Part shown: piece by piece, positions 1-64,000 of the stretch | How the letters are laid out: each line of letters opens with the position of its first letter | How positions within the stretch are numbered: the stretch's first letter is position 1 | Source: Microlunatus flavus | GTDB taxonomy: Bacteria; Actinomycetota; Actinomycetes; Propionibacteriales; Propionibacteriaceae | Direction of reading: 5' to 3' | Assembly: GCF_900110855.1 (NCBI RefSeq) | Contig: NZ_FOFA01000002.1 | Location: 186,001 to 250,000 of the forward strand | Length of the DNA: 64,000 nt | Notes under the pieces: model-generated | Database searches by the model: none | What the model was told of the DNA's origin: nothing | The model's input: the letters and a program-made list of their open reading frames with translations, nothing else | Made by a program: the position numbers and the translations under genes

Positions 1-1252
1 ACGGCTTGGCCTTCAGGTAGTCGTGGTAGCGGCTCGTGAAGTAGAAGCCCTGGGTCACGTCGGCCTCGCGGTTGACCTTCCAGGAGCCCTTCTCGGTCGG
101 GTCCCAGGTGCACACCGTGGTCGCGCAGAAGGCGGAGCCGGTGGTGAAGGGCGTCAGCCGGTACTGGGCCCCGTCGCCCGAGCGGCCGGGCACCGGCACC
201 GCCTCGCCCGGGTTCTGCAGGTCGTCGTCGTTGATGTCGGACCAGGCCGCCACGTAGGTGCCCCCGGCGAGGGTCTCGGCGTCCTTGCCCAGGTAGCCGG
301 CCTTGACCAGGTTGCGGCGGTGCTGCTCGCCCCCACGTGGGGCGCCGGGGTAGTTGTCGTACACGAGGGCGTCGCCGTTGGCGAAGTCGACGAGGTCGTG
401 GCGCAGCAGGACCGCCCCCGAGGAGGCGTCGATCACGTGCTGGTAGTCCAGCGTCCCCCCGGCCTGCACCCGCGTGGACCAGCCGCGGCGCAGCCCGCCC
501 GGCGTGAGGAACCAGACGAGCGAGGCCGAGTCCCGGTTGGCCCAGACCGACCGCGCGCCCTTCCGGGTCTGGCGCACGTCGGCCACGCGGCCGCCCACGT
601 CGGTCGCGGCGGCGCGCCGTGACTGGTCGGCGGAGACGGTGGCGGGCCCGGCGGCCGCGGCCTGGTTGGCCAGGTCCTCGATCGGGGCGCCCTCGAGGGA
701 GATGATCTCGCCGCGCTTGGTCACGTTGGCCTTCAGCCCGTTGCCGAAGACGGGGACGCCGCCGACGACCTGCACCCAGGACAGGTGGCGGATCCCGGCG
801 ACGTCCTTGTAGTTCTTGCGCAGGACCAGCGTGTCCAGGTCACCCGGCTGGAGCCCCAGCTCCGTCGCGTGCTTGCGCAGGTAGCGGAGCACGACCTTCT
901 CGGCGCTGGAGCCGGACCGGCCGGTGAGGAAGCCGTCGAGGCGCGCCAGCATGCGGGGCGTGCCCGTGAGCGGGTCCAGCTGGACGACGGCCTGGTCGCC
1001 GAGCACCGCGCGCCAGCGCTCCTCGGCGGCGGCGGTTCCGGGGCGCGAGCGCTGCTGGGCGCCCGGCTGGGCCGCGCCGCCGGCGGAGCGAACGTCGAGG
1101 TCGCCCTTGCGCTCGGGCTTCGACGGGGCGGACGGGGACGGCTTGCCCGGCCCGAGCGGCGTCGCCCCGGCCGGGACGGGTCCCGCGGCCAGGAGCGAGG
1201 AGGCGCAGAGCGCCCCGGCGAGCAGGGGGATCAAGCGGCGACGACGGTGCAC
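1..1252 (-). CDS. Secreted M36 (fungalysin-type) metalloprotease, N-terminal part
   Basis: Secreted zinc endopeptidase precursor, cut by the window edge; about 417 N-terminal residues are visible. A signal peptide (RRRR, then a hydrophobic stretch ending near AGA, residues 2-30) is followed by a Pro/Ser-rich spacer. Next comes an FTP propeptide domain (about residues 95-200, with the GVPVFGNGLKANV pattern) and a PepSY-like section. The first part of the M36 domain follows, with GFYFTSRYHDYLKAK as the last residues. The HExxH zinc site lies outside the window, so activity cannot be judged. The GTG start has GAGGAG 4 nt upstream and no in-frame start before it. Family assignment rests on the FTP domain and on the protease sequence around the edge; a bacillolysin-like M4 enzyme is less likely. 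Confidence 0.75.
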   Translation of the reverse strand, partial: MHRRRRLIPLLAGALCASSLLAAGPVPAGATPLGPGKPSPSAPSKPERKGDLDVRSAGGAAQPGAQQRSRPGTAAAEERWRAVLGDQAVVQLDPLTGTPRMLARLDGFLTGRSGSSAEKVVLRYLRKHATELGLQPGDLDTLVLRKNYKDVAGIRHLSWVQVVGGVPVFGNGLKANVTKRGEIISLEGAPIEDLANQAAAAGPATVSADQSRRAAATDVGGRVADVRQTRKGARSVWANRDSASLVWFLTPGGLRRGWSTRVQAGGTLDYQHVIDASSGAVLLRHDLVDFANGDALVYDNYPGAPRGGEQHRRNLVKAGYLGKDAETLAGGTYVAAWSDINDDDLQNPGEAVPVPGRSGDGAQYRLTPFTTGSAFCATTVCTWDPTEKGSWKVNREADVTQGFYFTSRYHDYLKAKP

Positions 1253-1382
1253 GGTGCTCCTCGGGGTGGGGCGTCGCTCGCACCGTACGGCTGAGGATCT
1301 GCTGTGGGAAGGCTTTGAGTCCGCTGTCTTGCGGGAGCCGCCCGTGCGCCCCTTCGCCCGAGCGCCTGCTACGCCCGTGCGC

Positions 1383-2648
1383 CTACTTCGCGAACCGCCC
1401 GAGCTTCGAGGTGTCGCCCCGGGCGATCTGGGAGAACAGGTCGTCGGCCGCGGAGGCGTCCCACAGCACCGCGGAGCCGACCGGCGAGGCGAAGCCCGGG
1501 TCCGACACCGGAACGGTCAGCGTGAACCCGTCGCCGGCCGAGACCGTCCGCAGGGCGAGCCCGGCCCGTGCGGTGTCGACCACGGTGGTGTCGTCGCCGA
1601 CCTTGATGGCCGACGCGGTGGCCGTGGAGAGCTGCCAATAACGGACGGGGTTCAGCTGCGTCGCCGGCGAGGCGGCCTTCGCGGCCACGGCGGAGAGCAT
1701 GGCGCGTTGCCGCTCGACCCGGCCGAGGTCGCCGCGGGGGTCGGCCTTGCGCATCCGCACGTAGCCGAGCGCCGTCGTCCCGTCCAGGGTCTGGCAGCCC
1801 TTCTCGAGGTCGAGGTGGGAGTCGCGGTCCTTGATCGCGGACGGGATGCACATCCGGATCCCGTCGAGGGCGTCGATGACGCCGACGAACCCGCCGAACC
1901 CGACCTCGGCGTAGCCGTCGACCCGCAGCCCGGTGGCCTGCTCGACGGTCTGGACGAGGAGCTCCGGCCCGCCGATCGCGAAGGCGGCGTTGATCTTGTT
2001 CTTCCCGTGTCCGGGGATGGTGACGTAGGAGTCGCGCGGCAGCGAGACGAGCACGGGCTTCCCGGTCGGCGGGGCGTAGACCAGCATGATCGTGTCGGTG
2101 CGCTGGCCGCCGACGTCGCCGGTACCCAGCTTCTTCTGCTGGGCCTTGGACAAGCCCTCGCGGGAGTCCGACCCGACGAGCAGGAACGTCTCACCCGGCT
2201 GCTCACCGGGCCGCCGACCGCTGGGGGTGTCGTCCACGCGTCCGACCTGGCTCCACGCGTACGCGGGCACGCCCACCAGCCAGACGACGAGGAGCAGGAC
2301 CAGCACGAGCAGGGTGCGCAGCGCCGTACGGACCGGTCGCCGACGTCGCGGTGGGCGCGAGCCCCCGTCCCCGCCCGGCCGCACGGGCCCGGCAGGCCCT
2401 TGCGGCGGGAAGCCCGGGTCGCGGCGCGGCACGCCCTCGCCGTACGCAGGGACCGGCGGGTAACCCGGAGGTGTCTGCGGGGGTGCCGACGGAGCCGGGG
2501 GAGCGCCCAGCGACGCGCGCGGCGTCTCGGGCGCGCGCTGCGGACCCCGGTCCTGCGGCGCGGGCATGACCCGCGTCGGCTCGGGCTCCGGCCGCTCGCG
2601 CTCGCGCCCGTAGAGCCAGTCGAGGTCGGCCTCGTGGCGGCTCGGCAT
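1383..2648 (-). CDS. LCP (LytR-CpsA-Psr) family cell wall ligase
   Basis: Membrane-anchored phosphotransferase of the LCP family, which attaches undecaprenyl-linked glycopolymers to peptidoglycan on the outer face of the membrane. The 421-residue protein has a long cytoplasmic Pro/Arg-rich tail (1-105), one transmembrane segment (about 108-130) and the LCP domain (about 150-390). That domain shows the characteristic LLVGSDSR, RTDTIMLV, SLPRDSYV, KINAAFAIGG and GYVRMRKADPRGDLGRVERQR segments. Those Arg and Asp residues bind the pyrophosphate lipid in known LCP proteins. The ATG was chosen because a TAGCCT hexamer sits 7 nt upstream (leaderless pattern) and the hydrophilic tail begins there. 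It is divergent from a second LCP gene. Confidence 0.9.
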   Translation of the reverse strand: MPSRHEADLDWLYGRERERPEPEPTRVMPAPQDRGPQRAPETPRASLGAPPAPSAPPQTPPGYPPVPAYGEGVPRRDPGFPPQGPAGPVRPGGDGGSRPPRRRRPVRTALRTLLVLVLLLVVWLVGVPAYAWSQVGRVDDTPSGRRPGEQPGETFLLVGSDSREGLSKAQQKKLGTGDVGGQRTDTIMLVYAPPTGKPVLVSLPRDSYVTIPGHGKNKINAAFAIGGPELLVQTVEQATGLRVDGYAEVGFGGFVGVIDALDGIRMCIPSAIKDRDSHLDLEKGCQTLDGTTALGYVRMRKADPRGDLGRVERQRAMLSAVAAKAASPATQLNPVRYWQLSTATASAIKVGDDTTVVDTARAGLALRTVSAGDGFTLTVPVSDPGFASPVGSAVLWDASAADDLFSQIARGDTSKLGRFAK

Positions 2649-2655
2649 GACGTCG

Positions 2656-2661
2656 AGGCTA
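2656..2661 (-). promoter_or_regulatory. -10 hexamer TAGCCT, probable leaderless promoter of the LCP gene
   Basis: TAGCCT on the minus strand ends exactly 7 nt before the ATG at 2648, the spacing expected when transcription starts at the A of the start codon. No clear -35 box is seen. Confidence 0.5.
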
Positions 2662-2820
2662 CCGGCGCGGGCGGCCCCGGGCATCAGACCGCGGGCCCTC
2701 CGCGCCCGGTCCACGTCGGCCCGGCGTGGCACACGGACCTGACCCGCGTCGCTGCCCATACTGGCGAACGGCCTGCAGCCCGCGGGCCCGTGCGAGCAGC
2801 CGGCAGAGAGGCCCCACCTG

Positions 2821-4365
2821 GTGTCCAGCACCCTGACGCCCGAGCGCGAGGCTGCGCACGACGACGGCGACGACGGCGGTCGCGCCGAGCGCGACCGGCT
2901 GATCGTGGAGTCGTTGCAGACCTCCCAGCGCCGCAGCGAGGGCGTCAAGCTCCGTCGCGGGCTGACGTTCCTGCTCATGACGCTCGTGCTGCCCGGCTCG
3001 GCGCAGGTCGCCGCCGGACACCGGCGCCTCGGCCGCTTCGCGCTGCGCGTCTGGGCGACGCTGTGGGTGCTGGCGCTCCTCACCGGGCTGTTCGTGCTGC
3101 TGTGGCACTCGGCCGCCATCACCGTGCTCACCGCCCCCCTCACGCTGCGGGTCGTGCAGGTCCTGCTCGTCGTCCTGGGCGTGGCCTGGGCGCTGCTGTT
3201 CCTCGACGCCTGGCGCCTCAGCAGCCCGCCCGAGATGGCGCGGCGCCACCGCCTCGGGTTCGCGCTCCTCAGCCTCGGGCTGGCCTTCGCCGTGGCCGCC
3301 GGCCTGGTCGCCTCGGCCAACGTCGTCTCGGCCCAGCGCGAGCTGGTCAGCTCCGTCTTCGCGGGCGGCGGCGACAAGGCCGCCAAGGCCGGCCGGATCA
3401 ACATCCTGCTCATGGGCGGCGACGCCGGCCCCGACCGCACCGGTCTGCGGCCCGACAGCATGACCGTCGCGAGCGTCGACCAGGAGACCGGCCGCACGGT
3501 CCTGATCAGCCTGCCGCGCAACATGGAGAAGGCGCCGTTCCCCGCGTCGTCGCCGATGCACAAGAAGTTCCCCAAGGGCTTCGACTGCCCCAACGACGTC
3601 TGCATGCTCAACGCGGTCTACACGTACGCGATGAGCCACAAGGAGCTCTACCCCAAGGTCAAGAACCCGGGGGCGCAGGCGACGAAGGAGGCGATCGAGG
3701 GCGTCACCGGCCTGACGATCAACTACTGGTCGCTCATCGACCTCAAGGGCTTCGAGGACCTCGTCGACGCGCTCGGCGGCATCACCATGGACGTCTACCG
3801 CAAGGTGCCGATCGGCGGTGGGCCGACCCACCCGATCTACGGCTACGTCGAGGCGGGCAAGAACCGGCACCTCGACGGCAAGGAGGCGCTGTGGTTCGCC
3901 CGGTCGCGCTCCGACTCGAGCGACTGGGACCGCATCGTCCGTCAGAAGTGCGTGATGAACGCGATGCTCAACCAGCTCGACCCGGTGACGGTGCTGACGA
4001 AGTTCAACGGCATCGCCAGCGCGAGCAAGGAGATCGTCGCCACCGACATCCCCAGCTCGCAGGTCTCGACCATGCTCGACCTGGCGCAGAAGGCGAAGAC
4101 CAAGCCGGTCGGCAGCCTCGCCATCGTCCCGCCGCTGCTCAAGAAGCCGGCCGACCCGGACTTCGGAAAGATCCGGGCGGCCATCGCCGACCAGATCGCC
4201 AAGTCCGAGGCCATGGACGCGCCGAAGCCGTCGGCCAGCGCGGCGCCCTCGGGCAACGCCTCGGCGAGCAGCAAGCCGAAGACGTCCTCGAACGGCTCGG
4301 GCTCGTCCGACCCGGCCAAGAAGGGCGTCGACACCAGCAACCTGTCGAAGGTCTGCTCCGCCTGA
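2821..4365 (+). CDS. LCP family protein with four predicted membrane segments
   Basis: Second LCP ligase, 514 residues, of the multi-membrane-segment type. Hydrophobic segments lie at about 47-64, 75-97, 108-130 and 146-168. The extracytoplasmic LCP domain (about 191-430) follows, with INILLMGGD, RPDSMTVASVD, SLPRNMEK, GGITMDVY and ALWFARSRSDSSDWDRIVRQ. A long insert carries two Cys residues (FDCPNDVCM) that could form a disulfide. The C-terminal 65 residues are Ser/Lys/Pro-rich and end in Cys. The GTG start has a purine-rich GAGAGG about 9 nt upstream. Its likely role is attachment of wall polysaccharide such as arabinogalactan or teichoic-acid-like polymer; the substrate is unknown. Confidence 0.88.
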   Translation: MSSTLTPEREAAHDDGDDGGRAERDRLIVESLQTSQRRSEGVKLRRGLTFLLMTLVLPGSAQVAAGHRRLGRFALRVWATLWVLALLTGLFVLLWHSAAITVLTAPLTLRVVQVLLVVLGVAWALLFLDAWRLSSPPEMARRHRLGFALLSLGLAFAVAAGLVASANVVSAQRELVSSVFAGGGDKAAKAGRINILLMGGDAGPDRTGLRPDSMTVASVDQETGRTVLISLPRNMEKAPFPASSPMHKKFPKGFDCPNDVCMLNAVYTYAMSHKELYPKVKNPGAQATKEAIEGVTGLTINYWSLIDLKGFEDLVDALGGITMDVYRKVPIGGGPTHPIYGYVEAGKNRHLDGKEALWFARSRSDSSDWDRIVRQKCVMNAMLNQLDPVTVLTKFNGIASASKEIVATDIPSSQVSTMLDLAQKAKTKPVGSLAIVPPLLKKPADPDFGKIRAAIADQIAKSEAMDAPKPSASAAPSGNASASSKPKTSSNGSGSSDPAKKGVDTSNLSKVCSA

Positions 4366-4457
4366 GCTGTTCCGGGCCGGTTCGCGTGACCCGGCCGGTG
4401 GCGGCGCCGGGGGAGCGGCAGGGGAAGCAGCACAGGTGCGTACGACAGGATGATCGC

Positions 4458-5450
4458 GTGAGCGTGTGGCCGGGCGTCAGCGTCGTGATGCCCGTCCTCA
4501 ACGAGGAGCGGCACCTCGCGGCGGCCGTCGACGGCGTCCTCGCCCAGGAGTACCCGGGCGAGCTCGAGGTCGTGCTGGCGGTCGGCCCGAGCCGGGACCG
4601 CACCCGCGCCATCGCCGACGCGATCGCGGCCGAGGACCCGCGGGTCCGGGTCGTCGACAACCCGGCCGCCCGGACGCCCCACGCCCTGAACGTGGCCATC
4701 GCGGCCGCGACGCACGACGTGATCGTGCGGGTGGACGGGCACGGCATGCTCGCCGACGGCTACGTCCGCCGTGCCGTCGAGCTGTTGCAGGAGACCGGCG
4801 CCGCGAACGTCGGCGGCGTGATGGACGCGCAGGGGTCCACGCCGTTCGAGGAGGCCGTCGCGGCGGCGTACACGACCAAGCTCGGTCTCGGGGGCAGCGC
4901 CTTCCACCTCGCCGAGTCGGCGGCGGGGCCGGCCGAGACGGTCTTCCTCGGGGTGTTCCGGCGCGAGGCGCTGGAGGCCGTGGGCGGGTTCGACGAGACG
5001 CTGCACCGGGCGCAGGACTGGGAGCTGAACCACCGCCTCCTGGCCAGCGGCCGGCTGATCTGGTTCTCCCCCGAGCTGCGCGTGACCTACCGGCCCCGCA
5101 GCACGGTGCGGGCACTGGCCAAGCAGATGTACGACACCGGCAAGTGGCGCCGCGAGGTCATCCGCCGCTACCCCGACACCGCCAACGTCCGCTACCTCGC
5201 CCCGCCCGTCGCCACCCTGGCGATCGCGGTCGGCGTGGCCGCCGGGGTGCTCGGCAGCCTCACCGGCTCCCGCCTCCTGCGGCTGGGCTGGGCCGCGCCG
5301 CTGGGTTACGCGGGCGTCGTGGTCGGCGGCTCGGTCGTCACGTCGCGCTCGATGTCGGAGGCCGCCCGTCTCCGGCTGCCCCTGGTCCTCGCCGTCACCC
5401 ACCTCTCGTGGGGGTCGGGCTTCCTCGTCGGCCTGCGCCGCCGCCGCTGA
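4458..5450 (+). CDS. Family 2 glycosyltransferase with C-terminal membrane helices
   Basis: GT-A fold sugar transferase of 330 residues, probably using a nucleotide sugar to modify a lipid-linked acceptor at the inner membrane face. Visible motifs are VSVVMPVLNEERHL at the N-terminus, VDGHG (about 92-96, the DxD-like metal site) and RAQDWELNHRL (about 195-205, the catalytic Asp/Glu region). The last 90 residues contain two to three hydrophobic helices. The GTG start has CAGGAT 6 nt upstream, which resembles the leaderless pattern seen elsewhere here. It follows the LCP gene by 92 bp on the same strand, which fits a role in making the glycopolymer that LCP proteins transfer. Confidence 0.85.
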   Translation: MSVWPGVSVVMPVLNEERHLAAAVDGVLAQEYPGELEVVLAVGPSRDRTRAIADAIAAEDPRVRVVDNPAARTPHALNVAIAAATHDVIVRVDGHGMLADGYVRRAVELLQETGAANVGGVMDAQGSTPFEEAVAAAYTTKLGLGGSAFHLAESAAGPAETVFLGVFRREALEAVGGFDETLHRAQDWELNHRLLASGRLIWFSPELRVTYRPRSTVRALAKQMYDTGKWRREVIRRYPDTANVRYLAPPVATLAIAVGVAAGVLGSLTGSRLLRLGWAAPLGYAGVVVGGSVVTSRSMSEAARLRLPLVLAVTHLSWGSGFLVGLRRRR

Positions 5451-5462
5451 GGGCGCAAGGGC

Positions 5463-6419
5463 TCAGGGCACCAGCACGATCCGCCCGAACACCGAGCCCG
5501 CGTCCATCCGGCGGTGCGCCTCCGCCGCCGCCTCCAGCTGCAGCACGTCCTGCACCACGGCGTGGAGCTCGCCGCGCACGGCCGCCTGCAGGGCCTCGGC
5601 CCGGGCCGCGTGCAGCGCCGCCCGCGGCACGGTGTCCAGGCTGAACGTCGAGAACGAGCGCGACCGCTGGAACGCGGCGAGCAGCCGGGTGCCGAAGTCG
5701 GCCGGCGGCATCCCGGCCACCACGCCGACGAGGACGTGGCGCCCGTTCGGCGCGAGCCGGTCGAGGAACGCGGGGAGGTCGGGGCCGCCGACGACGTCGA
5801 CCACGACGTCGTACGCCGCGGGCCCGTCACCCTCCCCCCGCCGGTCGAGCACGTGCGTGGCGCCGAGCTCGCGCAGCCGGTCGCCCCGCTCGGCGGAGGA
5901 GGTGGTGACCGCCACCGCCGCCGCGCCGGCCCTCGCGGCGAGCTCGACGGCGGCGATGCCGAGGCTGCCCGCGGCGCCGCGGACGAGGACGGACTCGCCC
6001 GGCGCGAGGTGGCCGTGCGCCAGGGCGAAGCGCGCCACGGGGACGGCACTGCCGAGCGTGACGGCCTCGACCGCGCCGAGCCCGTCGGGGAGCACGACCG
6101 CGTCCTCGACGGCGGCCAGGGCGAGCTCGAGGTAGCCACCCGCGTCGCCGGTGAAGGCCCAGACCCGCCGCCCGATCCAGGCGCGGTCCACGCCGGGCCC
6201 GACCTCGCGCACCGTGCCGGCCACCTCGCGCCCGGGGACGAAGCCGGGCGCAAAGCCGCCGCCGCCGATGGTCCGGCGCCGGATCACGGCGTCCACCCCG
6301 GCGACGCCGATCGCCTCGACGTGGACCAGCAGCTGCCCCTCCTGCGGCTCGGGCTCGGGCACCTCGACGACCTCCATGCCGCTCGGGTCACCGAACCGCT
6401 GCACCTGCACCGCCCGCAC
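5463..6419 (-). CDS. Zinc-independent MDR oxidoreductase (quinone reductase-like)
   Basis: NADPH-dependent medium-chain dehydrogenase/reductase of 318 residues. The N-terminal GroES-like domain (1-120, MRAVQVQRFG, with GREVAGTVREVGPGV) lacks the Cys ligands for catalytic and structural zinc. The Rossmann domain follows (GAAGSLGIAAVELAARAG, about 133-150). The C-terminus, with RIVLVP, is typical of quinone oxidoreductases and zeta-crystallins. The GTG start is preceded by GGAG with 6 nt spacing. The gene is divergent from a TetR regulator with a perfect palindrome between them, so it is probably repressed by that regulator and induced by an electrophile or quinone. The substrate is unknown. 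Confidence 0.85.
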   Translation of the reverse strand: MRAVQVQRFGDPSGMEVVEVPEPEPQEGQLLVHVEAIGVAGVDAVIRRRTIGGGGFAPGFVPGREVAGTVREVGPGVDRAWIGRRVWAFTGDAGGYLELALAAVEDAVVLPDGLGAVEAVTLGSAVPVARFALAHGHLAPGESVLVRGAAGSLGIAAVELAARAGAAAVAVTTSSAERGDRLRELGATHVLDRRGEGDGPAAYDVVVDVVGGPDLPAFLDRLAPNGRHVLVGVVAGMPPADFGTRLLAAFQRSRSFSTFSLDTVPRAALHAARAEALQAAVRGELHAVVQDVLQLEAAAEAHRRMDAGSVFGRIVLVP

Positions 6420-6489
6420 CGTCGTCTCCGTCCTGCCGTCCCCGGCGTCCCTGTCGTGCCTGCCGCTCGCACGGCTACGCTGCGACGCT

Positions 6490-6509
6490 AACGGACGCCC
6501 GCGTCCGTT
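6490..6509. promoter_or_regulatory. Perfect 20-bp palindrome, probable TetR operator
   Basis: AACGGACGCCCGCGTCCGTT has 9-bp perfect arms around CC. It lies between the divergent MDR oxidoreductase (start 6419) and TetR gene (start 6539). A minus-strand TAGCGT (6490-6485) touches it, so bound repressor could block both promoters. Confidence 0.7.
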
Positions 6510-6538
6510 TCGACGAACCGAGAGCGAGCGGCAGGCCG

Positions 6539-7192
6539 ATGCCTCAGATGACCCAGGTGCTGCGGGCGGACGCCCGCGACAACCGGGACCGCGTGCTGGC
6601 GGCGGCGCGCTCGCTGTTCGCCGAGCGCGGTCTCGACGTCACGATGCGCCAGGTCGCCCGCGCCGCGGCGGTGGGACCGGCCACCCTCTACCGCCGGTTC
6701 CCGACCAAGCAGGACCTCGTGGACGCCGCCTTCGCCGACGAGGTGCGGGCCTGCCGCGCCATCGTGGAGCAGGGGTGCGCCGACCCGGACCCCTGGCGCG
6801 GCTTCTGCTCCGTCGTCGAGCGCGTCAGCGTGCTCAACGTCCGCAACCAGGGCTTCGTCGACGCGTTCGCCTCCGCGCACCCGGACGTCGGGCCGTTCAC
6901 CGCGCACCGGGCGGCGGCGGTCCGCCTCCTGGCCGGGCTGGCCGACCGCGCCAAGGCGGCGGGCCGGCTGCGCGCCGACTTCGTCGTCGACGACCTCGTG
7001 CTGGTGCTGCTCGCCAACCGGGGCCTGGCCTCCGCGCCGCCCGACGTGCGCGAGGCCGCGGCGCGACGGTTCGCGGCGCTGGCGCTGGACGGGTTCAGCG
7101 CCCCCGGCGTGAGCCCGCTGCCCCGGGCCCCGCGGCTCGTCGGGCGCGACGCTCGTACACCCACAGGACTGGGCCCAGGACCGCGAACGTGA
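6539..7192 (+). CDS. TetR family transcriptional regulator
   Basis: DNA-binding repressor of 217 residues. The N-terminal helix-turn-helix spans about residues 12-60: ARDNRDRVLAAARSLFAERG, then VTMRQVARAAAVGPATLYRRF and TKQDLV. The rest is the alpha-helical ligand-binding and dimer domain. Start at ATG (MPQMTQVL); a second ATG three codons later is possible. It is divergent from the MDR oxidoreductase with the palindrome at 6490-6509 between them, so autoregulation and control of the oxidoreductase are likely. The 3' end overlaps the convergent small membrane protein gene by about 98 bp, so the last 30 residues may be a non-conserved tail. Confidence 0.88.
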   Translation: MPQMTQVLRADARDNRDRVLAAARSLFAERGLDVTMRQVARAAAVGPATLYRRFPTKQDLVDAAFADEVRACRAIVEQGCADPDPWRGFCSVVERVSVLNVRNQGFVDAFASAHPDVGPFTAHRAAAVRLLAGLADRAKAAGRLRADFVVDDLVLVLLANRGLASAPPDVREAAARRFAALALDGFSAPGVSPLPRAPRLVGRDARTPTGLGPGPRT

Positions 7193-7331
7193 TCAGGAAG
7201 GCGACGATGCCGACGTAGACGCTGTCGGTGCGCCACACGACGAAGGCCCCGACGGAGGCGCAGACCAGCGACAGCAACCAGAGGCGGCCCTGCTGGGCCA
7301 GCTCGCGTCGTCGTCCGGGGTCGAGCTCCAT
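7095..7331 (-). CDS. Small two-helix membrane protein
   Basis: Hypothetical protein of 78 residues. A charged N-terminus (MELDPGRRRELAQQGRLW) is followed by two hydrophobic segments (about 17-34 and 42-61) and a basic C-terminus rich in Arg, which suggests both ends lie in the cytoplasm. The internal ATG was chosen because upstream in-frame sequence is low-complexity Ser/Pro/Arg. It overlaps the 3' end of the tetR gene on the other strand. No family is recognised. Confidence 0.6.
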   Translation of the reverse strand: MELDPGRRRELAQQGRLWLLSLVCASVGAFVVWRTDSVYVGIVAFLITFAVLGPVLWVYERRARRAAGPGAAGSRRGR

Positions 7332-7423
7332 GCGGCTCCTCGTCGGCCTCGTCCCCGGCACGCGCCGGGAGCACCGATCGTACGAGGCGGCCGGCGAGCC
7401 CCGCCCGTCCGCGGCGGGGGGTG

Positions 7424-7453
7424 TGGACGCGCTGGGGCCCGCACTGGTACTTT
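7424..7453 (+). promoter_or_regulatory. Promoter of the tautomerase gene
   Basis: TGGACG (7424-7429), an 18-bp spacer, then TACTTT (7448-7453) preceded by TGG (extended -10). The -10 box overlaps the palindromic operator at 7449-7466, the geometry expected for repression. Confidence 0.5.
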
Positions 7454-7466
7454 GTCCTGACAAAGT
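7449..7466. promoter_or_regulatory. GntR/IolR-like operator before the tautomerase gene
   Basis: ACTTTGTCCTGACAAAGT is a perfect 8+2+8 palindrome. Its core TGTCCTGACA is the same as the core upstream of the iol operon (7895-7908, opposite strand). As I recall, it fits the C. glutamicum IolR consensus KGWCHTRACA. Confidence 0.65.
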
Positions 7467-7483
7467 TTCGGGAGGAGCTCGCC

Positions 7484-7873
7484 GTGCCGCTGGTCAGGAT
7501 CGACGTGGTGGAGGGCCGCGACCCCGTCGCGCTGCGCCGGCTCGCCGACGTGGTGCAGGAGGTCCTCGAGGAGGTCTTCGCCGCCCCGCCACGCGACCGC
7601 TACCAGGTGATCGACGAGCACCCGGCGCGCAACGTGATCCTCCAGGACACGGGCCTCGGCTTCGAGCGCACCGACGACCGGGTGCTCGTGCAGGTCTTCC
7701 AGCAGGGCCGCACCGCGGAGCAGAAGAAGGCGCTGTACGCCCGGCTCGCGGACCGGCTCGAGGCCGACTGCGGCGTCGCGCCGACCGACCTCGTCGTCTC
7801 CGTGGCCGCGAACAGCCGGGAGGACTGGTCCTTCGGGCTCGGCCGCGCGCAGTTCCTGGAGGGTGACCTCTAG
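7484..7873 (+). CDS. Tautomerase family protein (Tautomerase_2-like)
   Basis: Small cytoplasmic enzyme of 129 residues in the 4-oxalocrotonate tautomerase superfamily. The mature protein would begin with Pro (after the initiator, PLVRIDVVEG), the catalytic general base of the family. The middle and C-terminal half match the Tautomerase_2 pattern: DRYQVIDEHP, ERTDDRVLVQVFQQGRT, EQKKALYARLADRL and NSREDWSFGLGRAQF. The GTG start is fixed by GGAGGAG 6 nt upstream and by the need for Pro at position 2. It shares an operator with the inositol operon 110 bp downstream, so it may act on a keto/enol intermediate of inositol breakdown. That role is inference. Confidence 0.88.
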   Translation: MPLVRIDVVEGRDPVALRRLADVVQEVLEEVFAAPPRDRYQVIDEHPARNVILQDTGLGFERTDDRVLVQVFQQGRTAEQKKALYARLADRLEADCGVAPTDLVVSVAANSREDWSFGLGRAQFLEGDL

Positions 7874-7880
7874 GCTCGGA

Positions 7881-7896
7881 AATGGCGCGCGCCATT
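7881..7896. repeat. Perfect 16-bp palindrome between tautomerase and iolC
   Basis: AATGGCGCGCGCCATT is fully self-complementary with no loop. It lies 7 bp after the tautomerase stop and touches the operator at 7895. It has no T-tract, so a second regulator site is more likely than a terminator. Confidence 0.55.
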
Positions 7897-7908
7897 TGTC
7901 AGGACAAA
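7895..7908. promoter_or_regulatory. GntR/IolR-like operator of the iol operon
   Basis: TTTGTCAGGACAAA has 6-bp arms around AG. The reverse strand carries TGTCCTGACA, identical to the core at 7452-7463. It sits 3 bp upstream of the -35 box of the iol promoter. Confidence 0.7.
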
Positions 7909-7911
7909 CTG

Positions 7912-7940
7912 TTGACAGGGTCAGCCGGTCCCCGTAGCGT
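7912..7940 (+). promoter_or_regulatory. Sigma-70-type promoter of the iol operon
   Basis: A perfect -35 TTGACA (7912-7917), a 17-bp spacer and TAGCGT (7935-7940). It is 42 bp upstream of iolC, with GAAGGAG as ribosome binding site before the ATG. The operator lies immediately upstream. Confidence 0.75.
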
Positions 7941-7981
7941 CTGGACCGACCGGCGGCCCGTCGGACACTCGAAGGAGAGCG

Positions 7982-9064
7982 ATGACCAGCCAGCCAGCCG
8001 TGCCCGCTGAGCACCACGGGGAGGACGGCGCGCAGGACGGACAGGGCCGCGAGGGCCTCGAGGTGCTGACCTTCGGGCGGGCCGGGGTCGACGTCTACCC
8101 GCTGCAGGTCGGCGTGGGGCTGGAGGACGTCGAGACCTTCGGCAAGTACCTCGGCGGCACCTGCGCGAACGTCGCGGTCGCGGCCGCCCGGTTCGGCCAC
8201 CGCACCGGGATCGTCACCGGCGTCGGCGACGACCCCTTCGGCCGCTTCGTGCGCCGCGCGTTCCGCGAGCTGGGCGTGACCGACGAGCACGTGGTCACCA
8301 ACCACGAGTACGCGACCCCGGTCACCTTCTGCGAGATCTTCCCGCCGGACGACTTCCCGCTGTACTTCTACCGCAAGCCGACCGCGCCCGACCTGCAGGT
8401 CGCGCCCTCCGAGATCGACTTCGACGCCGTCCGCGGGACCCGGCTGATGTGGCTGTCGGTCACGGGCCTGAGCGAGGAGCCGAGCCGGGAGAGCCACTTC
8501 GCCGTCCTCGACGCGCGGGCGCCCCTCCGACAGGCCCAGGGCAGGTGGACGGTGCTCGACCTCGACTACCGGCCGATGTTCTGGGAGACGCCGGGCCACG
8601 CCACCGAGCAGATCCAGCGGGCGCTGCCGTCCGTGACCGTCGCGGTGGGCAACCGCGAGGAGTGCGAGGTCGCGGTGGGCGAGACCGAGCCGGAGCGCGC
8701 GGCCGACGCGCTGCTGGCCGCCGGCGTCGAGCTCGCGGTCGTCAAGCAGGGTCCCAAGGGCGTCCTGGCCAAGACGCGCTCGGGGGAGCGCGTCGAGGCG
8801 CCGCCGATCCCCGTCCGTCCCCTGAACGGGCTCGGCGCCGGGGACTCCTTCGGCGGCTCGCTGATCCACGGGCTGCTCGAGGGCTGGCCGCTGGAGAAAG
8901 TGCTGCGCTACGCCAACGCCGCGGGCGCCATCGTCGCCTCGCGCCTCGAGTGCTCGACGGCGATGCCGACGCAGGCGGAGATCGAGACGCTGCTCGCCGG
9001 CGGCGACCCGAACGAGCGCCTCGCCGACTCCCTGGCCGTCCACTTCGCCGGGGCCCAGCGGTGA
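7982..9064 (+). CDS. iolC: 5-dehydro-2-deoxygluconokinase
   Basis: PfkB/ribokinase-family sugar kinase of 360 residues. It phosphorylates 2-deoxy-5-keto-gluconate in myo-inositol degradation. Visible are the substrate-binding start (LTFGRAGVDVYPLQVG), the GGTCANVAVAAARFG segment and GNREECEVAVGE. The ATP/anion-hole motif LNGLGAGDSFGGSLIHGL (about 280-297) carries the catalytic Asp. The first 25 residues are a hydrophilic Gln/Glu/Gly-rich extension. Residues about 179-188 (RAPLRQAQGR) are encoded by a copy of the dispersed CCCTTCGACAGGCTCAGGG repeat, an in-frame insertion in a loop before TVLDLDYRPMFW. First gene of the iol operon; its stop overlaps the next GTG. Confidence 0.93.
   Translation: MTSQPAVPAEHHGEDGAQDGQGREGLEVLTFGRAGVDVYPLQVGVGLEDVETFGKYLGGTCANVAVAAARFGHRTGIVTGVGDDPFGRFVRRAFRELGVTDEHVVTNHEYATPVTFCEIFPPDDFPLYFYRKPTAPDLQVAPSEIDFDAVRGTRLMWLSVTGLSEEPSRESHFAVLDARAPLRQAQGRWTVLDLDYRPMFWETPGHATEQIQRALPSVTVAVGNREECEVAVGETEPERAADALLAAGVELAVVKQGPKGVLAKTRSGERVEAPPIPVRPLNGLGAGDSFGGSLIHGLLEGWPLEKVLRYANAAGAIVASRLECSTAMPTQAEIETLLAGGDPNERLADSLAVHFAGAQR
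8519..8545 (+). repeat. REP-like repeat copy inside iolC
   Basis: GCCCCTCCGACAGGCCCAGGG is a diverged copy of the repeat found intact at 12819 and 39176. It is read in frame as APLRQAQG. Confidence 0.7.
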
Positions 9065-9993
9065 CCCTCGCCGTGGACGGACGCGGGGCCGGGGACGCGC
9101 CGGGCGGTCGCCGGGGCCGCTTCGTCTCCTCGGTGAGCGAGATCAACGAGGTCCGGGCCCGGGAGCCGCAGCGCATCGGCGAGCTGCTGGGCGCCCGCCG
9201 GCGCCGCGACCTCTTCGCCGCCGAGGGCCAGCTGATGATCGTCGCGTGCGACCACCCGGCCCGTGGTGCGCTCGGGGTGTCCGGGCGCCGCAACGCCATG
9301 GCCGACCGGGTCGAGCTGCTGGGCCGCCTCGCGACGGCGCTCGCCCGCCCCGGGGTCGACGGCCTGCTGGCCACGGCGGACATCGCCGAGGACCTGCTGC
9401 TCATGGGGGCGCTGGAGGACAAGCTGGTCTTCTCCTCCCTCAACCGCGGCGGCCTGCAGGGCTCCGCGTTCGAGATCGACGACCGCAACACGGGCTACGA
9501 CGTCCGCGGCACCCTCGACGCCCGCTTCGACGGGCTCAAGATGCTCACCCGCATCGACCTCGACGACCCGGCCACGGTGGCCACGCTCGAGCGGCAGGGC
9601 CGGGTCGTCACCGAGTGCAACCGCGCCGGGCTGGTCGCCATGGTCGAGCCCTTCATGTCGCGCCGCGCCGGGGGCAAGGTCGTCAACGACCTCAGCCCGG
9701 ACGCCGTGATCAAGTCCGTGGCGATCGCCTCGGGCCTGGGCTCCTCGAGCGCCTACACCTGGATGAAGCTGCCCGTCGTCGATGAGATGGAGCGCGTGAT
9801 GAACGCGACCACGCTCCCGACGCTCCTGCTCGGCGGCGACCCGGAGGGCTCGCCCGACGAGACGTACGCCTCGTGGTCCGCGGCGCTCGCCCTGCCGTCG
9901 GTGCGGGGGCTCGTCGTCGGGCGCACGATGCTCTACCCGGCCGACGACGACGTCGCCAAGGCCGTCGACACCGCCGTGGGGCTGCTGCGATGA
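9061..9993 (+). CDS. Cgl0159-family TIM-barrel aldolase (inositol pathway)
   Basis: Predicted class I aldolase-like (beta/alpha)8 protein of 310 residues. Visible segments are IVACDHPARGALGV (about 60-73), DGLLATADIAEDLLLMGALEDK, NRGGLQGSAFEIDDR, DGLKMLTRID (with a Lys suitable for a Schiff base), MVEPFMSRR and KSVAIASGLGSSSAYTWMKLP. Relatives commonly lie beside iolC in actinobacteria. There they probably fill the IolJ step, cleaving 2-deoxy-5-keto-gluconate 6-phosphate to malonate semialdehyde and dihydroxyacetone phosphate. The GTG start overlaps the iolC stop (GTGA) and the stop overlaps iolB (ATGA), so translational coupling is likely. The reaction is inferred from context. Confidence 0.8.
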   Translation: MTLAVDGRGAGDAPGGRRGRFVSSVSEINEVRAREPQRIGELLGARRRRDLFAAEGQLMIVACDHPARGALGVSGRRNAMADRVELLGRLATALARPGVDGLLATADIAEDLLLMGALEDKLVFSSLNRGGLQGSAFEIDDRNTGYDVRGTLDARFDGLKMLTRIDLDDPATVATLERQGRVVTECNRAGLVAMVEPFMSRRAGGKVVNDLSPDAVIKSVAIASGLGSSSAYTWMKLPVVDEMERVMNATTLPTLLLGGDPEGSPDETYASWSAALALPSVRGLVVGRTMLYPADDDVAKAVDTAVGLLR

Positions 9994-10907
9994 GGCTCCC
10001 GCAGCACGAGCTGCGTGTGAACGACGGTCGGCGCTACCTCCTGCCGGCGGGCACGGCGAGCGCCGGCGCGTACGAGCTCGAGGTCACGCCGGAGTCGGCG
10101 GGCTGGGGCTACTCCGGTCTCCGGGTCGTGGCCCTGGCCGCGGCCGAGGAGCACCGCTTCGACACCGGCGTGGACGAGGTCGTCGTCGTGCCGCTGAGCG
10201 GCGGGCTCACGGTGGAGGCCGACGGCAGCCACGTGGAGCTCGACGGCCGGCGCGACGTGTTCGCCGGACCGACGGACTTCGCCTACCTCCCGCCGGGGAC
10301 CGCGGCGACGCTGCACAGCGAGCGGGGCGGTCGCTTCGCGCTCTGCTCGGCGCGGACCGAACGCCGGCTGCCGGTGCGCCGGGTCGCGGCGGCGGACGTG
10401 GCCGTCGAGCTGCGCGGGGCCGGCCGGTCGAGCCGCCAGGTGCGCAACTTCGGCACCCCGGACCACCTCGACGCGGGCGCGATCATCGCCTGCGAGGTCA
10501 TCACGCCGGACGGCAACTGGTCCTCCTACCCCGCGCACAAGCACGACGAGGCGGGCGAGCACGAGAGCGAGCTCGAGGAGATCTACTACTTCGAGATCGC
10601 CGCGGGCCCGCAGGGCCAGCCCGGCCTCGGCTTCTTCCGCACGTCGTCCTCGCCCGGCCACGCCATCGAGATCACCGAGGAGGTGCACGACCGCGACGTC
10701 GTGCTCGTCCCCTTCGGGTGGCACGGCCCGGCGGTGGCGGCCCCGGGCCACGCGATGTACTACCTGAACGTGATGGCCGGCCCGCCGCACCCGGGCTCCT
10801 CGGGCGGCCGGGCCTGGCTGATCAGCGACCACCCCGACCAGACCTGGGTCCGCGCCACGTGGGCCGACCAGGAGGTCGACCCGAGACTGACGAAGGAGAC
10901 TCCCTGA
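9990..10907 (+). CDS. iolB: 5-deoxy-glucuronate isomerase
   Basis: Double-cupin isomerase of 305 residues that converts 5-deoxy-glucuronate to 2-deoxy-5-keto-gluconate. Typical IolB segments are GWGYSGLRVVAL in the N-terminal cupin. The C-terminal cupin has NWSSYPAHKHD (about 170-180), ELEEIYYFEI and FGWHGPAVAAPGHAMYYLNVMAG. The His-x-His and Glu of HKHDE/LEEIYY, together with the later His, form the metal site. The ATG overlaps the previous stop by ATGA and its own stop overlaps the iolD ATG (TGATG). Confidence 0.95.
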   Translation: MRLPQHELRVNDGRRYLLPAGTASAGAYELEVTPESAGWGYSGLRVVALAAAEEHRFDTGVDEVVVVPLSGGLTVEADGSHVELDGRRDVFAGPTDFAYLPPGTAATLHSERGGRFALCSARTERRLPVRRVAAADVAVELRGAGRSSRQVRNFGTPDHLDAGAIIACEVITPDGNWSSYPAHKHDEAGEHESELEEIYYFEIAAGPQGQPGLGFFRTSSSPGHAIEITEEVHDRDVVLVPFGWHGPAVAAPGHAMYYLNVMAGPPHPGSSGGRAWLISDHPDQTWVRATWADQEVDPRLTKETP

Positions 10908-12808
10908 TGGGGGACACGGTGCGCATGACCGTCGCGCAGGCCACGATCAACTTCCTCGGGGCCCAGTACAGCGAGTCCGACGGCGTCGAGCAGAAGCTCT
11001 TCGCCGGCTGCCTCGGCATCTTCGGCCACGGCAACGTCGCCGGGATCGGGCAGGCGCTGCTGCAGGCCGAGCTGGAGCAGCCGGACCTGCTGCCGTACGT
11101 CCTCGGGCGCAACGAGCAGGCCATGGTGCACACCGCCGTCGCGTACGCGCGCATGCGTGAGCGCCGCCAGACCTGGGTCGTGTCGACCAGCGTCGGCCCG
11201 GGCGCGACGAACATGCTCACCGGCGCGGCGCTCGCGACGATCAACCGGCTGCCCGTGCTGCTGCTGCCGGCGGACACCTTCGCCGACCGCTCGGCCTCGC
11301 CGCTGCTGCAGGAGCTCGAGCAGCCGTACGCGGGTGACGTCACGGTCAACGACGCCTTCCGCCCGGTCTCGGTCTACTTCGACCGCGTGTGGCGCCCCGA
11401 GCAGCTGCCGGCCGCGCTGCTGAGCGCCATGCGGGTGCTCACGGACCCGGCGGCGACCGGGGCGGTGACGGTCTGCTTCCCGCAGGACGTGCAGGCTGCC
11501 GCCCACGACTGGCCGGTCGAGCTCTTCGCGAAGCGCGTGTGGCACATCGCCCGCCCGCTCCCCGAGCGCGCCGTCCTCGAGCAGGCGGCCGCGCTGATCA
11601 AGGCCGCGAAGCGCCCGCTGGTGGTCGCCGGCGGCGGCGTGCACTACTCCGGCGCGAGCGAGGCGCTCGCCGCCTTCTGCGACGCCACGGGCATCCCCGT
11701 CGGGCAGTCGCAGGCGGGCAAGGGCACGCTCGTCTTCGACCACCCGCAGTGCCTGGGCGCGATCGGTTCCACCGGCACCACGGCGTCCAACGCCGTCGCC
11801 GCCGAGGCCGACCTGGTGATCGGCATCGGCACCCGCTACTCCGACTTCACGACGGCGAGCCGCACGGCCTTCGCCGATCCGGGCGTCGGCTTCGTCAACA
11901 TCAACGTCGCCGGCCTCGACGCGGTCAAGCACGCCGGGCTGTCGGTCGTCGCCGACGCTCGCGAGGCGCTCGAGGGGCTCACGGCGCTGCTCGACGGCCA
12001 CCGCGTCGACCAGGCGTACGTCGAGCGCTACACCGCGCTCGACGCCGAGTGGGAGCGCACCGTCGAGACCGTCTACGCCGAGACCGAGACGCCCGAGGGC
12101 CTGCTCACCCAGAACGCGGTGATCGGCACGGTCAACGAGGTCTCCGACCCCCGCGACGTCGTCGTCTGCGCCGCCGGCTCGATGCCCGGCGACCTGCACA
12201 AGCTGTGGCGCACGCGGGACCCGAAGGGCTACCACGTCGAGTACGGCTACTCCTGCATGGGCTACGAGGTCGCCGGCGGCCTGGGCGTGGCGATGGCCTG
12301 CCCGGACCGTGACGTCTTCGTGATGGTGGGCGACGGCTCGTACCTGATGATGGCGACCGAGCTCGCGACGGCCGTGCAGGAGCACGTGAAGATCATCACG
12401 GTGCTCGTCGAGAACCACGGCTACGCCTCGATCGGCGCGCTGTCGGAGTCGCTCGGCTCGCAGCGTTTCGGCACCCGCTACCGCGAGCGCAGCGGCAGCG
12501 GCCGCCTCGACGGCGACTTCCTGCCCGTCGACCTCGCCGCCAACGCGGCGAGCTTCGGCCTCGAGGTCATCCGGGCGACGACCAAGGCCGAGCTGGCCGA
12601 CGCGATCAAGGTCGCCAAGGCCGGCAGCGACCCCGTCGTGATCTACGTCGAGACCGACCCCTTCGTCGACGCCCCCAGCTCGGAGTCGTGGTGGGACGTC
12701 CCGGTCAGCGCGACCTCGACGCTCGCCTCGACCCAGCAGGCCCGCACGACCTACGAGGAGCACAAGGCCCGCCAGCGGCTGTTCCTCACCCCGCCCAGCA
12801 CCTCCTGA
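10907..12808 (+). CDS. iolD: 3D-(3,5/4)-trihydroxycyclohexane-1,2-dione hydrolase
   Basis: Thiamine diphosphate enzyme of 633 residues that opens the ring of the diketone made by IolE to give 5-deoxy-glucuronate. The N-terminal pyrimidine-binding domain includes the GRNEQAMVH Glu region and SVGPGATNMLTGAA. The middle domain is of the DHS type. The C-terminal pyrophosphate domain carries VGDGSYLMMATELATA and the ENHGYASIG segment of the ThDP motif. The start at 10907 has GAAGGAG 8 nt upstream; MTVAQ six codons later is an alternative. A 71-bp gap with a REP-like repeat separates it from iolE. Confidence 0.95.
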   Translation: MGDTVRMTVAQATINFLGAQYSESDGVEQKLFAGCLGIFGHGNVAGIGQALLQAELEQPDLLPYVLGRNEQAMVHTAVAYARMRERRQTWVVSTSVGPGATNMLTGAALATINRLPVLLLPADTFADRSASPLLQELEQPYAGDVTVNDAFRPVSVYFDRVWRPEQLPAALLSAMRVLTDPAATGAVTVCFPQDVQAAAHDWPVELFAKRVWHIARPLPERAVLEQAAALIKAAKRPLVVAGGGVHYSGASEALAAFCDATGIPVGQSQAGKGTLVFDHPQCLGAIGSTGTTASNAVAAEADLVIGIGTRYSDFTTASRTAFADPGVGFVNINVAGLDAVKHAGLSVVADAREALEGLTALLDGHRVDQAYVERYTALDAEWERTVETVYAETETPEGLLTQNAVIGTVNEVSDPRDVVVCAAGSMPGDLHKLWRTRDPKGYHVEYGYSCMGYEVAGGLGVAMACPDRDVFVMVGDGSYLMMATELATAVQEHVKIITVLVENHGYASIGALSESLGSQRFGTRYRERSGSGRLDGDFLPVDLAANAASFGLEVIRATTKAELADAIKVAKAGSDPVVIYVETDPFVDAPSSESWWDVPVSATSTLASTQQARTTYEEHKARQRLFLTPPSTS

Positions 12809-12818
12809 ACCACCCGAC

Positions 12819-12843
12819 GGCCCTTCGACAGGCTCAGGGAACG
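12819..12843 (+). repeat. REP-like repeat (CCCTTCGACAGGCTCAGGG family)
   Basis: GGCCCTTCGACAGGCTCAGGG is an intact copy in the iolD-iolE gap. The unit is partly self-complementary (CCCT...AGGG). Confidence 0.8.
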
Positions 12844-12879
12844 TCCCCGCACCTCCACCGCAGAAGGAGCACCACCGCC

Positions 12880-13815
12880 GTGCCTGGCAAGCTCACCATC
12901 GGAACCGCCCCCGACTCCTGGGGCGTCTGGTTCCCCAGCGACCCCGAGCAGGTCTCGGCCGACGTCTTCCTCCGCGAGGTGGTGGAGGCGGGCTACGAGG
13001 CCATCGAGCTCGGCCCGTACGGCTACCTCCCGAAGGACCCGCGGGAGCTGTCCGACGCGCTGGAGGCGCACGGCCTGACGGTGCTGGCCGGCACCGTCTT
13101 CTCGGGGCTGCACCGCCCGGACTCGTGGGACGCGGTCTGGAAGCAGGTGACCGACGTCGCGGCGCTGACGAAGGCGGTCGGCGGCGAGCACATCGTCGTC
13201 ATCCCCGCGATGTACCGCGACGAGAAGACCGGCGCCGACCTCGAGCCGTCCACGCTGACCGACGAGCAGTGGACGCTGCTCACCAGCCAGACCGACGAGC
13301 TGGGCCGCCGGATCCTCGAGGAGTACGGCCTCAAGGTGCAGTTCCACAGCCACGCGGAGAGCCACGTCGGCTACCAGCCCGAGATCGAGCGGTTCCTCGA
13401 GGCCACCAACCCCGACTACGTGAACCTCTGCCTCGACACCGGCCACGTCGCCTACTACGGCGGCGACCCCGTCGAGCTGATCACCAAGTACCCCGAGCGC
13501 ATCGGCTACGTCCACCTCAAGCAGGTCAGCCCCGAGGTCATGGAGCAGGTCCGCGACAAGAACATCGTCTGGCCCGAGGCCGTGCGCATGGGCGCGATGA
13601 CCGAGCCGCCGCTGGGCGTGCCGGACATGCCGCCCGTGCTCGACGCGCTGGCCGCGCTGGACCGGCCGATCATGGGCATCGTGGAGCACGACCTCTACCC
13701 GTGCCCGCCCGACCTGCCGCTGCCGATCGCCAAGCGGACCCGCACCTACCTGCAGTCGTGCAGCAACGCCGACATCGACCTGGGCAGCCGGATCATCGAG
13801 GTGAACGATGCCTGA
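12880..13815 (+). CDS. iolE: myo-inosose-2 dehydratase (sugar phosphate isomerase/epimerase family)
   Basis: TIM-barrel metalloenzyme of 311 residues that removes water from 2-keto-myo-inositol. The N-terminal [13 protein letters not shown] is the typical IolE signature. Metal-ligand candidates are the Glu of [43 protein letters not shown] and [11 protein letters not shown]. The GTG start has AGAAGGAG about 10 nt upstream, a long spacing; no better start fits. It overlaps iolG by 8 bp. Assignment as IolE rather than another epimerase-like protein rests on the signature and on operon position. Confidence 0.88.
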
Positions 13816-14917
13816 CGCGCTGCGTGAGCAGCCGAGCGGCGACCTGCGGGTCGCCGTCCTCGGCGTCGGGATGATGGGCGCGTTCCACGCCGACGCGCTC
13901 GCCACCCGCACCAAGGGCGCACGCGTCGTGGTGGTCAACGACTTCGCGCCCGACAAGGCGGCCGAGGTCGCCGCCCGCGTCGGGGCCCGGGTCGTCGACG
14001 ACCCGATCGCGGCGATCGACGACCCCGAGGTCGACGCGGTGCTGATCGCGACGCCGGGCAGGGCGCACGCCGAGCAGGTCCAGGCCTGCCTCGACGCCGG
14101 CAAGCCCGTGCTCTGCGAGAAGCCCCTCACCACCGACGAGGCGTCGTCGTACGCGCTGGTCGAGGCGGAGGCGCGCCTCGGCCGACCGCTGGTCCAGCTC
14201 GGCTTCATGCGGCGCTTCGACGCCGAGTACGCCGCGCTCAAGCAGCTGATCACCTCCGGCGGGCTCGGCAACCCGCTGCTCGTGCACTGCACGCACCGCA
14301 ACCCGACCGTGCCGGACTTCTTCACTGAAGAGTTCATGATCAGGGACTCGGTCGTCCACGAGGTCGACGTCGCGCGGTTCCTGCTCGACGAGGAGATCAC
14401 CGCGGTGCAGGTGCTGCGCGGGGTCGCGACGTCGGCGGCGCCCGAAGGCACGTCGGACCCGATGATCGTGGTCTTCGAGACCGCCTCGGGTCGGCTGGTG
14501 ACGGACGAGATCTACGTCCGCAGCGGGGTCGCGTACGAGGTCCGCACCGAGGTCGTCGGCGAGTCCGGCAGCGCCATGATCGGCCTCGACCAGAACCTCG
14601 TGCGGACCAGCACGGACGGCCGCTGGGGCGGGACGATCACGCCCGGCTTCGTCGAACGGTTCGGGCAGGCCTACGACACCGAGCTGCAGCGCTGGGTCGC
14701 CGCCGCCCGGCGGGGGACCATCGACGGCCCCGGTGTCTGGGACGGCTACGCGGCGGTCGCGGTCTGCGAGGCCGGGGTCCAGGCCGTGCGGACGGGTGAG
14801 AAGGTCCCGGTGGTCCTCAAGCCGCGGCCGCGCCCTTCGACGAGCTCGGACGGCGGTTCAGGGAACGACCACGAGCCCGGGATCACCGAGCCCGACCTGA
14901 TCGCGAGCCGGCCGTGA
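13808..14917 (+). CDS. iolG: myo-inositol 2-dehydrogenase (Gfo/Idh/MocA family)
   Basis: NAD-dependent dehydrogenase of 369 residues that performs the first oxidation of inositol to 2-keto-myo-inositol. The N-terminal Rossmann fold has [28 protein letters not shown] and the CEKPLTTD motif with the catalytic-site Lys. The C-terminal domain has [10 protein letters not shown] and [15 protein letters not shown] with Asp and His of the active site. The last ~28 residues, from [16 protein letters not shown] on, are encoded by a REP-like repeat and its flank and extend beyond the usual family end. The stop overlaps the next GTG. Confidence 0.93.
14832..14866 (+). repeat. REP-like repeat copy near the 3' end of iolG
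   Basis: GCCCTTCGACGAGCTCGGAC, then GGCGGTTCAGGGAACG: the repeat family with about 9 extra bases in its centre. It encodes the [10 protein letters not shown] tail of IolG. Confidence 0.65.
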
Positions 14918-15807
14918 AGCTGGCCCTCGACGCGCAGATGTTCTTCGGCGAGGCGAGCGTCCACGAGCTCCCGGACCTCGCGGCGTCGCTGGGCTACTCC
15001 TGGATCGAGCTGTCGCCCAAGGACGACTTCATCCCGTTCTTCCGCCACCCGCGCATCGACGACGCGGGCGTGCGGAAGCTCAAGAAGACCGCCGCCGACG
15101 CCGGGGTCGGGTTCGCCTCGATCATCCCGCTGCACCGCTGGGCCGGGCCCGACGAGGACCAGCGCCAGGCCGCCGTGCGGTCGTGGAAGCGGGCCATCCA
15201 GATCGCGGTCGACCTCGAGGTCGACGTCCTCAACTCCGAGTTCAACGGCCGTCCGGAGGACCCGGAGACCGCGGAGGCGATGTTCCTGCGGTCGATGGAC
15301 GAGCTCCTGCCGATCCTGGAGCGCGAGGGCGTGCAGCTGGTCCTCGAGCCGCACCCGGACGACTTCATCGAGGACGGCCTCGACGCGGTCGGGATGGTCC
15401 GCGGGCTGAACCGGGACTGGCTCGGCTTCCTCTACTGCACCCCGCACGCCTTCCACCAGCGCCACAGCGCCACCTCGATCATCGAGGCCGCGGGTGAGAA
15501 GGTGCGCTACGTGCACCTGGCCGACGCCTTCGACCACACGGCGTCGCACGGCCTGCGCTACATCACCAACCCGCCCGGCAACGCGGTCCGCGTCCACCAG
15601 CACATGGAGGTCGGGCGCGGGGAGGTCGACTACGACGAGGTGTTCGCCGCGCTGGCCGCGGTCGGCTTCGACGGCGTCGTCAGCAGCTGCGTCTTCGGCT
15701 TCGAGGAGGACGCCCGCGCGATCTCCGAGCGCCAGCGCGACGCCGCGGTCGATCTGGTCGAGAAGCACTTCGGCGCGGACACCGCCGCCACCCTCACCCG
15801 CACCTAG
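14914..15807 (+). CDS. iolH: Sugar phosphate isomerase/epimerase, IolH/IolI-like
   Basis: TIM-barrel AP-endonuclease-2 fold protein of 297 residues. Metal-site candidates are [39 protein letters not shown] and the [14 protein letters not shown] segment typical of the family. It is translationally coupled to iolG by a GTGA overlap and lies before iolA. Relatives in actinobacterial inositol clusters are called IolH. The exact reaction is not established; inosose isomerase (IolI-like) is an alternative. Confidence 0.8.
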
Positions 15808-15862
15808 AACAATCACCTCATCCCGGGGTCCGACGACCCCACGAGACAGGCAAGGAACTGCG

Positions 15863-17356
15863 ATGGCCACCACCCTCCACCACTGGCTGAACGGCGCCGC
15901 GTACGAAGGCACCGGCGGCCGGTTCAGCGACGTCACCAACCCGGCGACCGGTGAGGTCAGCGCCCAGCTGGCGCTCGCGTCCGAGGAGGACGTGAACCTC
16001 GTCGTCGAGGCCGCCTCGAAGGCCTTCCCGGCCTGGCGCGACACCTCGCTGGCGCGGCGTACGCAGATCCTCTTCGCCTTCCGCGAGCTGCTGAACGCCC
16101 GCACCGACGAGCTGGCCGCGATCATCACCAGCGAGCACGGCAAGGTCCTCTCCGACGCGCGTGGCGAGGTGGCCCGCGGCCAGGAGGTCGTGGAGTTCGC
16201 CTGCGGCATCCCGCACCTGATCAAGGGCATGTTCACCGAGAACGCCTCGACCCGCGTCGACGTGCACTCCGTGCGCCAGCCGCTGGGCGTGGTCGGGATC
16301 ATCTCGCCCTTCAACTTCCCGGCCATGGTGCCCATGTGGTTCTTCCCGCTGGCCATCGCCGCGGGCAACACCGTCGTGCTCAAGCCGAGCGAGAAGGTTC
16401 CGACGGCGGCGCTGTTCATGGCGCAGCTGTGGAAGGAGGCCGGGCTGCCCGACGGCGTCTTCAACGTGCTGAACGGCGACAAGGTCGCGGTCGACGGCCT
16501 GCTGACCCACCCCGACGTGCAGTCGATCTCGTTCGTGGGCTCGACGCCGATCGCGCGCTACGTCTACGAGACGGGCACGCAGCACGGCAAGCGCGTGCAG
16601 GCCCTCGGCGGCGCCAAGAACCACATGCTCGTCCTGCCCGACGCCGACCTCGACCTCGCGGCCGACCAGGCCGTCAACGCCGGCTACGGCTCGGCGGGGG
16701 AGCGGTGCATGGCGATCTCGGCCGTGCTGGCGGTCGGCGACATCGGCGACACCCTGGTCGAGAAGATCAAGGAGCGCACCGTCAAGCTGCGCACCGGCGA
16801 CGGGACCCGTGGCTGCGACATGGGCCCGCTGGTCACCTCCGCCGCGCAGGAGCGCGTGGCCGGCTACATCGACGCCGGCGAGGCCGCGGGCGCCACGGTC
16901 GTCGTCGACGGCCGCAACCCGCAGGTGGACGCGGAGGGCAGCGGCTTCTTCGTCGGCCCGACGCTGTTCGACCACGTGAAGACCGACATGAGCATCTACA
17001 CCGACGAGATCTTCGGCCCGGTGCTCTCCGTCGTGCGCGTCGACTCCTTCGACGAGGGCGTGCAGCTGATCAACGACAACCCGTACGGCAACGGCACCGC
17101 GATCTTCACCAACGACGGCGGCGCCGCCCGGCAGTTCCAGAACGAGGTCAAGGTCGGCATGATCGGCATCAACGTGCCGGTGCCCGTGCCGATGGCGTAC
17201 TACTCGTTCGGCGGGTGGAAGAACTCGCTGTTCGGCGACACCCACGCCCACGGCGTCGAGGGCGTGCACTTCTTCACCCGTGGCAAGGTCGTCACCAGCC
17301 GCTGGCTCGACCCGAGCCACGGCGGGATCAACCTGGGGTTCCCGCAGAACTCCTGA
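15863..17356 (+). CDS. iolA: Methylmalonate/malonate-semialdehyde dehydrogenase (CoA-acylating)
   Basis: Aldehyde dehydrogenase of 497 residues that converts malonate semialdehyde to acetyl-CoA and CO2, the last step of inositol degradation. Visible are GVVGIISPFNFPAMVPMWFF, KPSEKVPTAA, FVGSTPIARYVYE and QALGGAKNHMLVLPDADLD. The catalytic Cys lies in YGSAGERCMAIS (about 280-291) and the C-terminal YSFGGWKNSLFGD is present. The Arg near RVDVHSVRQPLG is typical of the CoA-dependent MMSDH subgroup. ATG start with AAGGA upstream. Last gene of the operon, followed by a repeat and a strong terminator hairpin. Confidence 0.95.
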   Translation: MATTLHHWLNGAAYEGTGGRFSDVTNPATGEVSAQLALASEEDVNLVVEAASKAFPAWRDTSLARRTQILFAFRELLNARTDELAAIITSEHGKVLSDARGEVARGQEVVEFACGIPHLIKGMFTENASTRVDVHSVRQPLGVVGIISPFNFPAMVPMWFFPLAIAAGNTVVLKPSEKVPTAALFMAQLWKEAGLPDGVFNVLNGDKVAVDGLLTHPDVQSISFVGSTPIARYVYETGTQHGKRVQALGGAKNHMLVLPDADLDLAADQAVNAGYGSAGERCMAISAVLAVGDIGDTLVEKIKERTVKLRTGDGTRGCDMGPLVTSAAQERVAGYIDAGEAAGATVVVDGRNPQVDAEGSGFFVGPTLFDHVKTDMSIYTDEIFGPVLSVVRVDSFDEGVQLINDNPYGNGTAIFTNDGGAARQFQNEVKVGMIGINVPVPVPMAYYSFGGWKNSLFGDTHAHGVEGVHFFTRGKVVTSRWLDPSHGGINLGFPQNS

Positions 17357-17360
17357 TTCT

Positions 17361-17420
17361 GGTCCTCGCTCCGCTCGGACGCGGATCGGGCTCTGGTCCG
17401 ACGTCTTCCTCCCTCGGTCG
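17361..17420 (+). repeat. Dispersed post-stop repeat (family 2), copy A
   Basis: Starts with GTCCTCGCTCCGCTCGGACG and continues through GGTCCGACGTCTTCCTCC. It matches, inverted, the copy at 20461-20513 and, more loosely, 39031-39082. All three begin within about 10 bp of a stop codon. Confidence 0.7.
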
Positions 17421-17466
17421 GAAGCCCGCGGCACCCGCTCATCTCGAGAGGGTGCCGCGGGGCTTC
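17421..17466 (+). terminator. Terminator hairpin after iolA
   Basis: GAAGCCCGCGGCACCC (17421-17436) pairs with GGGTGCCGCGGGGCTTC (17450-17466) with one bulged G, across a 13-nt loop. There is no long T-tract, as is usual in actinobacteria. Confidence 0.75.
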
Positions 17467-17548
17467 CTCCCTCGGTCGTCCAGACGTCGGCGCCCGATCC
17501 GGCGGTGGTCGGGCAACAGGTGGCCGAGCTGATCTGATGCGGGCGAGA

Positions 17549-17573
17549 CGCTCCCTGAGCCTGTCGAAGGGCC
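17549..17573 (-). repeat. REP-like repeat, inverted copy
   Basis: CTCCCTGAGCCTGTCGAAGG is the reverse complement of the 12819 copy. It forms an inverted pair with 17622-17646, about 50 bp away. Confidence 0.8.
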
Positions 17574-17621
17574 CGGAACGGGTTGGCGTTCTCTCGACCG
17601 GGGGAACGCTCACCTCTTCGA

Positions 17622-17646
17622 GGCCCTTCGACGAGCTCAGGGAGCG
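17622..17646 (+). repeat. REP-like repeat, direct copy
   Basis: GGCCCTTCGACGAGCTCAGG differs from the 12819 copy by GAGC for AGGC. It is immediately followed by the stop of the convergent TfoX-like gene. Confidence 0.8.
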
Positions 17647-17650
17647 TCCC

Positions 17651-18022
17651 CTACCTCCGCGGCGCTATGCGCGCGGCGGCGACGCCGCGCTGAACCCAGG
17701 TCGTGAGGACCTCGTCGTCCGCCAGCGCGTCGGGGGAGACCTCGACCCAGCTGCGCGAGGGGCGGCCGGCCATGCGCATCGGCTCGACGCCGTCGGCGGC
17801 GACCAGGGCGTCCTGGTCGGACGGGTCGACGCGGACGAGCAGACCGCCGTGCGAGCTCGCGCAGACGGCCAGGTGCCCGGCGACCATGAAGCCCAGCCCG
17901 CCGAACATCGGCTTCTCGTCGACGATGCCCAGGTCCTCGGCCTCGTCGGCCCCGTCGTGACGCTCGTCCCAGCCGCCCAGGACGGCGCGGAGGCGGTCGG
18001 CGAGCTCGCGGTCGTACGGCAC
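17651..18022 (-). CDS. TfoX N-terminal domain-like protein
   Basis: Protein of 123 residues matching the TfoX/Sxy N-terminal domain: KPMFGGLGFMVAGHLAVCAS (about 36-55), GLLVRVDP, and a C-terminal helix EVLTTWVQRGVAAA. In proteobacteria TfoX regulates competence. Actinobacterial single-domain relatives have no known role, so regulation is not implied. ATG start. It lies alone, convergent with the iol operon and separated from it by repeats and a terminator. Confidence 0.82.
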   Translation of the reverse strand: MPYDRELADRLRAVLGGWDERHDGADEAEDLGIVDEKPMFGGLGFMVAGHLAVCASSHGGLLVRVDPSDQDALVAADGVEPMRMAGRPSRSWVEVSPDALADDEVLTTWVQRGVAAARIAPRR

Positions 18023-18109
18023 GGCGCCAGTGTGGCCCGGGGCGGGCCCCGACGTCGTGGGCGGGGTCGGCTACGTTCGAGCTCTCAGCCGCAGACGCGA
18101 GGAGGACAC

Positions 18110-18382
18110 GTGCCCGAGCCGTTCGACGAGGTCATGGAACCCGAGGAGGACCGCGGTCTGCACCACGACCGCCGCCAGCACGGCGGGATGCCGCTGCGTG
18201 AGGACGACGACGCGCTGGAACGCGCCGTCGAGGAGGACCGCGTCGCCGCGGGACTGAGCGACTACGCCGAGGCGGACGTGCCGCCGGCGACCGACCTGCC
18301 CCCGGAAGGCACGTCGGAGCGCGTCGTCAGCGCCCAGGAGGGCCTGCTCGGCGACACGAGCGTCGGCGACGACCGGAGCTGA
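18110..18382 (+). CDS. Small acidic hypothetical protein
   Basis: Protein of 90 residues, strongly acidic (many Asp and Glu), with no membrane segment and no Cys, probably disordered. The GTG start has GAGGAG 5 nt upstream, in a plausible leader. Actinobacterial genomes often encode such short acidic proteins; no family is recognised. It is convergent with the TIGR03089 gene, separated by 20 bp. Confidence 0.65.
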   Translation: MPEPFDEVMEPEEDRGLHHDRRQHGGMPLREDDDALERAVEEDRVAAGLSDYAEADVPPATDLPPEGTSERVVSAQEGLLGDTSVGDDRS

Positions 18383-18402
18383 TCCTCCGACGCCGTCCTG
18401 CT

Positions 18403-19146
18403 TCAGGGCAGGACGGCGTCCACCCGCTCGTCGTCCACCATCCTGGCGAGCCGCGGGCCGTCGGCCGCGCCGCTGACCACCACCGATGAACCGCCGTCGC
18501 GCAGCGGGACGACGAGCGCCTCGCGCACCGTCGCCCACGGCTCCGACGCGGGCACGACCACGCGCCGGGCCACAGAGGGGCCGCCGTCGAGCAGGTCCTG
18601 CTGGCTCAGCGAACGTTCCCCGTCGTGCCAGGCGGGGGCATCGGGTGCGACCGGCGCGCCGACCCAGACGTCCGGCTGGCCGCGGACCTCGGTGGCGAAG
18701 TCCACGACCCCGGGCGGCGGGGACGCCAGGCCGAGGCCGAGCGGGTGCAGCGAGCAGGCGACCACCTCGACGTCGGCGCCGAGCCGGGACCGCAGGTCGC
18801 CCACGTCGGGACCCGTCACGACGACCTGCGCGTCGCCGGGTCGCCCGACGGTGGCCACCGCGCCGGTCTGCCAGCAGGCCAGGGCCCACACCAGGGCCAT
18901 CCAGTGCCCCGGGTGCTCGACGGCGACCTGCAGCTCCACCGCGGCGCCCGGCTCGAGCAGCAGCTCGTCGGTCAGGAAGCCGCTGGTCTTCGCCACCCAG
19001 TTCGCCGTCGTGGTCGCCGACAGCTCCACCCGGGAACCGTCGGCGAGGTCGTAGCAGGTCACCAGCGGCGCCGGACCGTCCGTACGGACGCGGCGGGCGA
19101 GGAGCTCGGCGATCAGCGGCACGGGCGGAGCGTACCCAGCCGCCAC
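18403..19146 (-). CDS. TIGR03089 family protein (partial AMP-binding-enzyme-like)
   Basis: Protein of 247 residues resembling the N-terminal part of acyl-CoA synthetases (VELSATTTANWVAKTSGFL, HPGHWMALVWALACWQTGAVA). It lacks the ATP-binding P-loop, the adenylate motifs and the C-terminal lid, as is usual for TIGR03089. It is unlikely to activate acids; the function is unknown. In actinobacteria it commonly lies beside manC and LCP genes, as here. A GTG at 19146 gives the longest form; the GTG at 19122 (VPLIAELLARR) fits the family start about as well, and neither has a strong ribosome site. Confidence 0.8.
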   Translation of the reverse strand: MAAGYAPPVPLIAELLARRVRTDGPAPLVTCYDLADGSRVELSATTTANWVAKTSGFLTDELLLEPGAAVELQVAVEHPGHWMALVWALACWQTGAVATVGRPGDAQVVVTGPDVGDLRSRLGADVEVVACSLHPLGLGLASPPPGVVDFATEVRGQPDVWVGAPVAPDAPAWHDGERSLSQQDLLDGGPSVARRVVVPASEPWATVREALVVPLRDGGSSVVVSGAADGPRLARMVDDERVDAVLP

Positions 19147-19195
19147 GCCCCGCCCGGCGCCGTCGCGGTGCCGAGGTCGCGGGCACCGGTTCCCC

Positions 19196-19201
19196 TAGCC
19201 T
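19196..19201 (+). promoter_or_regulatory. -10 hexamer TAGCCT, probable leaderless promoter of manC
   Basis: TAGCCT ends 7 nt before the manC ATG, and there is no Shine-Dalgarno sequence in between. Confidence 0.5.
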
Positions 19202-19208
19202 TGCGCCC

Positions 19209-20288
19209 ATGCGCTTCGTCCTGATCGTGGCCGGCGGCTCCGGCAAGCGGCTGTGGCCGCTGTCCCGCCAGGACATGCCCAAGCAGCTGCTCAAGGTCGT
19301 CGGCGGCAAGAGCCTGCTGCGGCTGGCGTACGAGCGCGTCCAGGGCCTCGTCCCCGACCAGAACATCCTGGTCTGCACCGGCCGCGACTACGCCTCGACC
19401 GTCGCCGACGACCTGCCGGAGGTCCCGGTCGCCAACATCCTCGGCGAGCCCGAGGGACGCGACTCGCTCAACGCCGTCGCCTGGCCCGCCGCCGTGCTCG
19501 CGGCCCGCGACCCGGAGGCGGTCATCGCGGTGGTCACCGCCGACCAGATCATGAGCCCGCTCGAGGCGTTCCAGGACGCCCTGCGCGAAGGGTTCGCGGT
19601 GGCGGAGGGTTCGCCGGACACCCTCGTGACGTTCGGCGTCGTGCCGACCGCGCCGCACACCGGCTACGGCTACCTGCAGCGGGGCGAGCCGCTGCCCGGG
19701 CACCCGGACGTGTGCGCGGTCCGCGCGTTCAAGGAGAAGCCTGACCGCGCCACGGCCGAGCACTACCTGGCCAGCGGCGAGTACTGGTGGAACTCGGGCA
19801 TGTTCGTGTGGCGGGCGCAGACGCTGCTGCGCCAGCTGGAGCTGCTCCAGCCCGACACGTACGCCGGCGTCCGCCAGATCGCCGCCGACCCCGGACGGCT
19901 CGCCGAGATCTACCCCCGGCTGCTCAAGATCAGCGTCGACTACGCGGTCATGGAGCCCGTCTCGCAGGGGCAGGGGAGCGCGGACGTGGTCGCCGTCCGG
20001 CTGCCGATCACCTGGTACGACGTCGGCGGCTTCACCGCCCTCGCCGAGCACCTGCCGCGCGACGAGCGCGGCAACGCGACGCAGGGCGTCAGCGTCCTGG
20101 TCGACGCCCACGACAACCTCGTCATCAACCAGTCCGAGGACGGCCGCCTCGTCGCCGTCGTCGGCCTGTCCGGCATGGTCATCGTGCAGACGCCGCAGAT
20201 CACCCTCGTCTGCCCCTCCAGCGAGGCCGAGCGCATCAAGGAGCTCGTGGCGACGGTGACCGACCAGCTCGGCACGTCCTACGCGTGA
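19209..20288 (+). CDS. manC: Mannose-1-phosphate guanylyltransferase
   Basis: Nucleotidyltransferase of 359 residues that makes GDP-mannose from mannose 1-phosphate and GTP. The signature LIVAGGSGKRLWPLSR with KQLLK binds the nucleotide. GEPEGRDSLNAVAWPAAVLA, VVTADQIM, TGYGYLQRG, FKEKPDRATAEHYL, YWWNSGMFVWRAQTLL and DVGGFTALAEH follow in order. It lacks a C-terminal isomerase domain, as is usual for the actinobacterial enzyme. Start by ATG 7 nt after TAGCCT. With the phosphomannomutase at 31538 it supplies GDP-mannose for glycolipid, lipoglycan and protein mannosylation. Confidence 0.93.
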   Translation: MRFVLIVAGGSGKRLWPLSRQDMPKQLLKVVGGKSLLRLAYERVQGLVPDQNILVCTGRDYASTVADDLPEVPVANILGEPEGRDSLNAVAWPAAVLAARDPEAVIAVVTADQIMSPLEAFQDALREGFAVAEGSPDTLVTFGVVPTAPHTGYGYLQRGEPLPGHPDVCAVRAFKEKPDRATAEHYLASGEYWWNSGMFVWRAQTLLRQLELLQPDTYAGVRQIAADPGRLAEIYPRLLKISVDYAVMEPVSQGQGSADVVAVRLPITWYDVGGFTALAEHLPRDERGNATQGVSVLVDAHDNLVINQSEDGRLVAVVGLSGMVIVQTPQITLVCPSSEAERIKELVATVTDQLGTSYA

Positions 20289-20460
20289 GGAGGGACTGAG
20301 CCGCAGCTCCCTGGACGTCGGGAAGCCGCGCCATGGCAGTTGCTCGGAATCGAGGACCTGACCTCAGCCGACCGCTGCGCCGACGCCTGGACGACCGGAG
20401 CGTGGCGTCGCCCTGACGCGTCAGCCGCAGGTCGAGCGGGGCTGGGGCGGCGTCACGCGG

Positions 20461-20513
20461 AGGGAGGAAGGCGTCGGATCAGAGCAGCGGGCGCGTCCGA
20501 GCGGAGCGAGGAC
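20461..20513 (-). repeat. Dispersed post-stop repeat (family 2), copy B
   Basis: On the minus strand it reads GTCCTCGCTCCGCTCGGACG, ending CTTCCTCCCT, directly after the stop codon of the DUF3105 gene. It matches copy A (17361) in sequence and position. Confidence 0.7.
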
Positions 20514-20518
20514 AGAAG

Positions 20519-21328
20519 TCACGCCCCGTTGGGCTCGGGGCTGTTCGCGACCGGGTACTTGGCCATGAAGTCGGTGATGGCCGCCCCGCTGACCTTGGTG
20601 CAGGACTGGCGGACGCCCTTCTGCTGCGTCTGGTCGCTCGGGTTCTGCGGGTTGGCGGTCCAGCGGGCGAGGACGACGTCCTTGCCGTCGGGGAAGGCGC
20701 CGTCGGTCGAGGAGTAGGGCGCGGCGATGAACTTCTGCGACGGGTCGTAGGTCTCGCTGCCGAAGGTCCCGGCGGCCTGCCGGAGCGCGTTGACGTCCTC
20801 GGCGGGCGCGTCCGCGCGGTACCAGGCGATCGTGTACCCGTGCTCGAGGTTGTGCACGAGGGTCTCGAGCTGGGGGCGGTCGTCGGTCGAGTAGAAGTGC
20901 TTCGTGAACGCCGCCGGCGACGGGTAGTGCTTGCCGGAGTCCGGCGGGGACTGGTCGTAGGTGACCTTCGTGCCCTCGGCGACGTGCTCCTGGTTGCCGG
21001 TGGCCTGGTTCTCCTGCACGGGGTCGCACCCGGCGTCGGCCAGGGTCGCGCCGATGGCGCTCAGTCCGGCGGCCGTGACCTTCGAGTCCTTGGCCACGAG
21101 GTAGACGGGGTAGGCCAGCAGAGCCGCGGCGACCACGACGCAGATGCCCAGCAGCAGGATCGTGCGCCGGCGCTGCTCGGCCTTGCGGGCCTTCTCGAAC
21201 GAGGCGAGCCGGTCGCGGCGGCTCCCGCCGTCCTTGCCGCCGCCCTTGCCGGACCCGCCGGTACGCGGCGGGGCGCCGCTACCGTCGTTGCGGCCGGCCG
21301 AGGGCTTCGGCATGGGTGCGTGGGTCAT
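20519..21328 (-). CDS. DUF3105 membrane-anchored protein
   Basis: Protein of 269 residues. The cytoplasmic tail is Gly/Ser/Lys-rich (1-50), then one membrane segment (about 57-79). The extracytoplasmic DUF3105 domain follows, with DQSPPDSGKHYPSPAAFTKH (about 125-144), LVHNLEHGYTIAWY (about 157-170) and a late Cys (RQSC) that may pair with Cys near DAGCDP. Conserved His residues in HNLEH suggest metal binding, but function is unknown. ATG start; MPKPS five codons later is an alternative. Its neighbours are manC (convergent) and fbiB (same strand). Confidence 0.85.
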   Translation of the reverse strand: MTHAPMPKPSAGRNDGSGAPPRTGGSGKGGGKDGGSRRDRLASFEKARKAEQRRRTILLLGICVVVAAALLAYPVYLVAKDSKVTAAGLSAIGATLADAGCDPVQENQATGNQEHVAEGTKVTYDQSPPDSGKHYPSPAAFTKHFYSTDDRPQLETLVHNLEHGYTIAWYRADAPAEDVNALRQAAGTFGSETYDPSQKFIAAPYSSTDGAFPDGKDVVLARWTANPQNPSDQTQQKGVRQSCTKVSGAAITDFMAKYPVANSPEPNGA

Positions 21329-21394
21329 GGGGGCTCCTCGGGTCGCGGCGGGCGAGCGGGGGCTCGCGGGTCGGGCCAGGGGCCCAGCAGACGC

Positions 21395-21430
21395 TCGACC
21401 GGTCGTGCCGCCGTCGGACGGCCCGGTCGA
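21395..21430 (-). terminator. Possible terminator hairpin between fbiB and the DUF3105 gene
   Basis: TCGACCGG (21395-21402) pairs with CCGGTCGA (21423-21430), and an inner GCCGTC/GACGGC stem lies in the loop. It could also be an operator. The minus-strand TAAGAT just upstream may be the DUF3105 -10 box. Confidence 0.4.
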
Positions 21431-21489
21431 AGCAGGATCTTAGTCGGCGAGGCTGTGCCCGAGAGCCGTCGCGGACCCGGCGCCCGCGC

Positions 21490-22410
21490 TCAGCCGTCGC
21501 TGCGGGCGAGACCGGCGTCCAGCACCCGCGTGAGCAGAGCGGCCGCCGCCGGGTCGAGGGCCGGCGCGCCGGGACCCGACAGCAGCGCCGCGGCGCGCTC
21601 GGCGCGCGGCAGGTCCAGCAGCTCGTCGTAGCGGTCCGAGCGGTCGACGGCCTCGAGGACGGCAGCGAGGACGGCTTCCTGGCTGCCGAACCCGAACATG
21701 TCCTGCGCCGGCGGACGGGTCAGGTCGTGGGCCGTGCCACCGTCGTCGCGGACGAGGTGCGCGAGGCCCCGGACGAGGGCCACGGGGCGCCCCGCCAGCT
21801 TGGTCTTGGCCAGGTCGGCCGCCGAGGCCAGCTCGTCGGCCAGCGCGACCGCCGTCACGTGCAGGTCGTTGCCGTACGGGTCGCGCCGGCCCGCGTAGTC
21901 CTCGACCACCCGCACCCCGGCGGAGCCGATGGCGACGTCGGTCTGGCCCACGCGCCAGGCGCGGCCGAGGGTGTCGGAGACCACGACGCCGACGTCGGCA
22001 CCGGTGCGCTCGCGCAGCGCCTGCCGCAGCCGGGCCGCGCTCGCGTCAGGGTCGACGGGCAGCAGCAGCACGTGCCCCGGGTCGACGTTGGAGTTGTCGA
22101 CCCCCGCGGCGGCGAGGACCAGCCCGTGGCGGTCCCGCACGATGCGGGTGGGTCCGCGCCGCGCGAGGGTGTGCACCGCGGCCTCGCGGATCGCGGCCTC
22201 GCGCCGGTCGGCGGGGACCGCACGACCCTCGCTCTTGCTGACCACCTTCGACGTCACGACCAGCACGTCGCCGTCGCGCAGGGGACCGGCCGGGTCCGCG
22301 GCGAGGGCGTCGAGCACCAGCGCCGCGAGGTCGTCGCCCGCCTGCACCTCGCCGATGCCGCCGAGGGCGAGCACAATCACCTCGGCCCGGCCGATCGGGG
22401 CGTCGCTCAC
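21490..22410 (-). CDS. fbiB: Coenzyme F420-0:L-glutamate ligase (CofE-like, short FbiB)
   Basis: GTP-dependent ligase of 306 residues that adds glutamates to F420-0. CofE-domain segments are [14 protein letters not shown] (about 50-63), [43 protein letters not shown] and [18 protein letters not shown]. About 60 residues follow, beginning with [18 protein letters not shown]. The FMN-dependent nitroreductase domain of the roughly 450-residue mycobacterial FbiB is absent. The GTG start overlaps the fbiA stop (GTGA), so translation is coupled. The name fbiB follows gene order; cofE would describe the domain content better. Confidence 0.88.
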
Positions 22411-23384
22411 GCAGCCACCTGCTCGACCGCCCGGCGCACGAACCCCGCCGTGGCCTCCGGGCTGCTCATCACGAGGTCGTCGACGAGCGGGCGCAGCCCC
22501 GCCTCCTCGACCGACGCGGCCGCGGCGGCGTCGCCCGCGTCCAGCACCCACGCGTCGAGGACGCCGTCGCCCGAGCGGGCGCCGTAGTGGCGCCCGACCG
22601 CCGCCGCGTCGACGGCGACGCCGATCGCCGGCAGCAGGCGGTGGGCCATGCCCAGCACGGGGGCGCCGTGCAGGATGCCGGAGAAGCCGACCACCGGCGC
22701 CGGGGTCGCCCGCACGGCGTCGTGGAGCCCGGGCACGGCGAGGATCGGGCCGATCGAGACCACCGGGTTGCTGGGCCCGACGAGCACGAGGTCGGCGGTG
22801 GCCAGAGCGTCCTCGACACCCGGGGCGGGGCGGGCGTCCTCGATGCCGACGCGCGTGACGGCGAGGGCCTCGGGCTCGGCGTGCAGCCGCACCCAGTACT
22901 CCTGGAAGTGCACCGAGCGCCGGCCCCCGGGGGCTCCGGGGTCGGGGATGTCGACGTGGGTCTCGACCCGGTCGTCGCTCATGGGCAGCAGCCGCAGCGC
23001 GGGGTCGTGCGCCCACCAGCGGGCGCAGAGGCGGGCCGTGACCTCCGACAGCGGGAGGCCGGCGGCGAGCAGCGAGGTGCGGAACAGGTGGGTGCCCAGG
23101 TCACGGTCGCCCAGCCCGAACCAGGTGGCGTCCGCGCCGTACGCGCGCAGCTCCTCGACCGCACGCCAGCTCTCGTCGAGCCGGCCCCAGCCGCGCTCGG
23201 CGTCGCCGCCGCCGCCGAGGGTGTACATGAGGGTGTCGAGGTCCGGGCAGATCCGCAGCCCGTGCAGCGTCACGTCGTCGGCCGTGTTGCCGACCACCGT
23301 GATCTGCGCCTCCGGGTAGGCCGAGCGCACCCCCGAGGTGAACCGTGATCCTCCGACACCACCCGCGAGCACCACGATCCGCAC
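22407..23384 (-). CDS. fbiA: F420 biosynthesis 2-phospholactate/phosphoenolpyruvate transferase
   Basis: CofD/FbiA transferase of 325 residues. It joins the LPPG/EPPG moiety to Fo to form (dehydro)F420-0. The N-terminal [15 protein letters not shown] binds the nucleotide-linked substrate. Also visible are [68 protein letters not shown] and [14 protein letters not shown] start; AACACT lies 6 nt upstream. It forms a coupled two-gene operon with fbiB and is divergent from a membrane protein gene. Confidence 0.95.
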
Positions 23385-23421
23385 CCGGGCAGTGTTCCAC
23401 CGCGGTGCGAGGCGACAGCCG

Positions 23422-23427
23422 TACGCT
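23422..23427 (+). promoter_or_regulatory. -10 hexamer TACGCT, probable leaderless promoter
   Basis: TACGCT ends 7 nt before the GTG at 23435, and no ribosome binding site is present. This spacing also picks the start of the membrane protein. Confidence 0.5.
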
Positions 23428-23434
23428 GCTGGGC

Positions 23435-24187
23435 GTGGACCGGCTGACGACCCTGCGGGCCCCGCTGGCCGTCGTCGCGCTGGCGGCGCTGACGCTGACC
23501 GCGCTGGCCCGGGTCCTGCTCGGGCTCTCGCAGCTCGTCGGCTCGGCCGGGTCGACCGCGGTCGGAGCCGCCCGGCTCGCGCCCAACGCGAGCGACGCCG
23601 CCCTGACCGTGCTGGCGGGCGTGCTCGTGGCCGCCTGCGCGCTCGGCCCCGCGGTCCCCGCGCTGCGCCGGCTCGCGACCTGGGGGGCGGTGCTCGCCGC
23701 GGTGTCGGTGGTCGCGACGGTCGCCGCCCTGGCCCTGACCGACCTCGAGGTCGCCGGCTGGAGCCTGGTCTGGCTGGTCCCCGACGTGGCCGTCCCGGTC
23801 GTCGTGGGGGTCGGGCTGCTCGCCCTCGCCCGCGCGCCCCGGAGCGCGCTCGACGCCGGTGCCGCCGCACCCGCCGCGCTCGAGGCGCCGCCGGCGTCGG
23901 AGACCGAGGCGCCGCCCGGCGCGGAGCCCGACCCCGAGCTCCAGCCGGCCTGGACGCCGGACGCCGCGGCCGGCGCGGTCTGGCGCACCGCGGGCGAGGC
24001 CGCCAGCGGCGCCCCGGCCGCGGGCTGGGGCTCGAGCCCGGCTTGGTCGACGGGGGAGGACGAGGCAGGCTGGTCCTTCCGTCGCCCCGGGACGCCCGCG
24101 GCGACACCCCTGGAGACGTCCCCGGAGACGCCGTCCGCCGGTCTCTCCGAGGACCGTCCGCACGACGGTCCCCCCGCCCGGACCTGA
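23435..24187 (+). CDS. Four-helix membrane protein with acidic Pro/Ala-rich tail
   Basis: Hypothetical protein of 250 residues. Hydrophobic segments lie at about 8-28, 48-66, 75-97 and 108-128. A hydrophilic cytoplasmic tail of about 120 residues, rich in Ala, Pro, Glu and Trp, looks disordered. The GTG start matches the leaderless TACGCT box; upstream in-frame sequence is basic and hydrophilic and overlaps the fbiA promoter region. Divergent from fbiA and 333 bp before whiB. No family is recognised. Confidence 0.65.
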   Translation: MDRLTTLRAPLAVVALAALTLTALARVLLGLSQLVGSAGSTAVGAARLAPNASDAALTVLAGVLVAACALGPAVPALRRLATWGAVLAAVSVVATVAALALTDLEVAGWSLVWLVPDVAVPVVVGVGLLALARAPRSALDAGAAAPAALEAPPASETEAPPGAEPDPELQPAWTPDAAAGAVWRTAGEAASGAPAAGWGSSPAWSTGEDEAGWSFRRPGTPAATPLETSPETPSAGLSEDRPHDGPPART

Positions 24188-24345
24188 GACCGGGCTGGGC
24201 CGTCCGGCCCTTGTGCCGGCCAGGTCCCGAACGGGTCTGCTGCCCTCGCGTCCCGCGCTGCGGGCGACCCATCAGTATCTTTCGTCACAGTGGTAACAGG
24301 GGCCCGCCACGCCGTCCTGATGCATTCTTGCCGTCCTCACAGGTA

Positions 24346-24373
24346 TTGACAGGCATGTAATTTCACGTATGTT
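24346..24373 (+). promoter_or_regulatory. Promoter upstream of whiB
   Basis: TTGACA (24346-24351), a 16-bp spacer and TATGTT (24368-24373), within an AT-richer patch (about 24270-24380) that stands out from the surrounding GC-rich DNA. It would give a leader of about 140 nt. Confidence 0.6.
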
Positions 24374-24519
24374 GTTCCGCAAGCGATCGCCGGTCCGGAG
24401 GATCCCTCCGGTGCACAGGCAGCGGGCGGACCCCGTGGGCCGACGACGTGCCAGGCAGCCGGGTGACCCGCGAAGTCGCCCGCCCTGGTCCACACGCTCG
24501 GGGTCGAGGAGGCGGGGTC
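24374..24519 (+). other. Long 5' leader of whiB with a hairpin
   Basis: Non-coding. It holds a 7-bp hairpin CCGGAGG-ATC-CCTCCGG (24395-24411) and, at its end, GAGGAGG (24506-24512) 7 nt before the GTG. The hairpin sequesters a Shine-Dalgarno-like GGAGG. The region 24188-24345, between the membrane protein and this promoter, shows no gene. Confidence 0.45.
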
Positions 24520-24786
24520 GTGAACGAGTTGCTGATGCTGGTGGAGGGCGAGGAGACCGACGAGGGTCTGCTCGGTTGGCAGGAGCGCGCCCTGTGCGCG
24601 CAGACCGATCCCGAGGCCTTCTTCCCGGAGAAGGGCGGGTCGACCCGCGAGGCCAAGAAGGTCTGCCTGTCCTGCGACGTGCGGGGGGAGTGCCTGGAGT
24701 ACGCGCTCGCCAACGACGAGCGGTTCGGCATCTGGGGCGGCCTGAGCGAGCGCGAGCGGCGCAAGCTCAAGAAGCGCGCCGTCTGA
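24520..24786 (+). CDS. whiB2: WhiB-family iron-sulfur regulator, WhiB/WhiB2 (WhmD) subgroup
   Basis: Transcription factor of 88 residues binding a [4Fe-4S] cluster through four Cys: RALCAQTD, KKVCLSCD and GECLEY. The turn GIWGGLSERERR and the basic C-terminus KLKKRAV contact sigma factor and DNA. The EAFFPEKGGSTREAKKVC segment is nearly identical to that of mycobacterial WhiB2/WhmD and Streptomyces WhiB, which control septation and sporulation. The GTG start is fixed by GAGGAGG 7 nt upstream. Adjacent to fbiA and to the large glycosyltransferase, as in other actinobacteria. Confidence 0.95.
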   Translation: MNELLMLVEGEETDEGLLGWQERALCAQTDPEAFFPEKGGSTREAKKVCLSCDVRGECLEYALANDERFGIWGGLSERERRKLKKRAV

Positions 24787-25211
24787 CCCCAGCCCGTCCG
24801 GGCGCCGCGCACGCGTCGGTCCCGGGCGTCCGTCGCCGGCGCGTGAGCGCTCCTCGACCCCACCGGACGCCCGCGCCGCGGAACGTGCTGCTGGCCGCCC
24901 GACGCACTGCGGGCCACGTCCGCACCGGCTCCGCCCGGCCCCGGCAGGGGCGTGGACTTGGGTCCGGAGCAGGGCTTGCACGTAGAGTGACGTGTCGCCC
25001 GACCGGGTGACCCTCGCGTGAGACCTGCCCCGCAGGACCGGTGAGCCGCCCGCCCGCGGCACCCGCGCGGGGCAGCAGAGAACAGCGGGAGTGTCGTCGG
25101 TGTCGTGGTCCGTGGGCGCTGAGCGCCCCCGCCTCGCGGCGACGCCCTCCCCCCGCCTCGCGGACCTGAGGTCCGCCGCCCGACGTCCGGCCGGGTCCCA
25201 CCACCGAAGCG
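24787..25211 (+). other. 425-bp gene-free region, probable structured leader of the glycosyltransferase gene
   Basis: No convincing gene. It contains a TAGAGT -10-like box near 24983 and a 9-bp complementary pair (CTGCCCCGC near 25025 and GCGGGGCAG near 25067). A run of C and G repeats follows (two copies of CCCCGCCTCGCGG near 25129 and 25152). A transcript starting near 24990 would have a leader of about 220 nt. Confidence 0.4.
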
Positions 25212-28200
25212 GTGCCCGTCGTGGCTGACCGCGTACGCCGTGCGCCGTCGGGCCTGCGCGGCCGCCGTCCCGGCGACCTCGACTGGCCCGAGCTGCCGCC
25301 CGCCGCCGGGGACGCCCTCGACGAGAACCCCTGGGCCTGGGCAGCGCACGAGCCGGCGGAGGGCGAACGGCTCGACGTCTCCCGCTTCGACGTCACCGCG
25401 GTCCTCGTCTGCTTCGACGCCGCGCGCTGGCTGCCCGCCACCCTGGAGGGGCTGGCCGCGCTCGACGTCCGCCCGCGCCGCGTCGTCGCCATCGACAACG
25501 GGAGCGCCGACACCACGCGGGCGCTGCTGGAGCAGGCGCGTGCCGACGGCGTGATCGACGCCGTGTACGCGGGCAAGCGCCGCCACGGCTTCGGTCAGGC
25601 CGTCACCTCCGCCCTGCGCCAGGACCGCATGGCCCGTACGGGCTCGACCGACACCGGCACCTCCACGCAGACCGTGCTCCGGGCGCTGCGCGACGCCCCC
25701 GGCGCCGACGGGCGCGACGGCCACGACGGCCGTACCGGCCAGGACCGCGACGGCCGCGACGGCCACGACGGGGAAGTCCCGGACGACCGTTCCGGGGACT
25801 GGGCGCGCGACCGGCGCTGGCTCTGGCTGCTGCACGACGACGCCGTGCCCGCCCCGGACACGCTCTACCGCCTGCTCGCGCACGTCGCCACCGACCGCGC
25901 GATCGACGTGACCGGGCCCAAGCTCCTGCTCCCGCGCCGACGCCAGAGCAGCCACCAGCTGAGCGAGGTCGGGGTCACCATCTCCGGCACGGGTCGGCGC
26001 GAGCTGCTGATCGACCGCGGCGAGATCGACCAGGGCCAGCGCGACGTGCCCGCCGAGCGGCTCGGCGTGTCCACCTGCGGGATGCTCGTCCGCACGTCGG
26101 TCTGGCGCGACCTCGACGGCTTCGACCCGGCGGTGCCGGTGTTCCGCGACGGGGTCGAGTTCGGCTGGCGCGCCCACCTGAACGGCTACCGCGTCGTCAC
26201 CACGCCCGACGCGGAGATGACCCACCGCCAGGTCGGCCGGGCCGGTCTGCGCCCGCGCGGGCTCGGCGGGCGCCACCCCGGCGCCCTCGACCGGCTGCTC
26301 GGCATGACCGTCGTCGCCGGCCACGCCCCCGGACGCGCCCTGCCGCTCGTCTGGGTGCGCCTCGTCCTCAGCTGCCTGCTGCTGGCCGTGGGCTACCTCC
26401 TCGGCAAGGCGCCCGGACGTTCCCGCGACGAGCTGGCTGCGCTCTGGACGTTCGTCGTGCACCCCGGCCGGCTGCGCGCGCTGCGCCGGCGCACCGCCTC
26501 CATCGACCCCGCCCCGGGCACGGCCGAGGTCGTGCGCACGCTGCGGCCGCCGTGGTGGTCGAGCCTGCGGATCGCCGCGGAGACCCTCGGCGGCGCGCTG
26601 TCCGAGCGCTACGCCTCCGTGGCGGGCGAGGTCGACGCGGCCTCCATCGACGAGCTGACCACCGACGAGTTCAGCTCGGTGGCCGACGAGGGCACCCGCC
26701 ACCCGTGGCTGCGTCCCGGCGTCGTGCTCTTCGCCGTCGCGGTCGTCGCCGCGCTGGTCGCGGCCCGTGGGCTCGTCGGGCTCGGCTCGCTCGTGGCGCC
26801 GGCCCTGCTGCCCGCGTACGGCTCCGTCGGCGCCCTCTGGTCGGCGGTCTGGCACCCCATCGCCGGGGCGCCCGGCGAGGTCTCGCCCCCGTGGCTGGCC
26901 GTCACGGCCGTGGGCTCGACGATCACCCTCGGTCAGCCCGAGTGGTTCACGACGCTGCTGCTGTGCGGCGTCGTCCCGCTCGCGCTGCTCGCCGTCTACC
27001 CCGTCACCCTGCGGCTCGTCGTCGACAAGCGCCTGCGGCTCTGGTGCGCCGGCACGTACGCGCTGCTGCCCGTGCTGCTCGGCGGCACCAACCAGGGCCG
27101 GCTCACGCTCAGCGTGTTCAGCGTCGGGCTGCCGCTGCTCGTCATGGCGGTCCGTGCCCTGGTGCTGCGCCGCGTGCGTTCCTTCGAGGCCTGGCGCGGC
27201 GGCTGGGGCGCCGGCGTCGTGCTGGTCGTGCTGTCGGCCTTCCAGCCCGCGGTCATGCTGCTCGCCCTCGTGCTCGGCGCTGCCGGCGCGGTCGCGCTGC
27301 GCCGGACGCCGCGCAAGATCGGCCGCATCGGCATCGCCCTCGGGCTCCCGCTGGTCGTCTGGCTGCCCTGGTGGCCCACGCTGATCCTGGCCCCGGGCCG
27401 CCTGCTCGTCGGGCCGGACGCGGCCCTCGACGGCGCCGGCGCGGCGCCCGGCGTCCTCGGGCTCCTGCTCGGCCGCGGCCTCGGTGCGGGCCTGCCGCCG
27501 CTGTGGCTCGGCGCCACCGTGCTCGGCATGGTCTGGGCGACGGCGGTCTTCGGCCTCCTGCGCCGGCCGACGAGCCGTGTCGTGCTGTCAGCCTGGGCCA
27601 CCGCCGTCGCGAGCCTGGCGCTGGCCGTGCTCGCCTCCCGGCTGGTCGTCGACGTGCCCCCGCTGGGGACCGAGGTGCGTCCCTGGGTCGGCGCGCTGCT
27701 CCTCGTGACCTTCGCCGCGCTCCTGCTCGCCGGCGCCGTGGGCTCCGACGGGCTGTCCGGCGACGTCGCCGGCCGCAGCTTCAGCTGGGTGCAGCCGGCG
27801 GCCGTCCTCGCGGGCGTCGCCGTCACGGTGGTGGCCCTCGGCGGTGCTGTCTGGTGGGTCTGGGCCGGCGCACGCGGGCCCGTCGACCGCGAACGGCTCG
27901 ACCTGCTGCCCACGTACGTCAGCGTCGCGATGGCCTCCGACGCCGCGCCGCGCGTCTTGGCGCTCGACCTCGACGGCGGCCGGGTCGGCTTCAGCGTGCT
28001 GTCCGGCCGGCAGGGCGCGCCGCGCCAGGGCGACGCCGACCGCGGCTTCGCGTTCGGCGGCTCGCAGGCGGCCCAGGCCGACGTCACCGACGCGGTCTCG
28101 CGCCTCGTCGCGGGCTCCGCCGACGCCGACGTCGCCCAGCGGCTGCGCCGCCTCGGGGTCGGCTACGTCGTCGCCCGCGGCGTCGACGACGAGGAACGTG

Positions 28201-28664
28201 CGCGCATCGGCAACACCCCCGGGCTGGGCACCGCGAGCGGCACCGGCGGCACCGTCGTCTGGCAGCTCGACCCCGCCGTCAGCCGCGCGACGGTCGTGCC
28301 GGCCGACCCGGCGTCGACCGAGCCCGACGTCCCCGTGACCCGCGCGCCCGCCGCCGTGCCGCCCGGGACGGGGGAGCGGCACCTGCTGGTCGGCGAGGCC
28401 GCCGACCCCCGCTGGCGGGCCGAGCTCGGGGGCAGCACGTTGCCGCGCGTCGTCGACGGGTGGCAGGAGGGCTTCGTGGTGCCGGCGAGCGGCGGCACCG
28501 TCGACTGGCGCCTGACGAGCCCGGCGTCGTGGCTGCTGCCGTTCCAGGGCGCCGCCCTGCTCATCGCCCTCGTGCTCGCCGCCCCCGGCATCCGCCGCCC
28601 CGACGTCCGCGACCCCGCCCTGTCCGCGCGGCGTGCCGCGACCCTCAGCGAGGTGAGCACCTGA
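25212..28664 (+). CDS. Large membrane glycosyltransferase (GT2 domain plus multi-helix C-terminal half)
   Basis: Protein of 1150 residues, probably building a wall or capsular polysaccharide. The GT-A domain (about 55-330) shows VTAVLVCFDAARWLPATLEGL, VVAIDNGSADTTRALL, LWLLHDDAVPAPDTLYRL and FGWRAHLNGYRV. A low-complexity DGRDGHDG-type insert (about 165-190) sits just before the DDA metal motif. About 12-14 hydrophobic segments follow (380-1000), then an extracytoplasmic region and a last membrane helix near the C-terminus. The GTG at 25212 lacks a strong ribosome site; the GTG at 25221 is an alternative. Its stop overlaps the ATG of the DUF5719 gene. Position after whiB2 is conserved in actinobacteria. 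Confidence 0.85.
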   Translation: MPVVADRVRRAPSGLRGRRPGDLDWPELPPAAGDALDENPWAWAAHEPAEGERLDVSRFDVTAVLVCFDAARWLPATLEGLAALDVRPRRVVAIDNGSADTTRALLEQARADGVIDAVYAGKRRHGFGQAVTSALRQDRMARTGSTDTGTSTQTVLRALRDAPGADGRDGHDGRTGQDRDGRDGHDGEVPDDRSGDWARDRRWLWLLHDDAVPAPDTLYRLLAHVATDRAIDVTGPKLLLPRRRQSSHQLSEVGVTISGTGRRELLIDRGEIDQGQRDVPAERLGVSTCGMLVRTSVWRDLDGFDPAVPVFRDGVEFGWRAHLNGYRVVTTPDAEMTHRQVGRAGLRPRGLGGRHPGALDRLLGMTVVAGHAPGRALPLVWVRLVLSCLLLAVGYLLGKAPGRSRDELAALWTFVVHPGRLRALRRRTASIDPAPGTAEVVRTLRPPWWSSLRIAAETLGGALSERYASVAGEVDAASIDELTTDEFSSVADEGTRHPWLRPGVVLFAVAVVAALVAARGLVGLGSLVAPALLPAYGSVGALWSAVWHPIAGAPGEVSPPWLAVTAVGSTITLGQPEWFTTLLLCGVVPLALLAVYPVTLRLVVDKRLRLWCAGTYALLPVLLGGTNQGRLTLSVFSVGLPLLVMAVRALVLRRVRSFEAWRGGWGAGVVLVVLSAFQPAVMLLALVLGAAGAVALRRTPRKIGRIGIALGLPLVVWLPWWPTLILAPGRLLVGPDAALDGAGAAPGVLGLLLGRGLGAGLPPLWLGATVLGMVWATAVFGLLRRPTSRVVLSAWATAVASLALAVLASRLVVDVPPLGTEVRPWVGALLLVTFAALLLAGAVGSDGLSGDVAGRSFSWVQPAAVLAGVAVTVVALGGAVWWVWAGARGPVDRERLDLLPTYVSVAMASDAAPRVLALDLDGGRVGFSVLSGRQGAPRQGDADRGFAFGGSQAAQADVTDAVSRLVAGSADADVAQRLRRLGVGYVVARGVDDEERARIGNTPGLGTASGTGGTVVWQLDPAVSRATVVPADPASTEPDVPVTRAPAAVPPGTGERHLLVGEAADPRWRAELGGSTLPRVVDGWQEGFVVPASGGTVDWRLTSPASWLLPFQGAALLIALVLAAPGIRRPDVRDPALSARRAATLSEVST

Positions 28665-30562
28665 TGGCCCGCCCCACCCGTACGGCCGGACCGCTGCGCC
28701 GCGGCCTCACCCTCGTCGTGGTGCTCGTCGTGCTCGCCCTCGTCGTCGTCGCGGGCACGCTCCTGCGCTCCCAGCAGCCGGACGCCCGCGAGCTGGTGAC
28801 CGTCGCTCCCGGGCAGGCCGACGCCGTCTGCACCGTCGGCAGCGTCCCCGACGCGGTCGCCGGCGCGAGCCCGTCGGCCACGGCCGTCGCACCGCCGCCG
28901 ACGCCCGCACCGCCGCCGACGCCCGCGCCGGCGCCGACCGCCGTGGTGACGCCGACCACCGCCGGGACCGAGGGTGCGCCCACCGCGACGCCGTCCTCGT
29001 CCGCGCCGTCGTCTTCGCCCGCGTCGCCCACGTCGCCCGGGACGGGCGCCACGACCCCGGCCGTCACGCCCCCGGCCCCCGCGGCGCCCGGAGGTTCCGC
29101 GAGCCCGTCGCCCGGGGCGACCGCGGTCCCGACCCTGCGACCGGGGCAGGACCCGAGCTCGCCGTCCCCGGGCACGGCCTCGCCGTCGGGCTCGCCCGCC
29201 CCGGGCAGCACCGCCGGCGCGACCCCCTCGTCGGTCCCGAGCGGCGCCCCGAGCGTCGCGCCGCTGCCGAGCTCGACCGCCGAGGCCGCGTCCGGCACGG
29301 TCGTCGTCGTCGCCTCCGGCCCGACCGACACCGGGTCGGGGGCCTCCGACGGCCGGGTGACCCTCGCCCCGCTCGGTGGCGGCGGCCAGGACGGGGTGAC
29401 CGTCGACCGTCAGGGCCGCGGCGCGACGCTGCAGCGCGCCGGCTCACCGGTGCTGCTGCAGGCCGAGGGCAGCATCGCCCCGACCGCCGTCGGTGGCGTG
29501 CTCAACTCCTCCTCCGACGGACCGGAGGCCGGCCTCGAGGCGGCCCCGTGCCTCGTCGCCTCGACCTCGGCCTGGCTGCCCGGCATCGCCTCCGGGGCGT
29601 CCGACCGCACCGAGCTCGTCCTGAGCAACCCCGACGACGCGACCGCGACCGTCGACCTCACCTTCTACGGCCGCAACGGCCGCGTCGCCGTCCCCGGCAG
29701 CCCGGGCGTCGACGTGTCCGCCCGGTCCAGCCGTTCGGTCTCCCTGTCGACGCTGGTCGACGCCGAGGGGCCCCTGACCGTCGCCGTGCAGGCCACCGAG
29801 GGCCGGGTGGCGGTGGTCGCGCGTCGCATCCGCACCGACGGCGACAAGCCCGCGGGGGCCGACTGGGTCGTGCCCGCGGCCGCGCCCGCCCGCCAGGTCG
29901 TGGTCCCGGCCGTCCCCGGCGACGACGGGTCCCGCGAGCTCGTCGTGACCAACCCGACCGAGCTCCGGACGACCGTGACCGTCTCCGTCCTCGGCCTCCA
30001 GGGACCGTTCGCGCCCGCCGGCGCCGAGACCCTCGACCTCGCCCCGCAGAGCTCGGGGACCGTCCAGCTCGCCGACGGCCTCGCCGGGACCGGGTCGGGG
30101 GTGTCGCTCACCAGCGAGCAGCCCGTCACCGCCGCCGTGGTCTCGACGAGCGCCCGCGACGAGGCCCAGGCCGACATCGCCGTGCAGCCGGCGACGCCCG
30201 CCCTCGTACGGACGGGCGTGAGCGCGGTCGCCACCGCCCGCGACACCGACGCCGAGCTGGTGCTGTCCAACGCGGCGGCGACCGACGTGAGCGTGCGCTT
30301 CTCGCTGCGCAGCCTCGACGGCGTCGAGATCCGGGGCGGCGACATCCTCCTGGCCGCCGGCGGCAGCGCCACCCGACGGCTGGCGGCGCCCGGCTCCTCC
30401 TACGTCACGGTGACGGTGCCGGACGGCTCGTCGGTCACCGGCGGGGTCGACCTGGTCGAGCCGGACGGTTCCGTGGCCGGCCTCGCCTCGGTGCCGCTCG
30501 TGTCGCCCGACACCTCCGGCCCCCCGCCCGTCGTGGAGCAGGACCCGGGCGCGAGCCGCTAG
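28664..30562 (+). CDS. DUF5719 family secreted/membrane-anchored protein
   Basis: Protein of 632 residues. There is one N-terminal membrane anchor (about 15-34), a Pro/Ala/Ser/Thr-rich linker (about 65-215, likely extended in the wall) and several beta-rich repeats. These repeats contain TELVLSNPDDATATVDLTFYG, SRELVVTNPTELRTTVTVSVLG and DAELVLSNAAATDVSVRF, each a recurring 'LVLSNP..' strand pattern. Function unknown. Translationally coupled to the glycosyltransferase (TGATG), so it may assist surface polysaccharide assembly. Its stop shares a CTAG with the stop of the convergent gene. Confidence 0.8.
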   Translation: MARPTRTAGPLRRGLTLVVVLVVLALVVVAGTLLRSQQPDARELVTVAPGQADAVCTVGSVPDAVAGASPSATAVAPPPTPAPPPTPAPAPTAVVTPTTAGTEGAPTATPSSSAPSSSPASPTSPGTGATTPAVTPPAPAAPGGSASPSPGATAVPTLRPGQDPSSPSPGTASPSGSPAPGSTAGATPSSVPSGAPSVAPLPSSTAEAASGTVVVVASGPTDTGSGASDGRVTLAPLGGGGQDGVTVDRQGRGATLQRAGSPVLLQAEGSIAPTAVGGVLNSSSDGPEAGLEAAPCLVASTSAWLPGIASGASDRTELVLSNPDDATATVDLTFYGRNGRVAVPGSPGVDVSARSSRSVSLSTLVDAEGPLTVAVQATEGRVAVVARRIRTDGDKPAGADWVVPAAAPARQVVVPAVPGDDGSRELVVTNPTELRTTVTVSVLGLQGPFAPAGAETLDLAPQSSGTVQLADGLAGTGSGVSLTSEQPVTAAVVSTSARDEAQADIAVQPATPALVRTGVSAVATARDTDAELVLSNAAATDVSVRFSLRSLDGVEIRGGDILLAAGGSATRRLAAPGSSYVTVTVPDGSSVTGGVDLVEPDGSVAGLASVPLVSPDTSGPPPVVEQDPGASR

Positions 30563-31002
30563 TCGTCGTCCTCGTCGCCGAGGCCGTCGGGGTCGATCTC
30601 GTCGACGCTGCGCCCGGTCAGCGCGCTCAGCTGCTCGACGACGGTGCGGTAGACGAGGATCCGCAGGCCGCGGCGGCTCGCGGCCCGGTGCTCGAGCGGG
30701 CGTCGGTACAGCACGACGCGCGGCCCCTGCGTCCCGGTCGCCCCGACCGCCGAGGCCAGCGGGACCCGGCCCTGCGCCCAGGACGGGTCGAAGCCCGGCA
30801 CGTCCTCGACGCCGATGCTCGTGCCGGTCAGGGCGTCAGGGCACTGGCGCGCCACCCGGTCCACGGCGGCGTCGACGGCGTCGTCGAAGAACGCCACCCG
30901 CGTCGCCGGCCGCGGCGGACGCGCGCTGGGCACGCCCAGCTGGTTGGGCAGCGCGAGTGGTCCGCGCAGGCCGCGTCCGTGGCGGTCCCGGCGCTTCGAC
31001 AT
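30559..31002 (-). CDS. Zincin-like 'metallopeptidase family' protein lacking HExxH
   Basis: Protein of 147 residues related to the small zincin-like family found at this locus in actinobacteria (Rv3259-like, as I recall). Visible segments are FDDAVDAAVDRVARQCPDAL, VEDVPGFDPSWAQG, VVLYRRPLEHRAASRRGL and VYRTVVEQLSALTGRSVDEI. Where zincins have HExxH, this protein has VVEQL, so zinc catalysis is unlikely. The acidic C-terminus is GDEDDD. ATG start. It converges on the DUF5719 gene and is divergent from the DUF3499 gene. Confidence 0.7.
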   Translation of the reverse strand: MSKRRDRHGRGLRGPLALPNQLGVPSARPPRPATRVAFFDDAVDAAVDRVARQCPDALTGTSIGVEDVPGFDPSWAQGRVPLASAVGATGTQGPRVVLYRRPLEHRAASRRGLRILVYRTVVEQLSALTGRSVDEIDPDGLGDEDDD

Positions 31003-31108
31003 GGCGGCCACTCTAGGCAACCGCGTCCGACCGCCGCCGTGCCCGGGCGCCACCGGGCGGGACCTCGAAACGCGGGCGCGGCTCCCGTCGCCCCCGGCGG
31101 CGGGGTTG

Positions 31109-31114
31109 TAGCGT
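31109..31114 (+). promoter_or_regulatory. -10 hexamer TAGCGT, probable leaderless promoter
   Basis: TAGCGT ends 6 nt before the GTG at 31121, which favours that GTG over the ATG at 31127. Confidence 0.5.
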
Positions 31115-31120
31115 CGCGGG

Positions 31121-31489
31121 GTGGGGATGCGCCGGTGCTCGCGAGCGGGGTGCCCCCACCGGGCGGTGGCGACCCTGACGTACGTCTACTCCGACTCGAC
31201 CGCGGTGCTCGGCCCGCTGGCCACCCGCGCGGAACCGCACGGCTACGACCTGTGCGAGGCGCACGCCCACTCGCTCTCGGTCCCGCGCGGCTGGGAGGTC
31301 ATCCGGCTGGCCAACGACGACGCGGCCGCCCACACCGAGGACGACCTGCTGGCGCTGGCCGACGCCGTGCGCGAGGTCGGGCTGTCCTACGACGCCCCGC
31401 CGTCGGTCGAGGCGCAGCCCAGCCGGCCGAACATCGTCGAGCTGCGGCGCCGCGGCCACCTCACGGTGCTCGCCGACCCCGACGCCTGA
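31121..31489 (+). CDS. DUF3499 zinc-ribbon-like protein
   Basis: Protein of 122 residues with the DUF3499 pattern: RRCSRAGCPHRAVATLTYVY (about 4-23), STAVLGPLATRAEPHGYDLCEAHAHSL and PRGWEVIRL. The two Cys of CSRAGC and the Cys/His of CEAH probably bind zinc. The last third is variable. Function unknown. It is part of the conserved manB neighbourhood (Rv3258c-like, as I recall). The GTG at 31121 fits the leaderless box. Confidence 0.88.
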   Translation: MGMRRCSRAGCPHRAVATLTYVYSDSTAVLGPLATRAEPHGYDLCEAHAHSLSVPRGWEVIRLANDDAAAHTEDDLLALADAVREVGLSYDAPPSVEAQPSRPNIVELRRRGHLTVLADPDA

Positions 31490-31524
31490 TCCAGGCCCTG
31501 GCCGGAGCACGACGCGCCGGACCC

Positions 31525-31530
31525 TAGGAT
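31525..31530 (+). promoter_or_regulatory. -10 hexamer TAGGAT, probable leaderless promoter of manB
   Basis: TAGGAT ends 7 nt before the manB GTG at 31538, and no ribosome binding site lies between. Confidence 0.5.
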
Positions 31531-31537
31531 CACCCGC

Positions 31538-32899
31538 GTGCTGAAGCCGGTCATCTTCAAGGCCAACGACGTCCGCGGGATCACCGAGGGCGACGCGCCC
31601 GAGTGGGACGAGGCCGGCGCGTACGCGCTCGGCGGCGCCCTCGTCGAGGTGTTCGGCCTGGTCGGGCGGACGCTGGTGCTCGGGCGCGACATGCGCCTGT
31701 CCGGCCCGCGGCTGTCCGCGGCCTTCGTCGAGGCCGTCCTGGACGCGGGCACCGACGTCGTCGACGTGGGGATGGCCAGCACCGACGAGCTGTGGTTCGC
31801 CTCCGGGTCGCTCGGGCTGCCGGGCGCGATGTTCACCGCCAGCCACAACCCGGGCGTCTACAACGGCGTCAAGTTCTGCCACCCGGGCGCGCGCCCCATC
31901 GATTCGGCCGAGCTGGTCGCCATCGCCCGCCGCGCCTCCGCCGGACCGGTCCCGCCGGCCCCGCTGCGCGGCACCCGCACCGAGCGCGACGTGCTGGGCG
32001 CGTACGCCGCCCACCTCCACTCGCTGGTCGACCTGAAGGGCATCCGGCCGCTGAAGGTCGTGGCCGACGCCGGCAACGGCATGGCCGGGCACACGCTCCC
32101 GGCCGTCTTCCCGACCGGACCTGGCGCGGCACCCATCGAGGTGGTCGGCCTCTACACGACGCCGGACGGCAGCTTCCCGAACCACCCCGCGAACCCGCTC
32201 GTCCCCGAGAACCTCCTCGACGCGCGCGCAGCGGTGCGCGAGCACGGTGCCGACCTCGCGCTGGTCTTCGACGGCGACGCGGACCGCTGCTTCATCATCG
32301 ACGAGCGCGGCGAGGTGGTGAGCCCGTCGGCCGTGACCGCGCTGATCGCCGCGCAGGAGCTCGACCGGCACCCCGGCTCGACCGTGGTGGTCAACAAGAT
32401 CACCTCGCGCTCGGTCGCCGAGGTCGTCGCCGAGCACGGCGGCACGACCGTGGTGACGAAGGTCGGGCACACGTTCGTCAAGGCGGCGATGGCCGAGCAC
32501 GACGCCGTCTTCGGAGGCGAGCACTCGGCGCACTACTACTTCCGCGAGTTCTGGGGCGCCGACACCGGTCTGCTCGCGGCGCTGCACGTGCTGGCGCTGG
32601 TCGGCCACGGCGACGCGCCGCTGTCCGAGCTCGCCGCCGGCTACACCCGCTACGCGGCCTCCGGCGAGATCAACTCCGAGGTCGCCGACCAGGCGGCGAC
32701 GGTCGACGCGGTGGCCGCGGCGTTCGCGGGGCGCGGCGAGGCCGACCGGGTCGACGGCCTCACCGTCAGCGGCCCGGACTGGTGGGTCAACGTCCGGCCG
32801 TCGGGCACCGAACCGTTCCTGCGCCTCAACGTGGAGGCGCGGACCGAGGAGGCCATGGCCGCGCTGCGCGACGACGCGCTCGCCGTCATCCGTGCCTGA
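31538..32899 (+). CDS. manB: Phosphomannomutase/phosphoglucomutase
   Basis: Alpha-D-phosphohexomutase of 453 residues that interconverts mannose 6-phosphate and mannose 1-phosphate. All four signature sites are present: the phosphoserine loop TASHNPGVYNGVKF (about 100-113), the magnesium loop DGDADRC (about 246-252), the sugar loop GEHSAHYYF (about 328-336) and the phosphate loop RPSGTEP (about 424-430). GTG start in a leaderless context. With manC (19209) it forms the GDP-mannose route, and the SIS-domain gene at 33677 may supply mannose 6-phosphate. Confidence 0.95.
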   Translation: MLKPVIFKANDVRGITEGDAPEWDEAGAYALGGALVEVFGLVGRTLVLGRDMRLSGPRLSAAFVEAVLDAGTDVVDVGMASTDELWFASGSLGLPGAMFTASHNPGVYNGVKFCHPGARPIDSAELVAIARRASAGPVPPAPLRGTRTERDVLGAYAAHLHSLVDLKGIRPLKVVADAGNGMAGHTLPAVFPTGPGAAPIEVVGLYTTPDGSFPNHPANPLVPENLLDARAAVREHGADLALVFDGDADRCFIIDERGEVVSPSAVTALIAAQELDRHPGSTVVVNKITSRSVAEVVAEHGGTTVVTKVGHTFVKAAMAEHDAVFGGEHSAHYYFREFWGADTGLLAALHVLALVGHGDAPLSELAAGYTRYAASGEINSEVADQAATVDAVAAAFAGRGEADRVDGLTVSGPDWWVNVRPSGTEPFLRLNVEARTEEAMAALRDDALAVIRA

Positions 32900-32906
32900 G
32901 GCGGGG

Positions 32907-32912
32907 TACGGT
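32907..32912 (+). promoter_or_regulatory. -10 hexamer TACGGT, probable leaderless promoter
   Basis: TACGGT ends 6 nt before the GTG at 32919 and supports that start over the GTG at 32892. Confidence 0.45.
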
Positions 32913-32918
32913 CCGGCG

Positions 32919-33410
32919 GTGCCGAGCCCCCTCGTCGTCCTGCTGCGCAACCACCAGGCCGGCGGCCGCGCCGCGGTCGACCTCTTCGGCCGCGCGGCGT
33001 CCGCGCAGGGCGCCCGCCCCTGGGCCGACGGGCTGCGGCGGCTGCGCGAGGAGGCCCGCGAGGACCTCGACTTCAACGAGGCCGTGATGCGCCGCCTCGG
33101 CGTCTCCTCCTCGCCCGTGCAGGTCGCCGGCACCCGCCTCACCGAACGGCTCGGGCGGCTCAAGCCCAACGGGCGCCTCGTCCGCCGCTCGCCGCTCAGC
33201 GACGTCGTCGAGCTGGAGGGCCTCATCGCCACGGTGCACGTCAAGATCGCCGGCTGGCAGGCCGCACGGACGGGCGACTTCCTGACCGCGGAGGAGCGCG
33301 GGCGTCTCGACGTGCTCGAGGCCCGGGCCCGTACGCAGGCCGAGCGCCTGGTGGAGATGCACCGCGAGGCCGCGGCCGACGTCCTCGGCGGGGTGCGCGG
33401 GCCTGGTTAG
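32919..33410 (+). CDS. Hypothetical alpha-helical protein
   Basis: Protein of 163 residues, not recognised. It begins PSPLVVLLRNHQAGGRAAVDLF. Long amphipathic helices follow (ADGLRRLREEAREDLDFNEAV, then an internal TERLGRLKPNGRLVRRSPLSD, then VVELEGLIATVHVKIAGWQAA). Conserved-looking His, Glu and Asp residues (NHQ, EDLDFNE, VEMHREA) would suit a helical bundle with a metal site, but that is speculation. The GTG at 32919 follows the leaderless spacing. The stop TAG forms part of the next promoter hexamer. Confidence 0.6.
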   Translation: MPSPLVVLLRNHQAGGRAAVDLFGRAASAQGARPWADGLRRLREEAREDLDFNEAVMRRLGVSSSPVQVAGTRLTERLGRLKPNGRLVRRSPLSDVVELEGLIATVHVKIAGWQAARTGDFLTAEERGRLDVLEARARTQAERLVEMHREAAADVLGGVRGPG

Positions 33411-33413
33411 ACT
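33408..33413 (+). promoter_or_regulatory. -10 hexamer TAGACT before the Trm112 gene
   Basis: TAGACT overlaps the upstream stop codon. It would give a leader of about 45 nt that contains GGAGGAG (33453-33459), 5 nt before the GTG. Confidence 0.45.
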
Positions 33414-33464
33414 CCGCAGCGACGCCCGGCCAGAGCCCGGGCGACGACGAGTGGAGGAGTCACC

Positions 33465-33671
33465 GTGGCGGTCGACCTGGCCCCGGAGCTGCTGAAGATC
33501 CTGGCGTGCCCGAACTGCCACGGGCCGCTGGCCGTCGACCACGAGCGCGACGAGCTGGTGTGCCAGACGCCCGACTGCGGGCTGGCGTACCCGGTCCGCG
33601 ACGGCATCCCGGTGCTGCTGGTCGACGAGGCCCGACGCCCGGGGTCCGACCCCGCCGGCGCCGGGCGCTGA
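33465..33671 (+). CDS. Trm112-family zinc-finger protein
   Basis: Protein of 68 residues with ILACPNCHGPLAVD and LVCQTPDCGLAYPVRDGIPVLLVDEA, the Trm112/YcaR pattern. Four Cys (CPNC and CQTPDC) probably bind zinc. In eukaryotes Trm112 activates methyltransferases; the bacterial role is not clear. The GTG start is fixed by GGAGGAG. It precedes the SIS-domain gene by 5 bp, likely in one transcript, as is common in actinobacteria. Confidence 0.88.
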   Translation: MAVDLAPELLKILACPNCHGPLAVDHERDELVCQTPDCGLAYPVRDGIPVLLVDEARRPGSDPAGAGR

Positions 33672-33676
33672 CCCGG

Positions 33677-34705
33677 GTGACCGTCTTCGACGACAGCGCC
33701 CTCGACGACGCGCAGGCCCTCGCCGGCGCGGACGCGATCGTGCGCCGGCTGGCGGAGGCCGGTTCACGCGTGCGGCGCGAGACCGCCGACGCGGGCGAGC
33801 CGATCGACCGGCTCCGCAGCCTGCCGCGACCCCGCGCGCTGGTGGCCGCGGGCAGCGAGGCCCGCTTCATCCGCGCCATCCTCGAGCCCGTCTGCCCCGT
33901 GCCCCTCGTGGCCTGGCCGCACCACGGCCTCCCCGGCTGGGTGGGTGCGCTCGACCTCGTCGTCGTCATGGCCAGCGACGTGGCGCCGGCCTCGCTGATG
34001 GCCACCGTGCACGAGGCCGTGCGCCGCGGGGCGATGCTGCTGATCGCCTGCCCCGCCTCGTCGCTCGTCGCCGAGCACGCCGCCGGCTCGTCGACGGTCC
34101 TGCTGCCCACCGCGACCGCCGACCCGTTCGCGGCGGCGGTGGTCGCCCTCGACGCGCTGCACACCATGGACCTCGGCCCGGCCGTCGACCCGGAGGCCGT
34201 CGCCGCGACGATGGACGAGGTCGCCCGCGACTGCTCGCCGTACGCCGACGTGTCGGAGAACCCGGCCAAGGACCTCGCCCTGTGCATGGCCGACGCCCAG
34301 CCCCTGGTCTGGGGCGGGTCGACGCTGGCCGCGCGCGCCAGCCGGCGGGTGGCCGAGGCGCTGCGGGCCGCGAGCGGTCGGGCCGCCCTGGCCGCCGACG
34401 CCGACGCGCTGCTGCCGATCGTCGAGGCGACGACCGCCCGGGACCCGTTCGCCGACCCCTTCACCGACGGCCTGTCGGCCGACCGGCGCCCGTGCCTGGT
34501 CCTCCTCGACGACGGCAACTCCTCCCCGGTGGTCCGCGCCGATCACGGTCGCCTCGTCGCCGCGGCCGAACGGGCCGACGTGCGGGCGAGCGTGGTGCAG
34601 CACCGGCACGGTTCCGACGTCGAGCGCTACGCCGCCCTGCTGCAGACGGGCATGTTCGCGGCGGTCTACCTCTCCGTCGGCCTCGGGCGCACCTCGGAGG
34701 ACTGA
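33677..34705 (+). CDS. SIS-domain protein, TobH/phosphomannose isomerase-like
   Basis: Protein of 342 residues related to the bifunctional phosphoglucose/phosphomannose isomerase type and to actinobacterial TobH-like proteins. Visible segments are RPRALVAAGSEARFIRAILE, DLVVVMASDVAPASLMATVHEA, GAMLLIACPASSLVAEHAAG and ENPAKDLALCMADAQPLVWGG. Catalytic residues are not clear, so isomerase activity is uncertain. In the conserved block it is usually followed by manA, which is missing here. The GTG start lies 5 bp after the Trm112 stop. The 3' end overlaps the convergent gene by 40 bp. Confidence 0.78.
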   Translation: MTVFDDSALDDAQALAGADAIVRRLAEAGSRVRRETADAGEPIDRLRSLPRPRALVAAGSEARFIRAILEPVCPVPLVAWPHHGLPGWVGALDLVVVMASDVAPASLMATVHEAVRRGAMLLIACPASSLVAEHAAGSSTVLLPTATADPFAAAVVALDALHTMDLGPAVDPEAVAATMDEVARDCSPYADVSENPAKDLALCMADAQPLVWGGSTLAARASRRVAEALRAASGRAALAADADALLPIVEATTARDPFADPFTDGLSADRRPCLVLLDDGNSSPVVRADHGRLVAAAERADVRASVVQHRHGSDVERYAALLQTGMFAAVYLSVGLGRTSED

Positions 34706-35799
34706 CCGGGGTCGTCGGCGCCGTCGGGGTCCACGAACTCCCCGCCGACGCTGGTCGCCAGGTCGGGGCCGAACAGCGCTGCCGGGGTGAACGCGCCGGG
34801 ACGACCCTCGCCCCGCGCGAGGCGCCGGCACACCTCGGCGGCGAAGGCGACGGTGGCGACCTGCGCGTCCGGCAGGCGCAGCCAGCCCTCGCTGCGCGTG
34901 CCGTCCTCCCACGTCACCGTCGCGTGACCCCACGAGTGGGACCGGGGCGCCGGTCGGGCCGGCAGCCGCACCGCCGCGAGCCGCCGGGTCGCGAACCGCC
35001 GCAGCGGCCCGACGTGCAGCAGGCCGGACCCGAGCCGCAGGGCCGTGCGGGCCGCGGCCGACGGTGCTGCGCCGGAAGCGCAGTCGACCGAGGGGGCCCC
35101 GCTGGCGCGCTGGGCGGCGACGAGCTCGCCGAGCGGCATCAGCCCGGCCCGCACCCGATCGCCGCCCGGGGTGACCAGCTCGCGCACCTCGCCACCGATC
35201 GGTGCGGCGGAGAGGCGTCCGTGGCGGTAGCGCCGGCCCGTGAACCGACCGCCGCCCGGGACGCCGGGGAGGCCCTCCAGCACGGTGCCGGCGAGGGCCT
35301 CGCCCACGAGGCCGCCGTCGGAGGCCATCGAGGGCAGCATGTCGGTCCGGACGTGGACGGCCCGGCGAGAGCCGTCGCACAGCCGCACCACCACGCTCTC
35401 GGTCGCGGCGACGCCGAAGCCGGCGCCGGTGACCAGCGTGCGTCCGGCCCGCTCGGCCTCGGCGTGGCGGGCCAGCACGGCCGGGACGGCGGCGAGGTCG
35501 TTGGCGACGTCGACGTAGTCGCTGCCGGCCGCGAGGCACGCGTCGACCAGGCGCGGGGCCGAGGTGGTGAAGGGCCCGACCGTGCTCAGGACGATCGCGG
35601 GGTGCTCCCGGGCGACCGCCCCGGCCATCGCCCGCACGTCCGGCAGCGCGAGGGTGCGGTGCCCGCCCTCCGCAGCGGCCGCCCGCAGCCGGTCGGGGTC
35701 GCGCCCCACCAGCACGGGCTCTGCACCGCTGCCCGCGAGGGCCGACGCGACCGCCCGTCCCGTACGCCCGGTGCCTCCCAGGATCCAGACCTCGTCCAT
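34666..35799 (-). CDS. Saccharopine-dehydrogenase-like NAD(P)-binding protein
   Basis: Protein of 377 residues with an N-terminal Rossmann fold (MDEVWILGGTGRTGRAVASAL). VGPFTTSAPRLVDACLAAGSDYVDV and the GAGFGVAATESVVVRL segment are typical of trans-acting enoyl reductases and saccharopine-dehydrogenase-like proteins. Substrate unknown; lysine metabolism is not implied. The ATG start lies 20 bp from the first of two operator-like palindromes shared with a divergent tetR gene, so it is likely controlled by that repressor. Confidence 0.8.
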   Translation of the reverse strand: MDEVWILGGTGRTGRAVASALAGSGAEPVLVGRDPDRLRAAAAEGGHRTLALPDVRAMAGAVAREHPAIVLSTVGPFTTSAPRLVDACLAAGSDYVDVANDLAAVPAVLARHAEAERAGRTLVTGAGFGVAATESVVVRLCDGSRRAVHVRTDMLPSMASDGGLVGEALAGTVLEGLPGVPGGGRFTGRRYRHGRLSAAPIGGEVRELVTPGGDRVRAGLMPLGELVAAQRASGAPSVDCASGAAPSAAARTALRLGSGLLHVGPLRRFATRRLAAVRLPARPAPRSHSWGHATVTWEDGTRSEGWLRLPDAQVATVAFAAEVCRRLARGEGRPGAFTPAALFGPDLATSVGGEFVDPDGADDPGQSSEVRPRPTER

Positions 35800-35820
35800 C
35801 CCACTCACTCCCTCGCTGAT

Positions 35821-35833
35821 GACACGTCGTGTC
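35821..35833. promoter_or_regulatory. TetR operator-like palindrome 1
   Basis: GACAC-GTC-GTGTC, flanked by ATG and GTCG. The same arms recur at 35852-35864, with centres 31 bp apart (about three helical turns). Confidence 0.65.
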
Positions 35834-35851
35834 GTCGTCCTCGAGCAGTAT

Positions 35852-35864
35852 GACACGCAGTGTC
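35852..35864. promoter_or_regulatory. TetR operator-like palindrome 2
   Basis: GACAC-GCA-GTGTC is within 6 bp of the TAGGGT hexamer of the divergent tetR gene. Bound repressor would cover that promoter. Confidence 0.65.
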
Positions 35865-35869
35865 GTCGG

Positions 35870-35875
35870 TAGGGT
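35870..35875 (+). promoter_or_regulatory. -10 hexamer TAGGGT, probable leaderless promoter of tetR
   Basis: TAGGGT ends 6 nt before the GTG at 35882. Confidence 0.5.
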
Positions 35876-35881
35876 CGAGGT

Positions 35882-36496
35882 GTGGGCAGGTGGGAGCCGG
35901 ACGCGCGCGGGCGCCTGGAGCGGGCGGCGCTCGAGCTGTTCGTCGAGCAGGGCTTCTCCGCGACGACGGTTCCGCAGATCACCGCCCGGGCCGGCCTGAC
36001 CACCCGAACCTTCTTCCGGCACTTCGCCGACAAGCGCGAGGTGCTGTACGCCGGGGACGAGGTCGCGGCCCGCGCGCGGCGGCTCCTGGAGGAGGCCCCG
36101 CCCGGCCTGGACGCGGTCGCAGTGGTCGAGCAGGGGCTCCAGCGCGTGGCCGCCGAACGCTTCGACGGTCGCCGCGACGAGGTCCGGCAGCGCCGGGACC
36201 TGGTCCGGGCCGAGGCGACCCTGCGCGAGCGCGACGCCCAGAAGCGCGCCGACCTCGTCGGGGTGATCCGACCGGCGCTGGAGGCGCGGGGGACCGATGC
36301 GGTCGAGGCGGCGCTCGTCGCCGAGCTCGCCGTCGTCGTCCTCCACGTGGCCCTCGACGCGTGGCTCGACGCGCCCGACGAACGGCCGCTGGGCGCGTAC
36401 ATGACGGACTGCTTCCGCCGCCTGCGCGGGGTGCTCGACGACCCCGCGGACGGCTCGGCCGGACCGCGCGTGCAGGAGCAGGCTGCGCGGTTCTGA
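35882..36496 (+). CDS. TetR family transcriptional regulator
   Basis: Repressor of 204 residues. The helix-turn-helix is near the N-terminus: RGRLERAALELFVEQGFSAT, then TVPQITARAGLTTRTFFRHFADKREVLY (about 26-53). The C-terminal domain is of the common actinobacterial type (LGAYMTDCFRRLRGVLDD). The GTG start matches the leaderless box. It is divergent from the saccharopine-dehydrogenase-like gene across two matching palindromes, so it probably represses both itself and that gene. Confidence 0.88.
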   Translation: MGRWEPDARGRLERAALELFVEQGFSATTVPQITARAGLTTRTFFRHFADKREVLYAGDEVAARARRLLEEAPPGLDAVAVVEQGLQRVAAERFDGRRDEVRQRRDLVRAEATLRERDAQKRADLVGVIRPALEARGTDAVEAALVAELAVVVLHVALDAWLDAPDERPLGAYMTDCFRRLRGVLDDPADGSAGPRVQEQAARF

Positions 36497-36509
36497 CAAG
36501 ATCGCCCCT

Positions 36510-37493
36510 GTGAGTGCAGAGGGCGGGACCAAGGCCGTCGTGGCGGCGCTGACCGCCAACCTGGCGATCGCGCTGGTGAAGTTCGGCGCCTGGGCGCTCA
36601 CGGGCGCCTCGTCGATGCTGGCCGAGGCGATCCACTCGGTGGCGGACTCGGGCAACCAGGTGCTGCTGCTCGTCGGCGGCAAGCGGGCCAAGAAGGGCGT
36701 GACCCCGGAGCACCCGTTCGGCTACGGCCGCGAGCGCTACGTCTTCGGCTTCATCGTGGCCGTCGTGCTCTTCAGCGTCGGCGGGCTCTTCGCGCTCTAC
36801 GAGGCGTACCACAAGTGGCACGAGATCCACCTCGGTCACCCCGACTCCCTGCTCGACGGGCGCTGGTGGTGGGTCCCGCTGCTGGTGCTGGGCGCCGCCA
36901 TCGTCGCCGAGGGGCTGTCGTTCCGCACCGCGGTGCGCGAGTCGAACCGCACGCGGGGCAAGCAGACCTGGCCGAAGTTCATCCGCGCCGCCAAGGCGCC
37001 CGAGCTGCCCGTCATCCTGCTCGAGGACTTCGCGGCGCTGATCGGCCTGGTCTTCGCGTTCCTCGGGATCGGGCTGACGCTGCTCACCCGCAACGGGATC
37101 TTCGACGTCATCGGCACCGCGCTGATCGGCCTGCTGCTGGTCGCCGTCGCCATCACCCTGGCCGTGGAGACCAAGAGCCTGCTGCTCGGCGAGGCCGCCG
37201 GGCCCGAGGTGCAGCGCCACATCGAGCGCGCCCTCGCCGGCACCGAGGGGGTGGAGCGGATCATCCACATGAAGACGATGCACATGGGCCCCGAGGAGAT
37301 CCTCGTGGCGGCCAAGATCGCGGTCAGCCCGGCCGACCGCGCCGTCGAGGTCGCCGACATCATCGACCGGGCCGAGGGGGCCATCCGCGAGGCGGAGCCG
37401 ATGGTCACCTCGCTCTACCTCGAGCCCGACATCTACCGCGCCGACTACACCCCCGCGCCGCGTCCCGAGCGGCCGTCGGCGCCGGCCCACTGA
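36510..37493 (+). CDS. Cation diffusion facilitator family transporter
   Basis: Membrane divalent metal/proton antiporter of 327 residues with six predicted helices. The N-terminal helix LTANLAIALVKFGAWALTGA is followed by AEAIHSVADSGNQVLLLVG, which carries the His/Asp metal site (HSVAD). A later helix has EDFAALIGLVFAFLG, where Glu replaces the more usual His. The C-terminal cytoplasmic domain contains IHMKTMHMGPEEILVAAKI. The GTG start has CAAGAT 7 nt upstream. Zn, Fe, Co or Mn could be carried. It follows tetR by 13 bp and may be read through from its promoter. Confidence 0.88.
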   Translation: MSAEGGTKAVVAALTANLAIALVKFGAWALTGASSMLAEAIHSVADSGNQVLLLVGGKRAKKGVTPEHPFGYGRERYVFGFIVAVVLFSVGGLFALYEAYHKWHEIHLGHPDSLLDGRWWWVPLLVLGAAIVAEGLSFRTAVRESNRTRGKQTWPKFIRAAKAPELPVILLEDFAALIGLVFAFLGIGLTLLTRNGIFDVIGTALIGLLLVAVAITLAVETKSLLLGEAAGPEVQRHIERALAGTEGVERIIHMKTMHMGPEEILVAAKIAVSPADRAVEVADIIDRAEGAIREAEPMVTSLYLEPDIYRADYTPAPRPERPSAPAH

Positions 37494-37576
37494 CCCTCGA
37501 GCCACGGCTCGCCGGCGGGCCCGGTACGGGTCCGGCCGCGCCTCGTCCGCGCGTACGGAGGGGTGCCGGCGGTCGG

Positions 37577-37582
37577 TAGCCT
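37577..37582 (+). promoter_or_regulatory. -10 hexamer TAGCCT, probable leaderless promoter of ahcY
   Basis: TAGCCT ends 7 nt before the ATG at 37590. The GGGGAG between them is too close to act as a Shine-Dalgarno site. Confidence 0.5.
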
Positions 37583-37589
37583 GGGGAGC

Positions 37590-39026
<1,437 letters not shown>

Positions 39027-39030
39027 ATCG

Positions 39031-39082
39031 ATCGTCTCCGCTGCGCTCCGACGCGGCTTGCGCTCGGGTCCGCTGCCTTCCG
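39031..39082 (+). repeat. Dispersed post-stop repeat (family 2), copy C (diverged)
   Basis: TCTCCGCTGCGCTCCGACGC, then GGTCCGCTGCCTTCCGAC. It is a looser match to copies A and B but has the same order of elements and the same place, starting 4 bp after the ahcY stop. Confidence 0.5.
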
Positions 39083-39125
39083 ACCTCCCGGGAACGACGA
39101 AGAGCGTGTCGTTCCCGGGAGGTCG
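39081..39125 (+). terminator. Strong terminator hairpin after ahcY
   Basis: CGACCTCCCGGGAACGAC pairs perfectly with GTCGTTCCCGGGAGGTCG (18 bp) around a 9-nt loop. It probably ends the ahcY transcript. Confidence 0.8.
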
Positions 39126-39175
39126 TCCAGGCAGCGGCGCGCCCCGCCGGCTGTCGTCCCGTACGCCCCAGGGTT

Positions 39176-39199
39176 GCCCTTCGACAGGCTCAGGGAGCG
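39176..39199 (+). repeat. REP-like repeat
   Basis: GCCCTTCGACAGGCTCAGGG is an intact copy between ahcY and the convergent DUF294 gene. Confidence 0.8.
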
Positions 39200-39205
39200 T
39201 CTCCG

Positions 39206-39225
39206 GGCCCTTCGACAGCTCAGGA
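39206..39225 (+). repeat. REP-like repeat, shortened copy
   Basis: GGCCCTTCGACAGCTCAGG has lost one or two bases of the centre. It forms a direct tandem with the copy 30 bp upstream. Confidence 0.7.
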
Positions 39226-39239
39226 CCGTGGCACTCAGG

Positions 39240-41105
39240 TCAGGAGACGGCCCACTCCTCGGCGGGGAGCCAGGCGCTTAGGTTGTCCATGCGCCGCTGG
39301 ACGGCGGCGACCTCGCGGACCGCGGAGGCGATGACGCTGCGGTCGAGGGGGGAGAGGTGCTCCAGGCGGAGCACGTCGGAGGGCCGCTCCCCGCGCTCGA
39401 CCTGGTCGAGCTGGGCCTGCAGCCGGACGCCCTGCAGCACCTCGAACACCTCGGCCAGCGTGCGGGCCTGGGCCGCGGGCAGCATCTCGCTGCTGCCCGA
39501 CTCGCGCAGCCGCTCCGGGGTGGGCAGCACGGTCGTGCCCGCGCTGAGCGCGGCCCAGCGGGCGATGTTCGTGATGGGCAGCAGCGCGTGCGCCTTGATG
39601 TCGAACGTCTCCGGACGGCGGGCGAGCAGGTCGCGCACGGACCGCAGCCGGGCCCGGTAGGCGAGCGACTCCAGCAGCAGCAGCCGCATGGTCAGGGGGT
39701 GCGCGCGCAGGTCGCCGAACACGCGGGCGACGGCGGGCAGGCCCGGGTCGCCCCACACGGGCCGGGCGTCGACGAGCAGCGACGTCATCATCGCCCCCTG
39801 GGCCTTGATCGGGTTGTCGAGCCAGTCCTGCGCGGCCGCGCGCCAGTCGGCGTTGGTCCGCGAGAACTCGCGCCGGTACGCGGCCGCGCCGTGGCGGTCG
39901 TGGCCGAGACCGGCGCGCCCGAGCAGCGCGTGCACCTCGCCGAACGCGCGCCGGTACGCCTCCACCGTCTCCGGCGGCAGGTCGTCGGCGAACGACACCG
40001 CCGAGTCGACGTCGGAGGACAGGACGGCCTCCCGCCGGCCGTTGCTGCCGATGCTGAGCCACGTGAAGCCGTCGGCCGGCAGGTCGGGGTGCTCGGCCAG
40101 CACGAGCTCGATCGCCCGGCGCACGCAGGCGTCGACGAGGGTGGAGTGCACCGCCAGGACGCGCGCTGAGCCGAGGCCGCGCCGGACCAGGTCGGCCAGC
40201 AGCGCCGGGAGCCGCTGCCCGGTGGCCGCGAGCGTGCCGGCGTCGGGCGCGCGGCGCAGCTGCTCCTGCAGCCCGGCCCCTGCGTTGCCCGGCGCGACGA
40301 CGACGTCGCGGGGGGACACGACCCCGCGCAGGTCGCCGTCGCGGTCGGTCACCAGGACGTAGTCGGCCTCCCGGTCGAGCAGGGCGACCACGGCCTCGAG
40401 GACGGAGTCGTCGGGGGCGACGTGGACGGGGTCGCGGTCGACCACCTCCGAGACCGGCGCGTCGAGCGGGTAGGCCCCGGCGACCACGCGCTCGCGGACG
40501 AGGCGGTCGGTGAGCAGCCCCAGCCGTCCGCCGCGGAGCCGGACCACGCAGTAGCCGTGGCCGTGCTCGGTCATCGCCCGGACGGCCTCGGCGACGGGTC
40601 GGCGCCCCTCGACCACCAGCGGCTCGGTGCGCACCAGGTCGGACACGACCGAGTACGTCGGCGTCTCGTGGCCGTGCAGCGCGGAGGAGACCTCGCTGGC
40701 CAGGAAGCGGCTGCCGCCGGGGGAGGTGAAGGCGGGCAGGACGGCGGCCTCGGGCAGGCGCGCCACCGTCGAGGGGCGCAGCGCCACCGCCCGCGGTCCG
40801 ACGGGCTGGCCGGTGAGCATGGCCGAGAAGCCGAAGAGCCCGCCGCTCCCGACCCGCTCCTGCGCCGGCCCGGCCAGCTGGTCGGCGTCGTTCCAGAGCC
40901 CGACCCGGCCCTCGACGACGACGAAGACCTCGACCGTGGGGGAGGCGAAGGCGTCGAGGACGGTCTCGCCGGCAAAGAACCGCTCGAGCGTGGCCGCCTC
41001 GGCCAGCGTCGTGAGCGCGTAGCGGTCGAGGGAGTCGAACGGCGGGTGCCCGGCGAGGAAGGTCTCCAGGGGCTGCGCGCCCTCCTCGTCCGCCGGCGTC
41101 CGCAC
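39240..41105 (-). CDS. cNMP-binding/CBS/DUF294 nucleotidyltransferase-like protein
   Basis: Cytoplasmic signalling protein of 621 residues. The N-terminal cyclic-nucleotide-binding-like domain (about 15-115) shows FFAGETVLDAFASP and VFVVVEGRVGLWND. A CBS pair (about 135-260) follows, with VAEAVRAMTEHGHGYCVV and LEAVVALLDREADYVLVTD. The DUF294 nucleotidyltransferase domain (about 290-430) carries FTWLSIGSNGRREAVLSSDVD, the GS...D.D metal pattern of polymerase-beta-like enzymes. A DUF294 C-terminal helical domain completes it. It may be a GlnD-like uridylyl- or adenylyltransferase; the partner is unknown. The GTG start has CACGAT 6 nt upstream. Divergent from a secreted propeller gene. Confidence 0.85.
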   Translation of the reverse strand: MRTPADEEGAQPLETFLAGHPPFDSLDRYALTTLAEAATLERFFAGETVLDAFASPTVEVFVVVEGRVGLWNDADQLAGPAQERVGSGGLFGFSAMLTGQPVGPRAVALRPSTVARLPEAAVLPAFTSPGGSRFLASEVSSALHGHETPTYSVVSDLVRTEPLVVEGRRPVAEAVRAMTEHGHGYCVVRLRGGRLGLLTDRLVRERVVAGAYPLDAPVSEVVDRDPVHVAPDDSVLEAVVALLDREADYVLVTDRDGDLRGVVSPRDVVVAPGNAGAGLQEQLRRAPDAGTLAATGQRLPALLADLVRRGLGSARVLAVHSTLVDACVRRAIELVLAEHPDLPADGFTWLSIGSNGRREAVLSSDVDSAVSFADDLPPETVEAYRRAFGEVHALLGRAGLGHDRHGAAAYRREFSRTNADWRAAAQDWLDNPIKAQGAMMTSLLVDARPVWGDPGLPAVARVFGDLRAHPLTMRLLLLESLAYRARLRSVRDLLARRPETFDIKAHALLPITNIARWAALSAGTTVLPTPERLRESGSSEMLPAAQARTLAEVFEVLQGVRLQAQLDQVERGERPSDVLRLEHLSPLDRSVIASAVREVAAVQRRMDNLSAWLPAEEWAVS

Positions 41106-41236
41106 CGCCTCATCGTGGCACACACCAGTTGGCTGAGAACCGCCCCAAGAACGCTCAGCATGCCTATGCTTCACCTCGCCACGGGGGACGTGGCCCGCGC
41201 GTCGGGGAGCGGCGCACGACCGTGCTTGGAGCTCTT

Positions 41237-42862
41237 GTGCGCCTCACCCGTCCTGCCCTGCGTACGGCCGTCGTCGCCGTCGCGGGTTCGCTCGCCGCCG
41301 CCGCCCTGGCCATGCCTTCCGGCGCCGTGGGGGCGACGACCGTCCTGCCGACGCACGCCCTGGGCGTCCACCAACCGCGGTCGATGGTCTTCGCCCACGA
41401 CCACCTGTTCCTCAGCGGCGACGACGAGGTCCTGGTCCTCGACGGCGACGGCACCGTGCGGGGCACGCTCGACGGCCTCGCCGGGGCCGCCGGCGAGGTC
41501 GTCTCCGCCGACGCCGGCACGGTCTACGTGGCCCTCCGCGGCGCCGCGCAGGTCGCGGCCGTGGACACGACGACGCTCGCGGTCCGCCGCTTCGCGACCG
41601 ACCCCTGCCCGACCGACGTCGCGCTCGTGGGGGACCGGCTCTTCTACTCCGCGGGCTGCGACGCGGGTGCCGGCCACATCGCCTCGGTCGACGCCGTCAC
41701 CGGCGGCGCCCCGGCGGCGAGCGGCGTCAGCACCTTCTTCTACGGCCCGCCCGTCCTGGCGGCCGGCGGCAGCACCCTGGTCGCAGGCGTCCCCGCGCAG
41801 AGCCCCGCCGTCACCTACGCCTACGACGTCTCCGGGGCGACGCTGACGAAGGTCGGGGAGTCCGACATCAGCGGCAGCAACCTCCAGGACCTGGCGGTCA
41901 GCCCGGACGGCGAGACGGTCTACGTGTCGTCTGGCTACCCGTACGTCCTGCGCAGCTTCGCGCGTGACCTGCAGACCGCGCGCACCACCTACGAGACCGG
42001 CGCATACTCCAGCGGCGTCGCCCTGAGCCCCGACGGCTCCCGTGTGGCGGTGGGCCGGAACAACGAGGAGTCGAACCTGCTCGTTTTCGCGCACGGCACC
42101 GCCGACCTGCTCGTGTCGGGTTCTGCGAACCCCACGCCGGCGTCCACCGAGCCGGCCGCCGTGCCCGGCACCCTGGCGTTCTCGGCCGACGGCCGCCGCG
42201 TCTACGCGCTCGTCGGCGACGCGTGGGACGGCCCCGTCTGGCTCACCTCCGCCTCGGTGCAGGAGCCCACCACCCTGACGCTCGGCAAGGTCACCTCGCC
42301 CTCGGGTCGTACGGGCACCCTGCGCGCGAGCGCCGCCCTGGCCGAGCCGCGCGCGGGCGTGCCGGTCACCTTCACCCTGGAGCGGCAGGGGGAGAGGGAC
42401 GTCACGGTCGTCGTGAAGACCGACGCGAAGGGCGTGGCGAGCCTGAGCCGCAAGGTGACCTCCGGCGGGCGGCTCTCCGCCGCGTACGCGGGCGACGACA
42501 CGCACCAGCCGTCGTCGACGGCCAAGGCCTCCTGGACGGTGTCGTCGAAGACCACGGCGACGCTGCACGGCAAGCACACGACCAAGCACCACAAGCTGCG
42601 CTACACGAAGGCCTCGCGCGTCGTCCTCGACGTCGCGGTGGACCCGTCCACGGCGGAGGTCGTGCACGTGCAGCTGCAGCGCCGGTCCGGCGGGCACTGG
42701 AAGACCGAGGACCAGAGCGACGAGCAGCTGGACCAGGGCCGGCTCACCCTGCAGCTCGACACGGCGCGCAAGCACAAGGACCTGCGCTTCGTCGTCGCCT
42801 TCGCGGGCGACGACACCACGCGGGCGTCGAAGGCGACCTCGAAGACCTTCGTCGTCGGCTGA
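41237..42862 (+). CDS. Secreted beta-propeller protein with C-terminal Ig-like domains
   Basis: Protein of 541 residues. The Sec signal peptide (LRTAVVAVAGSLAAAALAMP, cleavage near AVGA) is followed by a YVTN/PQQ-like propeller (about 40-360, repeats such as DLAVSPDGETVYVSSG and VALSPDGSRVAVGRN). Two Ig-like beta domains come next (about 365-540, with GVPVTFTLERQG and FAGDDTTRASKATSKTF). One Cys pair (DPCPTD, SAGCDAG) may form a disulfide. A wall or matrix role is likely; no catalytic site is seen. The GTG start has GGAGC 4-5 nt upstream. TATGCT near 41167 may be the -10 box. Confidence 0.75.
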   Translation: MRLTRPALRTAVVAVAGSLAAAALAMPSGAVGATTVLPTHALGVHQPRSMVFAHDHLFLSGDDEVLVLDGDGTVRGTLDGLAGAAGEVVSADAGTVYVALRGAAQVAAVDTTTLAVRRFATDPCPTDVALVGDRLFYSAGCDAGAGHIASVDAVTGGAPAASGVSTFFYGPPVLAAGGSTLVAGVPAQSPAVTYAYDVSGATLTKVGESDISGSNLQDLAVSPDGETVYVSSGYPYVLRSFARDLQTARTTYETGAYSSGVALSPDGSRVAVGRNNEESNLLVFAHGTADLLVSGSANPTPASTEPAAVPGTLAFSADGRRVYALVGDAWDGPVWLTSASVQEPTTLTLGKVTSPSGRTGTLRASAALAEPRAGVPVTFTLERQGERDVTVVVKTDAKGVASLSRKVTSGGRLSAAYAGDDTHQPSSTAKASWTVSSKTTATLHGKHTTKHHKLRYTKASRVVLDVAVDPSTAEVVHVQLQRRSGGHWKTEDQSDEQLDQGRLTLQLDTARKHKDLRFVVAFAGDDTTRASKATSKTFVVG

Positions 42863-42875
42863 GGCCGGACCGGGA

Positions 42876-42905
42876 CGCGCTCCGCCCCGTCGCGGGCGGG
42901 GCGCG
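42876..42905. terminator. Bidirectional terminator hairpin
   Basis: CGCGCTCCGCCC (42876-42887) pairs with GGGCGGGGCGCG (42894-42905) with one T-G pair and a 6-nt loop. It lies between two convergent stop codons. Confidence 0.65.
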
Positions 42906-42906
42906 C

Positions 42907-43764
42907 TCAGCCGATCGTCGGCGGGCTGGGGAGGCGGTAGCCGGACGGACCGACGGTCTTGTTGAGCGCCGCCTTCCAGGACCCGTCAGAGACGTACTCC
43001 TTGAGCGCGGCGTTCACCTGCTCCACCCGCTGGCTGTCGCCCTTCTTGACCCCGATCCCGTAGCGCTCGGTCGAGAAGCCCTTGCCGAGGACGCGGAGCT
43101 TGCCCTTGTACTGCGGCTCCGCGGCGAAGCCGGCGAGGATGACGTCGTCGGTGGTGACCGCGTCGACGTCGCTCGAGGCGAGCGCGGACACGCACTCGGA
43201 GTAGCGCGGCTTCTCCAGCAGCGTGATGCGGCCGCGGTAGCGCTTGAGGACGTTGTCGGCCGACGTCGTGCCCGGCACGGTGCACAGCGTCCGGCCGCCC
43301 AGGGTGGACGGGCCGGTGATGTCCTCCTCGTTGCGCCGGACCAGGAGGTCCTGCTCGGCGTCGAAGTAGGGCCCGGCGAAGTCGACGACCTGCTTGCGCT
43401 CGTCGGTGATCGAGAAGGTGGAGACGATCAGGTCCGCCCCGCCCGACTGCAGCAGCTGCTGGCGCTGGTCGCCCTCGGCCTCGACCCAGGTGATGTTCGC
43501 CGCCGGGACGCCGAGGGCCGCCGCGACGTACTTCGCCGTCTCGACGTCGAAGCCGCTGTAGGAGTCCCCGTCCTTGACGCCGATGCCCGGCTCGTCGAAG
43601 GGGATCCCGATGGTGAGCTTGCCGCCGCTCGAGGCCCCCGGTACGAGCGACGGGGAGGCGTTCGGCTCCGCCGATCCTCCGCACCCGGCGAGGGCGGCGA
43701 GGAGGGCGGCGGACGCAGCCGCGAGCGCGACCCGTCCAGGTCGGGGGTCTCGCGCTGCGTCCAC
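42907..43764 (-). CDS. Amino-acid (glutamate-type) ABC substrate-binding lipoprotein
   Basis: Periplasmic-type binding protein of 285 residues, family 3. The lipoprotein signal ends LLAALAGCGG with the lipidated Cys. The binding fold shows LTIGIPFDEPGIGVKDGDSY, GFDVETAKYVAAALGV, ADLIVSTFSITDERKQVVDFA and the C-terminal NKTVGPSGYRLP. It most resembles actinobacterial glutamate-binding GluB proteins. The GTG start is fixed by GAAGGAG 7 nt upstream. No ABC permease or ATPase gene is adjacent. It follows an APC permease by 38 bp on the same strand, an unusual pairing. Confidence 0.88.
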   Translation of the reverse strand: MDAARDPRPGRVALAAASAALLAALAGCGGSAEPNASPSLVPGASSGGKLTIGIPFDEPGIGVKDGDSYSGFDVETAKYVAAALGVPAANITWVEAEGDQRQQLLQSGGADLIVSTFSITDERKQVVDFAGPYFDAEQDLLVRRNEEDITGPSTLGGRTLCTVPGTTSADNVLKRYRGRITLLEKPRYSECVSALASSDVDAVTTDDVILAGFAAEPQYKGKLRVLGKGFSTERYGIGVKKGDSQRVEQVNAALKEYVSDGSWKAALNKTVGPSGYRLPSPPTIG

Positions 43765-43802
43765 CGTGGTGCTCCTTCGCTCCGTGGGGGGCCGCCGGCT
43801 GG

Positions 43803-45377
43803 CTAGCCGGCGGTGGTGGTGTCGTCCTGCTTGTCGCGGTCGAGGGCGTCCGGGGTGACGTCGTTGCCGTAGCGCGGGCCGTCCAGCGTCCAGACGGACT
43901 CGATGCGCCCGCCCGTGTTGGCCATGACCCGCGGCTTGACCACGCGCCAGCCGATGGCCAGCGCGAGGGCGAGGAGCGGGATGCCGAAGACGACGCACAG
44001 GAAGCTCGTCTTGTGCAGGAACTCGTCGCTGGCCTGCCAGCCCGAGACGGCCAGGCCGATCAGCACGAGCGCGAGGAAGGCGAGGCCGATGTAGCTCGTG
44101 TACGGCGACCCCGGCGCCTGGAAGGGGCTCGCCGGCACGACGCCGGCGTCGCTGAGCTTCCTCAGCCGGATCTGGCAGAGGAAGATCGTGGCCCAGGTCC
44201 ACAGGATCATGATCGACGTCGCCTCGACCGCGATCTCGAACGCGTCCGGGGTGAGGGCGTTGAGCACCGAGCCGAGCACGAAGACGATCGAGGTCATGAG
44301 GATGCCGGCGAAGGGCACGCCCGACTTGCTCATCTTGAGCGTGAACTTCGGGGCCTGCTTGCTCATGCCGAGGCTGCGCAGCACGCGGCCGGTGGTGTAG
44401 AGCCCGGAGTTGAGGCTCGACATGGCGGCGACGATGAGGATGGCCTGGATGACCGCGCTCATCCAGCCGAAGCCGAGCCGCTCGAAGACGGTGACGAACG
44501 GGCTGGTGCCGGCCTTGTAGTCCTGGGTCGGCAGCATGCAGACGAGCAGCAGGATCGAGCCGATGTAGAAGACGGCGATGCGGAAGATCACCGCGTGGAC
44601 GGCCTTCGGCACCTCCTTCTCCGCGTCGGCCATCTCGCCGGCCGCGACGCCGACCATCTCGATGGCGGCGTACGCGAACACGACGCCGGACATGACGAGG
44701 ATCGGGCCGTACCAGTTGTAGTCGCCGCTGCTCGGCCAGAAGCCGCCCGGGTTGCTCCACAGGTTCTGGAAGCCGGCCTTGTGCCCGCCGATGGACAGCC
44801 CGCCGATGACGACGACGAGGCCGACGACGAGGAAGATCACGATCGCGCCGACCTTGAGGATGGCGGCCCAGAACTCGAACTCGCCGAACGCCCGGGCCGA
44901 GAGCAGGTTGACCGACAGCACCACGACCAGGGAGACGAGCACCGTGATCCAGGTCGGCAGCGTCGGGAACCAGTACTGCATGTAGAGGCCGACGGCCGAG
45001 AGCTCGGCGATGCCGGTCAGGGCCCAGTTCAGCCAGTAGACCCAGCCGGTGACGAAGGCCCACTTCTCGCCGAAGAACTCGCGCATGTACGACACGAAGG
45101 CGCCGGAGGTGGCGCGGTGCAGCACGAGCTCGCCGAGCGCGCGCATGAGGAAGTAGGCGATGACGCCGACGACGGCGTAGCTGATGATGAGGGCCGGGCC
45201 GGTGCTGTGGAGGCGGGAGGCCGAGCCCAGGAACAGTCCGGTGCCGATGGCGCCGCCGATGGCGATCATCTGCACGTGCCGGCTGCCCAGCGTCTGCTGG
45301 TAGCCGGCCTGCTCGGCGTCGAGGCTGTTGCCCGGTGCGTCGCCGGAGGCCTCGGTGGGGTCCTGCGTCTGCGTCAT
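43803..45377 (-). CDS. APC superfamily amino acid permease (AAT family)
   Basis: Secondary amino-acid transporter of 524 residues with 12 predicted helices, like CycA/AnsP/GabP. Typical segments are RHVQMIAIGGAIGTGLFLGS (helix 1 substrate site), SGAFVSYMREFFGEKWAFVTG, AIEMVGVAAGEMADAEKEVPKA (split over helix 6), MSSLNSGLYTTGRVLRSLG and GVPFAGILMTS. The ATG at MTQTQD was chosen; an upstream in-frame extension is basic and unconserved. It is the first gene of an operon with the binding lipoprotein. The substrate cannot be fixed from sequence. Confidence 0.9.
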   Translation of the reverse strand: MTQTQDPTEASGDAPGNSLDAEQAGYQQTLGSRHVQMIAIGGAIGTGLFLGSASRLHSTGPALIISYAVVGVIAYFLMRALGELVLHRATSGAFVSYMREFFGEKWAFVTGWVYWLNWALTGIAELSAVGLYMQYWFPTLPTWITVLVSLVVVLSVNLLSARAFGEFEFWAAILKVGAIVIFLVVGLVVVIGGLSIGGHKAGFQNLWSNPGGFWPSSGDYNWYGPILVMSGVVFAYAAIEMVGVAAGEMADAEKEVPKAVHAVIFRIAVFYIGSILLLVCMLPTQDYKAGTSPFVTVFERLGFGWMSAVIQAILIVAAMSSLNSGLYTTGRVLRSLGMSKQAPKFTLKMSKSGVPFAGILMTSIVFVLGSVLNALTPDAFEIAVEATSIMILWTWATIFLCQIRLRKLSDAGVVPASPFQAPGSPYTSYIGLAFLALVLIGLAVSGWQASDEFLHKTSFLCVVFGIPLLALALAIGWRVVKPRVMANTGGRIESVWTLDGPRYGNDVTPDALDRDKQDDTTTAG

Positions 45378-45582
45378 GCGGTCGTCCTCGTGACTCGTGA
45401 CCGTGCGGTCGGGTGGGGAAGCGGGACGTTCCTTCGAGCGTGCGTGTTTTCCGGCAGCCTCTCGGAGGACTGCATCGCTTGGCAAGGTTTCGCGCGTAAC
45501 GGTCCGTCACGCGGTCGTTCACACGCCGTTCACACAACCTCCCACCCCTCGCCACGACGGTCCGGGGGTGGCCGCACCCCGT

Positions 45583-45588
45583 TAGGGT
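45583..45588 (+). promoter_or_regulatory. -10 hexamer TAGGGT, probable leaderless promoter of the transglutaminase module
   Basis: TAGGGT ends 6 nt before the GTG at 45595. The 217-bp divergent region also holds the permease promoter, not resolved here. Confidence 0.5.
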
Positions 45589-45594
45589 CGCCCC

Positions 45595-48500
45595 GTGAGC
45601 ATCAAGGTCGCGCTGGAGCACCGCACGACGTACCGCTTCGGCGGGCCCACGCAGCTGTTCCCGCACGTGGTCCGGCTGCGACCGGCGCCGCACACGCGGA
45701 CCCCGGTCGAGGCGTACTCGCTGAGCGTCACGCCGGCGGACCACTTCCTCAACTGGCAGCAGGACCCGTTCGGCAACTGGGTCGGGCGGCTGGTGTTCCC
45801 CTCCCCGGCGCGCGAGCTCGAGATCACCGTCGGCCTCGTCGCCGACCTCGGCGTGATCAACCCCTTCGACTTCTTCGTCGAGGAGTACGCGGAGACCTAC
45901 CCCTTCACCTACACCGAGGACCTGGCCGCCGACCTCCGCCCGTACCTGGCCGACCCCGCGCAGGAGACGGGGGACACGTTCTCCCGCTGGCTCGACGCGC
46001 TGCCCATCGACACGACGACGCCGCAGCGCACCATCACGTTCCTGGGTGCGCTCAACCGGGCGGTCAACACCGACGTCGCCTACTCCGTGCGCATGGAGGT
46101 CGGCGTCCAGACGCCGGACCAGACGCTCGAGCGCGGCATCGGCTCCTGCCGGGACTCCGCGTGGCTGCTCGTCGAGGCGCTGCGCCACTTCGGCCTGGCC
46201 GCGCGCTTCGTCTCCGGCTACCTCGTCCAGCTCGCCTCCGACGACCCGGCGCAGGGCGGGCCCGCCGAGGACTTCACCGACCTGCACGCCTGGGCCGAGG
46301 TCTACGTGCCCGGAGCGGGTTGGATCGGGCTGGACGCGACCTCGGCGCTGTTCGCCGGCGAGGGCCACATCCCGCTCTCCGCGACCCCGACCCCCGCGTC
46401 CTCCGCGCCCATCACCGGCGCGACCGGCCCGGCGCAGGTCGAGTTCTCCTTCTCCAACACCGTGCGGCGCATCCACGAGGACCCGCGGGTCACCAAGCCC
46501 TACTCGCCCGGGCAGGTCGAGGCGCTGCAGCGCTCCGGCGCCGCGGTCGACGAGCGCCTGCGGGCGGCCGGGCTGGAGCTGACGATGGGCGGCGAGCCCA
46601 CGTTCGTCAGCCGCGACGACATGGTGAGCCCGCAGTGGACGGTGGCGGCCGACGGTCCCGAGAAGCGCGTCGCCGCGAACCGGCTCGCCGAGGCCCTCGC
46701 CGAGCGGTACGCCGCCGGCGGGCTGGTCCAGCGCAGCCAGGGCAAGTGGTACCCGGGGGAGCCGCTGCCGCGCTGGCAGATCGGGCTGGTGTGGCGCCCC
46801 GACGGCGAGCGCGTCTGGAGCGACCCGGCCCGGCTCGCCGACCCGTACGACGAGTCGACGGCCAGCCCGGAGGCGGCGCAGCAGGCGCAGGCCCTGATGG
46901 ACGCCGTGGTGCGCGACCTGGGCCTGCCCGACGGCACCGCCCTGCCCTGCTACGAGGACCCGCTCGCCGCGCTCGCCGTGGAGGTGCGCCAGCCGGAGGG
47001 CCCGAGGCCCGACGTCGACCCCGTGGTGGCGGACCCGGCGGTGGTGGCCGAGCTGGACGCCGCGACCCCGGACCCGGTGGCCTGGGCGCTGCCGATCGTG
47101 CCGGCGTGGTTCGGCGACGTGTGGGCCAGCCCGGCGTGGCGGACCCGTCGCGGCCGGCTCGTGCTGGTGCCCGGTGACTCGCCGGCCGGCGCGCGGCTGC
47201 CGCTGTCGTCGGTCGCCTGGCGCGACCCCGACTACACCGGTGAACCGTCGTACGTGGAGCCCGACCCCGACCTGTCCGCCCAGGTCGGGCGCCCGCAGGC
47301 CGTCGTGGTCGACCCCGTCGAGGTGCCGACCCGAACGGCGGTCGTCGTGCAGGCGCGCGACGGCTTCGTGCACGTGTTCCTGCCGCCCGCCGAGCAGCTC
47401 GAGCGCTGGCTCGAGGTCGTCGCGCTCGTCGACCGGGCGGCGCAGGCCACCGGTACGCCGGTCGTGCTGGAGGGCTACGGCCCGCCGCCGGACCCGCGCA
47501 TCACGACGCTCCTCGTCACCCCGGACCCCGGCGTCATCGAGGTCAACCTGCACCCCACCGCGAGCTGGGCGGAGCTCAGCGAGCTCACCCACACCCTGTA
47601 CGCCCTCGCCGCCGAGCAGCGCCTCGGCACCGAGACCTTCGCGATCGACGGGCGACACTCGGGCACCGGCGGCGGCAACCACCTCACCCTCGGCGGTCCC
47701 ACGCCCGGGCGCTCGCCGATGCTGCGCCGGCCCGACCTGCTGGTCAGCATGCTCAGCTGGTGGCAGCGCCACCCGTCGCTGTCCTACGTCTTCTCCGGCC
47801 GCTTCGTCGGTCCCACGAGCCAGGCGCCCCGTTTCGACGAGGGCCGTCCGGAGAACCTCTACGAGATGGAGATCGCGTTCGCCGAGATCGAGTCGTTCGC
47901 CCCCGAGGAGGGCGCGGACGGTCCCGACGTGCCCGAGCACCGGCGCCGCGGGCTGCCGTGGGTGACCGATCGGGCGCTGCGGCACCTGCTCACCGACATC
48001 ACCGGCAACACCCACCGCGCCGAGTTCTGCATCGACAAGCTCTACAGCCCCGACTCCGCCCGCGGCAGGCTCGGGCTGCTCGAGCTGCGCGGCTTCGAGA
48101 TGCCGCCGCACCCCGACATGGCGCTGGTGCAGGCGCTGCTGGTGCGCGCCCTCGTCGCCCGCTTCGCCGAGGAACCCTTCTCGGCGCCCCTGGTCCGCTG
48201 GGGCACGACGCTGCACGAGCGCTTCCTGCTGCCGCACTTCGCCATGGCCGACCTCGCCGAGGTCGTCGCCGACCTGCGGGCGCACGGCTTCGAGGTCGAG
48301 GAGTCGTGGTTCGCGCCGTACCTCGAGTTCCGCTTCCCGCGGATCGGCGTCGCGCGGGCGGGCTCGGTGGAGATCGAGCTGCGGCAGGCCATCGAGCCCT
48401 GGAACGTGCTGGGCGAGGAGGCGACCTCGGGCGGCACCGCGCGCTACGTCGACTCCTCGACCGAGCGGGTCCAGGTCAAGGTCATCGGCTTCAACCCCGA

Positions 48501-48933
48501 GCTGCACCTCGTCACCTGCAACGGCGTCGCGGTGCCCATGACCGCGACGGGCACGCCCGGCGAGGCCGTCGCGGGGATCCGCTACCGCGCCTGGAAGCCC
48601 TGGTCCTCGCTGCACCCGACGCTCGAGATCGACGCGCCCCTGCACGTCGAGGTCGTCGACCGGGCCAACCGCGTCTCCCTCGGCGGGGCGACGTACCACG
48701 TGGTCCACCCGGGCGGGCGCTCGTACGACACCCCGCCGGTCAACGCCCACGAGGCCGAGGCGCGCCGCGCCCGGCGCTTCGAGGCGATGGGCCACACGGC
48801 GGGCGAGATCGACGTCGACGCGCTGGAGGAGCAGCTGGTCGCGCGCGTCGTCGAGGGCAGCGACTCCCCGCTCACGCTCGACCTGCGCCGCCGGGTCCCG
48901 GCCGCGTGGGGCCGCCAGCGGGCGCGGCGGTGA
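45595..48933 (+). CDS. Transglutaminase-like / DUF2126 (amidoligase-fold) fusion protein
   Basis: Protein of 1112 residues. The N-terminal bacterial transglutaminase-like module (about 1-260) has a complete triad: Cys185 in IGSCRDSAWLLVEALRHFG, His231 in DLHAWAEVYVPG and Asp247 in GLDATS. Such domains usually cleave or exchange peptide bonds. The rest is DUF2126 (COG4196), predicted to have the glutamine-synthetase/GCS amidoligase fold. It shows GLELTMGGEPTFVSRDD, the EVNLHPTASW segment, HSGTGGGNHLTLGG, ENLYEMEIAFAEI and ELRGFEMPPHPDMALVQALL. First gene of a three-gene operon; 4 bp before the ATP-grasp gene. The substrate peptide is unknown. Confidence 0.88.
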   Translation: MSIKVALEHRTTYRFGGPTQLFPHVVRLRPAPHTRTPVEAYSLSVTPADHFLNWQQDPFGNWVGRLVFPSPARELEITVGLVADLGVINPFDFFVEEYAETYPFTYTEDLAADLRPYLADPAQETGDTFSRWLDALPIDTTTPQRTITFLGALNRAVNTDVAYSVRMEVGVQTPDQTLERGIGSCRDSAWLLVEALRHFGLAARFVSGYLVQLASDDPAQGGPAEDFTDLHAWAEVYVPGAGWIGLDATSALFAGEGHIPLSATPTPASSAPITGATGPAQVEFSFSNTVRRIHEDPRVTKPYSPGQVEALQRSGAAVDERLRAAGLELTMGGEPTFVSRDDMVSPQWTVAADGPEKRVAANRLAEALAERYAAGGLVQRSQGKWYPGEPLPRWQIGLVWRPDGERVWSDPARLADPYDESTASPEAAQQAQALMDAVVRDLGLPDGTALPCYEDPLAALAVEVRQPEGPRPDVDPVVADPAVVAELDAATPDPVAWALPIVPAWFGDVWASPAWRTRRGRLVLVPGDSPAGARLPLSSVAWRDPDYTGEPSYVEPDPDLSAQVGRPQAVVVDPVEVPTRTAVVVQARDGFVHVFLPPAEQLERWLEVVALVDRAAQATGTPVVLEGYGPPPDPRITTLLVTPDPGVIEVNLHPTASWAELSELTHTLYALAAEQRLGTETFAIDGRHSGTGGGNHLTLGGPTPGRSPMLRRPDLLVSMLSWWQRHPSLSYVFSGRFVGPTSQAPRFDEGRPENLYEMEIAFAEIESFAPEEGADGPDVPEHRRRGLPWVTDRALRHLLTDITGNTHRAEFCIDKLYSPDSARGRLGLLELRGFEMPPHPDMALVQALLVRALVARFAEEPFSAPLVRWGTTLHERFLLPHFAMADLAEVVADLRAHGFEVEESWFAPYLEFRFPRIGVARAGSVEIELRQAIEPWNVLGEEATSGGTARYVDSSTERVQVKVIGFNPELHLVTCNGVAVPMTATGTPGEAVAGIRYRAWKPWSSLHPTLEIDAPLHVEVVDRANRVSLGGATYHVVHPGGRSYDTPPVNAHEAEARRARRFEAMGHTAGEIDVDALEEQLVARVVEGSDSPLTLDLRRRVPAAWGRQRARR

Positions 48934-48937
48934 CCCG

Positions 48938-51766
48938 GTGACCGTGGTCGACTCCCCCCTGAACCGCTACCTCGACGCCGCCCGGCAGCCCGACGCCGAG
49001 CAGGCGGGCGCCCCCGTCGACGCGGAGCGGGGCGCCGCCTTCGACGAGCTGGCCGCCCCGGACGGCACCCCGCGTCCCGCCTGGGCCGCCCTGGTCGACG
49101 ACCTCGCCCGGGCGACCGACGACCTCGCCTCCGCCCGGCGCGAGGTGGCCCGCCTGCTCGAGGACGACAACGTCACCTACACCCCGAGCCCGACCTCGGC
49201 GCACTCGGTCGCCGACCTGCGGGAGGAGAGCGGCGCCGCGCAGCCGGCGCTCGAGCAGCCGCGGCCCTGGCGCCTCGACCCGATCCCGCTGGTGCTGCAC
49301 GACCGGGAGTGGGCGACCCTCGAGGCGGGCGTCGTCCAGCGCGCCGAGCTGCTCGACGCGGTGCTCGCCGACCTGTACGGGGCCCGGCGCCTGCTTGCCC
49401 GCGGCCAGCTGCCTCCGGCCGTGGTGCTCGACCACGAGGAGTACCTGCGCCCGGTCGTCGGCGCGGAGCACGTGGTCGACCAGCGCCTGTTCATGACCGC
49501 GGCCGACCTCGGCCGCGACGCGACCGGCGCGTGGAAGGTCATCTCCGACCGCACCCAGGCGCCGTCGGGCGCCGGCTACGCGATGCAGAACCGCCGCGTC
49601 GTGTCCCGCGTGCTGCCCGAGATCTACCACGCGGCCCACCTGCACCGGCTCACCCCGTTCTTCCAGGCGATGCGGGTGGCGCTGGTCGAGTCGGCGCCGA
49701 GCACCGTCGAGGACCCCCGCGTGGTCGTCCTCAGCCCCGGCACGCACTCCGAGACCGCCTTCGACCAGGCCTTCGTCGCCTCGCTGCTCGGCTTCCCGCT
49801 CCTCGAGGGCAGCGATCTGCTGGTCCGCGACGGCCGGGTGTGGATGCGGGTGCTCGGCCGCCTCGAGCAGGTCGACGTGATCCTGCGCCGCGTGGACTCG
49901 ACATGGATGGACGCCCTCGAGCTGCGCGGCGGCTCGCGGCTCGGCGTGACCGGGCTGCTGGAGTGCGTCCGGCAGGGCACCGTCAGCGTGGTCAACACGA
50001 TCGGCTCCGGCGTGCTGGAGAACCCGGCCCTGCTGCCCTTCCTGCCCGACCTGTGCGAGCGCCTGCTCGGCGAGCCGCTGCGGCTGCCGTCGGTGGACAC
50101 CTGGTGGTGCGGCGACCGCGAGGGGCTGGCGTACGTCCGCGGGCACCTCGACGAGCTCGTCGTCCGGGCGGTGAACCGCGGGGCGGGCCGCAGCGTCGTC
50201 GGGTCGGCCCTCAGCCGGGACCAGCGCGAGCGGCTCCTGGCCCGCATCGACGCCGCACCGCACCGCTTCGTCGGGCAGGAGGTGCTGCCGCTCAGCTCGG
50301 CGCCGACCGTTCCCGACGACACCGACGCCGGCGGAGCGCTGGTGCGCCGCAGCGTCGTGCTGCGCTCCTTCGCCGTGCGCAGCGGCAGCTCGTACACGGC
50401 CATGCTCGGCGGGCTCGCCCGCACCAACGACGAGCACGCGACCGACCGCGGCGCGCTGGTCACCGCGCCCGACGGCGGGGTGGCCAAGGACGTGTGGGTC
50501 GTCAGCAGCGAGCCCGTGCCGGCCTCGCGCAGCGCCTCGACCCGCAGCCGCGCCGACGAGGGGAGCGCCATCGCCCCCGGGGCCGCGGCCGCGGCGATGG
50601 TGCCGCGCGTGCTCAGCGACCTCTACTGGTTCGGCCGCTACGCCGAGCGCGCGGAGGACCTGCTCCGGATCGTCCTCGTCAGCCGCACGGTGATGCTGGA
50701 GACCGACGCCGACGTACGCCCCGGGCACGCGCTGGACGTGCTGCTGCGCGCGGTCACGCACGTGAGCACGACCTACCCGGGATTCGTCGGCGCCCTGGGC
50801 CCGGACGGCTCGCTCGCCGAGCGGCGGGCCGCCGTGATGCCCGAGCTGCGCTCGCTGCTGCTCGACCGGCGTCGCGCGGGTTCGGTGGCGCAGTCGGTGG
50901 CGGCGCTCGGAGCCACGGCGCAGGGCGTGCGCGACCAGCTGTCGGAGGACGTCTGGATGGTCCTCGCCGACGTCGAGCGGGCGCTGGGCACGCTCGCCGG
51001 GCAGCCGCGCGACCAGGGGCTGCACCTGGTCGAGGCGGGGGAGCGGGTGCTCTCCGGGCTCCTCGCGCTGACCGGCATCGCCGGAGAGAACATGGTCCGC
51101 GACCCCGGCTGGCTGCTCCTCGACACCGGTCGCGGGCTGGAGCGGGCGCTGCAGGTCCTGAGCCTGCTGCGGGCGACCCTGGTCGACTCCTACGGGCCCG
51201 ACGTCGACCGGGTCGTCGTCGAGGCGGCCCTGACGAGCTCGGAGTCGATCGTCACGTTCCGGCGCCGCTACCGCGGGCGGTCGGGGGTGTCGGCGGTGCT
51301 CGAGCTGATGGTGCTCGACCCGTCGAACCCACGCTCGGTGGCCTACCAGCTGCAGCGGATGCAGGCCGACCTGCGGGCGGTGCCCAGCACCTCTCCGACC
51401 GCGCGGCCCCTGCGGCTGCTCGACAACCTCGCCGAGCAGGTGCGCACGGCCGACCCGGTGGCGCTGGCCACCGTCACGCGTCCCGACGACGGCGCGGACG
51501 CCGACCTCCCGGCGCGCCGCGACGCCCTGGAGGCGTTCTGCGCCGAGCTGCACGCGGGGCTCCGCGACCTCTCGACGGCCATCCGCGACCAGTACCACGA
51601 GCCGCCGCCGACGCAGCAGTCGCTGCCCCGGCAGCAGGCCCTCCGTCGCGGACCCGGGGCCCCCCGCGAAACGCTGACGGACGACAGCCAGATCGGGCTC
51701 GGCGCTGTCGTCCCTCAGCGGTTCGCGGGGGCGGCGAGCGAGCGTCGGGCGGGAGGGGCACGATGA
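48938..51766 (+). CDS. Circularly permuted ATP-grasp / alpha-E fusion protein
   Basis: Protein of 942 residues joining two domains often encoded separately. The first half (about 90-510) is a circularly permuted ATP-grasp ligase: WRLDPIPLVLHDREWATLEAG, LLDAVLADLYGARRLL, VISDRTQAPSGAGYAMQNRR, VDVILRRVDSTWMDALEL, VVNTIGSGVLENPAL and the late RSFAVRSGSSYTAMLGGLAR. The second half (about 545-880) is the alpha-E domain, beginning VPRVLSDLYWFGRYAERAEDLL. Predicted to form amide bonds in an unknown peptide. The GTG start lies 4 bp after the previous stop, and the stop overlaps the next ATG. Confidence 0.88.
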   Translation: MTVVDSPLNRYLDAARQPDAEQAGAPVDAERGAAFDELAAPDGTPRPAWAALVDDLARATDDLASARREVARLLEDDNVTYTPSPTSAHSVADLREESGAAQPALEQPRPWRLDPIPLVLHDREWATLEAGVVQRAELLDAVLADLYGARRLLARGQLPPAVVLDHEEYLRPVVGAEHVVDQRLFMTAADLGRDATGAWKVISDRTQAPSGAGYAMQNRRVVSRVLPEIYHAAHLHRLTPFFQAMRVALVESAPSTVEDPRVVVLSPGTHSETAFDQAFVASLLGFPLLEGSDLLVRDGRVWMRVLGRLEQVDVILRRVDSTWMDALELRGGSRLGVTGLLECVRQGTVSVVNTIGSGVLENPALLPFLPDLCERLLGEPLRLPSVDTWWCGDREGLAYVRGHLDELVVRAVNRGAGRSVVGSALSRDQRERLLARIDAAPHRFVGQEVLPLSSAPTVPDDTDAGGALVRRSVVLRSFAVRSGSSYTAMLGGLARTNDEHATDRGALVTAPDGGVAKDVWVVSSEPVPASRSASTRSRADEGSAIAPGAAAAAMVPRVLSDLYWFGRYAERAEDLLRIVLVSRTVMLETDADVRPGHALDVLLRAVTHVSTTYPGFVGALGPDGSLAERRAAVMPELRSLLLDRRRAGSVAQSVAALGATAQGVRDQLSEDVWMVLADVERALGTLAGQPRDQGLHLVEAGERVLSGLLALTGIAGENMVRDPGWLLLDTGRGLERALQVLSLLRATLVDSYGPDVDRVVVEAALTSSESIVTFRRRYRGRSGVSAVLELMVLDPSNPRSVAYQLQRMQADLRAVPSTSPTARPLRLLDNLAEQVRTADPVALATVTRPDDGADADLPARRDALEAFCAELHAGLRDLSTAIRDQYHEPPPTQQSLPRQQALRRGPGAPRETLTDDSQIGLGAVVPQRFAGAASERRAGGAR

Positions 51767-52641
51767 CCCGCTACCGGATCGAGCACGTGACGACGTACGA
51801 GTACGACGCCGACGTCACCGGGAGCTTCGGGCAGTTCCACCTGACGCCCCGGGACCTGCCGTGGCAGACGGTGCTGGAGCACCGGGTCGGCGTGGAGCCG
51901 GGGCCGGCGACCCTGCTGTCGCACACCGACCTCTACGGCAACACCAAGTCCTCGTTCCACGTGACCGACCCGCACACCCGGCTGGTCGTGCGGGCGGTGA
52001 CGCAGCTCGACGTCGTGCCGCCTGTGCTGCCGCCCGAGGCGCTCGCGGTGGCGTGGGAGGACGCCCGTCCCGCCGTGCGCACGGAGGAGCCGGACGCCTG
52101 GGAGGCCGCCGACTTCACCTTCGCCTCGCCCTACGTCGACGTGCCCGCCGCCGTCGAGGCGTACGCGCGGGAGTCCTTCACGCCCAGACGTGCGCTCGGG
52201 GAGGCGGCTACCGAGCTGATGCACCGGGTGCACGACGACTTCACCTACAAGCCGCGCTCGACGATCATCGGCGAGAAGGTCGTCGACCTGCTCGTGAAGC
52301 GCCACGGCGTGTGCCAGGACTTCTCGCACGTGATGGTCGCGGGGCTCCGCTCCCTCGGGCTGGCCGGCCGCTACGTCTCGGGCTACCTCGCCACCCGGCC
52401 GCCGCCCGGGCGCCCGCGCCTGGTCGGCGCCGACGCCAGCCACGCCTGGGTGGGCGTGTGGGTGCCGGGGGCCGGCTGGCTGCACCTCGACCCGACGAAC
52501 GACCGCCTCACCGACGCCTCCCACGCCACCGTGGCGTGGGGGCGCGACTACGGCGACGTGCCGCCCGTGCGCGGCGTGATCTTCACCGAGGCCAAGCACT
52601 CCTCGATGAAGGTCTCCGTCGACATGGCCCCCGCCGCCTGA
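51763..52641 (+). CDS. Transglutaminase family protein (stand-alone)
   Basis: Protein of 292 residues with N-terminal beta domain (MTRYRIEHVTTYEYDADVTG, FHLTPRDLPWQ) and transglutaminase core. The triad is intact: Cys184 in KRHGVCQDFSHVMVAGLRSL, His227 in DASHAWVGVWVPG and Asp243 in HLDPTND. No signal peptide is seen, so it probably acts in the cytoplasm, on a peptide made by the two upstream proteins. ATG start overlapping the previous stop (ATGA). Last gene of the module; the next gene has its own promoter. Confidence 0.92.
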   Translation: MTRYRIEHVTTYEYDADVTGSFGQFHLTPRDLPWQTVLEHRVGVEPGPATLLSHTDLYGNTKSSFHVTDPHTRLVVRAVTQLDVVPPVLPPEALAVAWEDARPAVRTEEPDAWEAADFTFASPYVDVPAAVEAYARESFTPRRALGEAATELMHRVHDDFTYKPRSTIIGEKVVDLLVKRHGVCQDFSHVMVAGLRSLGLAGRYVSGYLATRPPPGRPRLVGADASHAWVGVWVPGAGWLHLDPTNDRLTDASHATVAWGRDYGDVPPVRGVIFTEAKHSSMKVSVDMAPAA

Positions 52642-52691
52642 GGTCCCGCCGCCTGGCCCCCGGCGGCCCGGCCGCCCGCGCGGGGGCTGGC

Positions 52692-52697
52692 TAGCCT
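52692..52697 (+). promoter_or_regulatory. -10 hexamer TAGCCT, probable leaderless promoter
   Basis: TAGCCT ends 6 nt before the GTG at 52704. Confidence 0.5.
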
Positions 52698-52703
52698 GAC
52701 GCG

Positions 52704-53000
52704 GTGATCCGCCACACCGTCGCGTTCCGTCTCGTCCACCCCGAGGGCTCGCCCGAGGAGCAGGCGTTCCTCACCGAGGGTCCGGCGCTGCTGCGGGCGA
52801 TCCCCGGCGTCGAGGACTTCGTCGTGTCGCGCCAGGTCGGAGCCAAGAGCACCCTGCGGTTCCAGTTCGCCATGACCTTCGCCGACCAGGCGGCGTACGA
52901 CGCGTACGACGCGCACCCCGACCACCGGCGGTTCGTGGAGACGCGGTGGGCGGGCGAGGTCGCGGAGTTCGCCGAGCTCGACCTGGTGCCGTACCCCTGA
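52704..53000 (+). CDS. Dabb (stress-responsive alpha-beta barrel) protein
   Basis: Protein of 98 residues, a dimeric ferredoxin-like fold: IRHTVAFRLVHPEGSPEEQAF, then PGVEDFVVSRQVGAKS, FAMTFADQAAYDAYDAHPDH and RFVETRW. The family includes plant stress proteins and some polyketide cyclases; the bacterial single-domain members have no fixed role. GTG start in a leaderless context. Convergent with the phosphoesterase gene, with a hairpin between. Confidence 0.88.
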   Translation: MIRHTVAFRLVHPEGSPEEQAFLTEGPALLRAIPGVEDFVVSRQVGAKSTLRFQFAMTFADQAAYDAYDAHPDHRRFVETRWAGEVAEFAELDLVPYP

Positions 53001-53038
53001 CCGTCACCTCGGCTCGCCGCTGAGCCGCTGACGCGCGA

Positions 53039-53078
53039 GAGCCGCCGCCGACCCGCGGGTGCGGGTCGACGACGGCTC
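53039..53078. terminator. Terminator hairpin between convergent genes
   Basis: GAGCCGCCGCCGACCCGC pairs with GCGGGTCGACGACGGCTC with two mismatches and a 4-nt loop (GGGT). Confidence 0.65.
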
Positions 53079-53109
53079 GTCGTCAGGCGGGAGGGCCAGG
53101 CGGGAGGGG

Positions 53110-55941
53110 TCAGCGGTCCCCGTCGACCCCCGGGATGTCCGCGCCGGGCACGTCGGCCGGGGCGTAGAGCTTGTCGTCACCCGGGTAGGGCTTCACCCAG
53201 CCGTGCGTCTGGTACCAGGTGTAGCGGTTCAGCTGCTCCGGGTGGGCGTAGTCCGGGATCGCCCCGTTGCCCGTCAGGTGCTGCGACTGGCTCCACTGCT
53301 CCCAGGCCTTGGCCAGCGGCTGCTGGGCCGCCGGCACGGCCGCCGCCTTCTCGGACTCCGCGCGGACCTTCTTCGCCGCGGCGCCCTTCTTGCCGAGCGT
53401 GTCGGTCCCGCAGCTCGGCTGCGTCACCAGGCCCTCGGTGAGCGGGACCCGGTTGGGCACCGCGGTGAACGGCGTGAGGTCCGGCTTGTCGGTGAAGGCG
53501 CCGTACATCGGCGTGGCCGCCGCGACCTTCTGGTTGAGCGGCGCCGCGCCGAGGATCTGCTCGATCGTGCGCACCATCGTGATCTGGGAGTAGTAGGTGC
53601 TGTCGACCTTGCCGTGCTGCGCGTACGGGCTGATGATCTGCACCGGCGCACGGTGGCCGTCGACGTGGTCCACGCCGTCCTGGCTGTCGTCCTCGACGAC
53701 GAAGATCGCCGAGTCCTTCCAGTAGCGGCTGTGCGAGATCGCCGAGACGATCTTGCCCACCGCCAGGTCGCCGTCGGCCACCTGCGCACGCGGGTCGGCC
53801 GGGCCGCCGGTGTGGTCGCTGGAGAGCCACATCATGTTCAGGCTCGCCGGACCCCGCTTGGCGAACTCCTTCTTCCAGATCTGGAACCGGTACTGGTCGG
53901 GGATCGCCGTGTCGAACTGCGGCGCGTCGTGGTTGGACACCGCGTTCAGCGAGGGGATCGGCGACTGGTCGTCCACCCGGATCGCCGGGTCGGTGAGCTG
54001 GGCGGGGTCGCCGCCCTTGTCGACGTTCTGCGACGCGCAGTAGTACTGCTGCCAGGTCGCCGCCTCCGGCTTGTTCTCGAACGCCATGAACTCGCCGAAG
54101 TTGCGCACGCTGCCGCCCGCGGCCTGCACCGCGGTCCACAGGAAGCCGGAGCGCTGGTGGCCGAGCACGTCGTTCTCGGTGTCGTAGCTGCGCAGGTACT
54201 CCCCGGCGCTCGACTCGGTGTACTCCGGGTTGTCGCCCTGCATCACCCAGTTGTGGCCCTCGGCGGAGTTGGTGCCGACGTCGTAGAAGTTGTCGTACAG
54301 GCCGAACTGGCGCGCGAGCGCGTGCTGGTTGGGCGTGACCTTCTCCCCGAACTGCGCCAGCGTCGGGTCGCCGTTGCCGCGCGTGTCGTCGCCGTAGACC
54401 TGGTCGTAGGTCCGGTTCTCCTTGACGAGCAGGAACACGTGCTTGATCTTGGACGGGTCGCCGATCTTCTTCGGCACCGCCACCGGGGCGGCCTTGGTGG
54501 CGCCCGCCTTGGCCACGTCGCTGCCGGTCCACCCGTTCTGGGCGAAGACCGTCTTCGTGTACGCCGCGATCTGGGCGTCGGTGGGCAGCGTGAAGCGGGT
54601 CAGCGAGCCGGTCGTGCTGTGGGTGTTGTGGTCGGTGGCCGAGACCGTCCCGAAGCCCTTGCTGATCGTCTGCTCCGGGCCGCGCGCGTCGATCCCGCGC
54701 GTGTTGGTGACGACGACCTGGCCGCCCGCCTCGGCGATGTCGGCGGGGAAGTAGTCGGTCGGCAGCAGGCCGAGGTAGCTCACCGGCTCCTGCGGCGTGC
54801 CGCCGTAGCGGTAGACGGCGACCGCGTTGGCGCGGGCGAGCGTGACCAGCAGGTGCCCGTCGCGGGTCAGCACGACGCTGGTCGGTGAGTAGCCGACGTT
54901 CGACGACTCCCACGGCCGGGTGGCGATCGTCTGCACGACCTTGCCGAGGGTGGTGTCGACCACGGAGACCGTGTCGTTGAACGTGTTCGTCACGAACAGC
55001 GCGTTCCCGGCCGCGTACATCGCGGTGGGGTGCAGCCCGACCCGGATGGCGGCGACCGGCGACCCGGCGGCGGCGGTGTCGATCACGCTGAGCGTGCCGG
55101 AGGTCGAGGTGCCCTTGAAGGCGTTCGCCGGCACCTGGGTGCCGTACGACTCGATCGTCGTGTCGCCGGCCACGGCCTGCCGGCCGCCCTCGTTGCTCAC
55201 GTAGAGCTTCGTGCCGACCAGGACGACGGCCCGCGGGGCGATGCCGACCTGCCAGGTCCGCTTCACCGCGCCGGTCGCCGCGTCGATCGCCACGACGGTG
55301 TTCTGCCCGTTGAGCGGCGCGAAGACGGTGGTGCCGTCGGGGGAGAACGTCGCCTTGCCGGGCAGCGCCTGGAGCGCGCTCAGCTGGGTGTTCGGGTCCG
55401 GGGTGATCGGCTTGGTGGGCAGGGCGATGGTCGTCGGCCGGGTGAGCGAGCCGTCGACCTGCACGTCGAAGCGGGTGAAGCCGTTCGCCTGCGGCAGCCA
55501 GAGCTGCTTGCCGTCGGGGGAGAACGACGGGCCCTCCTGGCCGACGGTGCGGTCGTCCAGCTTGGTGTTCACGCCGGGCTGGCTACCGACCAGCCACACG
55601 GGCTTCTGCGCGGCGAGGTCGAAGACCTGCAGGACCACGCCGCTGTCGGCGCTGGACGCGGCGAGGAACCGCCCGTCCGGGCTGACCGCCGAACCCATGA
55701 ACTTGCCGTACTTGGTGACCAGCCGCTGCCCGAGGGGCTTGAGGGACTGGTCGGAGGAGATCTGCAGCCCGGTGGCGTACGTGCTGCCGACCTGCTGCTG
55801 GCCGAGCGAGACCGTGCTGGCGTCGGCGGCGCCGCTGCCGGCGACCGCGAGCGCGGCGACGCCGACGAGCACGAGGCGCCCGGGTCGACGGCGGAGGAAC
55901 GCGGAACCGCTGGAGGTCCTGCGTCGACGGGTGACCTGCAT
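53110..55941 (-). CDS. Secreted beta-propeller plus phosphoesterase protein
   Basis: Protein of 943 residues. The N-terminal Arg-rich signal/anchor (about 20-42) precedes a seven-bladed-type propeller (about 50-430, FSPDGKQLWLPQANG and FSPDGTTVFAPLNGQ repeats). A phosphoesterase domain of the phospholipase C/acid phosphatase type follows (about 495-850): HVFLLVKENRTYDQVYGDD, SAEGHNWVMQGDNPEY and VVEDDSQDGVDHVDGHRAPV. Asp, Asn and His in these segments bind the metals. It probably hydrolyses phosphate esters outside the cell; the substrate is unknown. ATG start. Third gene of an operon with an ABC ATPase and permease; 2 bp separate it from the permease. Confidence 0.87.
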   Translation of the reverse strand: MQVTRRRRTSSGSAFLRRRPGRLVLVGVAALAVAGSGAADASTVSLGQQQVGSTYATGLQISSDQSLKPLGQRLVTKYGKFMGSAVSPDGRFLAASSADSGVVLQVFDLAAQKPVWLVGSQPGVNTKLDDRTVGQEGPSFSPDGKQLWLPQANGFTRFDVQVDGSLTRPTTIALPTKPITPDPNTQLSALQALPGKATFSPDGTTVFAPLNGQNTVVAIDAATGAVKRTWQVGIAPRAVVLVGTKLYVSNEGGRQAVAGDTTIESYGTQVPANAFKGTSTSGTLSVIDTAAAGSPVAAIRVGLHPTAMYAAGNALFVTNTFNDTVSVVDTTLGKVVQTIATRPWESSNVGYSPTSVVLTRDGHLLVTLARANAVAVYRYGGTPQEPVSYLGLLPTDYFPADIAEAGGQVVVTNTRGIDARGPEQTISKGFGTVSATDHNTHSTTGSLTRFTLPTDAQIAAYTKTVFAQNGWTGSDVAKAGATKAAPVAVPKKIGDPSKIKHVFLLVKENRTYDQVYGDDTRGNGDPTLAQFGEKVTPNQHALARQFGLYDNFYDVGTNSAEGHNWVMQGDNPEYTESSAGEYLRSYDTENDVLGHQRSGFLWTAVQAAGGSVRNFGEFMAFENKPEAATWQQYYCASQNVDKGGDPAQLTDPAIRVDDQSPIPSLNAVSNHDAPQFDTAIPDQYRFQIWKKEFAKRGPASLNMMWLSSDHTGGPADPRAQVADGDLAVGKIVSAISHSRYWKDSAIFVVEDDSQDGVDHVDGHRAPVQIISPYAQHGKVDSTYYSQITMVRTIEQILGAAPLNQKVAAATPMYGAFTDKPDLTPFTAVPNRVPLTEGLVTQPSCGTDTLGKKGAAAKKVRAESEKAAAVPAAQQPLAKAWEQWSQSQHLTGNGAIPDYAHPEQLNRYTWYQTHGWVKPYPGDDKLYAPADVPGADIPGVDGDR

Positions 55942-55943
55942 GG

Positions 55944-57311
55944 TCAGTCCTTCCGAGGGGGTGGGAGCAGGTCGACGAGGCCGTCGAACTGCCAGAGGGG
56001 GTTGGGCGCCGTGCCGTAGCGCGCCCGGAGGAGGAAGAAGCCGTTCACGTCCTGGGGTCCGTCGCCGTCGGCCACGTAGCGGCCGTCCGCGGCGACGTCG
56101 AGCTGGTAGACCGCGGAGCCGACGGCCCGCGCGCCCGGCAGGTGCCACGAGACGACGCAGCGCCAGTCGTTGCCGGGGCCCTCGTCCTCGACCAGCGAGC
56201 CGCCCTTGTCGCACGCGGCGCTGCTCTGCAGCTGCGCCTCGGTGACGTCGGGCCGGCCCAGCTCCTGCGACTGCAGCCGGTAGAGGTGCCCGTAGGTCGT
56301 GGCGAGGGAGGTCTCGAGGCGCGCCCGGTCGACGCCGGAACCGGTGGCGGGGGTGGCGACGGACACGACCAGCACGGAGACCGCGGCCAGCGCGGCGAGC
56401 GGGAGCAGCCCGGTCAGCACCAGCCGGCGGCCCGAGCCGTCGTCGGCCGGGTTGGTGAAGTCGCGCCGCAGGAACAGCCGGTACGCCACGGCCGTGGCGA
56501 CCACGGCCCAGGCCAGGGCGACGAGGACGCCCACGACCAGCGGACCCGGCGCCACGTGCTCGACGAACAGGCCGCGCCAGGCCGTGAAGCCCTGGCTGGG
56601 CAGCGCCAGCCGCACCGCGAGCGGGAGGGGCAGGAGCTGGACGACGGCCAGCGCCACGGCCAGTACCGCGGGCGTCACCAGCCCCATCGGGGAGCGGCCC
56701 AGGGCGACGGAGCCGAGCAGGCCGACCGCGGCGAACGCGGCGGTCGGGGCCAGCACGCACAGCCACGCCAGGACGTAGCGGCCGGCGAGACCGGCCCCAG
56801 CGAGCGGGTAGCCGTCGAGCCCGGCGAGCGGACGGTTCCCCGCCGCCAGCAGGCCGCCGACGAGACCGGAGGCGGCGAGACCGAGGACGAGCAGGCCGAT
56901 GACGGTCGCGCTGGCGAGCGCCTTGCCCGCGAAGACCCGCCGCGGGGAGCGCACCGCGACCAGCAGGTGGCGCCAGGTGCCCAGGCGGTCCTCGACGGCG
57001 AAGACGTCGCCGGCGACGAGGGCCGTCAGCAGCGGCAGCGCCCACAGGCAGGCGAAGGCGAGCACGACCAGCGCGCCCGACCAGCCGGTCGCGTGCATCA
57101 GGCGTCCGAAGACGGTGTCGGCCGGCAGCGCGCTCTGGCGGCTCACGATCCCCACGAACGCTCCCGGGGCGAGCCAGCAGGCCAGCAGCAGGAGGCGTAC
57201 CCGCCACTGCGTGACCAGCTTGAGCAGCTCGAAGCGGTACGTCCGGACCAGGGGCGCGGGCCGGACGGCCGACGCGGCGCGGACCGCCGGGGCCGTCGCG
57301 ACGGCGCTCAC
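55944..57311 (-). CDS. ABC-2-type permease with C-terminal extracytoplasmic domain
   Basis: Protein of 455 residues with about seven hydrophobic segments (from residue 38 to about 330). The first cytoplasmic loop contains VEDRLGTWRHLLVAVRSPRRVFAGK, as in ABC-2 exporter permeases. After the last helix (LLPLAALAAVSVLVVSVAT) comes a hydrophilic domain of about 125 residues with two Cys (SAACDKGG, WRCVVSW), probably disulfide-bonded outside the cell. Such an appended domain is unusual for an ABC-2 permease. GTG start overlapping the ATPase stop (GTGA). Works with the ATPase at 57308. Confidence 0.8.
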   Translation of the reverse strand: MSAVATAPAVRAASAVRPAPLVRTYRFELLKLVTQWRVRLLLLACWLAPGAFVGIVSRQSALPADTVFGRLMHATGWSGALVVLAFACLWALPLLTALVAGDVFAVEDRLGTWRHLLVAVRSPRRVFAGKALASATVIGLLVLGLAASGLVGGLLAAGNRPLAGLDGYPLAGAGLAGRYVLAWLCVLAPTAAFAAVGLLGSVALGRSPMGLVTPAVLAVALAVVQLLPLPLAVRLALPSQGFTAWRGLFVEHVAPGPLVVGVLVALAWAVVATAVAYRLFLRRDFTNPADDGSGRRLVLTGLLPLAALAAVSVLVVSVATPATGSGVDRARLETSLATTYGHLYRLQSQELGRPDVTEAQLQSSAACDKGGSLVEDEGPGNDWRCVVSWHLPGARAVGSAVYQLDVAADGRYVADGDGPQDVNGFFLLRARYGTAPNPLWQFDGLVDLLPPPRKD

Positions 57312-58273
57312 CGGAGCGGCCCCACGACGTCGTCCGGCCGGTCCTCGGGCTCGTCACCGGTGAGGGCCAGGAAGGCCGCCTCCAGCGGGGCGACGACCGG
57401 GCCCAGCTCGCGCAGCTGCACGCCGGCGCAGACGAGGCGGACGACCAGCTCGTCGACGGCGGTCAGCGAGCCGCGGACGACGAGCGCGTCGTCCCCGGGG
57501 CGCCGGCCGGTGCCCGGCTCGACGACGCGGACCCCGGGCACCTGCTCGGCGACGGAGCGGGCCGCGGCCGGGTCGGTGGTGCGGACGAGGTGGTCGATCT
57601 CGCCGCTCTCGGCGACGAGCTTCTCCACCGGGCCCGCGAAGACCACCCGGCCGGTCGTGAGGAGGGTGACCTCGGAGCACAGCTCGGCGAGGTCGTCCAT
57701 CCGGTGGCTCGAGAGCACGACCGCCGTGCCGGCCGCCGCGAGACCGGCGACGACCGCGTGCACCTGGCGGCGGGCGCCGGGGTCGAGACCGTTCGTGGGC
57801 TCGTCGAGCACCAGCAGGCGGGGCCGGGTGAGCATCGCCGACGCGAGCCCGAGGCGCTGCCGCATGCCGAGGGAGAAACCGCGGACGCGGTCGTCGGCGA
57901 CCTCGGTCAGGCCGACCTGGTCGAGCGCCCACGCCACGTCGTCGGCGTGGGCGTCGCGCAGCGAGGCGAGGGCGGCGAGGTTCTGGCGCGGGGTGAGGGA
58001 GGGGTAGAGCCCGGGCTCGTCGACGAAGCCGGCGACGTCGGCCGGCGCCGCCCCGGTCCGGCCGACGACCGTCCCGAGGACCTCGAGGCGGCCGCGGTCG
58101 GCCGCGGTCAGGCCGAGGAGCAGGCCCAGCAGGGTCGACTTGCCGGCACCGTTCGGCCCGACGAGGCCGTGGACCTGGCCCTCCTCCACGTCGAGGTCGA
58201 CGTGGTCCAGCGCGACCACGTCGCCGAACGTCTTGACGACGCCGCGCGCACGGACCGCTGACGCTCCACCCAC
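57308..58273 (-). CDS. ABC transporter ATP-binding protein
   Basis: ATPase of 321 residues. Walker A is GPNGAGKST (about 39-47), the Q-loop lies near DEPGLYPSLTPRQNL, the signature is GFSLGMRQRL (about 132-141) and Walker B is LLVLDEPTNGLD (about 152-163). The H-loop is VLSSHRMDDLAELC. The C-terminal 90 residues form the extra domain seen in drug- and antibiotic-exporter ATPases (DrrA/CcmA class). The GTG start has GGGGGAG 5 nt upstream. It heads the operon ATPase, permease, phosphoesterase. Confidence 0.93.
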   Translation of the reverse strand: MGGASAVRARGVVKTFGDVVALDHVDLDVEEGQVHGLVGPNGAGKSTLLGLLLGLTAADRGRLEVLGTVVGRTGAAPADVAGFVDEPGLYPSLTPRQNLAALASLRDAHADDVAWALDQVGLTEVADDRVRGFSLGMRQRLGLASAMLTRPRLLVLDEPTNGLDPGARRQVHAVVAGLAAAGTAVVLSSHRMDDLAELCSEVTLLTTGRVVFAGPVEKLVAESGEIDHLVRTTDPAAARSVAEQVPGVRVVEPGTGRRPGDDALVVRGSLTAVDELVVRLVCAGVQLRELGPVVAPLEAAFLALTGDEPEDRPDDVVGPLR

Positions 58274-58407
58274 CTGTGCTCCCCCCGAGGACTACTGAGG
58301 GAACCTAAGAACTCCGAGGTGAACGCAGGAGGGTCGATCAGGAGAACGGCAGCCGAACGAATCGTGGTCGGCCGGGGTCGGGCCGGCGCGAGCGACGCGC
58401 CTGGGTG

Positions 58408-58611
58408 CTAGAAGCCGCTGCCGGCGTAGTCCTCGCCGGCGGGTTCGGGGCGCTCGGCGCCGTCGGGGGCGTTCGTGCTGCCCTCGGCGTAGTCGTCCTC
58501 GACGACCGGACCCTGGCCGGGGTCCGGGTCGGACGGCTGGGGCGGGTCCGGCACCTCCGCGAGCTGCGCGTCGTCCATCTGGCGGGGGTCGTCCTGCGTG
58601 GGATCGGTCAT
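58408..58611 (-). CDS. Small acidic Pro-rich hypothetical protein
   Basis: Protein of 67 residues, rich in Asp, Glu and Pro, with no hydrophobic segment, probably disordered. It begins MTDPTQDDPRQMDD and ends AGEDYAGSGF. ATG start with a weak purine stretch upstream (AGCAGGG). It resembles in composition the acidic protein at 18110. No family is recognised. Confidence 0.55.
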   Translation of the reverse strand: MTDPTQDDPRQMDDAQLAEVPDPPQPSDPDPGQGPVVEDDYAEGSTNAPDGAERPEPAGEDYAGSGF

Positions 58612-58666
58612 GGACCCTGCTTACCCGGGCTCGGGCCGAGCACCAGCCGCGGGCCCGCCGGAGCAG

Positions 58667-58701
58667 GCAGCGGCTCCCGCACCAGGTGCGGGAGCCGCTG
58701 C
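58667..58701 (-). terminator. Terminator hairpin after the 26-residue protein gene
   Basis: GCAGCGGCTCCCGCAC and GTGCGGGAGCCGCTGC are perfectly complementary over 16 bp with a 3-nt centre. It is placed 23 bp after the stop of the small hydrophobic protein. Confidence 0.75.
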
Positions 58702-58723
58702 TGTCGTGTCCTCGCGGAACCTG

Positions 58724-58804
58724 TCAGGTGAGCTGCAGGATCACGATCACGAGGATGATGATCACCAGGATACCGATGATCGTGCCGATGAGGCCTCGGT
58801 TCAT
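58724..58804 (-). CDS. 26-residue hydrophobic single-helix membrane peptide
   Basis: A very short gene: MNRGLIGTIIGILVIIILVI plus six more residues (ending LQLT). One membrane helix with a positive N-terminus. It has a good ribosome site (GGAAGGA, 5 nt spacing) before the ATG and a strong terminator after the stop, so it looks like a real independent gene. It could be a membrane-regulatory peptide or a toxin-like peptide, or one of the many small uncharacterised membrane proteins; function unknown. Confidence 0.7.
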   Translation of the reverse strand: MNRGLIGTIIGILVIIILVIVILQLT

Positions 58805-59049
58805 GGTCGTCCTTCCTCTCGTCCACGTCGGGCGCGTAGTCGCGCCGAGACCATGACACCAGCGGTGGTGCCGACGCTGGTACATCTTCAGGGGTGTACG
58901 AAGGGTGGCGCCGCTCCGTTCGCTGAAAAGGGGTCGCTCGATCGCGTCGGGCGGGCCGGCCGAGCGTGGGTCCGGCGGCTCCCGGCGATCGAGGGACCCG
59001 GATCCAGCGGCGCTCCTCGTGCTGCCCTCCGGCCCGGGCCAGGGGAGGG

Positions 59050-59583
59050 TCAGCCGCGCGGGACCGCGTACGCCAGCAGGGACGCGCTGCCCGGGCCGAG
59101 CCCGGTCCACGGTCCGTCGACCGCGAGCACCGCGACGGCGCTGGTCGGGAACTCCCCGACCGGGCCCGTGCCGGTGGCGCGGTTGAGCCGTTCTGCGAGG
59201 TCGGGGACGCCCGGGGAGTGCCCGACGAGGACGGCGGTGCGGACGTCGGGCGCCAGCGCGCGGACCAGGTCGAGGAGGGTGTCCGACCACGCCTCGTAGA
59301 CGGCTGCCTCGTACCGGACCGGGACGTCGGCCAGCAGCGGGGCCGCGGAGGTGGCGCCCGACCACGTCTGCCGCGTGCGGAGCGCCGTCGAGCACAGGAC
59401 GAGATCAGGGCGGCCGACCTCCGCCGCGAGCCAGCGACCGGCTGCGGCGGCGTCGCGCCGGCCGCGGTCGTTCAGCGGACGGTCCGCGTCGGCGAGCCCG
59501 GCCTCGGCCCACGACGACTTCGCGTGGCGCAGCAGCACCAGCCGCCGGGCCGTGGTGCCCGCGCCCCCTCCGTCCGTCGTCAT
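59050..59583 (-). CDS. sixA: SixA-like phosphohistidine phosphatase
   Basis: Histidine phosphatase of 177 residues. The catalytic RHAKSSW (His at about 20) follows LVLLRHAK. NDRGRRDAAAAGRWLA and STALRTRQTW supply further phosphate-binding Arg residues, and VLVGHSPG (about 120) holds the second His. In E. coli SixA removes phosphate from His of phosphorelay or PTS proteins; the target here is unknown. ATG start with AAGGAG overlapping the stop of the upstream DUF3039 gene 10 bp away, so the two are likely cotranscribed. Confidence 0.9.
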   Translation of the reverse strand: MTTDGGGAGTTARRLVLLRHAKSSWAEAGLADADRPLNDRGRRDAAAAGRWLAAEVGRPDLVLCSTALRTRQTWSGATSAAPLLADVPVRYEAAVYEAWSDTLLDLVRALAPDVRTAVLVGHSPGVPDLAERLNRATGTGPVGEFPTSAVAVLAVDGPWTGLGPGSASLLAYAVPRG

Positions 59584-59593
59584 GACCCGCAGG

Positions 59594-59860
59594 TCACTCC
59601 TTGTCGCCGCCGGAGCGCAGGCTCTCCCAGATCTCCTTGCACTCCGGGCACACCGGGAAGCGCTCGGGGTCGCGGCTGGGGATCCAGACCTTGCCGCACA
59701 GGGCCACCACCGGGGTGCCCATGACCATCGCCTCGGTCAGCTTCTCCTTGGGCACGTAGTGGGCGAACCGCTCGTGGTCGCCCTCCTCCACGCGGAACTC
59801 GCGGGTCTCGGTCCGCTCGTCGACGATCGTCTCGGCGCCAGGTGCTGTCTGCTGACTCAC
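59594..59860 (-). CDS. DUF3039 zinc-binding protein
   Basis: Protein of 88 residues with the DUF3039 pattern: HERFAHYVPKEKLTEAMVMG, then PVVALCGKVWIPSRDPERFP and VCPECKEIWESL. Three Cys plus His residues probably bind zinc. Function unknown but conserved across actinobacteria, often near helicase and MFS genes as here. GTG start with TACACT 7 nt upstream. Confidence 0.9.
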   Translation of the reverse strand: MSQQTAPGAETIVDERTETREFRVEEGDHERFAHYVPKEKLTEAMVMGTPVVALCGKVWIPSRDPERFPVCPECKEIWESLRSGGDKE

Positions 59861-59867
59861 GACGGTC

Positions 59868-59873
59868 AGTGTA
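59868..59873 (-). promoter_or_regulatory. -10 hexamer TACACT, probable leaderless promoter of the DUF3039-sixA pair
   Basis: Minus-strand TACACT ends 7 nt before the GTG at 59860. Confidence 0.5.
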
Positions 59874-59987
59874 GAGAGGTCGGACCACGGGGGCACCCCT
59901 TCCACGGCGTCGCGTACGCGCGCCCGCGTGCGCAGGGCGTCTGGAACCGGTTTCGTCTTCGGCCCGTCAGGTGGTGGACTGAGGGCG

Positions 59988-61400
59988 ATGAGCAAGCAGG
60001 ACGCACTCCCGGGGGAGCAGGACCAGGGGAGCTCGCCACTGCCGCTCTCGCAGCGGGCGCTGACGGTCGGGATCTGCACGATCACGGTGTCGATCGCCTT
60101 CGAGTCGATCGCCGTCGCGACCGCCATGCCGGTCGCGGCCCGCGACCTCGACGGGATCGCCTACTACGCCTGGGCCTTCTCGCTCTTCGTCATCGGGATG
60201 CTCCTCGCCACGGTCATCGCCGGCCGGGTCTGCGACCGCGTGGGTCCATCCCGGCCGCTGCTCGTCGGCCTCGGGATCTTCGTCGTCGGCCTCGTCGTCG
60301 CCGGCACCGCGGAGTCGATGGTCCAGCTGATCGCGGGTCGCTTCGTGCAGGGCCTGGGCGGTGGCGCGCTGAACACGGCCATGTTCGTCACGGTCGCCAA
60401 GGCCTTCCGCCCGGTGCAGCGGCCGAAGGTCTTCACCTACATCTCGACCGCCTGGGTGCTGCCGTCCTTCGTCGGGCCGCCCGTGTCGGCGTGGCTGACC
60501 TCGCACCTGTCCTGGCACTGGGTCTTCTTCACCGTCATCCCGCTCGCGGTGATCGGCGGCGCCATGGTCCTGCCCACGGTCCGCGCGATGATGCGAATCC
60601 CCATGCCCGAGGTCTCGGCCGAGGACGCCTCCGGCCTCCCGCCGGCCCCGGTCTGGGCGGCCTTCGCCACCGCGCTCGCCGCCGCCCTCCTGCAGGCCGC
60701 GGGGACGAGGCTGGACTGGTCGGGCCTCGTGCTGCTCGTCGTCGCCCTCGTCCTCCTGGGGCTCGGGCTGCCGCGCCTCATGCCGCGGGGGTTCCTCCGC
60801 CTGGGCCGGGGGCTGTCGAGCGTGATCCTCACCCGCGCGCTGCTGCCGGGCGCGTACTTCGGTGGCGAGGCGTTCCTGCCGCTGATGCTCGTCGAGCAGC
60901 GCCACGTGCCGCTGCTGCTGGCCGGCGGCACCCTGACCGTGGGCGCGGTCGGCTGGACGACCGGGTCGTTCCTGCAGGCGCAGCGCCGGCTCCCGCTGCG
61001 GCGAGACCAGCTGATCACGCTCGGCTGCGCGAACGTCGCCGTCGGGCTCGCCCTCGCCGGCGTCCTCGCGCTCGTCCCGTCGCTGCCGTACGGGCTGATC
61101 GCGCTCGCGTGGGTCTTCTCCGGCCTCGGCATGGGCTTCGCCACCGCGAGCACCTCGCTGGCCACGATCACGCTGTCGAGCGAGGACGCGCAGGGCCGCA
61201 ACGGTTCCTCGCTCAACCTCGGCGACGCCCTCGGGTCCAGCGTGTTCGTCGGAATCGCCGGCACGATCTTCGGGGCGCTGCACCCCGGCGGCAACCTCGC
61301 CCTGACCTTCGGGCTGGTGCTGCTCAGCATGGCCGTCGTCGCCGTCCTGGCCCTGCTCGCCTCCCTGCGTGTCGGGTCGCTCACCGACCCGGCCCACTGA
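59988..61400 (+). CDS. MFS transporter (DHA2-like)
   Basis: Membrane transporter of 470 residues with about 12-14 hydrophobic helices. Visible are TVSIAFESIAVATAMPVAARDL (helix 1), RVCDRVGPSRPLLVG (loop 2-3 motif A: G..aDR.Gr-like), LIAGRFVQGLGGGALNTAMFV (motif B/C region) and LSWHWVFFTVIPLAVIGGAM. The pattern fits drug:proton antiporters. ATG start; TGGACT lies 7 nt upstream. Divergent from the DUF3039 gene and followed by the helicase gene. Confidence 0.87.
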   Translation: MSKQDALPGEQDQGSSPLPLSQRALTVGICTITVSIAFESIAVATAMPVAARDLDGIAYYAWAFSLFVIGMLLATVIAGRVCDRVGPSRPLLVGLGIFVVGLVVAGTAESMVQLIAGRFVQGLGGGALNTAMFVTVAKAFRPVQRPKVFTYISTAWVLPSFVGPPVSAWLTSHLSWHWVFFTVIPLAVIGGAMVLPTVRAMMRIPMPEVSAEDASGLPPAPVWAAFATALAAALLQAAGTRLDWSGLVLLVVALVLLGLGLPRLMPRGFLRLGRGLSSVILTRALLPGAYFGGEAFLPLMLVEQRHVPLLLAGGTLTVGAVGWTTGSFLQAQRRLPLRRDQLITLGCANVAVGLALAGVLALVPSLPYGLIALAWVFSGLGMGFATASTSLATITLSSEDAQGRNGSSLNLGDALGSSVFVGIAGTIFGALHPGGNLALTFGLVLLSMAVVAVLALLASLRVGSLTDPAH

Positions 61401-61411
61401 CCCGGCCGACC

Positions 61412-61417
61412 TAGACT
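61412..61417 (+). promoter_or_regulatory. -10 hexamer TAGACT, probable leaderless promoter of the helicase gene
   Basis: TAGACT ends 7 nt before the ATG at 61425. Confidence 0.5.
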
Positions 61418-61424
61418 CCTGCGG

Positions 61425-63206
61425 ATGTCCCAGCCCCTCCCGAGCGCCGAGCTCAGCCCCACCGGGCTGCCCCCGGCCTTCCCCGACCGCGCGGCCTGGG
61501 GCACCGCCGGCGCGCTGCGCGCCTGGCAGACCGCGGCCCTCGAGCAGTACTTCGCCGACGAGCCGCGCGACTTCCTCGCCGTCGCGACGCCGGGCGCGGG
61601 CAAGACGTCGTTCGCCCTCACCGTCGCGTCGAACCTCCTCGCCCGCCGCCGCGTCGACCGGGTCGTGGTGGTCGCGCCGACCGAGCACCTCAAGGTGCAG
61701 TGGGCCGCCGCGGCCGCCCGCATCAACCTCAACATCGACCCCGAGTACGGCGTCCGCCAGGGCAAGGCGTCGCGCGACTTCGTCGGCATCGCCCTCACCT
61801 ACGCCGCCGTGGCGGCCAACCCGCTCGCCCTGCGCGTCCGCGTCGAGGGCTTCAAGACTCTGGTCATCCTCGACGAGGTGCACCACGCCGGCGACGCGCT
61901 CAGCTGGGGTGACGCGGTCCGCGAGGCCTTCGAGCCGGCGACGCGGCGGCTGATGCTCACCGGCACGCCGTTCCGCTCCGACACCAACCCCATCCCGTTC
62001 GTCCGCTACGAGTCGAGCGGGGACGGCGGGCTGCGCTCGCGGGCCGACTACGCGTACGGCTACGCGGCCGCCCTCGCCGACGGCATCGTCCGGCCCGTGC
62101 TCTTCATGGCCTACTCCGGCGACCTGCACTGGCGCACCAGCGCCGGCGACGAGGTCAGCGCCCGGCTCGGCGGGCCGATGACGAAGGACCTGGCCGGGCA
62201 GGCGCTGCGGACCGCGCTCGACCCGCACGGTTCCTGGATCCCGGCCGTCCTCCAGGCGGCGGACACGCGGCTCTCGGAGGTCCGCGCCCACATCCCCGAC
62301 GCCGGCGGTCTCGTCATCGCCACCGACCAGACCGCGGCGCGGGCGTACGCGGAGCTGCTGCACGCCATCAGCGGGACCAAGCCCGTGGTCGTGCTGTCCG
62401 ACGAGCCGGGCTCGAGCAAGCGGATCCAGGCCTTCGCCGACTCCGACGAGCGGTGGATGGTCGCCGTGCGGATGGTCTCGGAGGGTGTCGACGTGCCGCG
62501 GCTCTCGGTCGGCGTCTACGCGACGTCGATCTCGACGCCGCTGTTCTTCGCGCAGGCCGTCGGGCGCTTCGTCCGGGCGCGCAAGCGCGGCGAGACGGCG
62601 TCGGTCTTCGTGCCGAGCGTGCCGCACCTGCTGCTGCACGCCGCGGAGATGGAGCGCGAGCGCGACCACGTGCTGCGGGCCCCCGGCGGCCAGGACGACG
62701 GGCTCGACGACGCCGCCCTCGACGACTCCCTGCTCGCCGAGGCCGAGCGCGAGCAGTCGGAGGAGGACCGGCTCGAGGGCGGCGGGTTCGCGGCGCTGGC
62801 CAGCGAGGCCGACTTCGACCGCGTGGTCTTCGACGGCGGCGAGTTCGGCATGACCGCGGCCAGCGGCAGCGCGGAGGAGCAGGACTACCTGGGCCTGCCC
62901 GGCCTGCTGGAGCCCGACCAGGTCAAGGACCTGCTGCGGCGCCATCAGGACACCCAGTCACGCTCGACCGGCCAGGCCCCGCGGCCCACGGTGGACGCGA
63001 CGGCGGGGGAGCGGCTCAAGGAGCTGCGCCGCGAGCTGAACGGACTCGTCGCCGCCTGGCACCACCGCACCAGCAGCCCGCACGGCGTCATCCACGCCGA
63101 CCTCCGTACGGCCTGCGGCGGCCCGCCCACCGCGGTCGCCTCCGCCGACGACCTCGAGCGGCGCATCGCCACGATCCGCAGCTGGGCGGTCCACCGCCGC
63201 TCGTAG
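61425..63206 (+). CDS. DEAD/DEAH-box-like helicase (SF2)
   Basis: Nucleic-acid-dependent ATPase of 593 residues. Walker A is ATPGAGKTSFAL (about 53-64), VVVVAPTEHLKVQW is motif Ia, LVILDEVHHAGDAL (about 147-160, DEVH) is motif II and MLTGTPFRSD is motif III. RMVSEGVDVPRLSVGVYATS and FFAQAVGRFVRARKRGE (about 372-388) are motifs V and VI. The C-terminal 200 residues are acidic then helical and not assigned. It resembles the actinobacterial single-copy helicases of the UvrB/RadD type. ATG start in a leaderless context. Likely DNA repair or RNA metabolism; no specific role shown. Confidence 0.9.
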   Translation: MSQPLPSAELSPTGLPPAFPDRAAWGTAGALRAWQTAALEQYFADEPRDFLAVATPGAGKTSFALTVASNLLARRRVDRVVVVAPTEHLKVQWAAAAARINLNIDPEYGVRQGKASRDFVGIALTYAAVAANPLALRVRVEGFKTLVILDEVHHAGDALSWGDAVREAFEPATRRLMLTGTPFRSDTNPIPFVRYESSGDGGLRSRADYAYGYAAALADGIVRPVLFMAYSGDLHWRTSAGDEVSARLGGPMTKDLAGQALRTALDPHGSWIPAVLQAADTRLSEVRAHIPDAGGLVIATDQTAARAYAELLHAISGTKPVVVLSDEPGSSKRIQAFADSDERWMVAVRMVSEGVDVPRLSVGVYATSISTPLFFAQAVGRFVRARKRGETASVFVPSVPHLLLHAAEMERERDHVLRAPGGQDDGLDDAALDDSLLAEAEREQSEEDRLEGGGFAALASEADFDRVVFDGGEFGMTAASGSAEEQDYLGLPGLLEPDQVKDLLRRHQDTQSRSTGQAPRPTVDATAGERLKELRRELNGLVAAWHHRTSSPHGVIHADLRTACGGPPTAVASADDLERRIATIRSWAVHRRS

Positions 63207-63298
63207 CTCGACGACCCGGGCGTACGGCGGACACCTTGCCACCGGGCGCCGCTTGCCTCAGGTTCCTCGTGCTCTTCCCGCCCTGCAGAGTGCGCAGA

Positions 63299-63334
63299 GC
63301 CCGTGCATTTCACGATGTCGTGAAATGCACGGGC
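63299..63334. terminator. 36-bp near-perfect palindrome, bidirectional terminator candidate
   Basis: GCCCGTGCATTTCACGA and TCGTGAAATGCACGGGC are exact reverse complements around TG. It lies between convergent genes and has an AT-rich core unusual for this genome. Confidence 0.65.
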
Positions 63335-63354
63335 CCGCGCCACGCCAGGAACCC

Positions 63355-64000
63355 TCAGCGGGCGTTCGCGACCAGGTTCTCCAGCGTCGCCCGGGAACCG
63401 TGCTCGTGCAGCGAGGCGAGGGTCGCCAGGTACGGCTTCGTGAACGTCTCCTGCTCGGCGAGGTCGCCGAAGAGGTCGGTGTTCTTGACGAAGGCGAGCG
63501 GGTCGTCCTGCTGCTGCTGGGCGAGGGCCTTGAGGCTGTCGGCCAGCTGGTCGACGATCTCGATCGGCTCGCCCTGCTCGTCGACCGCCTCGTCGTAGCG
63601 GGCCCAGCTGGCCACGATCGCCGCCGAGAGGCTGACGTCGCGCCCGGAGGCCACGTTCTCCTTGATGACGGGCACGAGCCACTTCGGGATGCGGTCCGAG
63701 CTCTCGGCGCACAGGCGCGCGACGGTGTCGCGCACGCCCGCGTTGCTGAACCGCTCGATCAGCTGCGGCTTGTAGACGTCGAGGTCCACGCCGGGCACCG
63801 GCTGGAGGGTGGGCGTGGCCTCCCGGTTCATGTAGTCGAGCAGGAACGTCGCGAACAGCGGGTCCTGGCACACCTCGTGCACCAGCCGGTAGCCGGCGAG
63901 GTAGCCGAAGTAGCACAGCGCCTGGTGGCTCGCGTTGAGCAGCCGCAGCTTCATCAGCTCGTACGGCTCGACGTCGGGCACGACCTCGACGCCGACCTCC
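63355..64000 (-). CDS. Mannitol dehydrogenase family protein, C-terminal part
   Basis: The last 214 residues of a polyol dehydrogenase (mannitol/fructuronate/altronate family); the N-terminal Rossmann domain is beyond the window edge. The C-terminal helical domain shows YELMKLRLLNASHQALCYFG, where Lys and the NASH motif with His are the catalytic residues, and LDYMNREATPTLQPVPGVDL. KPQLIERFSNAGVRDTVARL and RIPKWLVPVIKENV follow. It oxidises a hexitol or reduces a ketohexonate; the substrate is not fixed. Convergent with the helicase gene. Confidence 0.9.
   Translation of the reverse strand, partial: EVGVEVVPDVEPYELMKLRLLNASHQALCYFGYLAGYRLVHEVCQDPLFATFLLDYMNREATPTLQPVPGVDLDVYKPQLIERFSNAGVRDTVARLCAESSDRIPKWLVPVIKENVASGRDVSLSAAIVASWARYDEAVDEQGEPIEIVDQLADSLKALAQQQQDDPLAFVKNTDLFGDLAEQETFTKPYLATLASLHEHGSRATLENLVANAR

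What the first reader, a model, noticed from the sequence alone, without database searches (positions are those of the whole stretch)
45595..52641. Three-gene transglutaminase / DUF2126 / permuted ATP-grasp-alpha-E module with no known product
The operon combines two predicted amide-bond-forming folds (DUF2126 amidoligase-like; circularly permuted ATP-grasp with alpha-E) with two transglutaminase-like proteases, both with complete Cys-His-Asp triads (C185/H231/D247 and C184/H227/D243). The gene order and overlaps show one unit. Comparative genomics has predicted that such sets make or trim a peptide (the amidoligase surveys of Iyer and co-workers, as I recall), but no substrate is known to me. 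None of the proteins has a signal peptide, so the chemistry should be cytoplasmic.
Basis: partly seen in the sequence, partly recalled or inferred. Interest (0 to 1): 0.72.

Follow-up and report, generated by a model that had tools for sequence, protein, structure and literature searches.

The report
Peptide-enzyme module with degenerate ATP-grasp
A real, widespread but unsolved set of bacterial enzymes that should build and trim peptide bonds; here one of its two presumed bond-making enzymes seems to have lost the residues such enzymes need, and its promoter resembles a phosphate-starvation switch, which makes its role easier to test.

Summary
In detail: three + strand genes, A 45595-48933 (Tgl-DUF2126), B 48938-51766 (CP-ATP-grasp + Alpha-E), C 51763-52641 (Tgl), both triads conserved. 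It is a known, unsolved kind. Found here, by computation only:
(1) B is predicted not to be an ATP-dependent ligase: the E-x-N motif (Mg ligands in glutathione synthetase, recalled) and the Gly-rich loop occur in 28 of 28 paralogues of a second module (M1) and 0 of 123 B types. 34 of 34 DUF2126 genomes of one class draw also carry motif-intact M1.
(2) The usual fourth gene, a Zn-ribbon metallopeptidase, has no match in this genome; nor has Anbu.
(3) Promoters point to starvation: GlnR-like boxes before A in some relatives (16 of 85 loci; 14 of 21 in a clade set chosen afterwards; 0 of 510 null windows); NtrC/sigma54 or N-limitation in two proteobacteria (papers). The window instead has a PHO-like box whose exact pattern occurs 7 times in the genome, also before phoU, PstS-like, alkaline phosphatase and PiT genes.
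No small substrate gene was found; the product is unknown. Best reading: a starvation-induced peptide make/trim system in which DUF2126 and M1 ligate and B assists.

The parts
45517..45533 (+). PHO-box-like direct repeat GTTCAC-N5-GTTCAC (looser 10-11 nt repeat from 45496; PHO consensus recalled), 61 nt before A
   Evidence: Exact pattern at 7 places in the genome, 0 for the reversed control; 4 others precede phoU, PstS-like, alkaline phosphatase and PiT genes in the same orientation; exact in close relative L223, 1 mismatch in L224, absent in L040 and L219-L222
45583..45588 (+). -10-like TAGGGT, 6 nt before the GTG (leaderless transcript likely; inference)
   Evidence: read from sequence; the consensus scan found no sigma70-type site
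45595..48933 (+). gene A: transglutaminase-like peptidase domain fused to DUF2126 (putative GS-like amidoligase)
45595..46404 (+). A, transglutaminase-like part (residues 1-270), triad C185/H231/D247
   Evidence: solved relatives 3isr and TgpA 6g49
46495..48933 (+). A, DUF2126 part (residues 301-1112)
   Evidence: Pfam PF09899; weak fold matches of the whole model to glutamine synthetase/GmaS and phage amidoligases (aligned region not shown)
48938..51766 (+). gene B: degenerate circularly permuted ATP-grasp fused to Alpha-E
   Evidence: Pfam; model pLDDT 84 matches 3n6x, glutathione synthetases, GspS; catalytic motifs absent
51763..52641 (+). gene C: stand-alone transglutaminase-like protein, triad C184/H227/D243

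Best explanation
The three genes encode the accessory half of a cytoplasmic peptide make-and-trim system that is switched on by nutrient starvation. DUF2126 in A is the only bond-forming domain in the operon likely to be catalytically intact (inferred). The transglutaminase-like domains of A and C cut or transfer an amide or peptide bond (triads shown, activity inferred). B keeps the ATP-grasp and Alpha-E folds but has lost the metal-ligand and nucleotide-loop motifs (shown by sequence), so it most likely acts as a non-catalytic partner, substrate holder or regulator. The ATP-dependent ligation is done by the intact paralogue in a second module of the same genome (ATP-grasp, Alpha-E, Tgl; locus L005), which accompanies DUF2126 in each of the 34 DUF2126 genomes of the class draw. 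In this genome the operon is predicted to be under phosphate-starvation (PhoP) control; in some related actinobacteria under GlnR; in proteobacteria under NtrC/sigma54 (papers on two species). The molecule made is unknown.
For: M1 ATP-grasp: E-x-N..PSG and K-x5-GGxG in 28 of 28, and in 33 of 33 further M1 copies; B type: 0 of 123 for both; the two sets separate on a tree. 34 of 34 genomes over the DUF2126 cut-off in the class draw have at least 2 Alpha-E loci; in the 33 other than own the second locus was fetched and is M1 in 33 of 33, and own M1 is L005. M1 lies within 6.5 kb of DUF2126 in 19 of 30 flank-complete non-actinobacterial loci, 4 of them with no B. Tgl triads conserved. GlnR-like box: 16 of 85 loci, 14 of 21 in a clade set, 0 of 510 null windows; same motif strict within 500 nt upstream, either strand, of 7 of 12 amt genes. 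PHO box. Induction under N limitation or NtrC: P. putida PP_2685-2688 (the Anbu/M1-type operon) and B. cenocepacia I35_5080-5083, in print (passages).
Against: No activity, complex or product has been shown; Anbu-operon proteins gave no specific interaction in one study (PMC6376114) and co-expression did not help in another (PMC5666114). In 9 loci B-C occurs in genomes with no DUF2126 match, so B and C do not need A; in 4 flank-complete non-actinobacterial loci DUF2126 sits with M1 and no B. B keeps conserved charged residues (R317, D325, N353, R476, K517, D518), so an unusual catalysis cannot be excluded. The E-x-N assignment as metal ligands is recalled, not mapped on a ligand complex here. 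Taken over all 85 upstream regions the best GlnR or PHO match is not special against random windows of the same loci (mean control tail 0.39 and 0.67): the GlnR signal is confined to part of the clades. Own amt has no strict GlnR box. Allowing 2 mismatches, PHO-like sites in the window are at chance (3 found, 2.67 expected); only the exact match is notable. L040 and L219-L222 of the same genus lack the PHO box.
Confidence: 0.5

Rival explanations
1. One reading: both DUF2126 and the ATP-grasp of B are working ligases that together build a peptide, trimmed by the two Tgl proteins, all within this operon.
For: Fold of B is ATP-grasp; B retains R317, D325, N353 (43 of 43, 68 of 68) and R476, K517, D518 (122 or more of 123); an ATP-grasp of an Anbu operon released phosphate from ATP (PMC6376114).
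Against: 0 of 123 B-type proteins have E-x-N or the Gly loop; the active precedent belongs to an Anbu operon and is probably M1-type (inference, not compared by sequence).
Confidence: 0.15
2. Mainly degradative: a starvation-induced system in which the Tgl proteins (and, elsewhere, the zinc peptidase or Anbu) cut peptides or isopeptide-modified proteins to salvage nitrogen; the ligase-like domains bind or mark the substrate.
For: Peptidase-type parts outnumber ligase-type parts: Tgl in A and C, Peptidase_Mx beside the module in 58 of 85 flank-complete actinobacterial loci, Anbu in 9 loci; induction under N limitation.
Against: A is conserved at mean 54% column identity over 52 proteins from several phyla, with many invariant acidic residues and histidines in the DUF2126 part, and M1 keeps an intact ligase site; a purely degradative system would not need them. 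The window genome has no match to Mx or Anbu.
Confidence: 0.25
3. The promoter element serves the divergent amino-acid permease (minus strand, ORF 43803-45485) and the module's regulation here is unrelated to phosphate.
For: The intergenic region is shared.
Against: Orientation and spacing fit A (61 nt before its GTG; phoU 78, phoA 77, PiT 79 nt), and four of the six other exact sites are upstream of phosphate genes.
Confidence: 0.15

Closest known systems
Amidoligase/ATP-grasp/Alpha-E/transglutaminase peptide systems predicted by Iyer et al. 2009 (PMC3268129; not held; known here only through citing papers and recall)
   Same: Domain set Tgl-DUF2126, CP-ATP-grasp, Alpha-E, Tgl in one operon (the DUF2126 part recalled)
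   Different: No metallopeptidase in this genome; B's ATP-grasp degenerate; PHO-like box. Whether the 2009 paper already notes an inactive ATP-grasp or the metallopeptidase could not be checked
Anbu operon (ATP-grasp, Alpha-E, Tgl, Anbu), e.g. P. putida PP_2685-2688, Yersinia bercovieri (passages of PMC6376114, PMC5666114, PMC8050072, PMC7801951)
   Same: ATP-grasp, Alpha-E and Tgl of the same families; nitrogen-starvation link
   Different: No Anbu match in this genome; that operon probably uses the M1-type ATP-grasp (inference); DUF2126 is extra
Burkholderia cenocepacia I35_5080-5083 (DUF404/407, DUF403, Tgl, large Tgl protein), NtrC/sigma54 regulon (PMC5491218, passages)
   Same: Same set of domains as named in the paper, if the large Tgl protein is the DUF2126 one (inference)
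   Different: Different regulator; gene products not compared by sequence here
Mycobacterial gene set (Rv2566, Rv2567, Rv2568c, Rv2569c; names recalled)
   Different: Window lacks the metallopeptidase; in some mycobacterial loci (e.g. L095, L109) C and the peptidase are on the opposite strand
3n6x, putative glutathionylspermidine synthase of Methylobacillus flagellatus
   Same: The one solved structure found for B by sequence and its best match by fold
   Different: 3n6x is M1-like, with both motifs

Membership tests
Tgl/DUF2126/ATP-grasp/Alpha-E peptide system (Iyer-type) | Tgl fused to DUF2126 | tested here: met
   A2 invariant columns
Tgl/DUF2126/ATP-grasp/Alpha-E peptide system (Iyer-type) | CP-ATP-grasp and Alpha-E next to it | tested here: met
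Tgl/DUF2126/ATP-grasp/Alpha-E peptide system (Iyer-type) | second transglutaminase-like protein with Cys-His-Asp | tested here: met
   0 matches in own genome; beside the module in 58 of 85 flank-complete actinobacterial loci and in L219, L221, L225 of the same genus
active ATP-grasp ligase (glutathione synthetase/GspS type) | ATP-grasp fold | tested here: met
   model m47831ade5bd9: 3n6x E 8e-29, glutathione synthetases, GspS
active ATP-grasp ligase (glutathione synthetase/GspS type) | E-x-N metal ligands and Gly-rich nucleotide loop (roles recalled) | tested here: not met
   0 of 123 B type vs 28 of 28 M1
GS-like amidoligase (DUF2126) | glutamine-synthetase-like fold with nucleotide pocket | tested here: inconclusive
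   GS/GmaS matches E 0.12-0.66, prob 0.23-0.90; four phage proteins named amidoligase E 0.11-0.32, prob 0.35-0.85; aligned region not shown; model pLDDT 78
Anbu operon | Anbu gene | tested here: not met
   no match in own genome, 1 of 296 class genomes (one Anbu protein as query)
PhoP regulon | PHO box before the gene (consensus recalled) | tested here: met
PhoP regulon | PhoP binding and induction by phosphate limitation | not testable with these tools
   needs EMSA and RNA-seq
GlnR regulon | GTnAC-n6-GnAAC before the gene (consensus recalled) | tested here: not met
   absent before A in the window; present in some related loci

The most novel reading that the evidence does not exclude
A conserved pseudo-ATP-grasp fused to Alpha-E, kept across at least three phyla, serves as the non-catalytic partner of an active paralogue encoded by a second operon, forming a two-operon peptide-ligating machine with DUF2126. 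Its control has been rewired between nitrogen (NtrC, GlnR) and, in the window's clade, phosphate (PhoP) starvation.
Probability: 0.45. Interest if true: 0.7.

Novelty: new variant of a known kind. Interest (0 to 1): 0.52.

Why it matters
The set is widespread in bacteria and, as far as the papers seen here say, has had no proven substrate or product since it was predicted. Showing which of its two presumed ligases can work, that the intact ATP-grasp lies in another operon, and under which starvation the operon should be on tells an experimenter which condition and which pair of deletions to use.

Tried and rejected
Small conserved substrate gene: in 36 actinobacterial loci (window + L040-L074) ORFs of 35 aa or more were clustered; beyond A, B, C and the metallopeptidase, families in at least 4 loci were found in 4-7 loci with median length 156 aa or more. 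ORFs under 35 aa, weak matches and families in fewer than 4 loci would be missed, and some listed families are antisense shadows. GlnR control of the window copy: no box found. sigma54 site before A in all non-actinobacteria: only some (L118, L122, L138, L140, L146, 50-63 nt upstream, with 0 to 17% of local control windows scoring as high; 11 of 36 loci with a same-strand score of 16 or more), so supporting only. NCBIfam names for A, B, C: none. Own M1 promoter: no GlnR-like (1 mismatch or fewer) or PHO-like (2 or fewer) site in the 520 nt examined. Foldseek matches of A to unrelated toxins (prob 0.08 or less) were taken as chance. Profile search of A against solved structures finds Tgl relatives and one chance match, no DUF2126 relative. 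A first loop pattern was one residue too long and gave 0 of 33; corrected (33 of 33).

Selection and dependence: the 21-locus set for the GlnR test was chosen by clade after the motif had been seen; the figure for all 85 loci (16 strict, same strand, within -50 to -25) stands beside it, and one further strict site (L175, -61) lies outside both the test and the null windows. The 130 A loci and the 123/28 ATP-grasp sequences are partly close relatives, with some duplicates between unnamed and named collections (L064 and L110 look like the same contig), so counts are not independent. The named set is the best 80 of 587 confirmed matches. A2 used 52 of 78 A proteins at hand. Ten ATP-grasp hits with stops or short matches were dropped; 15 A loci with under 4.5 kb downstream were left out of the flank-complete tally. 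Of the 16 class genomes with two Alpha-E loci and no DUF2126, 12 were looked at: 9 have B-C, 3 showed only M1-type genes in the stretch fetched.
Full report
What is there. The three genes are real and placed as the finding says: A 45595-48933, B 48938-51766, C 51763-52641, all on +, 4 nt between A and B and a 4 nt overlap of B and C. Pfam gives Tgl-N + Tgl core + DUF2126 for A, CP_ATPgrasp_2 + Alpha-E for B, Tgl-N + Tgl core for C. NCBIfam has no match for any of the three at E 0.001. The solved Tgl relatives found are 3isr and the TgpA domain 6g49.

Co-occurrence. In an even draw of 149 genomes of the phylum DUF2126 occurs in 6, each with Alpha-E within about 4 kb (positions compared by eye). 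In 296 genomes of the class 35 match, 34 over the curated cut-off. Of 115 fetched loci with at least 4.5 kb downstream, B is beside A in 84 of 85 actinobacterial and 26 of 30 other loci, C in 83 and 26. The named loci (best 80 of 587 matches) include Actinobacteria, proteobacteria of several classes, Bacteroidota and Nitrospirota.

A missing fourth gene. A protein of about 330-375 aa with a zinc ribbon and Peptidase_Mx domain (HExxH) lies beside the module in 58 of 85 flank-complete actinobacterial loci. Over the curated cut-off it occurs in 6 of 149 phylum genomes, 5 of which are DUF2126 genomes; the window's genome has no match. In the genus, 9 of 20 genomes have DUF2126; of the seven further genus loci fetched, three have the peptidase beside the module (L219, L221, L225), L040 does not. 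It is not beside the module in 8 loci of the window's family from other genera (L169-L176). Anbu, the proteasome-like partner in the literature, lies in 9 of the proteobacterial loci (L136 copy matched to solved Anbu) but in only 1 of 296 class genomes and not in this one.

A second module. The window's genome holds another Alpha-E locus with a separate ATP-grasp, Alpha-E and Tgl and no DUF2126 (L005; here M1). All 34 genomes over the DUF2126 cut-off in the class draw have at least 2 Alpha-E loci; of the 262 others 78 have one or more and 16 have two or more (counted by hand). For the 33 genomes other than own the second locus was fetched and is ATP-grasp-Alpha-E-Tgl of the M1 type in 33 of 33. 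In non-actinobacteria M1 is often next door: within 6.5 kb in 19 of 30 flank-complete loci, 4 of them with DUF2126 and M1 but no B. Against a strict dependence of B on A: 9 loci have B-C, 8 of them with the metallopeptidase, in genomes with no DUF2126 match.

B is a degenerate ATP-grasp. The model of B (pLDDT 84) matches 3n6x, eukaryotic glutathione synthetases and glutathionylspermidine/trypanothione synthetases, so the fold is ATP-grasp. But aligning M1 with B-type proteins shows that the E-x-N strand (VLEDN.R.PSG in M1) reads S-D-R in the window, and no B type has E or N at those two places; the Gly-rich loop after the lysine is gone too. In the larger set 28 of 28 M1 and 0 of 123 B types have E-x-N..PSG, and 28 of 28 vs 0 of 123 have K-x5-GGxG; a FastTree tree rooted at the midpoint separates the two sets. 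The 33 further M1 copies have both. 3n6x, the solved relative, is M1-like. That E-x-N and the loop bind Mg and ATP in glutathione synthetase and GspS is recalled, not tested here. B keeps K517 (122 of 123), D518 and R476 (123 of 123), and R317, D325 and N353 (43 of 43), so binding of some ligand is plausible.

DUF2126. The model of A (pLDDT 78) gives Foldseek matches to glutamine synthetases and gamma-glutamylmethylamide synthetases only at E 0.12-0.66 (prob 0.23-0.90) and to four phage proteins named amidoligase at E 0.11-0.32 (prob 0.35-0.85); none reaches E 0.001, and the listings do not show which part of A is aligned. Many acidic residues and histidines of the DUF2126 part are invariant over 52 proteins. 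I take an active amidoligase as likely, the fold as not proven.

Regulation. In some relatives a strict GTnAC-n6-GnAAC (the actinobacterial GlnR box, consensus recalled) lies 38-39 nt before the start of A, just upstream of a -10-like hexamer and a leaderless start. It is strict, on the same strand and within -50 to -25, in 16 of 85 loci, and in 14 of 21 loci of a clade set chosen after the motif was seen (13 at -38/-39, one at -49); 0 of 510 comparable windows further upstream are strict. Over all 85 loci without regard to position the best match is not special (mean control tail 0.39). The same strict motif lies within 500 nt upstream, on either strand, of 7 of 12 ammonium-transporter genes in 8 genomes that have the module; own amt has only a 1-mismatch site. 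Of 9 B-C loci without A, 8 have no strict match in about 700 nt upstream of B and the ninth one on the other strand. In print: P. putida PP_2685-2688, the Anbu-type operon, is induced on nitrate or under N limitation (PMC8050072, PMC7801951, PMC3325844), and B. cenocepacia I35_5080-5083 depends on NtrC and sigma54 (PMC5491218); passages read. Five proteobacterial loci here have near-consensus sigma54 sites 50-63 nt before A.

The window itself has no GlnR box. It has GTTCAC-N5-GTTCAC at 45517-45533. This exact pattern occurs 7 times in 4.79 Mb, the reversed control 0 times. Four of the other six sites precede, in the same orientation, genes with PhoU, PstS-like (PBP_like_2), alkaline-phosphatase and PHO4 (PiT) domains; the start codons lie 78 (phoU), 77 (phoA) and 79 nt (PiT) after the box, A's 61 nt (not measured for the PstS-like gene). 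The remaining two sites are before an acyltransferase in the opposite orientation and beside ORFs without a Pfam match. The box is kept in L223 (exact; a close relative, proteins mostly 81-94% identical) and L224 (1 mismatch) but absent in L040 and L219-L222 of the same genus, where the module follows a gene whose C-terminus resembles S-adenosylhomocysteine hydrolase (by eye, recalled). So in the window's clade the module is a predicted phosphate-starvation gene set, while other evidence ties its relatives to nitrogen starvation.

Reading. A-B-C most likely is the accessory half of a starvation-induced peptide make/trim system: DUF2126 and the M1 ATP-grasp form bonds, the Tgl proteins cut or transfer, B supports or regulates. 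Shown: genes, triads, conservation, loss of B's motifs, presence of M1, promoter boxes. Inferred: every catalytic role, any complex, and PhoP/GlnR binding. No product can be named. In the held library no paper names DUF2126 or DUF2126 with transglutaminase, and none of the 6 papers listed for GlnR with transglutaminase looks to be about this operon by title (listing only). The survey that predicted such systems (Iyer et al. 2009) is not held, so priority for the inactive ATP-grasp and for the metallopeptidase cannot be claimed.

Noticed in passing
window 53113-55884 (-): Predicted beta-propeller plus Phosphoesterase-family protein downstream of and convergent to the module; a phosphate-scavenging role is possible.
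   Followed up: partly
window 43803-45368 (-) and 42907-43800 (-): Divergent amino-acid permease (best NCBIfam match, below cut-off, is L-asparagine permease) and an SBP_bac_3 amino-acid-binding protein.
   Followed up: partly
window 52704-53000 (+): Dabb (stress-responsive A/B barrel) gene right after C.
   Followed up: no
L113:6656-7906, L127:7681-8985, L132:7870-9099, L144:7569-8891, L146:15920-17158 (also L145): A conserved protein of about 410 aa (four copies without a Pfam match, two tried in NCBIfam without a match) sits beside the DUF2126 or M1 genes in 6 proteobacterial loci.
   Followed up: partly
L127:12463-13773: Citrate synthase gene between DUF2126 and B in a Methylobacter locus; gaps of similar size in L137, L144 and L148.
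   Followed up: no
L177-L185: B-C units (8 of 9 with the metallopeptidase) in genomes with no DUF2126 match.
   Followed up: partly
L203 and L207 (own genome): Two further exact PHO-like boxes, one beside ORFs without Pfam match and one opposite an acyltransferase gene.
   Followed up: partly
L041-L050 vs L169-L176: In DUF2126 the window's protein is closer to those of another family of the order (59-63% identity) than to those of other genera of its own family (49-55%), hinting at transfer.
   Followed up: no
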